Origin: an uncultured bacterium
GTDB taxonomy: Bacteria > Planctomycetota > UBA8108 > UBA1146
Length of the DNA: 54,477 nt
Reading direction: 5' to 3'
NCBI GenBank assembly: GCA_913056395.1
Contig: CAJXMG010000018.1
Coordinates: 1-54,477 of the forward strand
Below, piece by piece: positions 1-54,477 of this stretch. A model generated the notes under the pieces. It searched no databases, was not told the origin of the DNA, and was given only the letters and a program-made list of their open reading frames with translations. The position numbers and the translations under genes are program-made. Each line of letters opens with the position of its first letter. Position 1 is the stretch's first letter.

Positions 1-1
1 C

Positions 2-1513
<1,512 letters not shown>

Positions 1514-1598
1514 AGGTACATTTTGGTGCTCTTCAGGTTATACTCATGGTATGGGATCAGAGGTTGACTCAATCACAGGATCCCCACTGAAACGGATA

Positions 1599-2138
1599 AT
1601 GATGGATCTCTTGAAACGACTCGACGGTTTTTTCACCGGCTCACCCCAGCGGGTGTGGGTCAGTGCAATCGTTCTGGGGATGATTTTGACCCCGGGATTG
1701 TTTGCCCAGAATCTCTTTGCCCAGGACGGCGGTGAAACTTCCGGCCTCAAGGGTCTTCGTCCCGTTGAAGAGCGTCCAGTCGAGAAAGAATCGGTTGAGA
1801 AAGAATCCGTTGAGAAAGAGAAGTCTGAAGCGGAAACCAAAAGAGCAGATCCCGATCAAGGTGATTCCAGCAAGGAAAAGCCCGCCGATACCCGTTCAGA
1901 ACTGGACAAGTTGATCGATGAGCAGATCCCGGATCTCGATCCTCTCGATATTCTCGATGCCAATGATCCGACTGCAAAGGTTGGGCAGTTGGTGGACGAG
2001 ATCTCGAAAAACATGAAAGAGATCGAGCGACTTCTCGATCAGGACGACACCGGTGAGTCGAATCAGTCGATGCAGCAACAGACCCTTTCAAGGATCGATG
2101 AACTGATCAATGAGGTCCAAAAACTGTCCGGTGGCTGA
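1599..2138 (+). CDS. Exported coiled-coil protein, N-terminal part before an in-frame TGA
   Basis: From ATG 1599 (alternatives 1551 and 1602) the product is 179 aa. It has a basic N-region, a hydrophobic stretch VWVSAIVLGMILTPGLFAQ that looks like a signal peptide, a Glu/Lys-rich low-complexity region with a three-fold VEKES repeat, and a helical segment (residues about 105-175). The frame ends in SGG-TGA, but the same frame continues without another stop to 2516, starting with Ser/Gly linker codons (SSGGGSSSG). The conserved-looking C-terminal motif lies beyond the TGA. The full protein was therefore probably about 305 residues. The TGA may be a point mutation (GGA to TGA would restore a glycine linker), a sequence error, or a recoded stop. 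It follows the Gln-rich CDS by 85 bases, so they are probably co-transcribed. Confidence 0.7.
   Translation: MMDLLKRLDGFFTGSPQRVWVSAIVLGMILTPGLFAQNLFAQDGGETSGLKGLRPVEERPVEKESVEKESVEKEKSEAETKRADPDQGDSSKEKPADTRSELDKLIDEQIPDLDPLDILDANDPTAKVGQLVDEISKNMKEIERLLDQDDTGESNQSMQQQTLSRIDELINEVQKLSGG
1779..1823 (+). repeat. 15-bp tandem repeat encoding VEKES, 3 copies
   Basis: Three in-frame units of the type GTTGAGAAAGAATCC (1779-1793, 1794-1808, 1809-1823; the last diverges) encode VEKES-VEKES-VEKEK in the exported coiled-coil protein. Confidence 0.9.
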
Positions 2139-2169
2139 AGTAGCGGTGGTGGCTCCTCGTCGGGGAGCC
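2139..2169 (+). other. Hairpin just downstream of the in-frame TGA
   Basis: Twelve bases after TGA 2136-2138 comes GGCTCCTC (2151-2158), loop GTC, then GGGGAGCC (2162-2169): an 8-bp stem with one G-T pair. No T-tract follows, so it does not look like a terminator. Its distance from the TGA and the G-T in the apical loop resemble a bacterial SECIS element, but the GC-rich Ser/Gly codons alone could create it. Confidence 0.35.
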
Positions 2170-2225
2170 CTCAAAGCACACCTTCCGGAAGTGAAGATCA
2201 GCGTCAGTCCGGTCAACAGAGATCG

Positions 2226-2516
2226 ATGTCCCAGAAGCAGGACAAGGGTCAGCAGAGACAGGGAACTGAAGAGAAACCCGGCTCCATGAAGGAGAAACCG
2301 GAAAATTCCCAAGAGGTGGCCAACAATCGCACGACCGAGGGGGATTTGCCTCCCGAGGAGCAGGGCCAACTCAAAGATCGCAAGGGGAGTGGTCGTTGGG
2401 GCCGACTTCCCAAGACAGTCATCCAGAAGATGTACGACAACGGACGCAGGAAACTGCCCGAGAAGTATCGAGTCCTTCTGGAGGATTACTTCCGAAAGCT
2501 TCCGGAGTCCAACTGA
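2226..2516 (+). CDS. C-terminal continuation of the interrupted coiled-coil protein
   Basis: Same reading frame as 1599-2138, separated only by the TGA at 2136-2138. An ATG at 2226 without a clear Shine-Dalgarno would give 96 aa if it is translated alone. The sequence is Gln/Lys/Glu-rich and disordered up to about residue 55. It ends with a compact segment, GRWGRLPKTVIQKMYDN followed by LPEKYRVLLEDYFRKL. This resembles a C-terminal motif of planctomycete coiled-coil proteins, 'WG-LP-x-E---LPxYxxLLexYyrxL' (from memory of the family). It is most likely the tail of the upstream protein, not an independent gene. Confidence 0.6.
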   Translation: MSQKQDKGQQRQGTEEKPGSMKEKPENSQEVANNRTTEGDLPPEEQGQLKDRKGSGRWGRLPKTVIQKMYDNGRRKLPEKYRVLLEDYFRKLPESN

Positions 2517-2518
2517 CC

Positions 2519-3817
2519 TTGAACGAGGAACCTCGCACAGAACCGAACCCTGAACCTTCAGAGGACCCTCTGGAATGGGGCCACTTTTCGGCCTTTTCAG
2601 GGGCGGGGGCTTTGGGAAGCTCGCCTTTCTTGCCACTGCTTCGACGGGAACAGAAGCGGGTACACCCGTTTCAATCTGCTTCTACCAGTCCCATTCCCGA
2701 TTTTGACAAGTCTCAAACCATATTATTGACGGCTTTCATTTTCGTTCTCCTCTTCATGGCCCCCGTACGTGCTGCAATCCTGTGTGAAGTACCGCAGGAC
2801 CCTCCCGGAGAATCCACTTCCACCACAGGAAAATGGACTGAGGTTCGGGGTGTGCTCCACGACTCGAAAACAGAACGCTGTATTCGCAGAGGAATCAATT
2901 TTCTGGTGAAGAAGCAAAATGGAGTCGGTGCATTTTCGTCCACCTATCCGGTAGCGGTCACAGCCCTGTCTGGGCTCGCCCTGCTCGGAGCAGGGGCAGA
3001 GTTCGGTTCCGGGCCAGATGGTCAAGCACTGGAGAAAGCGGTCGATTACCTGATTTCTCCGATTCGATCCAATGATCGTGGATACCTGGAGGACCGGGGT
3101 GAATCCAGATCGAGGATGCATGGTCATTCATATGCCATACTTTTTCTCAGTCAGGTGATCGGTCAGGTTCCAACACCCCAGAGAGAAGAGCAGATACGCA
3201 AGGTCATCCGATCGGGGGTAAAACTCATCCTCTCCTGCCAAACCAAATTGGGTGGGTGGGGCTACGACCCCTCTGATCCTCTCGACGAAGCTTCTCTGAC
3301 GGTCTGCTGCCTGCAAGCACTGAGGTCCGCCAAGGAGGCTGGGGTGCATGTGCCCAAGGAGACCATCGATCGTGCCCTGGAGTACTTGCGTAAATGTGCC
3401 ACAGAGGACGGTACCTTTCGTTATTCCCTGACACGTTCAAGGAACAGGACTTCCTATGAGATTACCGCAGCTTCCATCTCAACGATGGATGCCGCCGGGG
3501 AATACACTCTTGAGGAGCGAAAACGTGGAATGGATTACATTCGTCGTCTGATCGAAAAAGGGGCGAGGACCCGCAAGGGTGCATTCCATGTTGCAGGAAA
3601 CTTTCCCTTTTATGGGAATTTCTATGCAGGTCAGATTTTGCAGCAATCCAGAGGAGAACTCTGGGAAGTCTGGAGTAGATCTGTATGGCCGCAAATCCTG
3701 AAATTGCAAAGTGACACGGGCTCATGGGAGAGCCGGTACGGTGAAGAATACGCTACGGCAATGGCGCTCTTGATACTGGAATTGCCGCTGGGCTATTTGC
3801 CCATGTATGACCGTTGA
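2519..3817 (+). CDS. Prenyltransferase/squalene-cyclase-fold repeat protein
   Basis: From TTG 2519 the product is about 432 aa. The open frame extends further upstream, but that part overlaps the coiled-coil C-terminus. The true start is uncertain because no ATG lies well placed before the hydrophobic stretch ILLTAFIFVLLFMAPVRA, a likely signal peptide or anchor; TTG 2726 is an alternative. The rest shows alpha/alpha-barrel repeats: AIRRG-like CIRRGINFLVKKQNGVGAF; LILSCQTKLGGWGYDPSD; ALEYLRKCATEDGTFRY; and a degenerate QW motif, LQSDTGSW, near the end. Terpene-cyclase-like barrels of this type are common in planctomycetes, usually without known catalytic function. I see no DxDD motif, so cyclase activity is doubtful. 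It closes the coiled-coil cluster and may be part of the same envelope system. Confidence 0.75.
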   Translation: MNEEPRTEPNPEPSEDPLEWGHFSAFSGAGALGSSPFLPLLRREQKRVHPFQSASTSPIPDFDKSQTILLTAFIFVLLFMAPVRAAILCEVPQDPPGESTSTTGKWTEVRGVLHDSKTERCIRRGINFLVKKQNGVGAFSSTYPVAVTALSGLALLGAGAEFGSGPDGQALEKAVDYLISPIRSNDRGYLEDRGESRSRMHGHSYAILFLSQVIGQVPTPQREEQIRKVIRSGVKLILSCQTKLGGWGYDPSDPLDEASLTVCCLQALRSAKEAGVHVPKETIDRALEYLRKCATEDGTFRYSLTRSRNRTSYEITAASISTMDAAGEYTLEERKRGMDYIRRLIEKGARTRKGAFHVAGNFPFYGNFYAGQILQQSRGELWEVWSRSVWPQILKLQSDTGSWESRYGEEYATAMALLILELPLGYLPMYDR

Positions 3818-3834
3818 TTGATGGAGGAATTCAA

Positions 3835-3930
3835 ATGCCCGATGGTCCGGAAGGGTCATATACCAACGAGGAAGTCCCTGAACGAAGTTGCTGTGAAGAT
3901 GTCAGCAACCGTGTGTTGGTGAGGAACTGA
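3835..3930 (+). CDS. Candidate small ORF, 31 aa
   Basis: ATG 3835 follows a perfect Shine-Dalgarno GGAGGA (3823-3828) at 6-nt spacing, and the ORF stops at TGA 3928-3930, one base before the CorC-type gene start at 3932. The product starts MPDGPEGSYTNEEVPERSCC and is 31 residues long; I do not recognise it. It could be a real small protein or a leader coupling translation to the next gene. A second frame from ATG 3821 gives 33 aa (starting MEEFKCPM) with a poorer ribosome site. Only conservation could decide. Confidence 0.4.
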   Translation: MPDGPEGSYTNEEVPERSCCEDVSNRVLVRN

Positions 3931-3931
3931 T

Positions 3932-5227
3932 ATGGGGACTTTTGAGTTGGACACCATTTATGGCGCAGCGCTTTTCCTGGCGTTCTTGTTTGCGCTGGTC
4001 CGCCGCTGTTTCAGGACGACTTCTACCGGCGAATACCATGGTTTACTTGAACAGGACAAGGAAAACCCCGAGTCGGAACAGATCTATCGCATCGAGCTGA
4101 TGCTTTGGGTGTTTCAGTTGCTGACCCAGTGTGTGTGGGCTTCTGTTCTTTTCTCACTGCGCAGTGATGGCATCGCATGGTACGGATCCTGGTTGAACCC
4201 CGAGGTACTTGCTGCATGGTGGGGCGCTTTCTGGATCCTTGAGATCCTGCTTTTGGGATTGTTGATTCTCGAGTTGTTGCCCGAGGCTATTTCCATCTGG
4301 ATTGGCCCAAAGATCACAGTGCGTCTCGTCCCCATTCTTTCGATTTTGGAAAAATTGTTTTCACCATTGACGATGACCTTCAGGAAATTACGCCGGAGTA
4401 CTTTGAAAGCTTTAGGCGGAAATGCAAACCGCAGTGAGAAGGATCTCGTTGAAGCAGACATCATGGCTGCGGTTGAAATGGGTGAGAGGCAGGGTCTCCT
4501 CGAGCAGGGTGAAAAAACGATGATCGAATCCCTGCTCCATTTCCGCGAAGCAGATGTAGAAGAAGTGATGACTCCCAGAACAGATATGGTCTGTTTTGAG
4601 GCATCTGAAACAGTGGAGGAAGTGATTCCAAAGGCTGTGGCGTGTGGACACTCCAGGATTCCGGTGTATCGGAAAAAAGTCGATGACATCATCGGCGTTC
4701 TTTACGTCAAGGACTTGCTCAGGCATGCAGCCGACGACGGAATGCAGTCATTGCACATCGAAAAACTGGTCCGCAAGAGTCACTTCGTTCCGGAAAACAA
4801 AAACCTGCATGAACTCCTGGCGGAGTTCAGGGCAGATCGTTTCCACATTGCGGTCGTACTCGATGAATATGGAGGCACCACAGGACTGGTGACCATCGAG
4901 GATATCCTTGAGGAAATCGTCGGAGAGATCGAAGACGAATTTGACACCGCTGGTCGAGATCAGATTAGGAAAGCCGGCGAAAACACCTACGACATCGATG
5001 GCCGTACCAGCATTCAGGACATCAATCGTGCGCTTTCCATCGAACTCCCCGAAAGTGATGACTACGAAACAGTGGCGGGTTTCCTCTTTTCTGAAATTGG
5101 ACATGTTCCAAAAGAGGGTGAGGAATTCACTACCACAGAGGTGGACTTCAAAGTGATTCGTGCAGACGAAAGAACTATCAAGCGTATCAGGGCAACACTT
5201 CAGGAAACGAGTCGGAACGGATCGTAG
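3932..5227 (+). CDS. CNNM/CorC-type hemolysin-family protein with CBS pair
   Basis: 431 aa integral membrane protein. Residues 1-150 hold several hydrophobic segments (GAALFLAFLFALV; LMLWVFQLLTQCVWASVLF; ILEILLLGLLILELL), matching the DUF21-type membrane domain. Next come a linker and a CBS pair (about 213-330) with MTPRTDMVCFEASETVEE, SRIPVYRKKVDDIIGVLYVK and the diagnostic VVLDEYGGTTGLVTIEDILE. A CorC/HlyC C-terminal domain (about 348-428) contains YDIDGRTSIQDINR and DDYETVAGFLF. The family is implicated in Mg2+/Co2+ efflux or resistance; the CBS pair senses adenine nucleotides in relatives. It is immediately followed by recO, a common neighbourhood. Confidence 0.9.
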   Translation: MGTFELDTIYGAALFLAFLFALVRRCFRTTSTGEYHGLLEQDKENPESEQIYRIELMLWVFQLLTQCVWASVLFSLRSDGIAWYGSWLNPEVLAAWWGAFWILEILLLGLLILELLPEAISIWIGPKITVRLVPILSILEKLFSPLTMTFRKLRRSTLKALGGNANRSEKDLVEADIMAAVEMGERQGLLEQGEKTMIESLLHFREADVEEVMTPRTDMVCFEASETVEEVIPKAVACGHSRIPVYRKKVDDIIGVLYVKDLLRHAADDGMQSLHIEKLVRKSHFVPENKNLHELLAEFRADRFHIAVVLDEYGGTTGLVTIEDILEEIVGEIEDEFDTAGRDQIRKAGENTYDIDGRTSIQDINRALSIELPESDDYETVAGFLFSEIGHVPKEGEEFTTTEVDFKVIRADERTIKRIRATLQETSRNGS

Positions 5228-5983
5228 ATGAAAGGGTCATTCCGAACCCGGGGACTGGTTCTGCGAACCACTGATTTCTCCGAGACTTCGCAAGTCGTCA
5301 AGGTTTTTGCTCGGGGACATGGAATCGTCGATTTGATGGCCAAGGGTTCGCGCAGGCCCGCGAAGAATTCCTCTTCCTTTCATGCCCCATTTGATCCCGG
5401 TAGTTGGTATGACATCAGCTTTCGCAAAAAAAGCGGAGACCTTCAACTGGCGACCGAGGCGAGGTTGGTGGAGGGGTTCCGCCACCTTCGGAACGAGTTG
5501 CCCGTCTGGTTGGATGCCACTTTGGCGCTCGATCTGCTGAGAACCCTTTTTACGCCCGGAGACCCTCATGACGATCTACTTCGGGAGACCCTCCAGTATT
5601 TCAAATTGCTGTCATCTGGAGTGGGCCGGCGAAGGCTGAGAAACCGGTTTCTTCACTCGATCCTCGTAGCCAGTGGACTTCAACCTTCCTGGGAGCAATG
5701 TGCAGGGTGTGACTCTCCCCTCTCAGAAATTCCAGCAAGAGATCTGGTCTTCCAACTGCCTGCCGGTTTTTTCTGTTCCGTCTGCGTAGATGCCTCGGGC
5801 CGAATTTCGGTGGATCATGCCCTCCTGAACTATCTGCGGGCGGACTCAACCCAGGAATGGGGGAAAGTCCCCAGTTGGCAGGTACCCGATTCTGTCGTTC
5901 TGCGGGGTTGGGAAGTTCTCAGTTCACTGATATCGCATCACTTGGAGAGGCCGCCACGTTCGTTAAGATATCTACGAGTCTGA
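5228..5983 (+). CDS. recO: DNA repair protein RecO
   Basis: 251 aa, starting directly after the TAG of the CorC-type gene, so translation is probably coupled. The N-terminal OB fold begins FRTRGLVLRTTDFSETSQVV, with the typical GxxxLxAKGSRRPAKN-like segment; an alpha-helical domain follows. The zinc-binding cysteines are visible as CAGC (about residue 158) and CSVC (about residue 180). RecO binds single-stranded DNA and with RecR loads RecA on SSB-coated gaps (family knowledge). Length matches the family. Confidence 0.9.
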   Translation: MKGSFRTRGLVLRTTDFSETSQVVKVFARGHGIVDLMAKGSRRPAKNSSSFHAPFDPGSWYDISFRKKSGDLQLATEARLVEGFRHLRNELPVWLDATLALDLLRTLFTPGDPHDDLLRETLQYFKLLSSGVGRRRLRNRFLHSILVASGLQPSWEQCAGCDSPLSEIPARDLVFQLPAGFFCSVCVDASGRISVDHALLNYLRADSTQEWGKVPSWQVPDSVVLRGWEVLSSLISHHLERPPRSLRYLRV

Positions 5984-6021
5984 ACCCTCGGCGGAGGGGC
6001 GGCTGATGGGAAGCAGGGGGA

Positions 6022-6951
6022 ATGACAATTTGCAACGGTGCCCAATTGATTGTGATGCTGCTGGCTCTTCAATCTGCAGAGATTCCTGGGGATGGAGAGT
6101 TTTCACGAATTCTTTCAGAGGCACGTGTCGCTTCCGAAACAGGCAATTCTGAAAAAGCGATCTCTCTCTTTCAGGATGCCATAGACCTGTACCTGTTCGA
6201 AGAGGATGTCCCTCGACGGGGTCCCCTGATCTCCAGAGTTCGCCTCGACCTCGTCAAGGCACTGGTTGCAAGTCGCCAATACGATGAAGCTTTGAGGGTC
6301 ACTGAAGAAATCTCCGAATCAGATCCAGGCCCTCAGACACTCGAGGAATCGTTGCAGATTCGTTACAACATTGGATTCTCGTATCTGACAGGAGCAACCA
6401 GGAGGCTGTTTGGCCTTGAGGTCAATGCCGAGAGTCGAGGGTTGGAAGTTCTCAACAATCTCATCAAGGATTACCCGTTCATGAATTTCACTGCTGATGC
6501 CATTTTTCACTGTGGAAACTGGTATCTGAAGAATAACCAGCCTGAAGAGGCGGAGCGTTATTTCACTCGCATCGTCAGAGAATACCCAGAAAGCGATTGG
6601 ATCGCCGCTGCACAACTGCTTGCGGGGGATTCTGCGATGGCTCAGTTGAAAGGTGTGGATTACGATTTGGGAATCCTCATATCGGCGGAGAGATATTACC
6701 GCAGGTATTTGCGCCTCTACCCTGGACAGGGGGAAGCGGCGAGAGCCAGAGAGAGTCTCGAAAAAATAGAGGGCTTCAAAGCTCGCAGAAGACTACAGAT
6801 CGCAGATTTTTACATCCGGATCGAGAAATATGAGTCTGCTCGGATTTATCTTGAAAAAGTTCTGATTGAATCGAGTGGAACTCCTGAGGGGAACGAAGCT
6901 CAACAGGTCTTGGAGCAAATCAGATCCAAACTGGAAATGAGTAATCGATGA
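6022..6951 (+). CDS. Tetratricopeptide-repeat protein
   Basis: 309 aa. A short hydrophobic N-terminus (LIVMLLALQSAE) may be a weak signal peptide. The rest is helical TPR repeats: LSEARVASETGNSEKAISLF, a segment FHCGNWYLKNNQPEEAERYF and a last repeat ADFYIRIEKYESARIYLEKV. The arrangement recalls BamD/YbgF-like periplasmic TPR proteins, and its stop overlaps the start of the lptE-like gene (ATGA). An envelope-assembly role is inference; I would not assign BamD. Confidence 0.7.
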   Translation: MTICNGAQLIVMLLALQSAEIPGDGEFSRILSEARVASETGNSEKAISLFQDAIDLYLFEEDVPRRGPLISRVRLDLVKALVASRQYDEALRVTEEISESDPGPQTLEESLQIRYNIGFSYLTGATRRLFGLEVNAESRGLEVLNNLIKDYPFMNFTADAIFHCGNWYLKNNQPEEAERYFTRIVREYPESDWIAAAQLLAGDSAMAQLKGVDYDLGILISAERYYRRYLRLYPGQGEAARARESLEKIEGFKARRRLQIADFYIRIEKYESARIYLEKVLIESSGTPEGNEAQQVLEQIRSKLEMSNR

Positions 6952-7451
6952 CCGACAGCACGAGATCTCTGCTTTTGCTGTTGATCCTGGGACTTTCACT
7001 GATCGCCTCCGGTTGTGGATACAGCGCGGGTTACCGTATGCCACGGGGAGTTTCGAGGATCTCGGTTCCTGTGTTCAAGAATGAGACGATTCCATTCCGG
7101 AAAGATCTTGAATATGAACTGACGAGAGCCGTCAAGAGAGAGTTACAATTGATGACTCCCGCTGAAGTAACCTCAATTGAGGACTCAAATGCGATCTTGC
7201 GTGGATCTGTTCTCCAGTTTGATGAAGGTGTTCTCGTTGAAAGTGGATCTGGCAGCATTCAGGAATCGGGGGTCGTCATACGGGTAGGGATCCAGCTGAT
7301 CCGTAGTCGTGACGAGAGAGTCCTTCTGGAAAGATCCGTGGAAGCGAGAGCTTCCTATTCGCTCGCAGCAGGTGAGTCGATTGAAGTGGCCAGGCGAGAA
7401 GCGCTGACCGATCTGGCTCGCCGAATCATTGCTGAAATTGAGCCCTGGTAA
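6948..7451 (+). CDS. lptE: LptE-like LPS-assembly lipoprotein
   Basis: 167 aa, overlapping the preceding gene by ATGA. A lipoprotein signal, LLLLLILGLSLIASGC, places the lipidated Cys at residue 23, followed by GYSAGYRMPRGVSRISVPVF, a segment characteristic of the LptE/DUF799-like fold. The remainder alternates strands and helices (FRKDLEYELTRAVKREL; ILRGSVLQFDEGVL; EALTDLARRIIAEIE). LptE partners LptD in the outer-membrane LPS translocon. Its presence argues for a diderm cell, although identity at this length is weaker than for enzymes. Confidence 0.75.
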   Translation: MTDSTRSLLLLLILGLSLIASGCGYSAGYRMPRGVSRISVPVFKNETIPFRKDLEYELTRAVKRELQLMTPAEVTSIEDSNAILRGSVLQFDEGVLVESGSGSIQESGVVIRVGIQLIRSRDERVLLERSVEARASYSLAAGESIEVARREALTDLARRIIAEIEPW

Positions 7452-7476
7452 AAACAGTCTTTTGAGAGGTATCAGA

Positions 7477-8307
7477 TTGTCAGTGAAGGTTCTTGGTATC
7501 CTGAATGTGACCCCGGATTCCTTCAGTGATGGCGGTCTGTGGGAGAATCTAGACCGTGCTCTGGAAAGAGCGAGCCAAATGGTCAAAGAAGGGGCTACCG
7601 CCATCGATGTGGGCGGTGAATCTACACGCCCAGGTAGCAGGGAAATCAGTGTTCAGGAAGAGTTGGACCGGGTTCTCCCATGCCTTGAGGCCATCGGCAA
7701 ACAGATCGGTGTCCCAGTGAGCATCGATACCCGAAGAGCAGATGTTGCAAGGGCAGCTGCAAACTTGGGGGCGACCATCATCAATGACACTTCTGCTCTC
7801 AGGGATGACCCTGACCTGATGCGATTCGTCATACAAGAAGAGCTGGAAGTGGTTTTGATGCACCGGCAGGGAACCCCCGAGACGATGCAAAACAACCCGC
7901 AATACACTGATGTGATCGTCGAGGTCCGTGATTTTTTTCAAGATCGTATCGACGACTTTGTCGCAGCCGGTGGCCGGAAAGATCAGTTGATCATCGATCC
8001 CGGGATAGGATTTGGCAAAAGGCTGGAGGATAATTTTCTCCTTGCCGCTGAACTCGCCAATTTCAGGAGTTTCGGAGTACCCGTCATGCTTGGTGCCTCT
8101 CGGAAAGCGTGTACAGGAGCTTTGGACGGTGCACCATCTGACGATCGATTGCCTGGCTCCCTTGCATTTGTAGCGATGGCCCAGCGAGCGTCTGTCGAAT
8201 GGGTGCGGGTGCATGACGTTGGCGAAACGGTTCGCTTTCTGAAGGTCCTTGAGGCCATCGACAATCAGAAGAAGATCGTGAACCCGGATCGGGAGGTTCA
8301 GGCTTGA
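7477..8307 (+). CDS. folP: Dihydropteroate synthase
   Basis: 276 aa from TTG 7477, preceded by GAGAGG at about 7-nt spacing; the frame also extends into lptE, but the conserved N-terminus begins at VLGILNVTPDSFSDGG. Further motifs: VGGESTRPGS, IDTRRADVARAA, IINDTSALRDDP, VLMHRQGTPETMQ, IDPGIGFGK, MLGASRKA and RVHDVGETVRFL, the complete pterin- and pABA-binding set. The enzyme joins dihydropterin pyrophosphate and p-aminobenzoate in folate synthesis, in the cytoplasm. It overlaps cdaA by TTGA. Confidence 0.95.
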   Translation: MSVKVLGILNVTPDSFSDGGLWENLDRALERASQMVKEGATAIDVGGESTRPGSREISVQEELDRVLPCLEAIGKQIGVPVSIDTRRADVARAAANLGATIINDTSALRDDPDLMRFVIQEELEVVLMHRQGTPETMQNNPQYTDVIVEVRDFFQDRIDDFVAAGGRKDQLIIDPGIGFGKRLEDNFLLAAELANFRSFGVPVMLGASRKACTGALDGAPSDDRLPGSLAFVAMAQRASVEWVRVHDVGETVRFLKVLEAIDNQKKIVNPDREVQA

Positions 8308-9158
8308 ACGAGTTCAATGCGATATGGACAGCGGTTGAAGCTATTGGACCTTGGCGGGTTCTCTTCGAGATCAGCGTCATCTATCTACTGATTTATGGAT
8401 TCATCGTATTCTGCGAGGGAACCCGTGGTGCCGGTGTTCTCAAGGGATTGGCACTCTCGGTGATAATCGCCGTAGTGGGTACACGCCTCGCTGTCACTTA
8501 CCTGAATCTTGAGCGAATTGGATTCCTGCTGACGGTGATTACACCTGCAGCATTTACGGCGATCATCGTCATCCTGCAGCCTGAGTTGCGTCGTGGATTG
8601 GTTCGATTGAGCCAGGCTCCGATCTTTGGCGAATTGGTTCGGGATGAACAAGAATTGGTGGTCGTTCTTGTGCGATCTTGCCAAATGCTATCCAAAGCCA
8701 AAATTGGTGCACTGTTTGCCATTGAGCGTGATCAAACACTCAACCCTTGGGTAGACAGGGGGACCATTCTCGACGCCGAAGTTTCCTCTGAAATCATCAA
8801 TTCCATCTTCTATCCAGGGACTGCTCTCCATGATGGAGCGGTCGTGATTCAGAAGGGCCGAATTGCTGCCGCCGGTTGCCTCTTGCCACTTTCCGAAAAT
8901 GAACAACTCGGTTCATGGGCAGGAACCCGTCACAGGGCAGCTGTCGGACTTACAGAAGAATCGGATGCTGTCACGATTGTGGTCAGTGAGGAAACCGGGA
9001 CTGTCTCTATCTGTGTGAGGGGAGAGGTCTTCAGAGACCTCGATCGTGAGGAGCTGGCAGAGCGCCTGCGTTCTTACTACACAAAAACGGATGAACCTGA
9101 GAAAACAGGGCCCCTTCAATCGATACTGGGATTGGACGGAAAGGGGAGTGACTCTTGA
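8304..9158 (+). CDS. cdaA: Membrane diadenylate cyclase CdaA (DisA_N domain)
   Basis: 284 aa, TTG start overlapping the folP stop. The N-terminus has three membrane segments (VLFEISVIYLLIYGFIVF; GVLKGLALSVIIAVVGTRLA; FLLTVITPAAFTAIIVIL), followed by LQPELRRGL, the usual junction to the DAC domain. Catalytic motifs are intact: DGA at about 177-179 (TALHDGAVVIQ) and RHR at about 209-211 (GTRHRAAVGL). It makes cyclic di-AMP from two ATP. The order cdaA-cdaR-glmM is the classical c-di-AMP locus best known from Firmicutes. All three genes overlap here, so one mRNA is very likely. Confidence 0.95.
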   Translation: MNEFNAIWTAVEAIGPWRVLFEISVIYLLIYGFIVFCEGTRGAGVLKGLALSVIIAVVGTRLAVTYLNLERIGFLLTVITPAAFTAIIVILQPELRRGLVRLSQAPIFGELVRDEQELVVVLVRSCQMLSKAKIGALFAIERDQTLNPWVDRGTILDAEVSSEIINSIFYPGTALHDGAVVIQKGRIAAAGCLLPLSENEQLGSWAGTRHRAAVGLTEESDAVTIVVSEETGTVSICVRGEVFRDLDREELAERLRSYYTKTDEPEKTGPLQSILGLDGKGSDS

Positions 9159-10228
9159 ACAAAACACCCTTGAATGTCCGTCTCATGGAGACCTTCTTTG
9201 GAAACACTCGCAATAAGTTGACGAGCATGGTTTTGGCAATCGTCGTTTGGGCATACGCATTTGGAAACACCGGTCACGAGGAGATCCGTGAAGCGATTGT
9301 TATTCTGAAGCCGGCTAGCGATACGGAGCAGATCATTGTCAGTCAAAAAATTGACGACAGCCGCTTGATCGGTCAGAAGGGCGATAATTTTTCAGGAAAT
9401 GTGAGAATCAACCTGTCTGGTCCGCGAAATGTGCTCGCAAGATTCTCGGAGGAGAGCCCTCAGATCATCGGAACTCTGACAGTCGACAAAAGCCGTTTGG
9501 TCCAGTTGCGATTGGAGGAGATCTTTGATCTGCCAACAGGACTGACGATTCAGAGCATCGACCCAGCGAGTATCGATGTTCAGGTGGAGCGTCTGGTCAA
9601 AGTACAAAAGGAAGTCCGCCCCATTCTCAAGGGATTGCCCGCTCCCGGTTATCAGATCAACAGTGAAAATATCCGGGCGATTCCTCCAACAGTTACCCTG
9701 AGGGGACCCGAATCAGTACTCGAAGGGGATGGGGTCAATGTTCTATCCCGTCAGATCGATACCAACGGAATCTCTGCTCCGCTGATTGTTGACGAGATTG
9801 AATTGCTGATTACCGGGGATGACCTGGGATTGGTTGAGTTTGATCCCCCGGGGTTGAGAAACTCCGGAAAAGTTGAAATCAACCCTTCGCAAAATCTGGT
9901 TGAGGCGACTGCCGAAGTTTCGGTTCGTTATGTGGTGGAGGAGGGAGTTACCCTCGAGATCAATGGCGACCAGATGGCAAATGTGACCGTTAAGGGAATT
10001 GAGGAAGATGTTCTCCAGTGGAAGAAAAATGTCGAGGACGGCCTTTTCTATCTTCTGGTGAGAGCCTCGGACACAGGAGGCAGTAGCCGGAACATCGATA
10101 TCGATCAGGTCTTTTGGGTCGCAGGCTCGTTACCACCGCGCATCACCCGAGATTCGGTGAAGTTTGACAAGATCATTCTTTACAGCGCCAAAAAAGCGGA
10201 CAAGGCCGAGGAAGAAGAGAGCCCATGA
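9155..10228 (+). CDS. cdaR: YbbR-domain CdaA regulator CdaR
   Basis: 357 aa, TTG start overlapping the cdaA stop by TTGA. One N-terminal anchor (LTSMVLAIVVWAYAFGN) precedes several YbbR repeats, seen as recurring strands such as VRINLSGPRNVLARFS, LTIQSIDPASIDVQVERLVK and PTVTLRGPESVLEG. In known systems CdaR sits outside the membrane and modulates CdaA. The C-terminus is acidic (ADKAEEEESP). Confidence 0.88.
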   Translation: MNKTPLNVRLMETFFGNTRNKLTSMVLAIVVWAYAFGNTGHEEIREAIVILKPASDTEQIIVSQKIDDSRLIGQKGDNFSGNVRINLSGPRNVLARFSEESPQIIGTLTVDKSRLVQLRLEEIFDLPTGLTIQSIDPASIDVQVERLVKVQKEVRPILKGLPAPGYQINSENIRAIPPTVTLRGPESVLEGDGVNVLSRQIDTNGISAPLIVDEIELLITGDDLGLVEFDPPGLRNSGKVEINPSQNLVEATAEVSVRYVVEEGVTLEINGDQMANVTVKGIEEDVLQWKKNVEDGLFYLLVRASDTGGSSRNIDIDQVFWVAGSLPPRITRDSVKFDKIILYSAKKADKAEEEESP

Positions 10229-11580
10229 TCTTTGGTACGGATGGTGTGAGAGACATCGGTGGTGAAGGCTTGCTTTCCCCTGACTCAGTAGACCGATTTG
10301 GTTCTGCCATCCTTCAACATTTGCAGAGGGAGGGAATCGCCTCTCCCAGAATTCTGATCGGCAGGGACACCCGGGAATCGGGACCTGAAATTGAGCTCCA
10401 ACTGACCCGGTCATTGAATAGAGGTTCAGTTGAGACTCTTCATGCAGGAGTGGTGCCTACTCCTGCGCTTTCGGTTCTGTTGGCTGCAGGCCACGCCGAC
10501 CTGGGATTGATGATTTCGGCCTCTCACAATCCGCCCGAGTTCAATGGCATCAAGGTGCTTGATCACAGGGGCGAAAAGTTGAGCAAGGAATCTGAGAAGA
10601 GTATTTCAGAGGATCACGCGGCCGCTCTTCCACTCACTGGCGAGTACCCCACGGTGAGCGATGATTCCAAATGGGGAGAGATTTACCTTAATGCCTTGCT
10701 CAGCTCCTTTCCGGAAGGGCCCTTCCTGAGAGGGCTCGAAGTGGTTCTGGATCTCGCCCGGGGATCAGCGTGTTTGTGGGCTCCGGAAGCTTTCCGCAGG
10801 GCAGGTGCAAAGGTTCACCTTCTGCATGCGGAACCGGATGGGGCAAGAATCAATGTCGGTTGCGGTTCCCTTCATCCAAAGGTTCTTGCCGACGAAGTGA
10901 TTCAAAGGGGCGCAGATCTTGGAGTCGCATTTGATGGTGACGCAGATCGGGCACTCTTCTGTGATCACGCCGGTCGATCTCTCGATGGAGACGATGTGAT
11001 GGCCCTGTGGGCATTGGATCTCAAATCCAGGGATGCACTCAAACCCGAAATCGTCGCATTGACCGTCATGTCCAACATGGGCGTCGAAAAGTATCTTGCT
11101 GACCAGGGAATCGAAGTCCTGCGGACTCCGGTAGGTGACCGGGAAGTGGCCAATGCCCTGCGTGAGAGTGGCGGTGTTCTGGGTGGTGAAACTTCCGGGC
11201 ATATTATTCATCGGAGTGAAGCCGCTACAGGGGATGGTATTCGCACTGGACTTGCGGTCTGTCGCTGTCTTGCAGATTCCGGCCAGACCCTTGCGGAACA
11301 TGGTGACAAATTTCAGCGATTTCCCCTGCAGCAGAGAACCGTGAGAATTGAGAATCGCCCCGATTTTGATTCGCTGACGATTCTCCAGGCAGCCCTGAAG
11401 GAAGCAGAAGAGCAACTCGATGGCGATGGTAGACTGGTCGTAAGATTCTCAGGTACTGAGCCTTTGTTACGAATCCTTGTGGAGGCAGTGACAGAGGAAT
11501 CCGCCCACTACTGGGTGGAGAAAATTCTCGAAGCCGCCTGTCAGGAAGAGTCCCTCGGTTCCATTACCGTAGTGGCTTGA
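10225..11580 (+). CDS. glmM: Phosphoglucosamine mutase
   Basis: 451 aa, ATGA overlap with cdaR. It begins IFGTDGVRD. The phosphoserine loop ISASHNPPEFNGIK places the catalytic Ser at 100; the metal loop DGDADR is at about 237-242; GGETSGHII (sugar loop) and RFSGTEPLLRILVEA (phosphate loop) follow. It converts glucosamine-6-phosphate to glucosamine-1-phosphate for UDP-GlcNAc, peptidoglycan and LPS. In Firmicutes GlmM binds and inhibits CdaA, which explains the operon. Confidence 0.95.
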   Translation: MIFGTDGVRDIGGEGLLSPDSVDRFGSAILQHLQREGIASPRILIGRDTRESGPEIELQLTRSLNRGSVETLHAGVVPTPALSVLLAAGHADLGLMISASHNPPEFNGIKVLDHRGEKLSKESEKSISEDHAAALPLTGEYPTVSDDSKWGEIYLNALLSSFPEGPFLRGLEVVLDLARGSACLWAPEAFRRAGAKVHLLHAEPDGARINVGCGSLHPKVLADEVIQRGADLGVAFDGDADRALFCDHAGRSLDGDDVMALWALDLKSRDALKPEIVALTVMSNMGVEKYLADQGIEVLRTPVGDREVANALRESGGVLGGETSGHIIHRSEAATGDGIRTGLAVCRCLADSGQTLAEHGDKFQRFPLQQRTVRIENRPDFDSLTILQAALKEAEEQLDGDGRLVVRFSGTEPLLRILVEAVTEESAHYWVEKILEAACQEESLGSITVVA

Positions 11581-11623
11581 AAAGGCGGATCTGACACTGG
11601 CTCTTCAGAAGGCTAGATCCTCT

Positions 11624-12721
11624 TCAGAATGGGAGATCGCCGGTTCTGTCCGAATCCTCTTCCTGAATCTTCTCGTTGTTTTGAGGGGCTGGGGTATTGC
11701 TGCCACCCCGCGCAGAGTGGTGAACAGTCTCCTTTGGCTCAAGGCCCATATGACCATCGAGGTGCTGGGCAAAGTAAGGGCGAGTTTCCAACAACATCGA
11801 GTGTTCGCCAAATCGGGAGTCTCCGGGGCCCGGAGCGGCCTTATTGAACAACTCCAGGAATCCAGTCAGTTTTGCATCCAGATTATCGATGAAGTGCATG
11901 GCAATCGCTTCGGGGGTACTGGGCTTTTTGGGAGATCCAAACTCCAGTTTTCCGTGGTGACTTGCGACAAGGTGTTGAATCTGCAGAACGATCTCTTCGT
12001 CCAGATTCCCCAGTTCTTTTGCAGCCTCATGGATCCAGTTGCAACACATGACGATGTGGCCGAGTAGCTGACCCTCTGGGGTGTAAGTGAACCCGTTTTC
12101 GATTCCCAGCTCTTCTGTTTTCGCAATATCGTGCAGAAGGACTCCTGCAATCAAAATGTCTCGGTCCAGCCAGCGGTAATGGTCGCAAACCATGTCAGCC
12201 AACTGCACGAGCGAGATCACATGCTCCAACAGTCCTCCCACGTATGCGTGGTGCATCGCTTTTCCTGCCGGAGACAATCTCAAACGATCACGCAAGCCTG
12301 GTCTGGCAAGAATGGTGACGACCAGTTGACGTACGTCATCATTTTGGAATGCGGCGACGCGCTCTTCCAACTCGCGTTCAAGCTCAGGGATTTCATGTTT
12401 TGTCCTTGGAAGAAACTCGGTGGCTTGTAGCCCAGCCTGATCAGCAGTCATCGGTTCAAGGCGATCGACAATGATTTGGGGGGCTCCCTGGTATTCCTCT
12501 ACACGCCCCTCGATTCTCAGAAAGGGGCAATTCTGAATATCACGGAACTCTTCCTGGCTGCTCTCCCAACGCATCGCTTTGACGGTGGCGCTTTGATCCC
12601 TCAGAGTCATGGGAACAAAGAATTTGCCATTACGAGCCGTCTTCAGGCTGGCATCTTCGACAAGGTAGATCCCCTCGATGCGATCTCCCCGATTCAGTGT
12701 TTCCAGTTTTCGTTGACTCAA
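11624..12721 (-). CDS. OB-fold/HD-domain 3'-5' exoribonuclease (YhaM-like)
   Basis: 365 aa from TTG at 12721, preceded on the minus strand by AGGGGA at about 6 nt; an upstream TTG at 12754 is possible. An N-terminal OB fold (about 10-90: FFVPMTLRDQSATVKAMRW) is followed by an HD phosphohydrolase domain with HHAYVGGLLEHVISLV, ILIAGVLLHDIAKTEEL, GHIVMCCNWIHEAA and LVASHHGKLEFGSPKKPST, the metal-binding His/Asp pattern of YhaM/CBF1. The family trims single-stranded RNA (and DNA) from the 3' end. The tail is Pro/Gln/Asn-rich and probably disordered. It converges with glmM and diverges from the TPR gene at 12877. Confidence 0.88.
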   Translation of the reverse strand: MSQRKLETLNRGDRIEGIYLVEDASLKTARNGKFFVPMTLRDQSATVKAMRWESSQEEFRDIQNCPFLRIEGRVEEYQGAPQIIVDRLEPMTADQAGLQATEFLPRTKHEIPELERELEERVAAFQNDDVRQLVVTILARPGLRDRLRLSPAGKAMHHAYVGGLLEHVISLVQLADMVCDHYRWLDRDILIAGVLLHDIAKTEELGIENGFTYTPEGQLLGHIVMCCNWIHEAAKELGNLDEEIVLQIQHLVASHHGKLEFGSPKKPSTPEAIAMHFIDNLDAKLTGFLELFNKAAPGPGDSRFGEHSMLLETRPYFAQHLDGHMGLEPKETVHHSARGGSNTPAPQNNEKIQEEDSDRTGDLPF

Positions 12722-12876
12722 GGAAGTCCCCTTTCTGGGGCATGATTGCCTCAATCAATGAGTCTGTCCTGATCTGAACACGCTTGCAACCCATGGTGGG
12801 ACTTGCAGGAAAAGGTTGATAGGGGGACAATCATTCTTCGGAAGAAATGAAACGCCCCCCAAGGGAGGATTACCCG

Positions 12877-14838
12877 ATGGCCGCCATCCGGAATCTCAAA
12901 CTGCTGACCCCTCTGTTTATGGTGGTCGTGCTGCTGCTGACCCTGTTCTCAACGCCTGCAGAGGCCCAGGTAAGGGTTCGCATGCTCGACGGGAAAATCG
13001 TTGAGGGCAGAATCTATGATTTGGGAAATGAGTATCTCGAATTGAGTCGCAGATTGGGGACCAAGCTGATTCTCAAGAGGGAGGTTCTCGGCTGGAGTTC
13101 TGAAATCCTCGAAGAGAAGGACAAGGGCGGAATCCTCCTAGTCCTCGAAAGTGGCAATGAGGTTGGGGGAGAAGTCAGTTTTGATTCCGGAACCCGTGAA
13201 TGGGTCGTGAAGATCAAGCTTGGCAGTGCCCGCTACAAAGATTCAGAAGTGTTGCGTACCATCCAGCCGGATGGAACGACCAGCGACAACCGATTCACGG
13301 TTCGCAAAGGCTTCAACGATCGTCTGACCAAAGCGATTCAGGGAATTCGTGAAGGGGACTTGTTGGCGAAAACCGATGGGATCAATTTTATCCAATCCGC
13401 AGGATTCTTTGCCTCTCAGGTTCTCGATGAAGAATTGAAAAAGAGTTTTCACCCGGAGTTGAGAAGACTTCAGTTGGACCAGAAATTCAGAATGGCGCTT
13501 CCTGCTGGCGTATCCGAATCTCACCCCGGATTCCTCGAGGCTTTGACGACCGGTGAGCCCAGGGATCAGGTCAGTCTGCTCCGTGAAGTGTTGCTGGAGA
13601 ATGGCACGGATCTTTATCCGCTCCTGGGTCTGTTGCTTCTCGACGAAGGTCAGAGTGCAGAGGTTCGCTCATTTTCCATCGATATCCTGCAAAGAACCCA
13701 CAGCATCAATGAACTGGTGAAAGCCTGGCAGGTCTCTGTGGGGCAAGCCCAGTTGGCTTTGGCCATCGCTCTGGGCGAAAACGGAATCTATATCGGATTC
13801 TCGACACTGTTGGAAGCTCTCGAACTGGAGGAGGTCGCAGCCCGTCAATTGGCGGCGACCAAGTTGGCAGAGTACACCGGTGAAACATTTGGCTTTGAGG
13901 CTGAAGGGCCTCTTGAGCAGCGTCAGCAGGCCATCGCCAAGTGGAAAGAATGGTGGGAAACCCACAGATCAAAGATTGAAAGTGTGACGGTTTCTGCCAT
14001 GGAGGGACGTACTGATACGATTGAAAGAAAACGTTCTTCCGATCTTTGGCGAAAAGGCCTGGTGGCACTGGAAGATGGTCGAGTCGACTCGGCGGAACGC
14101 TTTTTTGAAGAAGCGACACTTGCTGATCCGAGTGCCATGGGGCCATACGTCAGTCTGGGGATTCTGCTTTATCAAGAGCGATCCAATTTTGGTGATGCTC
14201 TGGAGTCCTTCTCGAAAGCACTGGGTCGTAAGCCGGGGAGTGGTGATCTGGTCAATGAGCGTGCCTGCTACTATCACATCGGCAAGATTTATTCCCTGGC
14301 CTTTGACCTGGAAAAAGCACGAGGGGCGCTTAGAAAAGCAGTTCAGCTCGATCCCAACTTTTCTGTAGCCTGGTACGACCTTGGTCAGATCCAGTATGAC
14401 GAAGCGTTGCTGAACAGTGGAGAGATATCTGATCGGAAAAGCCTCCTCGAGGAATCGAGGGAAACCTTTTCCAGAGGGCTGGAAACCCTCAAGCGTTACC
14501 GCGAGGGATTGGTCGTGGTCGACCGAACCAACCTGCCCTTTGACAGCCAGTTGCCTTTCTCCACACGGGATCACAACAGGTCCCTGCGCGAAATTCGTCT
14601 GCGGATCCTTGCCGACCTCGGTCGCTTTCGCGCCCGAATCGCTGCGATTTCGTGGATGATTGGAGACGACCAGCGGGTGATCGACGAGTATGAAGCCGCT
14701 CGTATGGAAGAATCTCTCAATGAGGATCTTCAGTTTCTGTCCCGCAAGGCGAGGGCCCGTCTCAAGGGAGCCGAGGCTCCCGACGGAGCTGCTCCGGAGT
14801 CGTCAGGGACTGGAAGTCCCACTCCCGAGGGGCGCTGA
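12877..14838 (+). CDS. Exported HEAT/TPR-repeat protein
   Basis: 653 aa from ATG 12877, which has GGGAGG about 9 nt upstream; ATG 12847 is an alternative start 10 codons earlier. A signal peptide, NLKLLTPLFMVVVLLLTLF ending STPAEA-Q, directs export. Residues about 32-130 are beta-rich (VRMLDGKIVEGRIYDL; VLESGNEVGGEVSFD), like small SH3-type domains. A helical HEAT-like region follows to about 380, then TPR repeats (GLVALEDGRVDSAERFFEEA; GILLYQERSNFGDALESFSK; VAWYDLGQIQYDEAL). The C-terminus is a Pro/Gly/Ser tail. Function unknown; a periplasmic scaffold is plausible. Confidence 0.75.
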   Translation: MAAIRNLKLLTPLFMVVVLLLTLFSTPAEAQVRVRMLDGKIVEGRIYDLGNEYLELSRRLGTKLILKREVLGWSSEILEEKDKGGILLVLESGNEVGGEVSFDSGTREWVVKIKLGSARYKDSEVLRTIQPDGTTSDNRFTVRKGFNDRLTKAIQGIREGDLLAKTDGINFIQSAGFFASQVLDEELKKSFHPELRRLQLDQKFRMALPAGVSESHPGFLEALTTGEPRDQVSLLREVLLENGTDLYPLLGLLLLDEGQSAEVRSFSIDILQRTHSINELVKAWQVSVGQAQLALAIALGENGIYIGFSTLLEALELEEVAARQLAATKLAEYTGETFGFEAEGPLEQRQQAIAKWKEWWETHRSKIESVTVSAMEGRTDTIERKRSSDLWRKGLVALEDGRVDSAERFFEEATLADPSAMGPYVSLGILLYQERSNFGDALESFSKALGRKPGSGDLVNERACYYHIGKIYSLAFDLEKARGALRKAVQLDPNFSVAWYDLGQIQYDEALLNSGEISDRKSLLEESRETFSRGLETLKRYREGLVVVDRTNLPFDSQLPFSTRDHNRSLREIRLRILADLGRFRARIAAISWMIGDDQRVIDEYEAARMEESLNEDLQFLSRKARARLKGAEAPDGAAPESSGTGSPTPEGR

Positions 14839-15134
14839 GGCAGGACTGTCTCCTCAAAATTCTCTTTTTCGGGTGATTTTTCAGTCTTTTAGCGCTTCTT
14901 GAGGGCCTCTCCTTCGGGTCTCGTTGCACCCCCTGATCCCGGGGGATAACCTGCCCCATCGTCGCATGTACGATTTTCAGATTATCCCTGTCCCATGCGT
15001 TTGAACACGCAGGTTCAGCATTTGAAGTCGGTCTGCGCGAGTTTACGGATCCAACAAAACCCGCTCCCCTTTTTGGAGGCTCAGGACTCGTTCCAGAGGG
15101 GCCGCCAGCAGAAGTGGGCAGGAAGGAATCACTT
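14839..15134. other. Intergenic region before sucCD-mdh
   Basis: 296 bases with no convincing ORF. It must hold the sucC promoter, but I see no strong -35/-10 pair. A small inverted repeat, CCCCC-TGATCCC-GGGGG, lies near 14930-14946 without a T-tract. Confidence 0.5.
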
Positions 15135-16307
15135 TTGAAGATTCACGAATATCAGGCGAAGCAGATCCTCGCGAGGTACGGAATCCCCGTGCCAAAAAGT
15201 GAGGTGGCCTTCAGTGTTGAAGAAGCCAAGAAGGGGGCCGAGGCTCTTGGTGAGGGAGTCCGGGTGGTCAAGGCCCAGATTCATGCCGGTGGACGAGGCA
15301 AGGGAGGGGGAGTCAAGGTGACGACTTCCACCGAACAGTGCCACGAGGCCATCGAGAGCATCTTCGGGATGCAACTCGTGACCCATCAGACTGGCCCTGA
15401 AGGCAAAGAGGTGACGACCCTTCTCATTGAGGAAGGTTGTGACATCGCTCGCGAAATCTACTGTGGACTGGTTATCGATCGGGCAGCGGAATGCCCCGTG
15501 TTGATGGTCAGCTCAGAAGGTGGAATGGACATCGAAGAGGTCGCTGCAGAGAGACCGGAAGCGATCCACAAAGCTCCCATCTCTGGAGATGGATCACTCT
15601 CGGATGAGGATCTTCAACACCTCGCCACCGCCCTTGAAATGGAGGGCGATACTGCAAGCCAGTTCATGGAGATGTCCCGCAATCTTGCCAAGGTTTTTGT
15701 TGAGGAAGATTGCTCTCTCGCCGAAATCAATCCTTTGGTTGTGACGGGCAGTGGTGATGTGATCGCCTTGGACGCAAAAATCAACTTTGACGAGAACGCC
15801 GCATTCCGTCATCCCGGTCATGCTGAACTGCGCGACCTCTCTGAAGAGGATCCCCGTGAAGCAAGGGCGGAAGAGTGGGATTTGTCCTACGTCGGCATGG
15901 ATGGAAACATCGGTTGCATGGTCAATGGTGCCGGCCTCGCAATGGCCACCATGGACATCATCAAGCTTCGCGGTGGAGAGCCTGCCAACTTCCTGGATGT
16001 GGGTGGTACCGCCACTGCTGAGCGCGTAACTGAGGCATTCAAGATCATTCTTGAAGATCCGAATGTCGCCGCCATTCTGGTGAACATCTTCGGAGGTATC
16101 ATTCGCTGTGACCTGATCGCAGAGGGAATCGTCGAGGCCGCAAAGGTGACCAATCTCTCGGTCCCGCTGGTAGTCCGACTCGAAGGCAACAATGTCGCCG
16201 AGGGACATCAGATTCTTCAGTCTTCCGGAATCGATATTATTACTGCCGATGATCTTTCAGACGCCGCCGTCAAGGCTGTGGCTGCCGCGGAAGGGAGCCT
16301 GGCATGA
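15135..16307 (+). CDS. sucC: Succinyl-CoA synthetase, beta subunit
   Basis: 390 aa from TTG 15135, preceded by AGGAAGGA; the conserved N-terminus [19 protein letters not shown] begins right there. The ATP-grasp domain shows [18 protein letters not shown], and the C-terminal CoA-ligase domain [17 protein letters not shown] and [18 protein letters not shown]-type residues for metal binding appear as [14 protein letters not shown]. It forms succinate and GTP/ATP from succinyl-CoA in the TCA cycle. Stop overlaps sucD. Confidence 0.96.
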
Positions 16308-17185
16308 GTATCATTATCAATTCTGACACCCGGGTCATCGTTCAGGGATACACTGGCAAGAATGGAACCCTTCACTCGGAGCAAATGATCGACTACGGAA
16401 CCAACATTGTCGGCGGGGTGACACCTGGTAAAGGTGGGACGACACATCTGGATCGCCCCGTCTTCAATGACGTCGCCAGCGCACGCGAGGCGACCGATGC
16501 CAATGCCAGTATCATTTACGTGCCGGCAAAGTTCGCTGCTGCCGCCGTCATCGAGGCCGCTGAAGCAGGCATTCCCTTTATCGTCTGTATCACAGAGGGA
16601 GTACCCACGCTGGATATGGTCAATGCGAAGGCTGCGGTGAAGGCCGCAGGAGCACGCCTCTTGGGACCGAACTGTCCCGGCATCATTACCCCGGGAGAGT
16701 GCAAGATGGGCATCATGCCCGGATTCATTCACAAACCCGGATCCGTGGGAATCGTCAGCCGCAGTGGAACCCTGACTTACGAGGCTGTGCACCAGACTTC
16801 CCAACTGGGACTGGGACAAACCACCTGCGTTGGAATCGGTGGAGATCCGATTATCGGGACCACCTTCCTCGACGTTCTGAAACTCTTCAATGCGGATCCT
16901 GCGACCGAATCAATCGTCATGGTGGGTGAAATCGGTGGAACCGCTGAAGAAGAAGCCGCCGAGTACATTGCAGCAGAGGTGAAAAAGCCCGTGGTCGGAT
17001 TTATCGCCGGTCGTACGGCACCTCCAGGACGCAGAATGGGTCATGCTGGTGCAATCGTCAGTGGGGGCAAGGGAACTGCCGATGAAAAAGTGGCAGCCCT
17101 GAAAGCTGCGGGAGTTCATGTGGCTGATTCTCCAGCAGGAATCGGACAGACTCTGTCTGAGGTTCTTTCAGCACAAAATTCCTGA
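16304..17185 (+). CDS. sucD: Succinyl-CoA synthetase, alpha subunit
   Basis: 293 aa, ATGA overlap with sucC. The CoA-binding Rossmann domain starts [40 protein letters not shown] and the catalytic histidine loop [20 protein letters not shown] are intact. It is the phosphohistidine subunit of the SucCD complex. mdh follows after 44 bases. Confidence 0.96.
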
Positions 17186-17229
17186 TCATGAATTCAATCG
17201 AAATTGATTACTGAAGAGAGAAGGTAGAC

Positions 17230-18174
17230 ATGGCAACGCGCAAAATCGGAGTGATCGGCGGAGGATTCGTCGGCTCAACTACAGCCCAGCGATTCGCAGA
17301 AAAAGAACTCGGCGATGTCGTGCTCTTCGACATCGTAGAAGGCATGCCCCAGGGTAAAGCTCTGGATCTGGCGCAGGCAGCACCCGTTTGTGGATACGAG
17401 ACCGGTGTATATGGAACGAATGACTACGCAGATCTCAAGGATGCGGAGTTGGTCGTGATCACCGCCGGTATGCCCAGAAAGCCGGGCATGGACCGATCCG
17501 ACCTGTTGAAGGTCAATGGTGAGATCCAGCAAAAAGTGGTTTCTGGAATCATGGAAGTTGCACCGGATGCGACCCTCGTCGTCGTCTCCAATCCCCTGGA
17601 TGTCATGTGCTACGTGGCTCACCAGGTGTCCGGTCTTCCGAGCAACAAAGTCGTCGGTATGGCGGGCGTTCTCGACACTGCCCGTTACCGCGCATTTATT
17701 GCCATGGAACTCGGTTGCTCTCCAAAAGACATTCAGGCGATGGTTCTCGGTGGTCATGGCGACAGCATGGTGCCTTTGACTTCGACCGCTTCGGTCAGTG
17801 GTATTCCCGTTCAGCAGTTGATCGCCCCCGATCGTTTGCAGGAACTGGTCGACAGAACCCGTCATGGTGGAGCTGAAATCGTCAAGCTTCTGAAAACAGG
17901 CAGTGCCTACTACGCACCGAGTGCTGCGGCAGTGGCGATGGCAGAGTCGATCCTTCTCGACCAGAAAAGGGTTTTGCCCAGCTGTGCTCTCCTCAATGGA
18001 CAGTATGGCATCGATGACACCTGGGTTGGTGTTCCTGTGGTTCTCGGAGCCAATGGAGTAGAGAAAATCCTCGAAGTTGACTTGAGCGACGCAGACCGTG
18101 AAGCCTTGCATGCCTCTGCTTCCGCAGTGAATGAGGGTCAGCAGGAAATCGCAGGAATGCTGAGTCTTGCCTGA
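17230..18174 (+). CDS. mdh: Malate dehydrogenase
   Basis: 314 aa of the LDH-like MDH type. The NAD motif is GVIGGGFVGSTTAQ, with Asp in VVLFDIVEG marking NAD preference. The substrate loop AGMPRKPGMDRSDLL carries the three arginines expected for malate/oxaloacetate. VVVSNPLDVMCYVA, GVLDTARYRAFIA and the catalytic GGHGDSMVPL are present. GAGAAGG-type ribosome site (GAGAGAAGG) precedes ATG 17230. Final gene of the TCA operon, followed by a strong terminator. Confidence 0.96.
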   Translation: MATRKIGVIGGGFVGSTTAQRFAEKELGDVVLFDIVEGMPQGKALDLAQAAPVCGYETGVYGTNDYADLKDAELVVITAGMPRKPGMDRSDLLKVNGEIQQKVVSGIMEVAPDATLVVVSNPLDVMCYVAHQVSGLPSNKVVGMAGVLDTARYRAFIAMELGCSPKDIQAMVLGGHGDSMVPLTSTASVSGIPVQQLIAPDRLQELVDRTRHGGAEIVKLLKTGSAYYAPSAAAVAMAESILLDQKRVLPSCALLNGQYGIDDTWVGVPVVLGANGVEKILEVDLSDADREALHASASAVNEGQQEIAGMLSLA

Positions 18175-18196
18175 GACCGATTCTCGGTGAACTTTA

Positions 18197-18240
18197 AAAA
18201 AGGCCTGCAAATCCGGAAGGATTTGCAGGCCTTTTTATTG
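18197..18240 (+). terminator. Bidirectional rho-independent terminator
   Basis: A perfect 18-bp stem (18197-18214 with 18219-18236) closes on a GGAA tetraloop; the stem base is A5/T5, so it has a T-tract on both strands. It sits between mdh (plus) and the convergent XRE gene (minus) and can stop both. Confidence 0.95.
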
Positions 18241-18255
18241 TCCGGACTCTGTTTC

Positions 18256-18666
18256 CTATTCGATTCCGGCCTCGTCAACGATTCGCCGCAAAAGACCCAT
18301 GTCCTGATTGCAGGCCTTCATCAATTGACTGAAAGCAGCCCTTTCGTCTGGGCCCATGACCCTGAACGCGTCGACTAGATTCTTTTCTGTGGGATTCAGT
18401 TTCTCTGTCACCCGAGAGTCCTTGTCAACTTCTGTTTCGATCAGCGCTTCCAGGGGAGGCGGATAGGGTGCGGATTCATCGAGTATGTAATCGGCGGAGA
18501 CGCCCAAAACCCTGGCAATACGCAGAGCGACGGGGCCTTTGGGCTGGTGAATCCCTGCTTCGATTCGTGAGAGAGCACTGGGAGTCACTGAGGTCATTTC
18601 GGCAAGGGACCTTTGGGCCACTCCCCGATCTCGTCTCAGGTTGAGTATTTTTCGTCCCGTTTTCAT
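18256..18666 (-). CDS. XRE-family transcriptional regulator
   Basis: 136 aa. The N-terminal HTH (residues about 5-62) reads LNLRRDRGVAQRSLAEMT, SALSRIEAGIHQPKGPVALR, IARVLGVSADYIL, a typical Cro/CI-type helix-turn-helix. A Pro-rich hinge follows, then an acidic helical tail with no recognised ligand domain. It is transcribed away from the repeat-rich region at 18868-18940, a candidate operator for autoregulation and for the divergent DHH gene. Confidence 0.88.
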   Translation of the reverse strand: MKTGRKILNLRRDRGVAQRSLAEMTSVTPSALSRIEAGIHQPKGPVALRIARVLGVSADYILDESAPYPPPLEALIETEVDKDSRVTEKLNPTEKNLVDAFRVMGPDERAAFSQLMKACNQDMGLLRRIVDEAGIE

Positions 18667-18993
18667 TCAGGTACCTTCTCTATTGCCGCTTTTCTGACAG
18701 CTTCTGCAAGGGAATCAAAGACTGCACTGAGCTAACATGAAAGGGCCTGAAAAGCACTGAACCCGACTTGATCCGCTGGTTCTGAACCGGGGCCCGTAGT
18801 ACAACGAAGATTGGAATCCACAGAGGATCCCGGCCTGTTTCACGCATCGAGTGCAAGCATGTTTTGTGTCTCGTGTTTTCAGTCTCGTGTTTTGTCTAAT
18901 GAGACCGGAACATCTAATGAGACCGGAACAAATGAGACAGTGCATGTCATTTAAGTTTATTGCAGTTTCGCAATTCTCACAAGAAGGAGCCCC
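18667..18993. promoter_or_regulatory. Divergent intergenic region with direct repeats
   Basis: 327 bases between the XRE gene (minus) and the DHH gene (plus), with no ORF I would support. It contains GTCTCGTGTTTT twice (18868-18879, 18882-18893), then TCTAATGAGACCGGAACA twice in tandem (18895-18912, 18913-18930) and a third partial AATGAGAC. GTCTC and GAGAC are inverted relative to each other. An AAGAAGGAG ribosome site lies 5 nt before ATG 18994. The repeats look like regulator binding sites; the XRE protein is the obvious candidate (inference). Confidence 0.6.
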
Positions 18994-20049
18994 ATGAGTT
19001 CGGCCGAGTCATCGTGGTCACCCGGTGAGATTCCTAATGAACTGATTACCGCTCTCGAAGAGTGTGAAAACCCTTTGGTTCTGACTCATATCTATCCGGA
19101 TGGGGACGCACTCGGATCCGCGATCGCGATTCACCGTCTGTTAAAATCCTCGGGCAAAAATCCACGAACGATCCTAACCCACCCGGTTCCAGAAAAACTG
19201 GCCTTCATCGACCATGACGGTGAAGCAGAAGTTCTCACTGAAAACCCACAATTGAACCCTGAGGATCTGGTCGACGCTGCGGATCTGGTGGTGGTCGTCG
19301 ATACTTCCGCCCCGGACAGACTGGGATTGATGGAACCTGCAGTCACTTCCTCAGACGTTCCCAGAATCTGCATCGATCATCACCTCGAGGGAGCCTACGA
19401 ATACTTCAGTGCCATTTGGTGTGAACCCGGTTCTCCGGCCACCGGCAATCTGATTTTTGAGGTCTTCCAGCGGATGGGAATTGAGCTGGATCGAGATACA
19501 GCAGAGTCTCTGTTTGTTGCATTGGCGACCGATACGGGCTGGTTTCGACACTCCAATGCCGGGTTCAAGGCCTATGAGTATGCTGCCCGGCTGGTGCAAT
19601 TGGGTGTGGAGGCAGACCCGGTCTATAACCGGATCTTCCAATCTTTCTCCCATGAGAGAACTCTGTCTCTGGGTGATTTGCTCAGCCAGAGTGTCCTGAG
19701 CGAGGATGGCAAAATCCTCCATTCCGTCTTCACCGAGGAAATTCGCTCCCGCAGGGGAGTCAGTATGGAGGAATTGGACGGCTTTGTGGATTCCCTGGGG
19801 CAGGTCAAGGGTGCCGAGATCGTCTTTCTCGTCGTTGAGATCGGTCCCATGCGTTATAAAGTAAGTCTGCGCTCCCACGGTGATTTCTCAGTCCATGCGA
19901 TTGCGACCCGTTTTGGGGGTGGGGGGCATGCCAAGGCTGCAGGTTGCCGTCTTGAGGGCACTGAAGTTGAAGTGGTCTCCAGATTGCTCGATGCTTGCCG
20001 CGACTTGCTGGGGGAATCGGCGACAGATCCGGCGACGGACCGTGCCTGA
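18994..20049 (+). CDS. nrnA: DHH/DHHA1 phosphoesterase, NrnA type
   Basis: 351 aa. The metal site motifs are LTHIYPDGDALGSAIAIHRL, VVVVDTSAPDRLG, the signature CIDHHLEG and ATDTGWFRHSN; the C-terminal DHHA1 domain ends with GGGGHAKAAGCRLEG. NrnA-type enzymes hydrolyse short oligoribonucleotides and pAp, and in c-di-AMP-using bacteria also pApA. That activity could connect to cdaA in this window, though substrate is not shown by sequence. The start has a strong ribosome site. Confidence 0.9.
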   Translation: MSSAESSWSPGEIPNELITALEECENPLVLTHIYPDGDALGSAIAIHRLLKSSGKNPRTILTHPVPEKLAFIDHDGEAEVLTENPQLNPEDLVDAADLVVVVDTSAPDRLGLMEPAVTSSDVPRICIDHHLEGAYEYFSAIWCEPGSPATGNLIFEVFQRMGIELDRDTAESLFVALATDTGWFRHSNAGFKAYEYAARLVQLGVEADPVYNRIFQSFSHERTLSLGDLLSQSVLSEDGKILHSVFTEEIRSRRGVSMEELDGFVDSLGQVKGAEIVFLVVEIGPMRYKVSLRSHGDFSVHAIATRFGGGGHAKAAGCRLEGTEVEVVSRLLDACRDLLGESATDPATDRA

Positions 20050-20085
20050 CAGGAACGGTGTTTCCTTTTCGGAAGAGGTATTGAG

Positions 20086-21351
20086 GTGTCATTTTTCCTG
20101 CGAGAAAACCTGAGTCAGCAAAGCCGGTTTTTCCTGACAAGTCTGTGGGCGTTGGTGCTCATTTTCGGCCTCATCGGTTGTGGGGGCGGAAACACCGCTG
20201 TGGAAAAGGCTCCCGAGCCTGAACCCCTGTCCAAGGAAGAGTTGGCCGAGCGTCAGGAGAAGATGCGGCTGGAGCAACTTCAGGACAGTTATGGAAAACT
20301 TCTCAATGCAATTCGCATGTATCCGGATCGCAATGAAGAGTGGATCTCCAACCTTGAAAATCTGGTCTATGCCACCGAGGGCACCTCTTTGCACAGCAAG
20401 GCGAAAAAGGCTTTGGAGGATCAACTCAAGGTTCGAGAGACCCAGGCACAATCCGATCTCGATCGCTTGAAAGAACGGGTCGAGGCACTGATCGCGGCGG
20501 GAGACCCTCTCGAAGCAGAGAGAATCCTCGAAGGATTTGACCCCGATGGAGTCTACGGAGAGACCGCAGCGCAAAAAGGCTGGGAGACTCTGGTTGAAAG
20601 CGTGGCAACCCGCCAAAGGGCTGAAGTGGATTTTGATCGCATCACCCGCAGGGCCAGAGCCTTCAAGCGCCAGGAAGAATACGCAAAAGCCATCGGTTTG
20701 TTGGCTTCCTACTCTGACGACTACAAGGAGACAGAACAGTACAAGGAAGTTCAGGAGACGATTGCGGAATACCTCGTCGTTTATGAGGAGCAGCGCAAGG
20801 CTCGTGAAGCGGAGTTGTCAGTCGAATGGGTGGAGCTGGAAATCGACCAGTATCTCTCCGCATTCAGGGCTTCCGCTTCCGACCCGGACGCAGAGGTCTG
20901 GTCTGAAGAGGGTGGGGAGATCGTCGGAACCAACGATTCCGTAGGCCCTGCCCAATTGGAGATCGGCGAAGATACCTGGGAAGAGTACACCGTCGAGCTG
21001 GAGATCCAGTTGGTGACGGGAGGCGAAATCAACCTGGGAATCACTGCCGGAACGCGTCCTGGCAGAGCCGTCAAAAACTATGATGTTCAAAGTTTTGAGA
21101 CCGCTGAGGGTGAGTGGCTCAAGGTGCGCATCGAATTGCGTGAGGGTCTGATCAAGATCACAGACCTCGATACGCTCGATCCCCTCGATGAGGACTCGAG
21201 ACCCTACTTTCCCATGGGCGGTGTTGCTGTTCTCTTGCGTCCCGAAGAATCGGTGAGGATTCGCAGCTGTCGTTACAAGTTGTACCGACCCAAACCGGGC
21301 GAGGAAGACTCCGGAGATGAAGACAGCTCCGGAGAAGACGACGAAGGGTAA
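20086..21351 (+). CDS. Lipoprotein with coiled coil and concanavalin-like C-domain
   Basis: 421 aa from GTG 20086. A lipobox signal, FFLTSLWALVLIFGLIGC, puts the lipidated Cys near residue 32, followed by GGGNT. Residues about 40-260 are charged helices with TPR-like character (RLKERVEALIAAGDPLEAER; RRARAFKRQEEYAKAIGLLA). Residues about 265-405 are beta-rich (EEYTVELEIQLVTGGEINLG; GEWLKVRIELREGLIKIT), resembling the LamG/DUF1080 jelly roll. A very acidic tail ends the protein. Role unknown; it shares a transcript with the kinase/regulator pair and could be a cell-surface component they govern. Confidence 0.75.
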   Translation: MSFFLRENLSQQSRFFLTSLWALVLIFGLIGCGGGNTAVEKAPEPEPLSKEELAERQEKMRLEQLQDSYGKLLNAIRMYPDRNEEWISNLENLVYATEGTSLHSKAKKALEDQLKVRETQAQSDLDRLKERVEALIAAGDPLEAERILEGFDPDGVYGETAAQKGWETLVESVATRQRAEVDFDRITRRARAFKRQEEYAKAIGLLASYSDDYKETEQYKEVQETIAEYLVVYEEQRKAREAELSVEWVELEIDQYLSAFRASASDPDAEVWSEEGGEIVGTNDSVGPAQLEIGEDTWEEYTVELEIQLVTGGEINLGITAGTRPGRAVKNYDVQSFETAEGEWLKVRIELREGLIKITDLDTLDPLDEDSRPYFPMGGVAVLLRPEESVRIRSCRYKLYRPKPGEEDSGDEDSSGEDDEG

Positions 21352-21361
21352 CGACAGGGCG

Positions 21362-22084
21362 GTGACTGCATTTGATGCCAGTCAACTAGGGAGCTGGGAG
21401 CAGGACGTGGCAAGCCTCGCGGGCATGCTCGTCCATGAGGTCAAGAATCCCCTGTCAACCCTGAATATCTCCTCCCAGTTGATCCTTGAGGAGATGGGGC
21501 CTGCCGACACTCCCAAGGAACAACGCACCCTTCGTCGACTTGAAATGATGCAGTCAGAGATCCAGCGCATCGAAAAAATCATCTCTTCATTCCTGCAACT
21601 GACAAAACCACAAAAGATGAGCCGCGACTCCATCGATGTCAGCCGATTGGTGGAGGAGGTGATATCGAGGAATCGCGAGGTCATCGAGCTGGATGGTGTC
21701 AGCGTGCTGTTTCAGCCCGGATCAGTCAGTTCTGTCACCGGCGATGCTGCTATGTTGCACCAGGCGATCCTTAATCTGATCATCAATGGTTGCTCGGCGA
21801 TGCCGAATGGGGGAGAACTCTTGGTCAGGGTGATGGAAACCCGTTATCGTGGATCCCCTGCCGTAGTCATCGAGGTGACCGATACTGGTGTGGGGATCAC
21901 CGAAGAAGCGATCCCGAGAATCTTCCGACCCTATGTTTCCACCACCGAGGGGGGAACCGGATTGGGATTGCCGACCACCCTGAGGTTTGTCAGGCTTCAC
22001 GGCGGAACGATTCTTGTTGAGAGTGAGCCCGAACAGGGAAGTCGATTTTCCATCATCCTTCCCGCAGAGGAATCAGAGTCATGA
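21362..22084 (+). CDS. Soluble sensor histidine kinase (NtrB-like)
   Basis: 240 aa from GTG 21362; ATG 21317 would overlap the lipoprotein and has a poorly spaced ribosome site. There is no membrane segment and almost no sensor domain. The H-box LAGMLVHEVKNPLSTLNI carries the phospho-His at about residue 25. The N-box ILNLIINGCSAM and the ATP lid DTGVGITEEAIPRIF and GGTGLGLPTTLRFVRLHGG are intact. It probably phosphorylates the overlapping sigma-54 regulator. The signal must come through another protein. Confidence 0.88.
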   Translation: MTAFDASQLGSWEQDVASLAGMLVHEVKNPLSTLNISSQLILEEMGPADTPKEQRTLRRLEMMQSEIQRIEKIISSFLQLTKPQKMSRDSIDVSRLVEEVISRNREVIELDGVSVLFQPGSVSSVTGDAAMLHQAILNLIINGCSAMPNGGELLVRVMETRYRGSPAVVIEVTDTGVGITEEAIPRIFRPYVSTTEGGTGLGLPTTLRFVRLHGGTILVESEPEQGSRFSIILPAEESES

Positions 22085-23484
22085 GCGACAGTGCTGAAAG
22101 TCAACAGAGCGGTGCAGCTAGAATCATCATCGTCGATGATCAGGCTTCCCACGCCGAGATCCTTTCGGATGCACTGGCCGCAGTCGGCCATGACTGCTTC
22201 GTTGCCACCACCATAGAGGAAGCCCGGGATCTTCTCCGGAAAAATGGTGCGGATATCGTCATCACCGACCTCGTATTGGGGGATCGCGATGGCCTCGACC
22301 TCATTCGTGAAGCCCAGGCCATCGACCCCTTTATCGCCGTGGTTGTCGTTACCGGTCACGGCACCGTAGAGACAGCGGTTGAGGCGATGCAGCTTGGAGC
22401 TGTGGATTACCTGCGAAAGCCGGTGGATCTCGCGGGCCTGAGAATCCGGGTCAATCGGGCTCTGGAAGGTGCCGCACTCAAGAGGCGTGCGGAAGAACTA
22501 GAACGAACCATCGATGATCGATTCGGCTTCGAAGGCATCATCGGATCCAGTCATGCCATGCATGCCATCGTTCAGAAGATGCAACAGGTGGCACCCACGG
22601 ATGCCTCGGTGCTGATTCTGGGGGAGAGTGGAACAGGCAAGGAATTGATCGCCAAGGCGATTCACGCCAACAGCCGCAGGAAAAACAATGTATTTGTCCC
22701 TCTCAACTGCGCCGCTTTGGGTGAGGGTGTGTTGGAGAGTGAGCTCTTTGGCCATGAACGGGGTGCCTTCACCGGTGCTTCTACCCTGCGCAAGGGCCGT
22801 TTTGAACATGCGGATGGCGGTACCCTCTTCCTCGATGAAGTAGGGGACATACCGACCTCTGTTCAGGTCAAATTGTTGAGGGTTCTGGAAGAGGGCGAAG
22901 TGGTGAGAATGGGATCGAATGATCCTGTAGCCACCGACGTTCGATTGATCTGCGCGACCCACAGGGATCTCCGTGAGCGCATTGCAGAAGAAAAGTTTCG
23001 AGAAGATCTTTTCTACAGGGTTAACGTGGTGACGATCGAGATTCCGCCATTGAGGGACAGGGCGGTGGATATTCCGCTTCTGGTGAACCATTTCCTAGAC
23101 GAGTATTCACGGATTCATGACAAATCCATCGAGGGGATTTCCAGGGATGCTCTCAGGGTTCTCACCGGTTATTCATGGCCAGGAAATGTTCGTGAGTTGA
23201 AGAACGCCATCGAAAACATGGTCGTCACCTGCCCAGGCAAGGTGCTCGAGGTGGAGGATCTTCCCGGCCATATTCGACCGGACGGTGTCGGCGGAAGTGT
23301 GGGCAGCTTCCCGGTAGGGACGACGATTCAGGAGTTGGAGAAGGAGCTGATTAGGAACACCCTGCAGGTGGTGGAAGGAAATCGTCGAAAAGCGGCGGAA
23401 ATCCTCGGAATCGGCGAGAGAACCCTCTACCGCAAGATCGATGAATATGATCTGCGCGAAAAAGACGAAGACCCTGCCAAATAG
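22081..23484 (+). CDS. Sigma-54-dependent response regulator (NtrC family)
   Basis: 467 aa, ATGA overlap with the kinase. The receiver domain (about 14-130) has phospho-acceptor Asp at about 63 (DIVITDLVLGDRDG). The AAA+ domain has Walker A GESGTGKE (about 181-188), the sigma-54 contact loop GAFTGA (about 228-233) and Walker B GGTLFLDEVGDI. A Fis-type HTH ends the protein (NRRKAAEILGIGERTLYRKI). All residues needed to drive sigma-54 transcription are present. Targets unknown. Confidence 0.94.
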   Translation: MSDSAESQQSGAARIIIVDDQASHAEILSDALAAVGHDCFVATTIEEARDLLRKNGADIVITDLVLGDRDGLDLIREAQAIDPFIAVVVVTGHGTVETAVEAMQLGAVDYLRKPVDLAGLRIRVNRALEGAALKRRAEELERTIDDRFGFEGIIGSSHAMHAIVQKMQQVAPTDASVLILGESGTGKELIAKAIHANSRRKNNVFVPLNCAALGEGVLESELFGHERGAFTGASTLRKGRFEHADGGTLFLDEVGDIPTSVQVKLLRVLEEGEVVRMGSNDPVATDVRLICATHRDLRERIAEEKFREDLFYRVNVVTIEIPPLRDRAVDIPLLVNHFLDEYSRIHDKSIEGISRDALRVLTGYSWPGNVRELKNAIENMVVTCPGKVLEVEDLPGHIRPDGVGGSVGSFPVGTTIQELEKELIRNTLQVVEGNRRKAAEILGIGERTLYRKIDEYDLREKDEDPAK

Positions 23485-23689
23485 ACAGTTTCGGCCTTGC
23501 CTTCCCTCGCGGGGTGTCATTTTGACAGCCAGTCCACTTCGGTTCCCTGGGATGATCCCCTCAAAAACCATGGTTCCTGCCAAAATTGCGCTCTTTTTCC
23601 CTAATTGACCTCAAATTGGAACATTCTTTGCCAAGTGATCCCTTGGAGACCGGGATCCCAAAGACCCGGTTCGAGAAGGGAGCCTGAAA
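23485..23689 (+). promoter_or_regulatory. dnaK upstream region with inverted repeats
   Basis: 205 bases without an ORF. I find no canonical CIRCE element. An inverted repeat GATCCC-N9-GGGATC (23637-23642, 23652-23657) lies about 30 bases before the dnaK start and overlaps a smaller one, CCAAG-N6-CTTGG. TTGACA at 23523 lacks a matching -10. Regulation is therefore unclear. Confidence 0.35.
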
Positions 23690-25627
23690 ATGGGCAAAAT
23701 CATTGGAATTGACCTCGGAACCACCAATTCAGTGGTCTCCGTCATGGAAGGCGGCGAGCCGACCGTCATTCCCAACCGGGATGGAAACCGCGTGACCCCG
23801 TCTGTGGTCGCCTTCACCGAGTCGGGAGATCGGCTGGTGGGCCAGACCGCCAAGCGTCAGGCCGTGACCAACCCCGAGAACACCGTGTTCTCCATCAAGA
23901 GATTCATGGGACGACGTCACGAGGAACTGAACAAGGAAGCGGACCTGATTCCCTACAAGATCACCGGTGGTGCCAACGACCTGGTGAAAGTCAAGCTGCA
24001 GGGCAAGGAGTACTCTCCTCCTGAGATTTCCGCACTGATTCTGCAGGAGTTGAAGAGCACCGCAGAGGAATACCTGGGTGAGCAGGTGACGGAAGCAGTC
24101 GTAACCGTCCCCGCATACTTCAACGACAGTCAGCGTCAGGCCACCAAGGATGCGGGCCGCATCGCGGGTCTCGATATCAAGCGCATCATCAACGAGCCGA
24201 CCGCCGCTTCGCTGGCGTATGGTCTCGACAAAAAAGGCAGTGAAAAGATTGCCGTCTTCGACCTCGGTGGAGGAACCTTCGACGTTTCCATTCTCGAGGT
24301 GGACGAGGGGCTTTTCAAAGTGCTCTCCACCAACGGAGACACCCAGCTCGGTGGTGACGACTTCGATGAAGTGCTGATCCACAGCATTGCCGATGCGTTC
24401 CAGAAAGAGCAGGGAATCGATCTGCGTCAGGATCTGATGGCGCTCCAGCGTCTCAAGGAAGCTGCAGAGAAAGCCAAGTGCGAACTCTCCAGCAGAGCCG
24501 AGACCGAAATCAATCTGCCGTTCGTGACGGCGGATGCCACCGGTCCGAAGCACCTGCAGATGTCGATTACCCGCGCAACATTTGAGGATCAGGCTCGCGC
24601 CCTGATCGAGCGTACACGCAAGCCATGTGAGTTGGCGCTCTCTGACGCCGGCCTCAGTGCCAATGACGTGGATGCCGTGATTCTGGTGGGGGGATCGACA
24701 CGAATCCCTGCGATCCAGGAGATCGTCAAAAAGATCTTTGGTCAGGAGCCGAACCGTTCCGTCAATCCGGATGAAGTGGTCGCCATGGGTGCCGCCATTC
24801 AGGGCGGAATCCTCTCCGGGGACGAGAAGCTGAACGACGTGCTGTTGCTGGACGTGACTCCTCTGAGCCTCGGTATTGAGACTCTGGGTGGAGCGAGCAC
24901 CAAGCTGATCGAGCGCAATACGTCCATCCCGACCGGGAAAAAGCAGGTGTTCTCGACCGCTGCGGACAACCAGCCTGCAGTGGACATTCACATCCTTCAG
25001 GGTGAGCGCGAGATGGCCAAGGACAACCGTACCCTCGGCAAGTTCCAGTTGGATGGCATTCCTGCAGCTCCGCGTGGTGTCCCGCAGATTGAAGTTTCCT
25101 TCGACATCGACACCAACGGAATTCTGGAAGTGTCAGCAAAAGACCTGGGAACCGGCAAGGAGCACAGCATCAAGATCACGTCTTCCTCCGGTTTGAGTGA
25201 GGATGAGGTCGAGCGTATGCGCCAGGAGGCAGAAAAGTACGCCGATGAGGACAAGGCTGCCCGCGAGTTGGTCGACCTTCGCAATGAAGCGGACACGGCC
25301 TGTTACGCCACGGAGTCCAGCCTCAAGGAGTACGCTGAAAAGCTGGAAGATGGTGAAGAGGAGAAGATTCGTGCCGCCATCGAGGCGTTGAAGGAGGCCA
25401 AGGATGCCCCGGACGCCACGGCGGAATCGATTCGCGCAGCGATCGAGGCCCTGAATGCCGCCTCCCACGATCTCGCCCGTCGGATGTACGAAGACTCCTC
25501 CAAGGAGCAGGCCCAGCAGGGCGCTGAAGGAGCCGCTGCCGGCGGTCCGGGAGGTACCGCTGGTGCAGGCGGAGAGCCCGCAGGAGGCGATGAAGTGGTT
25601 GATGCGGACTTCACGGTCAAGGACTGA
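23690..25627 (+). CDS. dnaK: Hsp70 chaperone DnaK
   Basis: 645 aa, full length. The ATPase domain begins [20 protein letters not shown] and contains [31 protein letters not shown] and [14 protein letters not shown]; the linker reads [19 protein letters not shown]; the substrate-binding domain and helical lid follow. The disordered Gly/Ala tail ends [12 protein letters not shown], as in other DnaKs. It folds and protects proteins with DnaJ and GrpE, neither of which is in this window. It is a single gene with its own terminator. Confidence 0.98.
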
Positions 25628-25652
25628 GCTGCTTTACATTTTCGGAACTTGG

Positions 25653-25687
25653 AATGGCGGGGCCCAGTGGGCTCCGCCATTTTTTTT
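25653..25687 (+). terminator. Rho-independent terminator after dnaK
   Basis: Stem AATGGCGGGGCCC (25653-25665) with GGGCTCCGCCATT (25669-25681), one G-T pair, loop AGT, followed by an uninterrupted T-tract to 25687. Confidence 0.93.
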
Positions 25688-25916
25688 GGCTGATATCCCC
25701 AGGCCCAACCCCTTCAGAGCCCCCTTGGGGAACTGATCTGCCTTCCCAAACGTCTCTGGTGTTGCAGGAAAAGTAGATTTTCGCCATCCTCATACCAGGG
25801 GAATAAAGGGGGATGGGTTCGTCCGTCCTCCCGTCGGGCCTTCGGGAATGTCCCGCAGGTCATTTCGGGCTAAAGATGCGCCACCAAACGGCCGATGTTT
25901 GGAGGTGGAGGGACCG

Positions 25917-27953
25917 ATGAACAACCATTTCATTTTTCACGATCTGATTCGCCAAAACATGGAGTCTGAAAGATTCCGTGAACTTCACTGGACCGGCACC
26001 TTCGACGATTACATGTCGATCGCTGCGCGGAACCCGGACGTTCTCAGGACTTCGTTTCAGCGAGTCCACGACATGATCGTCTCGTATGGAAGTGAACCTT
26101 CGACGCAACTCAATTCGAAGGACGGTCTTCACTGGAAGTTTTTCGATGACCCGGACAATGACGGAGACAATGCCGTCTTTGGTCTGGATCAGCCGATTAA
26201 CCAGCTGGTGAGTTTCTTCAAGTCCGCTGCCCATAATCTGGGAACAGAGAAGCGTGTATTGCTTCTTCATGGTCCAGTGGGTTCCGCAAAAAGCACGATC
26301 GTCAGTTTGATCAAGCGCGGTCTCGAGCGTTACAGCCGTAAGCCGGAAGGCGCCCTTTACACATTCCAGTGGGAAGATGAAAACGGCAACTGGGTTGATT
26401 CGCCGATGAACGAGGATCCGTTCTATCTCATCCCGGAAGAAGCTCGTGCGGATGTCATCGGGAAAATTAGTCAAGAGAGTGACGTGCGATACCCCATCGT
26501 CATGAAGGGCAGCCTGTGTCCCTTCAGCCGTTGGTACTACAACCATTACATGCAGAAGTACGACGGAGACTGGGAGCGCATGATTCAGCATGTCCGGGTC
26601 CGTCGACTTGTGATGTCTGAGGAGGACCGTGTCGGCATCGGCACCTTCCAGCCCAAAGATGAAAAGAACCAGGACTCAACCGAGCTCACCGGTGATATCA
26701 ACTACCGCAAGATCGCTGAGTATGGTTCCGAATCAGATCCTCGCGCCTTCAATTTCGACGGTGAATTCAATGTTGCCAACAGGGGAGTGATCGAGTTCAT
26801 CGAGGTGCTCAAGCTGGATGTGGCATTCCTCTATGATCTTCTCGGGGCCAGCCAGGAGCAGTCGATCAAGCCGAAGCGTTTTGCCCAGACTGCCATCGAC
26901 GAGGTCATCATTGGTCATACCAATGAGCCTGAATACCGCAAGCTGCAAAGCAATGAGCTGATGGAGGCATTCAGGGACCGAACCGTCAAGATCGACATCC
27001 CCTACAACACCACGTTGCAGGACGAGGTCAGCATCTACCGCAAGGATTACTCCACCAAGGCGATCCAGCAGCACGTGGCTCCCCACACCCTCGAGGTTTG
27101 CGCCATGTGGTCTGTGCTCACACGTCTTGAGGAGCCGAAAAATGCCCAGATCACTCTTGCCCAGAAGATGAAACTTTACGACGGCAAGACGATGTCCGGA
27201 TTCACGGAAGAAAACGTCAAGGAACTTCGTGACGAAGCACAACGCGAGGGACTTGAAGGTATTTCACCTCGTTACATTCAGGACAAGATCTCGAATGCCC
27301 TCGTATCCGATTACAACTACGTGAATCCATTCATGGTCCTCAATGAGATCGATGAGGGTTTGAAGCACCACAGCCTGATCTCTTCTGAAGAGGTTCGCCA
27401 GCGTTACAGGGAGTTGCTCTCTGTGGTCAAGGGCGAGTACGAAGACATCGTCAAAAACGAAGTCCAGCGTGCGATCAGTGCAGATGAGGAAGCCATTCAG
27501 AAGCTCTGCTCCAACTACATCGATAACGTCAAGGCCTACACCCAGCGTGAAAAGGTCAAGAATCCCTACACGGGACAGTCTGAGGATCCGGATGAAAGAT
27601 TGCTCCGATCCATCGAAGAGAAAATCGACATCCCCGAGAGTCGAAAGGATGATTTCCGCCGGGAAATCATGAACTACATTGGTGCGTTGGCTGTTGAGAA
27701 CAAACAGTTCGACTACTCCACCAATGCTCGACTTCAGCGGGCCCTGGAGATGAAGCTCTTCGAAGACAAGAAGGACACCATCAAGTTGACCTCACTGGTC
27801 TCCGACGTGGTGGACAAGGAGTCTCAGGCCAAGATCGATGTGGTCAAGACCCGTTTGATCGAGCAGTACGGATACAATGAGGACAGCGCAACAGACGTGC
27901 TGAACTACGTTTCCAGTATCTTTGCCCGGGGTGATTCCAAAAACGCAACCTGA
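25917..27953 (+). CDS. prkA: PrkA family serine protein kinase
   Basis: 678 aa from ATG 25917, which follows a GGTGGAGGG ribosome site; the open frame starts earlier but the family N-terminus is near this Met. The AAA domain contains [17 protein letters not shown] (Walker A at about 119-126) and a [15 protein letters not shown] segment. The C-terminal PrkA domain contains [17 protein letters not shown]. PrkA/YeaG proteins act in stress and sporulation regulation. The gene is first of the conserved trio with DUF444 and SpoVR, 18 bases apart. Confidence 0.93.
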
Positions 27954-27971
27954 TCATGAGAGGTCATGCAC

Positions 27972-29072
27972 ATGCGCAAGATCGATCCTGATGCCAATCG
28001 TTTTCGGAAGATTGTCCGCGGTAAAATCAGGGAGAATCTGAAACAGTACGTTTCTCAGGGAGAGCTGATCGCCCGACAGGGCAAGAAATCAGTCAGCGTG
28101 CCCCTGCCGCAAATCGATTTGCCCAACTTCCGGTTTGGTCAGGCTGACCAGGGTGGTGTGGGGCAGGGAGAAGGTGACGAGGGGGATCCCCTCGGTGCTG
28201 AGCAGGCGGAGCCGGGCCCGGAAGCGGGAGATCAGCCGGGGGAACATGTCCTTGAAGTGGACGTGAACCTCGAAGAGTTGGCCGAGATTCTCGGAGAAGA
28301 GTTGGAGCTGCCCAACATCGAGCCGAGAGGCTCGAGCAGCATTCTCGTTGAAAAGGACAAGTACACCGGGATTACCCGTAATGGCCCAGAATCTTTGAGG
28401 CACTTCCGCAGAACCTTCAAGCAGGCATTGCGCAGGCAAATCTCTTCAGGTTCTTACAGCAAAGAGAACCCGGTGGTGACCCCTCACAGGGAAGATCGCC
28501 GGTATCGCTCCTGGAACACCTCAAAAGTTCCCCAATCAAATGCGGTCATCCTTTACATGATGGATGTATCCGGCTCGATGGGAAATGAGCAGAAGGAGAT
28601 CGTCAGAATCGAATCCTTCTGGCTCGATACGTGGCTGCGCAGTCAATACGAAAACCTGGAGACCCGGTACATCATTCATGATGCAAAAGCCAAGGTGGTC
28701 GATGCGCATACTTTCTTCCACATCCGTGAGTCGGGTGGAACAAAGATCTCCAGTGCATACTCGCTTGCGAAAGAACTGATTCAAAAAGAGTTCTCTCCGG
28801 AAGAGTGGAATATCTATCTGTTTCATTTTTCGGATGGCGATAACTGGGGCGGTGATGACACCACGCAATGCCTCGAACTCCTCAACAGCGAGTTGTTGCC
28901 AGCGGTCAACGTTTTCTGCTATGGCCAGGTGAAGAGCGCATACGGGAGTGGGCAGTTCATCAAGGATCTGCGCCAAGCCTACCAAGAGCACGAAAAAGTC
29001 CTCTTGTCAGAGATTAACTCACGAGATGAGATTTTGCCGTCCATCAAGACTTTCCTGGGGAAGGGACACTGA
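27972..29072 (+). CDS. DUF444 (YeaH/YhbH) family protein with VWA domain
   Basis: 366 aa from ATG 27972, best spaced from GAGAGG (27958-27963); ATG 27966 is an alternative. After a basic N-terminus ([19 protein letters not shown]) comes a Gly/Glu/Gln-rich acidic linker (about 60-95), then a conserved region [20 protein letters not shown] and a von Willebrand A-like domain whose metal site DVSGSMG starts at about residue 198. Members sit between PrkA and SpoVR in many bacteria and share their stress regulation; molecular function is not established. Confidence 0.92.
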
Positions 29073-29073
29073 C

Positions 29074-30570
29074 ATGTTTCATGATCGTGATCTGACTCCC
29101 GAGTTGGTCGAGTGGAAAGATACGATTCGTCAGGTCGCCGTTGATTCAGGGCTGGATTTCTTTGAGGTCCTCTTTGAAATGGTGGACTACGACGAAATGA
29201 ATATGATCGCGGCCTATGGAGGGTTCCCGGTTCGGTATCCCCATTGGAGATGGGGAATGCAGTTTGAGGAGTTGCAAAAGCAATACTCCTACGGCATGGC
29301 GAAGATCTATGAGCTGGTGATCAATAATGATCCCTGCTATGCCTACCTCATGCGGTGTAATCCACTGGTGGACCAGAAGCTGGTGATGTCACACGTCTAT
29401 GGGCACAGCGACTTCTTCAAAAACAACGCCTGGTTCGGCAAGACCGATCGCAAAATGGTCGACACCATTTCGAATCATGCTGTCAGAATCAATCGCTATA
29501 TCGATGAACACGGTAAAGACACTGTTGAGCAATTCATCGACGTCTGTCTATCCGTGGAAAATCTCATCGATATCCACTCACCGTACTTTTCCCAAAAGGA
29601 GAAAGTGACGGAAGAGCAAAGAGCGAAAGAGCGCCAAGAAGCTCAAGGCAACAGAATCCCAACCCGTTCTTACATGGAAGGTTTCATCAACCCTCCGGAT
29701 GTCATCGAACAGGAAAAGCAGGAGATTCTCGAGAAGATTGAGCAGACGGAACGTTTTCCCCAGGATCCCCAAAAGGATGTGTTGCTCTTCCTTTTGCATC
29801 ACGGGCGTCTGCAATCATGGCAGCGCGATGTGCTTTCCATCGTCAGGGATGAGGCCTATTACTTCGCCCCCCAGGGAATGACCAAGATCATGAATGAGGG
29901 TTGGGCATCCTTCTGGCACAGTCGAATCATGACCGGTGGCATCCTCGATGCGAGTGAGTTGATCGATTACGCCGATCACCATGCTGGAACTATGGGTGGA
30001 GGGTCAGGAAAACTGAATCCCTATAAACTGGGCATCGAGTTGTTCCGCGATATTGAGAGACGCTGGGATGCAGGTCAGTACGGCAGCGAGTGGGAGTCCT
30101 GTGAAGATGTCCATGGTCGTAATGACTGGGATCTGGGTCACAACAAGGGTCTGGAAAAGATTTACTCGGTGAGATCGACTCATAATGATATTACTTTCAT
30201 CGATGAATTCATGACTGAAGACTTTGCCGTTCGCCAAAACCTCTACACCTACAAATTCGATCGATCCCAATCACAGTACGTGATGGAGAGTCGCGATTTC
30301 CGGGATGTCAAAAATCGGCTTTTGGATCAGTTGGCTAATTCCGGCCGTCCCCAAATCGAAGTGACCGACGGAAATTACGGCAACCGGGGTGAACTGCTTT
30401 TGGAGCATCATTGGACCGGAACTCCCCTGAAAATGGATTATGCGAGGCGAACTCTGGAGAATCTGGAGAAACTCTGGGGCAGGCCGGTGCATCTGAAAAC
30501 GCAGATCGAAAACAAGGTCAAGATTCTCGGCTACAACGGTTCACGCCACGAAGAGCGCAACGAATCCTGA
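29074..30570 (+). CDS. SpoVR family protein
   Basis: 498 aa from ATG 29074, one base after the DUF444 stop, so probably translationally coupled. Recognisable segments include [77 protein letters not shown] and [13 protein letters not shown]. SpoVR (E. coli YcgB) is named for a Bacillus spore-cortex phenotype, but the PrkA-DUF444-SpoVR set is widespread in non-spore-formers. There is no sporulation context here. Confidence 0.93.
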
Positions 30571-30718
30571 ATTCGACCGTTTTTCGGGCCTGACCGGCCA
30601 CTCTTCTGCGAATTCCCCCTCGGCTCGACTTGAACTTCCGGCCTTCACCTTTGATGATAGAAATTCAGGAATCCGCTGGGTTTCTGCAGTTTCGCCCAGA
30701 GAAGGACCAGGAGGAGCC

Positions 30719-33700
30719 ATGCGTCCCGCCCGTTTCGTCACGGCAGCCAGTCTTTTCGACGGTCACGATGCATCCATCAATATCATTCGCCGTGTTCTTC
30801 AGGATCAAGGCGCGGAGGTGATCCATTTGGGTCACAACCGAAGCGCAGAGGAAATTGTGACCACTGCCATTCAGGAGGACGCAGATGGCATCGCCGTCTC
30901 CTCCTATCAGGGTGGCCACAATGAATTCTTCCGATTCATGTATGACCTTCTGCAAGAAAAAGGCGCTCCCTGGATCAAACTTTTTGGTGGTGGTGGCGGC
31001 GTCATCGTTCCTGCCGAGATTGAGGCTCTCCATGCTTACGGAATTGAACGGATCTACTCCCCTGAAGAGGGGCGTGATCTGGGTCTCGAGGGGATGGCTG
31101 AAGACATGGTTGCCCGCTGTGGGAACCTGAATGGCAATCCTGTCAGGGGCGAGAGACTCCCACAGCGAATCACCCGAATCGAATTGGGAGAATCAGAAGT
31201 TTCCGGGGAACGAAAAATTCCCGTGATTGGGCTCACCGGAACCGGTGGAGCCGGAAAATCTTCACTGACCGATGAACTTTTGCGCCGTTTCCTTCAGGAT
31301 TTCCCTGATCGACGCTTTGCCATCGTCAGTGTCGATCCCACCAAACGTCGCACTGGTGGTGCACTTCTGGGGGATCGCATCCGCATTAACAGTTGCGATC
31401 ACCCGAGAGCTTACGTGAGGTCGTTGGCAACCCGATCAAGCGGTGTCGAAGTACCTGAGGCCATCCGTGGTGCGATTCGGGAAGTCAGCCAGGATGAGTT
31501 TGACCTGGTGTTGCTGGAGACTTCCGGTATCGGCCAGGGGGACAGCAGGGTGACAGATCTTGCTGATCTCTCTGTCTATGTGATGACCCCCGAATATGGT
31601 GCGGCAAGTCAGCTCGAGAAGATCGACATGATCGACTATGCCGATGCCATCGTCCTCAACAAGTCCGATCGGGCGGGAGCACGGGATGCCATCCGTGATA
31701 TCCGCAAGCAGTATCGCAGAAGCCGCAAGATCTTTGATCATGAAGTTGCCGATGACGATTTGCCGATCTTTGGTACCGTTGCCAGCCATTTCAATGATGC
31801 CGGAGTGGAAACCTTCTACCGCTACCTCCTGGAGCATCTGGGGAAATCTGAGAGCAGTTGGGAAGTTCCCTCTTCAAGGCTCAGTGTCGCGGGAGATGAC
31901 CGCCCGGCAGTGATCCCTGCTGACCGCAGTGGGTATCTTCTCGATATCATCCAGACTGTGCAGGAGTACCACAAAAACGTTCAACGCCACTCCGAGAAGG
32001 TCGCTGACGTTGAATCTCTTGATCGAAGTGCCCAGTTGGTGGGAGAAGACCAGTCGCACCCTCTGAAGGAAATGGCCCGGTCTCTGGAAGAGGATCTTCC
32101 ACCAGAGATTCGACGTCTCCTCGACCAATGGGGAGAGATGAAAGAAGCCTATTCCGGATCAGAGTTGGTTTTCAAAATTCGTGACCGGGAGATTCGGGAG
32201 CCTCTGCATGTTGAAACCTTGGCAGGAACGCAGTTGCCGAGGGTTTCTTTGCCCAAAATCGAAGGACGTGGGGATATCACCCGTTGGTTGATGTTGGAAA
32301 ACCTCCCAGGGCATTTCCCCTACACGGCAGGAGTTTTCCCCTTCCGCAGAAGAGACGAGCATCCAAAAAGGATGTTTGCCGGCGAAGGGCCACCGGAAAA
32401 AACCAATGCCCGATTCCATTACCTATGCAAGGGCGAAGACGTTCATCGCCTTTCGACCGCTTTTGATTCGGTAACCCTCTACGGAGAAGATCCTGATCGC
32501 CGCCCGGATATCTATGGCAAGGTCGGTGAAAGTGGAGTTAGCATTTGCACCCTCGATGACATGAAGAAACTCTACGACGGATTTGATCTCTGTGCGCCGA
32601 GTACTTCCGTTTCGATGACCATCAACGGACCTGCACCGATGATTCTGGCGATGTTCTTCAATACCGCCATCGATCAGCAAGTGGAGAAGTACCGTCAGGA
32701 GAAGGGGGCAGAGCCTGATCAGCAAGCCATGGAGGAGATCGAGCAATTCGTTCTTCAGAATGTCCGTGGAACAGTTCAGGCGGATATCCTCAAGGAGGAT
32801 CAGGCACAGAATACCTGTATCTTCAGTATCGATTTCGCATTGAGAATGATGGGGGATATCCAGCAATTCTTCATCGATGAAAAAGTACGCAACTACTACT
32901 CGGTTTCGATCAGTGGTTACCACATTGCTGAAGCAGGAGCCAATCCCATCACCCAGTTGGCGTTTACTCTCGCCAACGGTCTGACCTACATCGAGTACTA
33001 CCGGTCACGGGGAATGAATGTGGACGATTTCGCACGAAATCTGTCCTTCTTCTTCTCCAACGGACTCGATGCAGAGTACTCGGTACTGGGCAGGGTGGCC
33101 CGTCGCCTTTGGGCTGTGATCATGCGTGACCTCTATGGAGCCAACGAACGTAGTCAGAAGCTGAAGTATCATATTCAGACCTCGGGCCGCTCACTGCATG
33201 CGATGGAAATCGACTTCAACGATATTCGAACAACTTTGCAGGCGTTGATGGCCTATTACGACCAGTGCAATTCACTTCATACCAACTCGTATGACGAAGC
33301 GATCACGACACCGACGACCGAGTCTGTACGCAGGGCGATGGCGATTCAGTTGATCGTCGCAGAAGAACTGGGGCTCGCCAAAAATGACAACCCCCTGCAG
33401 GGCTCTTTCGTCATCGAGGAACTGACAGAGCTGGTTGAGCAGGCGGTACTTGAAGAGTTCCGTCGTCTGCATGATCGGGGTGGTGTTCTCGGTGCTCTGG
33501 AGCGCCAGTATCAGAGATCAAAGATTCAGGAAGAATCGCTACTCTATGAACACCGCAAACATACCGGCGAATTGCCCATCATCGGCATCAATACCTTCCT
33601 GCGTCCAGAAGGCTCTGAGGAACCTGACATGGAGATCGAGCTGCGTCGTTCGACCACGGATGAGAAGGATCAGCGCATCGTTGATCTTGCCGATTTCCAT

Positions 33701-33868
33701 CAGAAGCATTCGGATCAGAGTGGGGCAGCCCTCGAGAAACTCAAGGAGGTTGCACTGTCCGGAGGAAACATCTTCCGCGAGTTGATGTCGACGGTCCGGG
33801 TAGCAAGCCTGGGACAGATCAGTGCAGCACTCTATGAGGTGGGTGGACGCTACCGTCGCAACATGTAG
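30719..33868 (+). CDS. icmF: IcmF: fused isobutyryl-CoA mutase with G-protein domain
   Basis: 1049 aa, ATG after GGAGCC. The N-terminal B12-binding domain (about 1-140) has [12 protein letters not shown], His 16 being the expected cobalt ligand, and [12 protein letters not shown]. The MeaI-type GTPase (about 165-400) has [25 protein letters not shown] and an intact NKSD (VLNKSDRAG). The substrate-binding mutase domain (about 505-1049) shows [11 protein letters not shown] and [19 protein letters not shown], characteristic of IcmF rather than methylmalonyl-CoA mutase. It interconverts isobutyryl-CoA and n-butyryl-CoA (some members act on pivalyl- or isovaleryl-CoA) using adenosylcobalamin. Acyl-CoA dehydrogenase and thiolase genes lie 14-19 kb downstream. 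Confidence 0.95.
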
Positions 33869-33880
33869 CGAGGACGTGGA

Positions 33881-34252
33881 TCAATCCCTGTTGCCGGTGA
33901 CTTTTTTATCCAGGGAGGCTGATAGGCCGAGCAGTCCCAGGCCACCGATGGAGAGCCAACCATGGGTTTCCAGCCACAGGTGCCCCTCTTCAGCGGAGAC
34001 CCAACCGAGCATGGGGACCACCAGTGCTACCAGTCCACTGCTGATCAACAGCCATGAAAGGCTGGACAATCTGCCGAGCTTCGTCGGTGGTTGAAACAGG
34101 AAGAGAACCAAAACTGCTGCAAATAGGGATCCCGTAGCAAGGTGAAGAACCAGCGGGTATCCACGAAGGTCGATGCCCAATGGAATCCCGGGTATTGAGC
34201 TCAGCATCGTCAGGATCAACAGGGGGATCAGAAACCGGTGCCAGCGATTCAT
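33881..34252 (-). CDS. Small four-segment membrane protein
   Basis: 123 aa from ATG 34252, overlapping the cytochrome stop by ATGA; the frame extends further upstream only over the cytochrome C-terminus. It has four hydrophobic segments: FLIPLLILTMLSSIPGI, YPLVLHLATGSLFAAVLVLF, LSWLLISSGLVALVVPML and GWLSIGGLGLLGLS. Histidines in VLHLATG and in HLWLETHGW could be haem ligands, which would fit a b-type electron-transfer partner for the overlapping multihaem cytochrome. That is inference; no family was recognised. Confidence 0.65.
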   Translation of the reverse strand: MNRWHRFLIPLLILTMLSSIPGIPLGIDLRGYPLVLHLATGSLFAAVLVLFLFQPPTKLGRLSSLSWLLISSGLVALVVPMLGWVSAEEGHLWLETHGWLSIGGLGLLGLSASLDKKVTGNRD

Positions 34253-35970
34253 GGTCGGTTTCCTTCCATGGCCTTCAAAAACCAGCGCAAAGACGCGAGA
34301 AGAGCCAGTGCCCCTGCTCCTGTGAAGAACACCTTGGCGAGATCGCGGGTGGGAAAGACCCATTTCCAGAAGTTCCAAAGCGATGAGTCGAAGGTAGCCA
34401 GTGCAATTGGTTCGATGTGTCGGGTTTGTGAAATGGTTTCGGCCGCAGACACGGGAATCAGTGGGGTGGGTTCACTGACGAGGACAGGCCACGGCATTTC
34501 GGGGGCATGGCAATCGGTACACCCGTTACTACCCAGAGACATCGACGCAGGTCGAACCGGATGACCCAGTTTCCATTGAACCGGCGCTGCAAAATCATTG
34601 GAGAGGGGTTTCAGTTGATCCCCTGGTGACCTTTCCCAGGCGTGGCCTGAAGTGACCAGGGCAGATGGGGATTCCAGCTGACCCAGAAAAGCGGAGAGGC
34701 TCCGCTCAGCCCTGCCGGGGTCATCGTCGGTGCCTTCAATTTTTTCCAGAAGGTCTCCGCGAACCCGCAGTGTTCTTCTCAGGGGGGTTCGCAGATCTCC
34801 GGGGGGAATCACTGCGGCAGACTGACCTTCTCCGGAAGTCTGAATCCAACCCTCAGGCCATGCCTGATAGTGGGGGGCCCAGCGATTCTGGTCATCCTTC
34901 AACAGGATTCCTGAAAAGATGGTGGGCGGGTCTTCAGCCTTTCGACCTTGTTTGGCGATACCCAGATCGTGGGCGCGGGAGGTCCAGACAGACATGCCCT
35001 CTTCCCCCTGTGCAGCACCAGAATGACAAGCCGTACACGTCATCGCCTCAAGGTGAAAAGGGGGCAGCCCCCGGTGCTCTGGTCGTGGGGCAGAGACCAT
35101 CACCGGATCCCCTTGTGGGAGATGACAACCGCGACAGGAGAGGGCCTCGACCGAAACTCCACTGGGATGGATTTCCCCATCCTTGCCCCGGACAACATGA
35201 TGGTCGATCCCGGCCCTGTGACAGTCGACACAACTCATGCCAGCGGCGAGGTGAACATCTCCTGCATGAGTCCAGCGGGGGTTCTCTGCATTTTCTTCTG
35301 CGGGGGTCACCGTATGGCAATGAAGGCAGGCCTGGGGACCTGCATCCGCATGCAGATCGAGGACAACCCTGTTTTGTGAATCAAATCGGGTTTCCGACCG
35401 CGATCCGGATAAATCGAAGAGTCCTGCAGCAACGAAGGGGGCGAGATCCGATTTGCCATCCTTGATCAGTTTGCTTCGTTGCTGAAAATCATAAGCGCCC
35501 TGCAGGTGACAGATCAGGCAATCGGATGGTTGTCCGCTGATGGAGTGGTGCCCACCGGCATCGAAGGGGCCCTGCTTCTTTCGCAGGGATTGCTGATCGA
35601 GGTCAAGGTCTTCCACCGTCGCCAGGCCTGGCCATAACCGCGAGTGAAATGGCCAGCGTGTTCCACTGCGGGAGTCGATCAGAAACCAGGGTTCTCCTGC
35701 AGGACCGTCCGGTCCTTTTCCTCCATGCAATCCCCCGGAAGCACGTTGAACATCGTGGCAAGGGGCACAGGTCGCTTCCATGTCCGGAGTCTGGTGGGTC
35801 TCACCATTTCCGGAGATCACCTGCCCACGGGCATCCCGCAATTCGATGTGATGTACATAGGTTTCGGGTGAACCGCTGCGCTTCCAGCGATCATCGGTGG
35901 ATTCCTGCCCACTCAGAAGTGTGGGTAAAAATAAACAGGTCAGAATCAGCCAAAAGCGCAAGGAGATCAT
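34249..35970 (-). CDS. Membrane-anchored multihaem cytochrome c (7 CXXCH)
   Basis: 573 aa from ATG 35970, overlapping the upstream SUMF1-fold gene by ATGA. A signal peptide, SLRFWLILTCLFLPTLLSG, precedes seven haem c motifs: CAPCH (68-72), CLICH, CLHCH, CVDCH, CRGCH, CTACH and CTDCH. A C-terminal membrane helix (FFTGAGALALLASLRWFL) anchors it. Additional His residues such as AGIDHHVV may be distal ligands. It is presumably periplasmic and moves electrons; donor and acceptor are unknown. The haem spacing does not let me place it in a named octahaem or decahaem family. Confidence 0.88.
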   Translation of the reverse strand: MISLRFWLILTCLFLPTLLSGQESTDDRWKRSGSPETYVHHIELRDARGQVISGNGETHQTPDMEATCAPCHDVQRASGGLHGGKGPDGPAGEPWFLIDSRSGTRWPFHSRLWPGLATVEDLDLDQQSLRKKQGPFDAGGHHSISGQPSDCLICHLQGAYDFQQRSKLIKDGKSDLAPFVAAGLFDLSGSRSETRFDSQNRVVLDLHADAGPQACLHCHTVTPAEENAENPRWTHAGDVHLAAGMSCVDCHRAGIDHHVVRGKDGEIHPSGVSVEALSCRGCHLPQGDPVMVSAPRPEHRGLPPFHLEAMTCTACHSGAAQGEEGMSVWTSRAHDLGIAKQGRKAEDPPTIFSGILLKDDQNRWAPHYQAWPEGWIQTSGEGQSAAVIPPGDLRTPLRRTLRVRGDLLEKIEGTDDDPGRAERSLSAFLGQLESPSALVTSGHAWERSPGDQLKPLSNDFAAPVQWKLGHPVRPASMSLGSNGCTDCHAPEMPWPVLVSEPTPLIPVSAAETISQTRHIEPIALATFDSSLWNFWKWVFPTRDLAKVFFTGAGALALLASLRWFLKAMEGNRP

Positions 35971-37112
35971 TCCTTTTCCACCGATGGAGTGGGTTTCACC
36001 GGAACACGCAGTTCCTTGAAACCATTCTTCAGTTTTCTCTGAATCATGGAGACCTTCGGATCCCACCAGTACTGAGCGTCAGTCGGAATTTCAGCGGGGC
36101 GAACCAGACGGAAACCGACATGGAAGGCATCCGTACACCACCAGACACTCTTCGGGATCTGTGGATCACGCTTCTGCCATTTGGAGGTGGAAGCGGTTCG
36201 TGCTGCGGATCGGCAGCGATCAGCATCATCCTGCCAGGATCCTCCGCGAACCACGGCGGGCCAGACTTTCTCTGGCCAAACTACGGCTTCAACGTTGCTC
36301 AATATCTTTCCAGATCGGCCCGAGTAGGTTTCTGCGGAGTAGCGATCGATGGTCCATTCAGCAACGTTTCCATAGAGATCATGAATACCCCAGCGATTCG
36401 CTTTCAGGGTACCCACTTTCCGATAGCCGGCTCCCAGTCCTGGATAACCGAGATCTTCATCTTCGTATTCGCTGTTGTCGAAGATCCAAGCGTAATCGGT
36501 CAGCTTTGAAGGGTCATCTCCAAAGGAGTAGGCGGTTGCCTGACCACAGCGAGCCGCATATTCCCACTCTGCTTCGGTGGGCAACCTCAGAAAGTGCCCC
36601 GTTTTTTTGGAGAGCCACTTGGAAAACTGCATTGCGGCAAATTGGGTGATGTCTGCGACAGGGTATCCACCACTGGTTCCCAGTCCTTCCATGATGGGAC
36701 GGGCATCCTGTTCCCAGAGAGGAGTTGGAATGCTGACCGCATCCGCCCACACTTCTTCGGAAGTATCAGTGGGATCGAGGCGGAGGTCCTGGGAGATTCG
36801 GTACTCATTGAGAAACTGCTGATAGAGATCCCAGGTGACTTCGAACTTCATCATCCAGAATGGCTCAGGCTGAAATTGCCAGACCGGACCCTCATCCGAT
36901 TTGCGATCGCTCTCACTTTCCGGTGATCCGATTTGCATCGTTGCCGGGTAACCGGTTTCTCCGACAGGGATCGCAACCCATTCTATTTTCAGATCCGTTC
37001 CAGGAAGTAATTCCTCATAGGATTGAATCGGTTTTCCCGGTGTCGAATCGTCGGGGGCGGTAGTCCATCCCAGAGGAGTGAGGTGGAGGGCCATAAGTAG
37101 AGTGATCAGCAA
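35967..37112 (-). CDS. SUMF1/formylglycine-generating-enzyme-fold protein
   Basis: 381 aa from TTG 37112, preceded by AAGAAAGGG; a GTG at 37223 is possible but would run toward the divergent ApbE gene. A hydrophobic N-terminus (LLITLLMALHLTPLGW) suggests export. The FGE-sulfatase fold is clear: PFWMMKFEVTWDLYQQFLNE, LRLPTEAEWEYAARCG, GIHDLYGNVAEWTIDRY, VVRGGSWQDDADRCRSAART, HVGFRLVRP. The cysteine pair of true formylglycine-generating enzymes, expected just after RGGS, is absent (only the Cys of DRC remains), so sulfatase activation is unlikely. No sulfatase gene is nearby. It heads the cytochrome operon and may be a binding or assembly factor. Confidence 0.82.
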   Translation of the reverse strand: MLITLLMALHLTPLGWTTAPDDSTPGKPIQSYEELLPGTDLKIEWVAIPVGETGYPATMQIGSPESESDRKSDEGPVWQFQPEPFWMMKFEVTWDLYQQFLNEYRISQDLRLDPTDTSEEVWADAVSIPTPLWEQDARPIMEGLGTSGGYPVADITQFAAMQFSKWLSKKTGHFLRLPTEAEWEYAARCGQATAYSFGDDPSKLTDYAWIFDNSEYEDEDLGYPGLGAGYRKVGTLKANRWGIHDLYGNVAEWTIDRYSAETYSGRSGKILSNVEAVVWPEKVWPAVVRGGSWQDDADRCRSAARTASTSKWQKRDPQIPKSVWWCTDAFHVGFRLVRPAEIPTDAQYWWDPKVSMIQRKLKNGFKELRVPVKPTPSVEKE

Positions 37113-37249
37113 GATTGCCCTTTCTTGACACAGATTCGATCTGGGAATCCGGTCCTGGAGTCCCTGTCGGTCTCCAACAAGTCTTAATCGCCATGATCCA
37201 AGGGGGGTGGGGGGTGATCCCACCCTCTCTTGCGGCTAAAAGTAGAAAC

Positions 37250-38362
37250 ATGATGGCTTACCCGGAAACCGACATCCAGAGTTCAAGCATTTCTTCAGAG
37301 TCCGATCGGCTGGGCCATCAGTGCCCATCTCCGACGATCAGGAATCCTGTGCCGGGATATTGGCTGTTGGGATTGCTGGTTTTCGGTCTTCTCACCGGGT
37401 GTGCTCTCCAGAATCCGGTGACCCCATCAGATGTTGGGGCTGGCGGAGAAGAACCTCCGCGCACCGAGTATCGCCATATTGCCATGGGAACTCTCTTTCG
37501 GATCGTGGTGGTGGGGCACTTTCATGGTGATCCGGAGAATGCAGTCAAAGAGGCTTTCGCCCGGATCGATGAAGTCGAGAAAGCCGCTTCAGACTGGAAC
37601 AGGGAGAGTGAAATCCGCACCTGGTGTCGATCCGCTCCCCATTCCGACCCGGTTTCGGTGAGTGCAGACCTCGCCCTGTTGCTCCGTCACAGTTTCGACA
37701 TGCATGACCTGTCGGAAGGGCGTTTCGATATCTCTCTGGGATCCCTGACGCGTCTTTGGCGGCGCTGTTTTCTTGCAGGGCGATTGCCCTCGGAGTCAGA
37801 CCTTGAACGGGCATTTCGCCATACCGGAATGAACTTCATCGAATTGAAAGGGCGAAAGGCTCGGCTCACCAAAGGGGGAGTGGGTCTGGATTTGGGAGGA
37901 ATCGCCAAGGGATATGCAGTGGACCAGGCATTGCAGCTGATGATCGACAGGGGTTATTCCCATACCCTCATCGATGGCGGTGGAGACCTGGCTTTCAGTG
38001 CCCCTCATCCCGACTCAGCAGGTTGGCGAATCGTCCTGCCCTCAGGTCCAAGAAGATTCAAGTCTGCGGGAGCTGTGGCGACCAGCGGTGATTCTGAGAA
38101 GCACGTGGAAATTGAAGGTCGCAGGTACAGTCATATTCTCGATCCGAAAACTGGCCTGGGGTTAGAGGAGTCTCCCGTTGTGACCGTCGTGGCTTCTTCG
38201 GCGACGGTCGCCGATGCCTGGGCAACGGCGTGCTCGGTCCGTGGAGGCTGGCCCCCCGCAGGCAAGTCAGAAATGAAGGGTATTCCTCTCGGTGTGGAGA
38301 AAATCTCCGTATCCGGAGAAGTGGAGAGTTGGGGTAAGTTTCCGGATCCTGTTGCGCCCTGA
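37250..38362 (+). CDS. apbE: ApbE-type FAD:protein FMN transferase lipoprotein
   Basis: 370 aa from ATG 37250 (37253 or GTG 37350 also possible). A lipobox, LLGLLVFGLLTGC, shows it is lipidated outside the cytoplasm. ApbE motifs: HIAMGTLFRIVVVG, LDLGGIAKGYAVDQALQLMI, TLIDGGGDLAFS, YSHILDPKTGLGL and VVASSATVADAWATACSV, the last holding the Mg-binding/catalytic residues. ApbE attaches FMN to Thr/Ser of exported redox proteins. Divergent from the cytochrome operon (137 bases apart). No FMN-accepting protein was recognised in the window. Confidence 0.9.
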   Translation: MMAYPETDIQSSSISSESDRLGHQCPSPTIRNPVPGYWLLGLLVFGLLTGCALQNPVTPSDVGAGGEEPPRTEYRHIAMGTLFRIVVVGHFHGDPENAVKEAFARIDEVEKAASDWNRESEIRTWCRSAPHSDPVSVSADLALLLRHSFDMHDLSEGRFDISLGSLTRLWRRCFLAGRLPSESDLERAFRHTGMNFIELKGRKARLTKGGVGLDLGGIAKGYAVDQALQLMIDRGYSHTLIDGGGDLAFSAPHPDSAGWRIVLPSGPRRFKSAGAVATSGDSEKHVEIEGRRYSHILDPKTGLGLEESPVVTVVASSATVADAWATACSVRGGWPPAGKSEMKGIPLGVEKISVSGEVESWGKFPDPVAP

Positions 38363-38402
38363 GGGGGAGCAGTGCTGGTGAATAGGCCAGAGGGTGAGTA
38401 CA

Positions 38403-38434
38403 ATTGAACCTTCCGGGGGCTCCGGAATTTCAAT
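38403..38434 (+). promoter_or_regulatory. Interrupted palindrome before the Gfo/Idh/MocA gene
   Basis: ATTGAA-CC-TTCCGG-GGGCT-CCGGAA-T-TTCAAT: two nested inverted repeats (outer 38403-38408/38429-38434, inner 38411-38416/38422-38427) lying between apbE and the GTG start at 38462. No T-tract follows, so an operator or RNA hairpin is more likely than a terminator. Confidence 0.5.
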
Positions 38435-38461
38435 CCGCATTTTGACCGAGAGGATGTCCAC

Positions 38462-39805
38462 GTGACGAATCACAAAAAGGATGCCGAACTCCATTCTGAT
38501 GATCATCCCGACCAGAAGCTCGACCGTCGTACTTTTATGGGAACGACCGGTGGACTCTTGGCAGCCCTTGCGTCCGGTGGATTGGCTTCGAACTCTGTGC
38601 AGGCCCATGCGACCGGGGTTCACAACTCCGTGGATGATGTGATTCGTGTTGGCTTGGTCGGATGTGGTGGCCGTGGAACCGGTGCTGCCACCAACGCCCT
38701 CAACGTGGAACCCCGAGCTCGCATCGTCGCCATGGGCGACCTGTTCATGGATCGCGTCGAAAATTCCCGTCAAAATCTGCTCGATGGCGATCACGGAGAT
38801 CGGATCCAGGTATCCGAAGAGATGATGTTCTCCGGTTTTGACAATTATGAAAAGGTCATCCAGAACTGTGACGTGGTCATTCTGGCTTCCACTCCCCATT
38901 TCAGACCCCAGCAGATCGAAAAGGCTGTGGAAGAAGGGGTGCACGTCTTCGCTGAGAAGCCGATCGCAACTGACGCCATCGGTGTCGCCAAAGTTCGGGC
39001 TGCGTGTGAAAAAGCCAAGGAGAAGAACCTGACAGTGGTCAGTGGCCTTTGCTATCGCTATCAGAAGTCGAAGCAGGAGACCATCGACAGGATTCACGAC
39101 GGGTCGATTGGTGACATCATCAATCTCCAGTGCACCTACAACACGGGAGAACTCTGGTACAACGGACGCAAGGACGACTGGACCGACATGGAGTACCAGA
39201 TCCGCAACTGGTACTACTACAACTGGCTCAGTGGTGACCACATCACCGAGCAGAGTATTCACAGCATCGATAAAATCATGTGGGCCATGAAGGACGTCCC
39301 CCCCAAGAAATGCACCGCCAGCGGCGGCCGCTCTCGCAGAACCGAAGAGAAGTGGGGTGATATCTACGATCACTTCAACTGTGTCTTCGAGTGGGAGACC
39401 GGGGAGAAACTGTTCCACTCTTGCCGCCAGTGGAGTGGTGCTGACGGCAATGTCAGTGACTTCGTTTATGGCACCCGGGGAACTGCCGCCATTCAGGCAA
39501 ATAAAATCTCCGGCGAAGTAAACTGGCGCTACAAGGGGTCTGGGGATGACCTCGATATGTACGATGCGGAATGGGCCGAGCTGTTCAAATCATTCAAAGG
39601 GGAGAGACCCCGAATCAATGATGGTGAATACATGTGCAATAGCACTCTGGTTTCCATCATGGGGCGCATGTCAGCGTACACCGGCAAGTCCCTGACTTGG
39701 GAACAGGTGAGCGAAAGCAAGTTGGATCTTTGCCCGCCGAGTTATGAGTTTGGTGCTGCACCCGAAGTCGTCATTCCGAAACCGGGTTCAACCGAATTCA
39801 TTTAA
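38462..39805 (+). CDS. Tat-exported Gfo/Idh/MocA-family oxidoreductase
   Basis: 447 aa from GTG 38462, with GAGAGGA about 8 nt upstream. A twin-arginine signal (DRRTFMGTTGGLLAALASGG) is followed by the Rossmann domain RVGLVGCGGRGTGAATNAL and the catalytic-region EKPIATDAIGVAKVR with its conserved EKP. The C-terminal domain contains YYYNWLSGDHITEQSIHSID, typical of the planctomycete secreted subgroup. Such proteins oxidise or epimerise sugars with NAD(P); export implies the cofactor is acquired before translocation. Substrate unknown. Followed by a double hairpin. Confidence 0.92.
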   Translation: MTNHKKDAELHSDDHPDQKLDRRTFMGTTGGLLAALASGGLASNSVQAHATGVHNSVDDVIRVGLVGCGGRGTGAATNALNVEPRARIVAMGDLFMDRVENSRQNLLDGDHGDRIQVSEEMMFSGFDNYEKVIQNCDVVILASTPHFRPQQIEKAVEEGVHVFAEKPIATDAIGVAKVRAACEKAKEKNLTVVSGLCYRYQKSKQETIDRIHDGSIGDIINLQCTYNTGELWYNGRKDDWTDMEYQIRNWYYYNWLSGDHITEQSIHSIDKIMWAMKDVPPKKCTASGGRSRRTEEKWGDIYDHFNCVFEWETGEKLFHSCRQWSGADGNVSDFVYGTRGTAAIQANKISGEVNWRYKGSGDDLDMYDAEWAELFKSFKGERPRINDGEYMCNSTLVSIMGRMSAYTGKSLTWEQVSESKLDLCPPSYEFGAAPEVVIPKPGSTEFI

Positions 39806-39820
39806 TCAAAAGACATCAGG

Positions 39821-39885
39821 GCCACCCAATGGGTGGCAGTGACCCGCTAGGCTCCCGCGACTCTGTTGCGGGAGCCTTCTTTTAT
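39821..39885 (+). terminator. Double hairpin with T-tract
   Basis: First hairpin GCCACCC-AAT-GGGTGGC (39821-39837). Second hairpin GGCTCCCGC (39850-39858) with GCGGGAGCC (39868-39876), followed by TTCTTTTATT. It closes the oxidoreductase gene and abuts the stop of the convergent ABC operon at 39886. Confidence 0.92.
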
Positions 39886-40671
39886 TCAGGAGGACGCACT
39901 GGAATAGTGACGCAGTGCAAAGTTCCAGAAACTGACCATCAGCAGGAAAAAGACCGCGCTGATACCGAGTGTCAGGGCAACCAGTTCAAGGCTGGGGCCC
40001 TCAAAGAGAACTCTGGCCGGGATGGCCGCCATCAGCAGCAATGGGAAAACAAAGAGCAGGATTCTGCGGGTCCACTTTGGATAAATCTTGTCAGGCCGTT
40101 CTCCCAGTTTGGTGGTGGAGAAAAATGCGTTCGTCAGCCCCCGATTGGAATGAAGCCAGATCACAGGAATCAGGAAGAACATTTGCAGTGTGTAATGGAG
40201 AAGGGCTCCATTAAGGAGCAGGAACAGATACCAAAGCAGATTTGTCGTTGGAATCGGTTCCGGATATCGCATGAGGGCCCAACCCAGCAAACCACTGGCA
40301 ATGACCAGATTCAGAAATGAATTGGCGGCAAAATCTCGAAGACTTAGGAAGAAGAGCGACGAAACAGGCCGAACCAGATAGTAGTCGAGATCTCCCTTGT
40401 TTACGTAGATCGGCAGCCACCACAAATTATTGCTGAAAACAGTCATGTGGATGGCGTCGACGAGAAGGAATCCGCAGACAAAGACCAGAGTCTGATCAAA
40501 ATTCCATTCTCCGAGAATTTCAGTGTGCTGGTAAATCACCATGAAGAAGGCGATTTCCACAACATAGAAGATGCAGTCCATGATGATTCGGAACCAGAAG
40601 TCGAGGCGGTACTCGAGGGATCTGCTGAAGGAAAAAGACAGGAACTGCCGGTACAGCCGCAGGTAGCGCAT
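39886..40671 (-). CDS. ABC-2 type transport permease (DUF990/COG3694-like)
   Basis: 261 aa from ATG 40671, whose A is the last base of the upstream permease stop (TGATG). Six hydrophobic stretches are visible, including IIMDCIFYVVEIAFFMVIYQ, FLNLVIASGLLGWALM and LELVALTLGISAVFFLLMVS. The motif LDYYLVRPVSSLFFLSLRDF is characteristic of this family. Last gene of a three-gene exporter operon; cargo unknown. Confidence 0.87.
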   Translation of the reverse strand: MRYLRLYRQFLSFSFSRSLEYRLDFWFRIIMDCIFYVVEIAFFMVIYQHTEILGEWNFDQTLVFVCGFLLVDAIHMTVFSNNLWWLPIYVNKGDLDYYLVRPVSSLFFLSLRDFAANSFLNLVIASGLLGWALMRYPEPIPTTNLLWYLFLLLNGALLHYTLQMFFLIPVIWLHSNRGLTNAFFSTTKLGERPDKIYPKWTRRILLFVFPLLLMAAIPARVLFEGPSLELVALTLGISAVFFLLMVSFWNFALRHYSSASS

Positions 40672-41483
40672 CAAATTCCCACCCCCGTGTACCTCAGGGT
40701 TCCCCTGCGCCAGACCGGTATCAGCAGTAGCAGAAAGAAGCCGCACCAGATCAGACAGGAGACGATTCCTGTGATCCATTCCTCAATTCCCACCTTCCCG
40801 AGTAGCACCAGCGTCGGAAACTCAAAGAGGTAGCGGAATGGCAACATGTAAAGAACCGACTGCATCGAATCAGGAAAGAGGGACAGGGGAAAAGTGGCTC
40901 CCCCGATCAGCATGGTGACCATTCTCATCATGACCGACAATGACCACACATTGTCCGCCCAGAATGCCACCATCTGCGGCAATAGCCCCATCATGAAAAA
41001 GAGGAGGTGAGCACAAAAGATGGAGGGGAGGCACATCAGAATGCCGGTCAAATTCAGGTCGACAGTGGTGGAGCTCTCCATGAAAGGAATGATGAGCAGA
41101 GCCATCAGCACACTCTGGAAAATGTCAGGGAATATGTTTCCCAGCTGTTGGGCATACTTGGTGAAGCAGTAGTTACAGGGATAAACCAGAAAGCGACTGA
41201 GGCTGCCGTCATAGATTTCGGTTGCCACGGCCATCTGCAGATCTCCCCCGCGCACCACCCGTCCTGTCAGAAAGACAAAGACACCGTAGGCCAGGATGCC
41301 CTGCAGATCCCAGCCGGCGACGATGTCTTTGCCTGACTCGGCAAAGATGGCGGTCCACAGGGCCCAGATCACCACCAGCTGAACGATCAGGGTCAAGATC
41401 ATGGTGATCCAGAAATCAACCCGGTAACTCAGGAGGCGGCGGGATTCAATCGACATGAGGTGCAGGAAAAGGGCCGGGTTCAT
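40671..41483 (-). CDS. ABC-2 type transport permease (COG4587-like)
   Basis: 270 aa, overlapping the ATPase stop by ATGA. About six membrane segments (ITMILTLIVQLVVIWALWTA; GILAYGVFVFLTGRVV; FQSVLMALLIIPFM; LLFFMMGLLPQMVAFWADN). EIYDGSLSRFLVYPCNYCF is the expected coupling region. It would form a heteromeric pore with the following permease. Confidence 0.87.
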   Translation of the reverse strand: MNPALFLHLMSIESRRLLSYRVDFWITMILTLIVQLVVIWALWTAIFAESGKDIVAGWDLQGILAYGVFVFLTGRVVRGGDLQMAVATEIYDGSLSRFLVYPCNYCFTKYAQQLGNIFPDIFQSVLMALLIIPFMESSTTVDLNLTGILMCLPSIFCAHLLFFMMGLLPQMVAFWADNVWSLSVMMRMVTMLIGGATFPLSLFPDSMQSVLYMLPFRYLFEFPTLVLLGKVGIEEWITGIVSCLIWCGFFLLLLIPVWRRGTLRYTGVGI

Positions 41484-42475
41484 CTTTGGGGTTTTTCGTT
41501 TCCACCCATGATGAGTTCTATGATCTCGCTGATTTCGGGGTCAGCAATCGACAGATCCTGCACAGAAAATTTTCGCAGGATTTCTGCAGCTGCAGAAGTG
41601 ACCTGATCCCGCGGTATTCGGAGAATGATGGTCCCGGCTTTCTCTTCCATGACTTTCCCGATTCGCTCGAGATAATCCTTGTCTACAGCTGCCGTTTCTG
41701 CCCGGTTCAAATGAACGGTCAGTTGTTTATAAGGGGCGTATTCGTGGATGACTCGTTTGAGATTTCCATCGTAGACCAGCTCTCCCTCGCGAATGATGAT
41801 GATGCGTTCGCAGAGTCTCTCAATGTCTTCCATGTAGTGGCTGGTGAGAATCATCGCAGGTGCATGGTCTTGACGGTAGGAGAGCAGGAAATCTCTGACC
41901 GCTTTTTGAGTAGTGATATCGAGTCCAATGGTCGGTTCGTCGAGGTAAACGACTCGGGGAGAATGGAGCAGTGCAGCGATCAACTCCATCTTCATGCGTT
42001 CTCCCAATGAGAGGCGCCGGATTTGGGTATTGAGCTCGTCTTCCACCTGAAGCATTTCGGTCAATCGCTTGAGGTTCGATTCATACTCCGGTCGCGGGAT
42101 CTGATAGATCTCCCGTAGCAGTTCAAAACAATCCGCCCCTGGGAGATCCCACCAAAGCTGGGCTTTCTGCCCCATGATCAAGGAGATTTGTCTGCGCAGA
42201 TCGTTGTGTTTGTCCCATGGGTTGTAGCCGAGAACCCTGGCTTCCCCGGAGGTGGGGTGGACGATACCCGAGAGCATTTTGACGAGAGTGGTTTTGCCGG
42301 CCCCGTTGGCCCCGATCATGCCGACGATTTCGCCTTCTCCGACACTGAAATCCGCACCGGCAACGGCGACCTTGTCGACGTACTCGCGGCGGAACAAGGA
42401 TCGAACCGAAGCGAGCAGTCCAGGGGGCTTTTGATGGATTCGAAACACCTTGCGCAGGTTTTTGACCTCGATCAT
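41480..42475 (-). CDS. ABC transporter ATP-binding protein (COG4586-like)
   Basis: 331 aa, first gene of the operon. Walker A GANGAGKTT, signature LSLGERMKMELIAAL, Walker B RVVYLDEPTIGLD and the switch His in ILTSHYMEDIERL are all present. A C-terminal extension of about 90 residues (YKQLTVHLNRAETAAVDKDY onward) follows the NBD, as in this subfamily. It powers the two overlapping permeases. COG4586/4587/3694 trios are uncharacterised exporters. Confidence 0.93.
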   Translation of the reverse strand: MIEVKNLRKVFRIHQKPPGLLASVRSLFRREYVDKVAVAGADFSVGEGEIVGMIGANGAGKTTLVKMLSGIVHPTSGEARVLGYNPWDKHNDLRRQISLIMGQKAQLWWDLPGADCFELLREIYQIPRPEYESNLKRLTEMLQVEDELNTQIRRLSLGERMKMELIAALLHSPRVVYLDEPTIGLDITTQKAVRDFLLSYRQDHAPAMILTSHYMEDIERLCERIIIIREGELVYDGNLKRVIHEYAPYKQLTVHLNRAETAAVDKDYLERIGKVMEEKAGTIILRIPRDQVTSAAAEILRKFSVQDLSIADPEISEIIELIMGGNEKPQR

Positions 42476-42868
42476 CGCTCCAGCAGCCCCCTTCAGCTCT
42501 CTGTACGCAGGGTAGCACGACTTCTCCGGTAAAAAATATTTTCAAAATTTCCTGTCCGGTCTTCGCAGATTCTCTGATTCCAATGATGGATTCTCTTGGG
42601 CTCCCCGGTTTTCGGGTAAGGGAATCTCACCATTTATCGGGAAACGGAGTATCAGCTTTGACTCCGGAGAAGTCGCATTGCGGGCGATGGCAGTGTCAGG
42701 GTTCCAAATTCCTGGCAGGCCGATCTCGCATGCCTGATCCGCAGTTACTGAACCGCTTCCCTGATCGGTGTTCAGGGTAATGCAATCCGTAGAGTGCGGG
42801 TTGTTACCAGTCGTTTGCAGTTCCATGGCTCTGGATCTGTTTTATCACTCCTCTGAGAGGGGGATCCC
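42476..42868. other. Divergent intergenic region, ABC operon / protease
   Basis: 393 bases with no ORF I would support. It should hold promoters for both directions; none is convincing. An inverted repeat CCCTGA-N7-TCAGGG (42759-42764, 42772-42777) lies about 90 bases before the protease start, and an AT-rich stretch (about 42530-42550) lies upstream of the ABC operon. Confidence 0.4.
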
Positions 42869-45800
42869 ATGGGTTTTCCGAGAACCCTGCTGTTCTGGGT
42901 GTTGCTGGCGAGCTTCACTCCTTCTGTTTTTGCGCAAGTATTGGAGTCTGGAGATTCGAAGACGGCTAAAGCCGACATTCTAATTTCTACCAAGACTGGC
43001 CTCGCGAGCATGATCAGCGGAAAAAATCAGGGGATCCTACCGATTGAAGCCGATCCCAATGACCCTCTCGCGGTATTCAAGACCTATGGAGAGGCTTTCG
43101 GAGTCAAGGATGCCATCAATGAGTTGGTTCGCATCGAAACCTTCAAGGATCACCTGGGTCAAATCCATCACCGGTATCAGCAAGTTCACAGGGATATCGA
43201 GGTTTTCACCGGACGACTGATCGTTCATCAAAATGAAAAAGGCGAGTTTCTGGCGGTCAACGGTGATTTCTATCCGATTCGCCCCGGTGTTCCCACTCAG
43301 CCGCTGATCTCTGTTGAAGAGGCCCAGTTGCTGGTTCAGAACGAGTTGGGTCTCGTCAATCCGGTCTTTGGAGAAGCTCGACTGGTTCTGGTTGACCCCG
43401 GGTGGTACGGCGATCCCAGCCCGGGACTGGTGAGACTCGCCTACAAAATGAGTGCTGCGGGTGATGGCTTTTTTGCTGAATACGTATTGATCGACGCGAG
43501 GGACCGAAGCGTCTTCGACCGATGGCCTGCGGTTCATTCCGCCATCGACCGCAAGATCTATGACGGATCGGGCGGGTCACTTCCCGGAAATCTGGTGAGG
43601 GGTGAGGGGGCGAGTCAAACCGGTGATCCTGAACTCGACAATCTCTATGATTTCGTCGGTGATTTTCATCAGTTCCTGCTTCAGGGGTATGGTCGTGACA
43701 GTATCGATGGAGCGGGAGCTCCCCTGGTGGCAACGGGGCGTTGGAGTGCGGGAATCTGTCCCAACGCCATCTGGAATGGCAGCGGAACCGCTTATTGCGC
43801 AGGGCTGGCAACCGACGACATCGTCGGCCACGAGTTTGGTCACGGCCTCGTCGATTACACCGCAGATCTGATCTATCAGAATCAGTCGGGACAATTGAAT
43901 GAGTCCTTTGCCGATGTCTTCGGTGAGTTGATCGATCTCTATAACGGAAATGCCTCAGAAGCGGGCCCCCCTGGGGGACCGGCATGGCCCGGAAGTGGAG
44001 TTTCCGGGACAGATACTCCCAATACAGCGAGAAGTGGTTGTGGAGATGGATCGGTACGCTGGTTGATGGGGGAAGACAGTTCACTCGGAGCGATTCGTGA
44101 CATGTGGTCTCCGACCTGTGCGGGAGATCCGGACAGGGCATTAAGTGCGCTTTATGAGTCGACCTGTTGTGACCCCGGTTTCGACGCGGGCGGAGTCCAT
44201 TTCGGATCCGGTGTTTCCAATCATGCGTTTGCCATGTTGACGGATGGCAAGACCTTCAATGGAGTCACGATTCAATCATTGGGCCCCATCAAAACCGGTG
44301 CCATCTGGTATCGCGCTCTGAGTGTCTACCTGACGCCGGCTTCAGGGTTCAATGAGGCCTACAACGCTTTCATTCAGGCAGCCAATGATCTGGTTGGCTC
44401 CACGCCACTCGATCCACGCACAGGAGCTCCGTCATCCAGTACGTTTACTGCTGCAGATGTGACCGAGGTGACCAACGCTCTTACGGTTGTGGAGATGAAT
44501 GCCAGTGGAATCTGTGCATTGCCTCCAGCACCCGCCAATGATGACTGTGCGACCGCAGAAGTGATCACTCCAGGATTGCATGCCCATGACAATCGGGGAG
44601 CGACCGACAGCGGAATCGTTGCCGACGATACACAATGTTCAGCAACTTACCTTGGGCAAGTTTCCAGAGACATCTGGTACTCCTTTACACCGGTTCAGGA
44701 TGGAACGATCACCGTTAGTACTTGCAACATCGGCGGCTTCGACACCGATCTCGTGGTCTACACCGGTGTCTGCGGTTCATTGGTTCAGCAAGGTTGTAAC
44801 GGGGACGCTTCGGGTTGTAGCAGTTTCACCTCGATTCTTGCGGATTTGCCAGTCACCGGCGGGACCGAGTACCTGGTTCGCCTGGGTGCTTTTGGAACCA
44901 GTGGCGGCGTGGGTGAATTGGAGTTGGTCTTCAATCCTGGCGGTGGAACCCCCATCGAGGTCTGCAATAACGGTGCAGACGATGACGGCGATGGAGCCAT
45001 CGATTGTGCGGATACAGATTGCAGCGCCGATCCGGCCTGTTCCGGAACTCCCGTGGAAGATTGCACCAATGGGGTCGATGACGACGGAGATGGAGCCGTT
45101 GATTGCCTGGATTCCGATTGTGTCGGGGCCCCCGGCTGCAGCGGAATCGCCGGTGATGAATGCAATGATCCCATCGTCGCTTCGGCGGGCCTCAATGCAG
45201 TGGATACAACTCTGGCGACCACTTCCACGGATGCCTCTGATCCTACCCAGTGTTCCGGCACTTTCTTGGGAGGCTTCCATTCAGATATCTGGTACAGCTT
45301 TACCCCTGCGTCAGATGGTCTTTTGACCGCAAGTCTTTGTGGATTGATCAATTTTGATTCCGACATCGCCGTGTATCAGGGAGCGTGCGGATCTCTCTCT
45401 CAAATTGCCTGTAACGGAGATACCCCCGGTTGCGCAGGCTTGTCTTCAAGGGTCACGGACGTTCCAGTGAGTTCCGGTGTTGAATACCGAATCCGTGTAG
45501 GTGGTTGGAATGAAACTGCCAACGGAACGGGTGATCTGGAATTAACTCTGAGCAGCGGCAGTCAGGAAAACTGTCAGAATGGGACTGATGATGATCTGGA
45601 TGGCCTGACAGACTGTGAGGATCCCGATTGTTCCGCTGATCCGGGTTGCATTCCATTCCCGGGTGACGAGTGCACCGATGCATTGCCTGTGTTTGAGGGG
45701 CTGAATAGTCTCGATACCAGCGGTGCCAGTGACAGTTCAGAGTCAGTACCCGCATGTGGTTCTTTCCTGGGTGCAATGTCCAATGATACCTGGTACCAGT

Positions 45801-47179
45801 ATGTTGCCTCTGCCACAGGAGTGTTGACGGTTTCTGCATGTGATATGGGTGCCTTTGATTCAGGTATCGTGATCTACAGCGGAAGCTGTGGCGCCCTGAG
45901 CATGATCAGTTGTTCCGGTGAAGGCTGTAATCCCCTTGCCGCTTCTGTTTCAGCGAGTGTGAATGCAGGACAGCAAATCCTGATCCGTTTTGGTGCAGCG
46001 AATACAGGTCAATCGGTGACCGGAAACCTGCAAGTGACCTTGGAGATTCCTCAACCGGAGGATTGCCAAAATGGAATCGATGATGATCTGGATGGTCTGA
46101 TCGACTGCCTCGATACCGATTGTTCCTCAGATCCGGTTTGTACATGTGATGCCATCACCAATCTGACCTGTTCCCAAACTGCGGGATTGGCCGTGGATCT
46201 GGCCTGGAGCAATGGAGAGCTTTATCAGGAGATTCAGATCACTCGCAACGGGGCGCTTCAGGCGGTGCTTTCCGGCTCCGATTCCTCATACACTGACAAT
46301 GGTGGAAGTGCGGGCAACCGGGTCTACTCGGTCATTGGAGTTTGCGCCCAGAATGAAGCGACTGCAGTCTGTGTCATCGATGTTCAGGAGCCGTCCGGTT
46401 TCTCGATCGTTGCACCCCAGGTAACCGCCAGCTTTGATGGCGTGACCGGTGTCGGTTCAGTGAGCGTCGATCTGTCGGTCGCTGAAGAAGCCACCAACCC
46501 CGGGTTCCCCAATGCGACTCAGGGTTTCTCACTTTCCATCGCCAATGACCCTGCATTGATCCAACCCGTTTCTGTGCAGCCCTCGGCTCTCCTGCAGCAA
46601 CTCAATGGAAGTTCGGGGCCAGATTTCTTCACGGAAGGGATCTTTGCCGGGGGGATCACTCTTGGTGTGGTCTACTCCTTCACGGGTCTGGATGTGATTC
46701 AGTTCACTTCGGAATCGTCGGTGGCCAACATTTCATACGACACTGTCGCGGGGAATCTGGCGGGTCAGGTCGATCCGGTCCAGACCGCACTGACATGGTC
46801 CGAGAGTGTCGGTCCGAATCCTGTGGAAAACATTGTCGTGGTCAATGCTGCGACGGTCCTTCCCGTCGAGGTTCACGGGTCGGTTACCCTGGAGCCACAG
46901 TTGGGGGGTGTTATCTCCAGAGCAGATTGCAATGCGGATGGCAGTTTCAACATCGCAGATGCGGTCGAGGCCCTGAATGGTCTCTTCAACAGTGCACCCA
47001 TCGATTGTGTCGACGCTTGCGACGCCAATGACGATGGGCAGTTCAATGTTGCAGACCCGGTGTTCACCCTGTCGGCCCTCTTCAGCAACGGTGCCTTGCC
47101 ACCGGCACCTTTTGGTGTGTGTGGAGTCGATCCCACTGAAGATGGTCTCACATGTGATCAGTTTGCCCCCTGTCCCTGA
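42869..47179 (+). CDS. Secreted thermolysin-like metalloprotease, multidomain
   Basis: 1436 aa. The signal peptide (TLLFWVLLASFTPSVFA) is followed by an FTP/PepSY-type propeptide (about 50-215) and an M4-like catalytic domain. HEFGH (321-325) and downstream Glu in LNESFADVFG (345) give HEXXH-x19-E, exactly the thermolysin spacing. Three beta modules of pre-peptidase-C type start near 554, 762 and 932 (DIWYSFTPVQDGTITVSTC and similar). Four Cys/Asp repeats of the type CxNGxDDDxDGxxDCxDxDC lie near 698, 731, 901 and 1066, probably calcium-binding. Then come an FnIII-like segment, a cohesin-like domain (about 1178-1345) and two dockerin-like EF repeats (about 1351, 1382). It probably digests extracellular protein or surface polymers. 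Confidence 0.92.
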   Translation: MGFPRTLLFWVLLASFTPSVFAQVLESGDSKTAKADILISTKTGLASMISGKNQGILPIEADPNDPLAVFKTYGEAFGVKDAINELVRIETFKDHLGQIHHRYQQVHRDIEVFTGRLIVHQNEKGEFLAVNGDFYPIRPGVPTQPLISVEEAQLLVQNELGLVNPVFGEARLVLVDPGWYGDPSPGLVRLAYKMSAAGDGFFAEYVLIDARDRSVFDRWPAVHSAIDRKIYDGSGGSLPGNLVRGEGASQTGDPELDNLYDFVGDFHQFLLQGYGRDSIDGAGAPLVATGRWSAGICPNAIWNGSGTAYCAGLATDDIVGHEFGHGLVDYTADLIYQNQSGQLNESFADVFGELIDLYNGNASEAGPPGGPAWPGSGVSGTDTPNTARSGCGDGSVRWLMGEDSSLGAIRDMWSPTCAGDPDRALSALYESTCCDPGFDAGGVHFGSGVSNHAFAMLTDGKTFNGVTIQSLGPIKTGAIWYRALSVYLTPASGFNEAYNAFIQAANDLVGSTPLDPRTGAPSSSTFTAADVTEVTNALTVVEMNASGICALPPAPANDDCATAEVITPGLHAHDNRGATDSGIVADDTQCSATYLGQVSRDIWYSFTPVQDGTITVSTCNIGGFDTDLVVYTGVCGSLVQQGCNGDASGCSSFTSILADLPVTGGTEYLVRLGAFGTSGGVGELELVFNPGGGTPIEVCNNGADDDGDGAIDCADTDCSADPACSGTPVEDCTNGVDDDGDGAVDCLDSDCVGAPGCSGIAGDECNDPIVASAGLNAVDTTLATTSTDASDPTQCSGTFLGGFHSDIWYSFTPASDGLLTASLCGLINFDSDIAVYQGACGSLSQIACNGDTPGCAGLSSRVTDVPVSSGVEYRIRVGGWNETANGTGDLELTLSSGSQENCQNGTDDDLDGLTDCEDPDCSADPGCIPFPGDECTDALPVFEGLNSLDTSGASDSSESVPACGSFLGAMSNDTWYQYVASATGVLTVSACDMGAFDSGIVIYSGSCGALSMISCSGEGCNPLAASVSASVNAGQQILIRFGAANTGQSVTGNLQVTLEIPQPEDCQNGIDDDLDGLIDCLDTDCSSDPVCTCDAITNLTCSQTAGLAVDLAWSNGELYQEIQITRNGALQAVLSGSDSSYTDNGGSAGNRVYSVIGVCAQNEATAVCVIDVQEPSGFSIVAPQVTASFDGVTGVGSVSVDLSVAEEATNPGFPNATQGFSLSIANDPALIQPVSVQPSALLQQLNGSSGPDFFTEGIFAGGITLGVVYSFTGLDVIQFTSESSVANISYDTVAGNLAGQVDPVQTALTWSESVGPNPVENIVVVNAATVLPVEVHGSVTLEPQLGGVISRADCNADGSFNIADAVEALNGLFNSAPIDCVDACDANDDGQFNVADPVFTLSALFSNGALPPAPFGVCGVDPTEDGLTCDQFAPCP

Positions 47180-47203
47180 TTCTCATACAGGTGAGCTGAC
47201 AGA

Positions 47204-47239
47204 CCCCGTGGAGCGGATTCCGCTCCACGGGGTTTTTTT
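47204..47239 (+). terminator. Rho-independent terminator after protease
   Basis: Perfect 13-bp stem CCCCGTGGAGCGG (47204-47216) / CCGCTCCACGGGG (47220-47232), loop ATT, followed by seven T. Confidence 0.96.
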
Positions 47240-47308
47240 GTGGCTGCGGATCAGCACCTTTGAGGGCATATTTCGGTCAATTCCCTCCTGAATGGCCCTC
47301 CGGTCCGC

Positions 47309-47337
47309 TTGCCCGTGGGGACTGGTCCTCCTACGAT
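47309..47337 (+). promoter_or_regulatory. Possible sigma-70-type promoter for the acyl-CoA operon
   Basis: TTGCCC (47309-47314) and TACGAT (47332-47337) are 17 bases apart, each matching consensus at four of six positions, about 130 bases before the 3-hydroxyacyl-CoA dehydrogenase start. Weak, since such matches occur by chance. Confidence 0.25.
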
Positions 47338-47467
47338 CCAATATGGGAAAAAGAGGGTCACCCGGACTCTTCCGCATGAGTGATCCGGAGAGACCGAAGG
47401 GCGCATTCGTCGCCCATTTTCAGCATTTGCGCAGGGGTAACGATCCCCGGGGAAGTGAGATCCAGAG

Positions 47468-48352
47468 ATGAGCAGTGACGCTGTCTCCATCGTCGAAAAC
47501 ATCCAAAAAGTGACCGTCGTCGGGGCTGGAACCATGGGCAATGGAATCGCCCAGGTTTTTGCGTCCTCGGGGTATCCAGTCACCATCATCGATCCCTTTG
47601 AGGCTTCCCTCGAGCGAGCCCGCGGGGCCATCGATCACAGTCTTGGCAGAATGGTCAAAAAAGAGAAGATCAGCGCCGAAGATGCCCAGGCGATTCTGGG
47701 GAGGGTCTCCTTTGAAACCTCCATCGCTTCTGCGGCAGGATCCCAGTGGGCGGTGGAAGCGATTCCTGAAGAGGAAAAGCTCAAGGAAGAGGTGCTTTCC
47801 GGTTTGGACGAGCACGTGGAAGCGGGCGGAGTCATCGCCAGCAACACCTCATCCATTTCGATTACGCGGCTTGCGAGTTACACCCAGCGCCCCGAGCGGT
47901 TCGTCGGCATGCACTTCATGAATCCGGTGCCGATGATGAAACTGGTGGAAGTGATTCGCGGGCATAAAACCGAAGATGCGGTTCTTGAGGCGACTATGGA
48001 GTTGTCCCGTCGTCTCGGCAAGGAGCCTTGGCAGGCAGAGGACTACCCGGGATTTGTGGCCAACCGGATTCTGTGCCCCATGCTCAACGAAGCGATGTAC
48101 GCACTCATGGAGGGCGTCGCGACGCGGGAATCCATCGACGAAGTCATGAAGCTCGGTATGGGTCACCCCATGGGCCCATTGACCCTTGCAGATTTTGTTG
48201 GCCTCGATGTATGTCTCAACATTCTTGAGGTTTTGCATGAAGAGTTGGGAGACCCCAAATACCGTCCTTGCCCGCTCCTTCGCCGAATGGTGGCCGCAGG
48301 AGATTTGGGCAGAAAAACCGGGCGTGGTTTCTACGACTACTCCGAAAAATAG
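47468..48352 (+). CDS. 3-hydroxybutyryl-CoA dehydrogenase
   Basis: 294 aa, the single-function form of this family. The NAD motif [20 protein letters not shown] is followed by [12 protein letters not shown], the catalytic [17 protein letters not shown], and a C-domain with [34 protein letters not shown] and [12 protein letters not shown]. It reversibly oxidises (S)-3-hydroxybutyryl-CoA. It opens a cluster of acyl-CoA genes; no enoyl-CoA hydratase is seen within the window. Confidence 0.93.
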
Positions 48353-48373
48353 AAGCAGTTGTAAGGAGTTCGG

Positions 48374-49576
48374 ATGCTGGAAAGTACCGGAACCGAAATT
48401 GAATCTTCCGGAAGACTGGGAGCGATTCTCGGAGTCTCTGTTCCTGAGACTCATCGTCAGATGTATGCAGAAGCCAAGCAGTTTGCCGATGAAGTTCTGA
48501 TCCCCGCGGCCGATCTTCACGATCGGGAGGAGTCCTTTCCCGAGAGCCAGGTGAACGCTCTCGCAGAAAAAGGCTTCCTCGGAATTCTTGCTCCGGAGCA
48601 ATATGGGGGAATGGGCCTCGACAATCTGGCTCTGACCCTGGCTCTGGAAGAGATCAACCGCGGTTGTGCCAGTACAGGGGTCACCCTCTCGGTGCACAAC
48701 TCTCTGCTCTCGAGTCCGTTGCTTCACTTTGGGACCGAAGAACAGAAGGAGCGCTTTTTCCCCGGTTTGGCTTCGGGAAAATCCCTCGGCGCCTATGCCA
48801 TCACTGAGCCGGATCATGGTTCGGATGCCCTCTCCATTGAGACGACCTGCCGCAAAGAGGGGGATGAGTGGATCCTGAACGGTACGAAAGCCTGGATCAC
48901 CAATGGTTCCCGCGCCGGGACCATCATCACTTTTGCCACCATGGACCCTGCATTGAGATCGAAGGGGATCAATGCATTTGTCGTCGATCCATCGATGCCC
49001 GGTTTCTCGGTCGGTAAAAAGGAATTGAAGTTGGGCATCAGGGGATCTGACACGGTCCAGCTCGTCTTCGATGAGATGCGTGTGCCAGCTGCCAATCTTC
49101 TGGGTGAAGAGGGGCAAGGCTTCAAGATCGCCATGCACACTCTCGATGGTGGACGCGTGGGAATCGCTACGCAGGCTGTGGGTATTGCCCAGGCCTGTCT
49201 CGATGCCGCTGTGGAATTCGCAGAAGGTCATGAAATGTTTGGCCGCCGCCTGGCAGACAATCAGTTGGTCTCTCACAAGATTGCTGACATGGCCACACGT
49301 ATCGAGGCATCACGTCTGCTCACTTTGCGCGCAGCGATGCTCAAGGATGCCGGTGCTCCACACAGTCGTCAGGCTTCGATGGCCAAGTTGAGTGCATCCG
49401 AAATTGCCAATGATGCCGCACGCATGGCACTGGAAATTCATGGAGGGGCCGGCATTGGTCGCCAGTCTCCGATCGAGAGACTTTTCCGGGATGCAAAGAT
49501 TTGTGAGATCTACGAAGGAACCAGCCAGATTCAGCGACTGGTGATCGCCCGTCACGTCAGGCCGGATCGCAGTTAA
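48374..49576 (+). CDS. Acyl-CoA dehydrogenase (short-chain type)
   Basis: 400 aa. FAD/substrate motifs: GAYAITEPDHGSDALSI, WILNGTKAWITNGSRAG, LGIRGSDTVQLVFDEMRVP, MFGRRLADNQLVSHKIADMA and IHGGAGIGRQSPIERLFRDA. The catalytic base is intact in CEIYEGTSQIQRLVIAR (Glu before GTS), as in butyryl-type enzymes. It desaturates short acyl-CoA with electrons passed to ETF (family knowledge). Its stop overlaps the MeaB gene by one base (TAATG). Confidence 0.93.
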   Translation: MLESTGTEIESSGRLGAILGVSVPETHRQMYAEAKQFADEVLIPAADLHDREESFPESQVNALAEKGFLGILAPEQYGGMGLDNLALTLALEEINRGCASTGVTLSVHNSLLSSPLLHFGTEEQKERFFPGLASGKSLGAYAITEPDHGSDALSIETTCRKEGDEWILNGTKAWITNGSRAGTIITFATMDPALRSKGINAFVVDPSMPGFSVGKKELKLGIRGSDTVQLVFDEMRVPAANLLGEEGQGFKIAMHTLDGGRVGIATQAVGIAQACLDAAVEFAEGHEMFGRRLADNQLVSHKIADMATRIEASRLLTLRAAMLKDAGAPHSRQASMAKLSASEIANDAARMALEIHGGAGIGRQSPIERLFRDAKICEIYEGTSQIQRLVIARHVRPDRS

Positions 49577-50496
49577 TGCCGAATCCTCTACTGGAAAAAC
49601 TGGCCCAGGGAATCCTTCAGGGACAGCGACGTGATTTGGCGCAAGCCATCACCGCCGTTGAGACCGATGAGAGTGCAGCGGATGTCTTGCTCTCGATTCT
49701 CCCACCCACATCCGGGGCTTTTCGTCTCGGATTGACCGGTGCCCCCGGGGTGGGGAAATCCACTTTTATCTCACAGGTGGTTCCGAGGCTGGTTGAAGCG
49801 GGCTCCAAGGTTGCGATTCTCGCAGTCGATCCAACCAGTCCTCTGACAGGAGGAGCCCTGTTGGGGGATCGTGCCCGCATGGTCAAGGACATGGGCGAAG
49901 CCTGTCTTTTCCGGAGTCTCGCAAGCCGTGGTTCCACCGGAGGAGTGGCGGGGTGCACCGATCTCGCAGCAGAGATCCTGGCCCGGGCCGGCTTCGACAT
50001 CATTCTGATTGAAACTGTGGGAGTGGGCCAACTGGAGGTGGAGATCGCCACAGAAGCGGATCAATCCTGGTTGCTTTTGTCCCCTGAGGGAGGCGATGCC
50101 ATCCAGTTGCTCAAAGGGGGTGTCCTGGAAGTGGTTCATCGGGTGATCGTTCACAAATGTGATCGTCCTGGATCCGATGATCTGATGCGTTGGGCGGATG
50201 AAGCCGCCCGTGATCAGCACTCCCCGGCTCCCATTGCTGTCAGCAGCCAGTCCGGTGAAGGGCTGGATGAAGTGGTGGCAGAAATTCGCAAGGCTGCTGA
50301 GGGTCAAAGACAACAACCGGACACTGATCGGGAAAAATCCCGCCTGCGTAGACGATTGATGCGCAGGGCTCACCAGGAATGGATCAAAAAAGGTCTCGAG
50401 AAGGCGGGTGGAGATTCCGGTATCGATCGTCTCGTCGATGACGTGATGAGCGGTCAGATGGACGTGGGTGCAGCCCTGTCCTCGATCCTCAAGTAA
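49576..50496 (+). CDS. meaB: MeaB/ArgK-family GTPase
   Basis: 306 aa, coupled to the preceding gene by TAATG. P-loop GLTGAPGVGKSTFIS, switch [19 protein letters not shown] and LIETVGVGQLEVEIA are conserved. The usual G4 motif NKxD reads HKCD (VIVHKCDRPGSDD), an Asn-to-His change that may alter guanine specificity. MeaB chaperones B12-dependent mutases, loading and protecting adenosylcobalamin. IcmF in this window carries its own fused G domain, so MeaB probably serves a separate methylmalonyl-CoA mutase elsewhere. Confidence 0.88.
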   Translation: MPNPLLEKLAQGILQGQRRDLAQAITAVETDESAADVLLSILPPTSGAFRLGLTGAPGVGKSTFISQVVPRLVEAGSKVAILAVDPTSPLTGGALLGDRARMVKDMGEACLFRSLASRGSTGGVAGCTDLAAEILARAGFDIILIETVGVGQLEVEIATEADQSWLLLSPEGGDAIQLLKGGVLEVVHRVIVHKCDRPGSDDLMRWADEAARDQHSPAPIAVSSQSGEGLDEVVAEIRKAAEGQRQQPDTDREKSRLRRRLMRRAHQEWIKKGLEKAGGDSGIDRLVDDVMSGQMDVGAALSSILK

Positions 50497-50527
50497 TCGA
50501 TGCTCAAGTAACAGGAGAGGAACAGCC

Positions 50528-51670
50528 GTGATTCGGTTTGAAGAACACCATCAGGAGATTCGCGAAATGATCTCCGACTTTTCCGATGAAAAGATTGCAC
50601 CCGGAGCGGAGCACCTGGATGAAACCCAGGGGCTTCCGAAGGAGTCCATCGCTGAAATCGCTGAACTGGAAATGCTCGGATTGACGATTCCTGAGGCACA
50701 TGGTGGAGCTGGCCTCGACCTGTTGAGTGCATGTCTGGTCGTCGAGGAGATCTCCCGGAACTGTGGTTCCACCGGAGCAATCCTCTCGACACACCTCTTC
50801 GAAGGTACCGCGGCCATTCTTCGCCTGGCGGATGATGCGGGCAAGGAGCGCTGGCTTCCTGACATGGCGAGCGGAAAAACCCTTGCTACCTTTGCCCTCG
50901 CGGAGCGAGAAGCAGAATCGGATGCCTCCGCCATCGATGCCTCAGCAGGTGCAGAGGGGGATGGATTTGTGATTCATGGGCGCAAGACCTGGATCATGGG
51001 TGGCATGATGGCGGGGTTGACGACCGTCATCGCCCGTCGCGGAGAAGAAAATCTGGAAGATCTGGGTGCATTCGTGATCGACCCCGAAGTGGATGGTTGC
51101 GAGCGTGAGCCGATGGAAGATCTGCTGGGTTTGCGTGGGGCTGGATTCTGCAACATGAACCTGAATGGTGTCATGATGTCAGCGGATCAGCACCTCAAGG
51201 GGAGCCGTGAGGGGTGGTCTGCGATCACCAAGGTGATAGATACCGCTCGCCTCGGTGCCGCTGCCGTCAGTCTCGGTGTAGCCCGTGGAGCCATCGCCCA
51301 TGCCCTCGAATATTCCTCCCAGAGAAAAGCCTTCGGTCGTTCCATCGATCGCTTCGGTGCGATTCGTGCCATGCATGCTGAGGCAGCCACCGCCGTCGAG
51401 GGGGCACGTCTGTTGCTTTGGCGTGCAGCTGGCTTGATCGATGCCGGAAAGTCTGCAGGACGTGAAGTTTCGATGGCGAACCTCGCCGCCAAGCAGGCCT
51501 CTTACAAGGCCACACGGGATGCTGTTCAGATCCTTGGCGGCAATGGATACAGTCGTGAGTACCCGGTAGAGAGAGCGTATCGAGACGTTCAGGCTCTCGT
51601 TCCCTTCGGTGGTGGTGAAGATCTGCAAAAGATTCTCGTCGCCCGTTCCATGGCGGGAGTGCGTTCATGA
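50528..51670 (+). CDS. Acyl-CoA dehydrogenase homologue lacking the usual catalytic Glu
   Basis: 380 aa from GTG 50528, preceded by AGGAGAGG at about 8 nt. The fold is clear: TFALAEREAESDASAIDASA, FVIHGRKTWIMGGMMAG, LLGLRGAGFCNMNLNGVMM, KAFGRSIDRFGAIRAMHAEA, LGGNGYSREYPVERAYRD. Aligned without gaps to the 48374 enzyme, EIYEGTSQIQ corresponds to VPFGGGEDLQ, so the catalytic Glu is Gly. The alternative isovaleryl-type position (VIDTARLGAAA) also lacks Glu. It may use another base, a different reaction, or be a partner subunit. The thiolase start overlaps its stop (ATGA). Confidence 0.88.
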   Translation: MIRFEEHHQEIREMISDFSDEKIAPGAEHLDETQGLPKESIAEIAELEMLGLTIPEAHGGAGLDLLSACLVVEEISRNCGSTGAILSTHLFEGTAAILRLADDAGKERWLPDMASGKTLATFALAEREAESDASAIDASAGAEGDGFVIHGRKTWIMGGMMAGLTTVIARRGEENLEDLGAFVIDPEVDGCEREPMEDLLGLRGAGFCNMNLNGVMMSADQHLKGSREGWSAITKVIDTARLGAAAVSLGVARGAIAHALEYSSQRKAFGRSIDRFGAIRAMHAEAATAVEGARLLLWRAAGLIDAGKSAGREVSMANLAAKQASYKATRDAVQILGGNGYSREYPVERAYRDVQALVPFGGGEDLQKILVARSMAGVRS

Positions 51671-52848
51671 GTCGTGCAGTCATCTGTTCTGCGGTGAGGA
51701 CGCCGATCGGCAAGTTTCTGGGCGGACTCTCGGAGCTGAGCCCCGCCGACTTGGGCGTGGCAGCGGTCAAACCGGCGTTGGAGCGGGCGGGAGTGCCTGC
51801 GGATCGAGTCGGTGAACTTCGTTTTGGCTGTGGGCGACAAGCAGGAGGGGGTCCCAATGTGGCCCGGCAGATTGCTGTTCGCTCCGGGATTCCGGTGACG
51901 AGTACTGCCGTCACCGTCAACATGGCGTGTGGATCTGGTCTGCTGGCGGTGATCGAAGCGCGGGATGCCATCGAACGTGGTGAGTTTGAGGTGGTGGTCG
52001 CCGGTGGCACCGAGAGCATGTCCCAGTTGCCCTTCTACATGTTGGGGGCTCGCAAAGGCTACAAGCTGGGCCAGGGTGAATTGGTCGATGGCATGTATCG
52101 GGACGGCTTCCATTGCCCCATGGCAGATCAGCTGATGGGTGCAACGGCGGAAAACCTCGCCGAAGAGTTCTCGATTTCCCGTGAAGAGCAGGATGCCTAT
52201 GCGGTTGAGACCCAGCAACGGTGTGAGCGTGCCCGCGAAGCGGGACACTTTGAGAGCGAAATCGCTGCTGTGGAAATCCCGGGTCGCAAGGGGCCCACGA
52301 TCATCGCGAAGGATGAGCATCCCCGCGATGGTGCCAATCTCGAATCGATGGCCAAGCTGAAGCCGGTCTTCAAGAAGGATGGTTCGGTTCATGCTGGAAA
52401 CTCTTCGGGAATAACTGACGGAGCCTGTGCCCTCGTCGTAGCGAGTGAAGAGGTGGCGAAGGCTGAAGGTTGGCCGATCCTCGCAGTTTTGGGTGCGTCT
52501 GCCCGTGGTGGTGTTGAACCGCATCGGATGGGAATGGGACCCGTTCCGGCGATTCATGCACTGCTGGAAAAGACCGGTGGATCACTGTCCGACTTCGCTG
52601 CTGTCGAAATCAATGAGGCCTTTGCGGCTCAGGTTCTCGCCTGTTTGCGTGAACTGGACATCGACCGGGAAAAGCTGAATCCCATGGGAGGGGCCATCGC
52701 TTTGGGTCATCCCATCGGTGCCACGGGGGCGAGAATTCTGACGACTCTCGTGCATGGTTTGCACAGGCAGGGCGGCGGAAAAGGGTTGGCCTCTCTCTGC
52801 ATCAGTGGCGGAATGGGGCTCGCGCTGGAAATCGAAGTGCTTTCCTGA
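51667..52848 (+). CDS. Acetyl-CoA acetyltransferase / thiolase
   Basis: 393 aa, ATGA overlap with the preceding gene. The nucleophilic Cys lies in TVNMACGSGLLAV; VVVAGGTESMSQLPFY, EINEAFAAQVLAC, GGAIALGHPIGATGARIL (catalytic His) and SLCISGGMGLALEIE (second Cys) complete the site. It condenses or cleaves acetyl-CoA/acetoacetyl-CoA, completing a butyrate/ketone-body-type cluster with the 3-hydroxybutyryl-CoA dehydrogenase. Biosynthetic or degradative direction cannot be told. Confidence 0.95.
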   Translation: MSRAVICSAVRTPIGKFLGGLSELSPADLGVAAVKPALERAGVPADRVGELRFGCGRQAGGGPNVARQIAVRSGIPVTSTAVTVNMACGSGLLAVIEARDAIERGEFEVVVAGGTESMSQLPFYMLGARKGYKLGQGELVDGMYRDGFHCPMADQLMGATAENLAEEFSISREEQDAYAVETQQRCERAREAGHFESEIAAVEIPGRKGPTIIAKDEHPRDGANLESMAKLKPVFKKDGSVHAGNSSGITDGACALVVASEEVAKAEGWPILAVLGASARGGVEPHRMGMGPVPAIHALLEKTGGSLSDFAAVEINEAFAAQVLACLRELDIDREKLNPMGGAIALGHPIGATGARILTTLVHGLHRQGGGKGLASLCISGGMGLALEIEVLS

Positions 52849-52890
52849 CATCCTCGGGATCTACACAGGAGACGAGATAGAGGGAGACCG

Positions 52891-53106
52891 ATGATCTTCA
52901 GATTTCCAAAAAGAATTTTCGGGGTGCTTTTGATCATTTCAGGGATGGTGATCTTCGAGTTCCCGGACATCATCCAATATGCACTGGCCGGTATGCTGGT
53001 TTTCTCGGGAGTGATGATGCTGCTTGGTTCCTTCGCGCAGCCGGGGGGCCCGAACCCTCAAGAATCCCGTGGCACGGAGGCCGAGTTCCGCAAACTGGAC
53101 GAATAG
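52891..53106 (+). CDS. Small two-segment membrane protein
   Basis: 71 aa with a GAGGGAG ribosome site about 7 nt before ATG 52891. Two hydrophobic segments (IFGVLLIISGMVIFEF; YALAGMLVFSGVMMLLGSF) are followed by a polar tail ending EAEFRKLDE. No family recognised. It is 42 bases after the thiolase and convergent with rsmG (2 bases apart). Confidence 0.65.
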   Translation: MIFRFPKRIFGVLLIISGMVIFEFPDIIQYALAGMLVFSGVMMLLGSFAQPGGPNPQESRGTEAEFRKLDE

Positions 53107-53108
53107 CC

Positions 53109-53780
53109 TCAACTCTTCTGGTTGTCGATGAGGATCAATCGGCGAATCGCCTCGTCTCCCGGAATCTGATACGGCTCGTCCAGCGCAACAAACAGTTTGC
53201 GCTTCCACATCAGCCCCTCGACCGCAGCCAATTCTTCATTGGCAGCAGGACCTTTCCACAGGAGTAACGGCCCATAGTAGTTGTGGGTACACCATTCGAG
53301 GAGTCTCTCGACGGGACCGACCGCCCGAGCGGTGACCAGATCCACCTCCTTGCGATGGGCGCGGATCCACTCTTCAAAGCGGCTCCACACACACTGAACC
53401 CGGTCGGAGAGGCCCAACTCGTCGACGAGTTCCTGCAGAAACTCGATCTTCTTTTTTCGGGAATCGAGGAGGGTGACCTTCAGGTGGGGGCAGGCGAGGG
53501 CGATGGAGAGTCCCGGGTATCCCGCTCCTGTTCCGAGATCGAGAACGTGATGGAAGAGGGTTTCGCCACCCTCCGCCAAGAGTGGCAAGGCTGCCAACGA
53601 ATCAGCCGCGTGACGGATCGCCATCTCTTCAGGCTCGGTGATACGGGTCAGGTTCATCACTTCATTGCGCTCGCGGACTCGCCATGCGTGAAGGGCAAGT
53701 GCCTCCCTGGCAAAGCCGGGGGCAAAGGGCCCCAGAGCGGCAATAAAGCGATCGCTGAATTCGGAAGAAGTGAGTTCCAT
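53109..53780 (-). CDS. rsmG: 16S rRNA (guanine527-N7) methyltransferase
   Basis: 223 aa from ATG 53780; the frame is open further upstream but family length and the N-terminal FSDRFIAALGPF favour this start. The sequence NEVMNLTRITEPEEMAIRHA and the SAM motif VLDLGTGAGYPGLSIALA are diagnostic, followed by LLDSRKKKIEFLQELVDELG and DLVTARAVGPVERLLEW. RsmG methylates the 530 loop of 16S rRNA; its loss gives low-level streptomycin resistance in other bacteria. Divergent from the Msr gene. Confidence 0.94.
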   Translation of the reverse strand: MELTSSEFSDRFIAALGPFAPGFAREALALHAWRVRERNEVMNLTRITEPEEMAIRHAADSLAALPLLAEGGETLFHHVLDLGTGAGYPGLSIALACPHLKVTLLDSRKKKIEFLQELVDELGLSDRVQCVWSRFEEWIRAHRKEVDLVTARAVGPVERLLEWCTHNYYGPLLLWKGPAANEELAAVEGLMWKRKLFVALDEPYQIPGDEAIRRLILIDNQKS

Positions 53781-53893
53781 CGTTCCCAACCTGAATTTCT
53801 GTGCTTCCCTTGCCCATGGCGCTTCGCTGTCCTTGGGCAACCGATTTGCAAAGGGTACCATGGAAAAGGAGAATTTCATTTGAAGGAGCCGAA

Positions 53894-54477
53894 ATGAGCG
53901 ACACCCGAAGAGTTTCAGCAAGTGGTTTCCCCCTGGATCCGTTACCGGCTGAGGTACTTCAGGCCCGAGTCGGGGCCCTCACTCCAGAACAACACCACGT
54001 GACCCAGAAATCCGGTACGGAAGCTCCATTCTGCGGTGGCTTTCTCGGTGAAAAAGAAGCGGGGGTCTACTGCTGTGTCGTGTGCTCCCTGCCATTGTTC
54101 CGATCTGAGCACAAGTTTGATTCAGGAACAGGGTGGCCTTCTTTCTTCGACACTTTTGACAGGGAGCATGTCGCAGAGAAATCTGACGACTCCCATGGAA
54201 TGATCCGCGTTGAAATTTGCTGCGCACGTTGCGATGCCCACCTGGGTCATGTCTTCCCAGACGGGCCGCCGCCTACCGGAGTTCGTCACTGCCTGAACTC
54301 TGCTTCCCTTGAGTTTCTCACTCTGGACAAGGAGATCCCTCTCATGCCTGATTCACCCGAAAACCCCGAGCAGGGATTGGCGAGCGCCTACTTCGGCGGC
54401 GGCTGATTCTGGGGAGTGGAGGATCGCTTTGCGGCCCTCGATGGTGTCGTCGACGCCGTCTCCGGTTACATGGGAGG
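53894..54477 (+). CDS. msrB: MsrB-MsrA fusion with probable selenocysteine (3'-partial)
   Basis: ATG 53894 follows AAGGAG. Residues 1-150 are MsrB: zinc cysteines CVVC and [16 protein letters not shown], and catalytic [13 protein letters not shown]. The frame reaches TGA at codon 171 (54404-54406), yet continues in frame as [24 protein letters not shown], an unmistakable MsrA N-terminus (consensus GGCFWG-E--F---GV--V--GY-GG). The TGA replaces the catalytic Cys codon after YFGGG, as in known selenoprotein MsrA. The MsrA remainder lies outside the window. The protein would reduce both methionine sulfoxide epimers. If UGA is not recoded, only a 170-aa MsrB is made. A TGC-to-TGA error or mutation is the alternative. 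Confidence 0.85.
54407..54442 (+). promoter_or_regulatory. Candidate bacterial SECIS hairpin
   Basis: Starting 12 bases after the UGA, GAGG (54419-54422) pairs with CCTC (54436-54439) and CGC (54425-54427) with GCG (54431-54433), with one T-G pair and one mismatch between, loop TTT. The loop is about 21 nt from the UGA, inside the range known for bacterial SECIS elements. Read by hand only. Confidence 0.5.

Follow-up and report, generated by a model that had tools for sequence, protein, structure and literature searches.

We analyzed a window of 54,477 nucleotides (the whole stretch of DNA presented above) belonging to a genome of 2.77 Mb. At 47468-52848, the window carries five closely spaced genes on the + strand that code, in this order, for a 3-hydroxybutyryl-CoA dehydrogenase, an acyl-CoA dehydrogenase (ACAD; here ACAD-A), a MeaB-like GTPase, a second ACAD (ACAD-B), and a thiolase (Table 1). 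The ACAD-A and MeaB-like genes overlap by 1 base, and the ACAD-B stop and thiolase start overlap by 4 bases. The closest named relatives among the matches are Planctomycetota MAGs, such as SW42618_bin_2 and MCMED-G47 (ACAD-B 97% identical in both) and TMED53 (90%). The order A-MeaB-B was found in all 17 searched genomes of the order, and also in two other families of the same class (L049, L050), where B bears Glu and IcmF adjoins A or lies one gene off. In the window, IcmF lies ~14 kb upstream of the ACAD pair; it adjoins the pair or lies near it in some relatives. Genome-wide, the matches above cutoff included one ETF-alpha and eight crotonase-family proteins. The MeaB-like GTPase, which stands between A and B across families, scored 216.9 bits, below the NCBIfam MeaB cutoff of 240.75, and its dN/dS (0.058-0.063; three near pairs) exceeded those of the other four operon genes. 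Elsewhere in the window, PrkA kinase, YhbH, and SpoVR family genes follow one another at 25848-30570, a stress/sporulation trio in a planctomycete (PrkA and SpoVR scored below curated cutoffs), and a 1436-aa protein at 42869-47179 resembles, by eye, a secreted protease of the thermolysin type that contains repeats and whose C-terminus is dockerin-like.

Table 1. Genes and sequence features of the ACAD locus (SCAD numbering in parentheses)
Feature	Position	Strand	Basis
IcmF, fused isobutyryl-CoA mutase/GTPase	30719..33868	+	1728 bits, cutoff 1500
3-hydroxybutyryl-CoA dehydrogenase-like gene	47468..48352	+	profile match
ACAD-A, Glu-bearing SCAD-like subunit, proposed partner	48374..49576	+	nearest solved structures by sequence are SCAD
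ACAD-A His286, replacing donor Arg (R297)	49229..49231	+	alignment
ACAD-A Glu354, replacing donor Gln (Q365)	49433..49435	+	alignment
ACAD-A EIYEGTSQIQ, with catalytic Glu381	49505..49534	+	alignment
MeaB-like GTPase, between both proposed subunits	49576..50496	+	profile match
ACAD-B, base-less, proposed ACAD subunit, 380 aa, GTG start	50528..51670	+	Pfam N/M/C domains; AF2 model; Foldseek
ACAD-B AEREAESD, degenerate flavin-site motif (S155 to A, G160 to E)	50900..50923	+	alignment
ACAD-B KTWIM, degenerate (flavin contact T187 to M)	50984..50998	+	alignment
ACAD-B Arg266, retained donor (R297), 17/17	51323..51325	+	alignment
ACAD-B Gln334, retained donor (Q365), 17/17	51527..51529	+	alignment
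ACAD-B VPFGGGEDLQ, Gly361 (51608-51610) in place of catalytic Glu (E392)	51599..51628	+	alignment
Thiolase, start 4 bases inside the ACAD-B end	51667..52848	+	profile match

ACAD-B matched the N-terminal, middle, and C-terminal ACAD domains (PF02771, PF02770, PF00441) above cutoff, and the top Foldseek matches of its AlphaFold2 model (mean pLDDT 87, pTM 0.90) were human SCAD (TM 0.91-0.93). A purine-rich AGGAGAGGAAC stands upstream of the GTG start, and the aligned start is a start codon in 15 of the 15 named orthologue contigs examined (GTG 11, TTG 2, ATG 2). The protein is alignable with SCAD over almost its full length, and in the ungapped comparison with rat SCAD the stretch EIYEGTSEIQ becomes VPFGGGEDLQ, indicating that the catalytic Glu is replaced by Gly361. 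The coordinates, Pfam domains, and SCAD alignment thus agree with the initial annotation, which had described an ACAD homologue with Glu replaced by Gly and no Glu at the alternative helix-G position. The latter (the column before R272; the IVD/LCAD site) is Ala in the window protein (IDTARL) and Ser or Ala in the 17 orthologues (9 and 8, respectively), ruling out a base relocated onto helix G; at the J-K position, too, none of the 17 carries Glu (Gly 15, Ser 1, Ala 1). The annotation had further asked whether GGGED is conserved: 13 of 17 orthologues carry it literally, and four differ (GGSDS, GGSDA, SGSDD, ASPPE), ruling it out as a conserved catalytic motif as such, while the position of its Glu (364) carries an acidic residue in all but one of the 17 (E 13, D 3, P 1). 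Each of the 17 genomes searched in the order has an orthologue that is open and free of inner stops, and dN/dS is 0.020-0.022 at dS ~0.54 (three pairs with unsaturated dS), near the value for ACAD-A in the same three pairs (0.010-0.021). ACAD-B is therefore a gene under purifying selection and not a decaying one; a frameshift or pseudogene is ruled out. 3-Sulfinopropionyl-CoA desulfinase is a base-less ACAD; we rejected this identity, as NF042439, with a cutoff of 600, gave 218 bits, less than the 265 bits of the acryloyl-CoA reductase model (cutoff 640). Another ACAD, cyclohexenecarboxyl-CoA dehydrogenase, has Asp91 as an extra base.

We then compared the FAD-binding residues, using SCAD numbering. 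In human SCAD, F152, L154, S155, T187, G160, S161, E396, and "T364" contact FAD on the flavin side, R297, Q365, and G369 contact it from the adjacent monomer, and E392 is the base (PMC13027082); "T364" was taken as T394, position 364 being Ile in rat SCAD. In ACAD-B, the flavin-side motif S/TEP/AxxGS reads AEREAES and KxW[FI][TS] reads KTWIM, and three flavin-side residues are replaced in all 17 orthologues: G160 (E 16, D 1), T187 (M 7, I 5, V 5), and S155 (A 15, V 1, G 1). T394 and E396 are replaced as well, to which we attach little weight because the outgroup described below also varies there (T 84/101, E 83/101). On the adjacent-monomer side, R297, Q365, and G369 are all kept in 17 of 17. 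The earlier statement that the FAD-fold motifs are retained thus holds for the adjacent-monomer residues and fails for the flavin-ring half. Also kept are S161 (16/17) and the CoA-binding Arg R272 (17/17), which is odd for a purely structural subunit. Two new acids are conserved in ACAD-B, at residue 92 (50801-50803; SCAD L122; E/D/Q in 17/17) and residue 130 (G160; E/D in 17/17); possibly they reflect a reused dead pocket. In human SCAD, Q365H keeps the tetramer from forming, and G160S leaves activity severely impaired (PMC13027082).

ACAD-A changed on the other side. It keeps G160, T187, and E392 in all 16 full-length copies; a further copy, cut by a contig end (G012), fell under our 300-residue filter and was added back for the counts at Q365, R297, and Y293. 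With this copy included, none of the 17 has Gln at Q365 (E 16, A 1), 14 lack the Arg of R297 (H 13, K 1), which three retain, and Y293, near the donor residues, is F in 17 of 17; position 396 is Gln in 13 of 16. Within the order these changes form a series, with Arg and Ala365 in G016, Arg or Lys and Glu in G007, G010, and G012, and His and Glu in the other 13. The trend is opposite at the position of IVD Q323, an adenosine contact (PMC12369846) that our own mapping places at SCAD 308: A carries Gln in 16 of 16, and B carries Gly in 16 and Glu in 1, Gly occurring in 11 of 101 outgroup proteins. The window's genome encodes two other ACADs, not part of the outgroup set, in which position 365 is occupied by D and E and R297 is kept; such a substitution is thus tolerated in other branches, and Q365E by itself need not inactivate the site.

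The outgroup consisted of 101 ACADs, chosen for likeness to ACAD-B, from L072-L136 (65 of the best 80 loci, 233 matches) and L049-L056; matches with fewer than 300 aligned residues and L049-L056 copies duplicating aligned sequences in the set were left out before counting. R297, Q365, and G160 are present in 101 of 101, T187 in 98 (Ser in 3), E392 in 99, and Leu at L122 in 99. Among the 20 positions invariant across this outgroup, ACAD-A lost exactly two, R297 and Q365 (the chance for two random positions is 1 in 190). At the 51 positions conserved in at least 95% of the outgroup, A lost 5 and B lost 16, with none in common; this zero overlap is weak on its own (~0.14, calculated by hand for 5 and 16 of 51). 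In all 26 named outgroup loci that have both an IYEG-type and an IGEGT-type ACAD, the 52 proteins keep Glu, G160, R297, and Q365 (at T187, Thr 51 and Ser 1), and G024, a genome of the same class checked separately, has Glu in both copies. Several genomes of this class gave no match at E 1e-60. A third, MCAD-like ACAD, examined in 13 genomes of the order, keeps Glu, G160, R297, Q365, and G369, with Ser in 12 and Thr in 1 at T187; G003 also lists a third ACAD. In contrast to ACAD-B, the ACADs of loci L111 and L126 have their Glu on helix G, as in IVD and LCAD, and Ala or Gly where the base usually stands.

Since A and B each lost the half-site that the other kept, most likely they work only as a mixed pair. 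We put at roughly three in four the probability that ACAD-A, as alpha, and ACAD-B, as beta, form an obligate A2B2 ACAD in which each AB dimer has one working FAD site; we infer this physical complex and its FAD stoichiometry from the aligned residues. The isoalloxazine ring of FAD would lie in A, beside Glu381 and the substrate pocket, and Arg266 and Gln334 of B would hold the adenosine end. In the mirror site, composed of the B flavin pocket and the A adenosine face, neither side would still function, so that B would be a pseudoenzyme serving to complete the cofactor site of A. A heteromer with the 48374 enzyme was one of three readings offered in the initial annotation, and the loss of the opposite FAD half by the 48374 protein makes it the best supported of these.

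That ACAD-B is a stand-alone enzyme whose base was replaced by Glu364 of GGGED (another of those readings), by helix-E Glu92 (L122), or by Glu130 (G160) appears unlikely to us. In its favor are the residues at these positions (364 acidic in 16 of 17, L122 E/D/Q in 17 of 17, G160 E/D in 17 of 17), the invariant CoA-binding Arg, and the ability of the base to shift within ACADs, as onto helix G in IVD (PMC5798300). Against it, the contacts to the flavin itself, T187 and G160, are gone, so that ACAD-B's own FAD site looks broken and the proposal of GGGED Glu as a substitute base is weakened; the severe effect of G160S on human SCAD (PMC13027082) points the same way, and A's loss of the adjacent-monomer residues would be left unaccounted for. 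We regard it as similarly improbable that ACAD-B is an FAD-free acyl-CoA-binding or regulatory protein that, alone or on A, reports CoA-ester levels to the operon enzymes: the lost flavin-side residues, the retained R272 and S161, and an ACAD fold predicted with good confidence would fit, but R297, Q365, and G369, which donate to FAD and would be needless in such a protein, are invariant, and A's complementary loss is again unaccounted for. That A and B are independent, A binding FAD as a homotetramer whose adenosine face has changed and B being a paralogue in slow decay, is very unlikely; the faster evolution of ACAD-B (stem length 0.86 vs. 0.32 for ACAD-A; mean pairwise identity 0.68 vs. 0.78, 120 genome pairs) and the D or E at Q365 in two other ACADs of the genome would agree with it, and decay of B is contradicted by the open frames, the dN/dS of ~0.02, and the invariant donor residues. 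Different chemistry in ACAD-B, the last of the three readings, has a low probability.

The proposed heterotetramer resembles the alpha2beta2 steroid ACADs ChsE4-ChsE5 and ChsE1-ChsE2, together with IpdE1-IpdE2 and the fused CasC, in having two ACAD genes of which one is base-less (PMC8399759, PMC11153573, PMC6678751). In ChsE4-ChsE5, the alpha subunit carries Glu and binds both the isoalloxazine and the substrate, and the beta subunit contacts the ADP-ribose of FAD (PMC11153573; also PMC8399759). Here too, two paralogous ACAD genes, one of them base-less, lie together (A-MeaB-B, 17/17), and, as judged by sequence only, A would provide the flavin-ring contacts and the base and B the ADP-ribose contacts, with the IVD Q323 site trending the opposite way. 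Unlike the steroid enzymes, A and B are SCAD-like, are encoded in an operon with hydroxybutyryl-CoA dehydrogenase, thiolase, and MeaB, and have MeaB between both genes. PimC/PimD pimeloyl-CoA dehydrogenase is likewise a two-gene ACAD, and a heterotetramer has been suggested for a related pair (PMC12543098), but on A and B the models TIGR03203 and TIGR03204 scored only 27-113 bits, with cutoffs >620. By model, B scored 81 (pimD), 27 (pimC), and 42 (IpdE2) bits and A scored 113 (pimC), 102 (pimD), and 54 (IpdE2) bits, at cutoffs of 450-653. The poor fit of these PimC/PimD and IpdE2 models to both proteins suggests that the arrangement arose separately, in the short-chain branch. SCAD (PDB 1jqi, 2vig) is the nearest solved structure by sequence (A and B) and by fold (B), but it assembles as a homotetramer in which every monomer has its own FAD (PMC13027082), whereas A and B each lack one half-site. 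ACAD-B also recalls LCAD, IVD, and benzylmalonyl-CoA dehydrogenase, which have Gly or Ala at the usual Glu of the J-K loop (PMC11659651); IVD, however, has its Glu on helix G, where ACAD-B has Ser or Ala, and keeps the flavin contact T200 (PMC12369846), which ACAD-B lost. In the excerpts available, the heteromeric ACADs of the open literature come from steroid degradation plus one suggested dicarboxylate pair (PMC12543098), and among the open-literature matches listed we found no heteromeric ACAD from Planctomycetota or of SCAD type.

Phylogenetic analysis placed ACAD-A as one clade within the IYEG-type ACADs; ACAD-B, likewise a single clade (support of 100 in each of two trees), fell on the IGEGT-type side. 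In a quick tree of 135 rows, ACAD-B had as its neighbors the B copies with Glu from L078, L080, and L102 (SH-aLRT 95), a placement that carries a long-branch warning. A careful tree retained 74 of the 135 rows after removal of near-copies, long branches, and L048 and thinning of the outgroups; in it, ACAD-B was again one clade (100/100), and IYEG-type proteins plus A split from IGEGT-type proteins plus B (99/95). Since this tree leaves the attachment of B unfixed, the orthology of ACAD-B rests partly on the common A-MeaB-B order. Pairwise identities of A and B covary (Spearman 0.96; 120 genome pairs), as expected for co-inherited genes, which is no proof of contact. Most likely, ACAD-B descends from a Glu-bearing paralogue that still lies beside A in other Planctomycetota. 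More tentatively, two complete homotetrameric ACADs could have become one obligate heteromer through complementary loss, the base and flavin pocket of B and Q365 of A being lost in the order's ancestor and R297 of A later within the family, with the dead pocket of B (CoA Arg, new acids) maybe reused as a regulatory acyl-CoA site; we consider this history possible but doubtful.

From the hydroxybutyryl-CoA dehydrogenase, thiolase, and IcmF genes of the window, we infer the substrate and reaction direction of the proposed heterotetramer: the substrate is likely a short acyl-CoA such as butyryl-CoA, and butyryl-CoA oxidation, perhaps from isobutyryl-CoA, would be the likeliest role. The 48374 gene, seemingly a complete butyryl-CoA dehydrogenase, may code for a protein that is inactive alone, a warning for annotation. 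If our reading is true, heterotetrameric ACADs would extend beyond the steroid and dicarboxylate branches into core short-chain metabolism, and these Planctomycetota would offer a natural series for the origin of an obligate heteromer, from other families, whose pairs are complete, through the sister family and basal genera, where the loss is partial, to the window's genus, where it is full.
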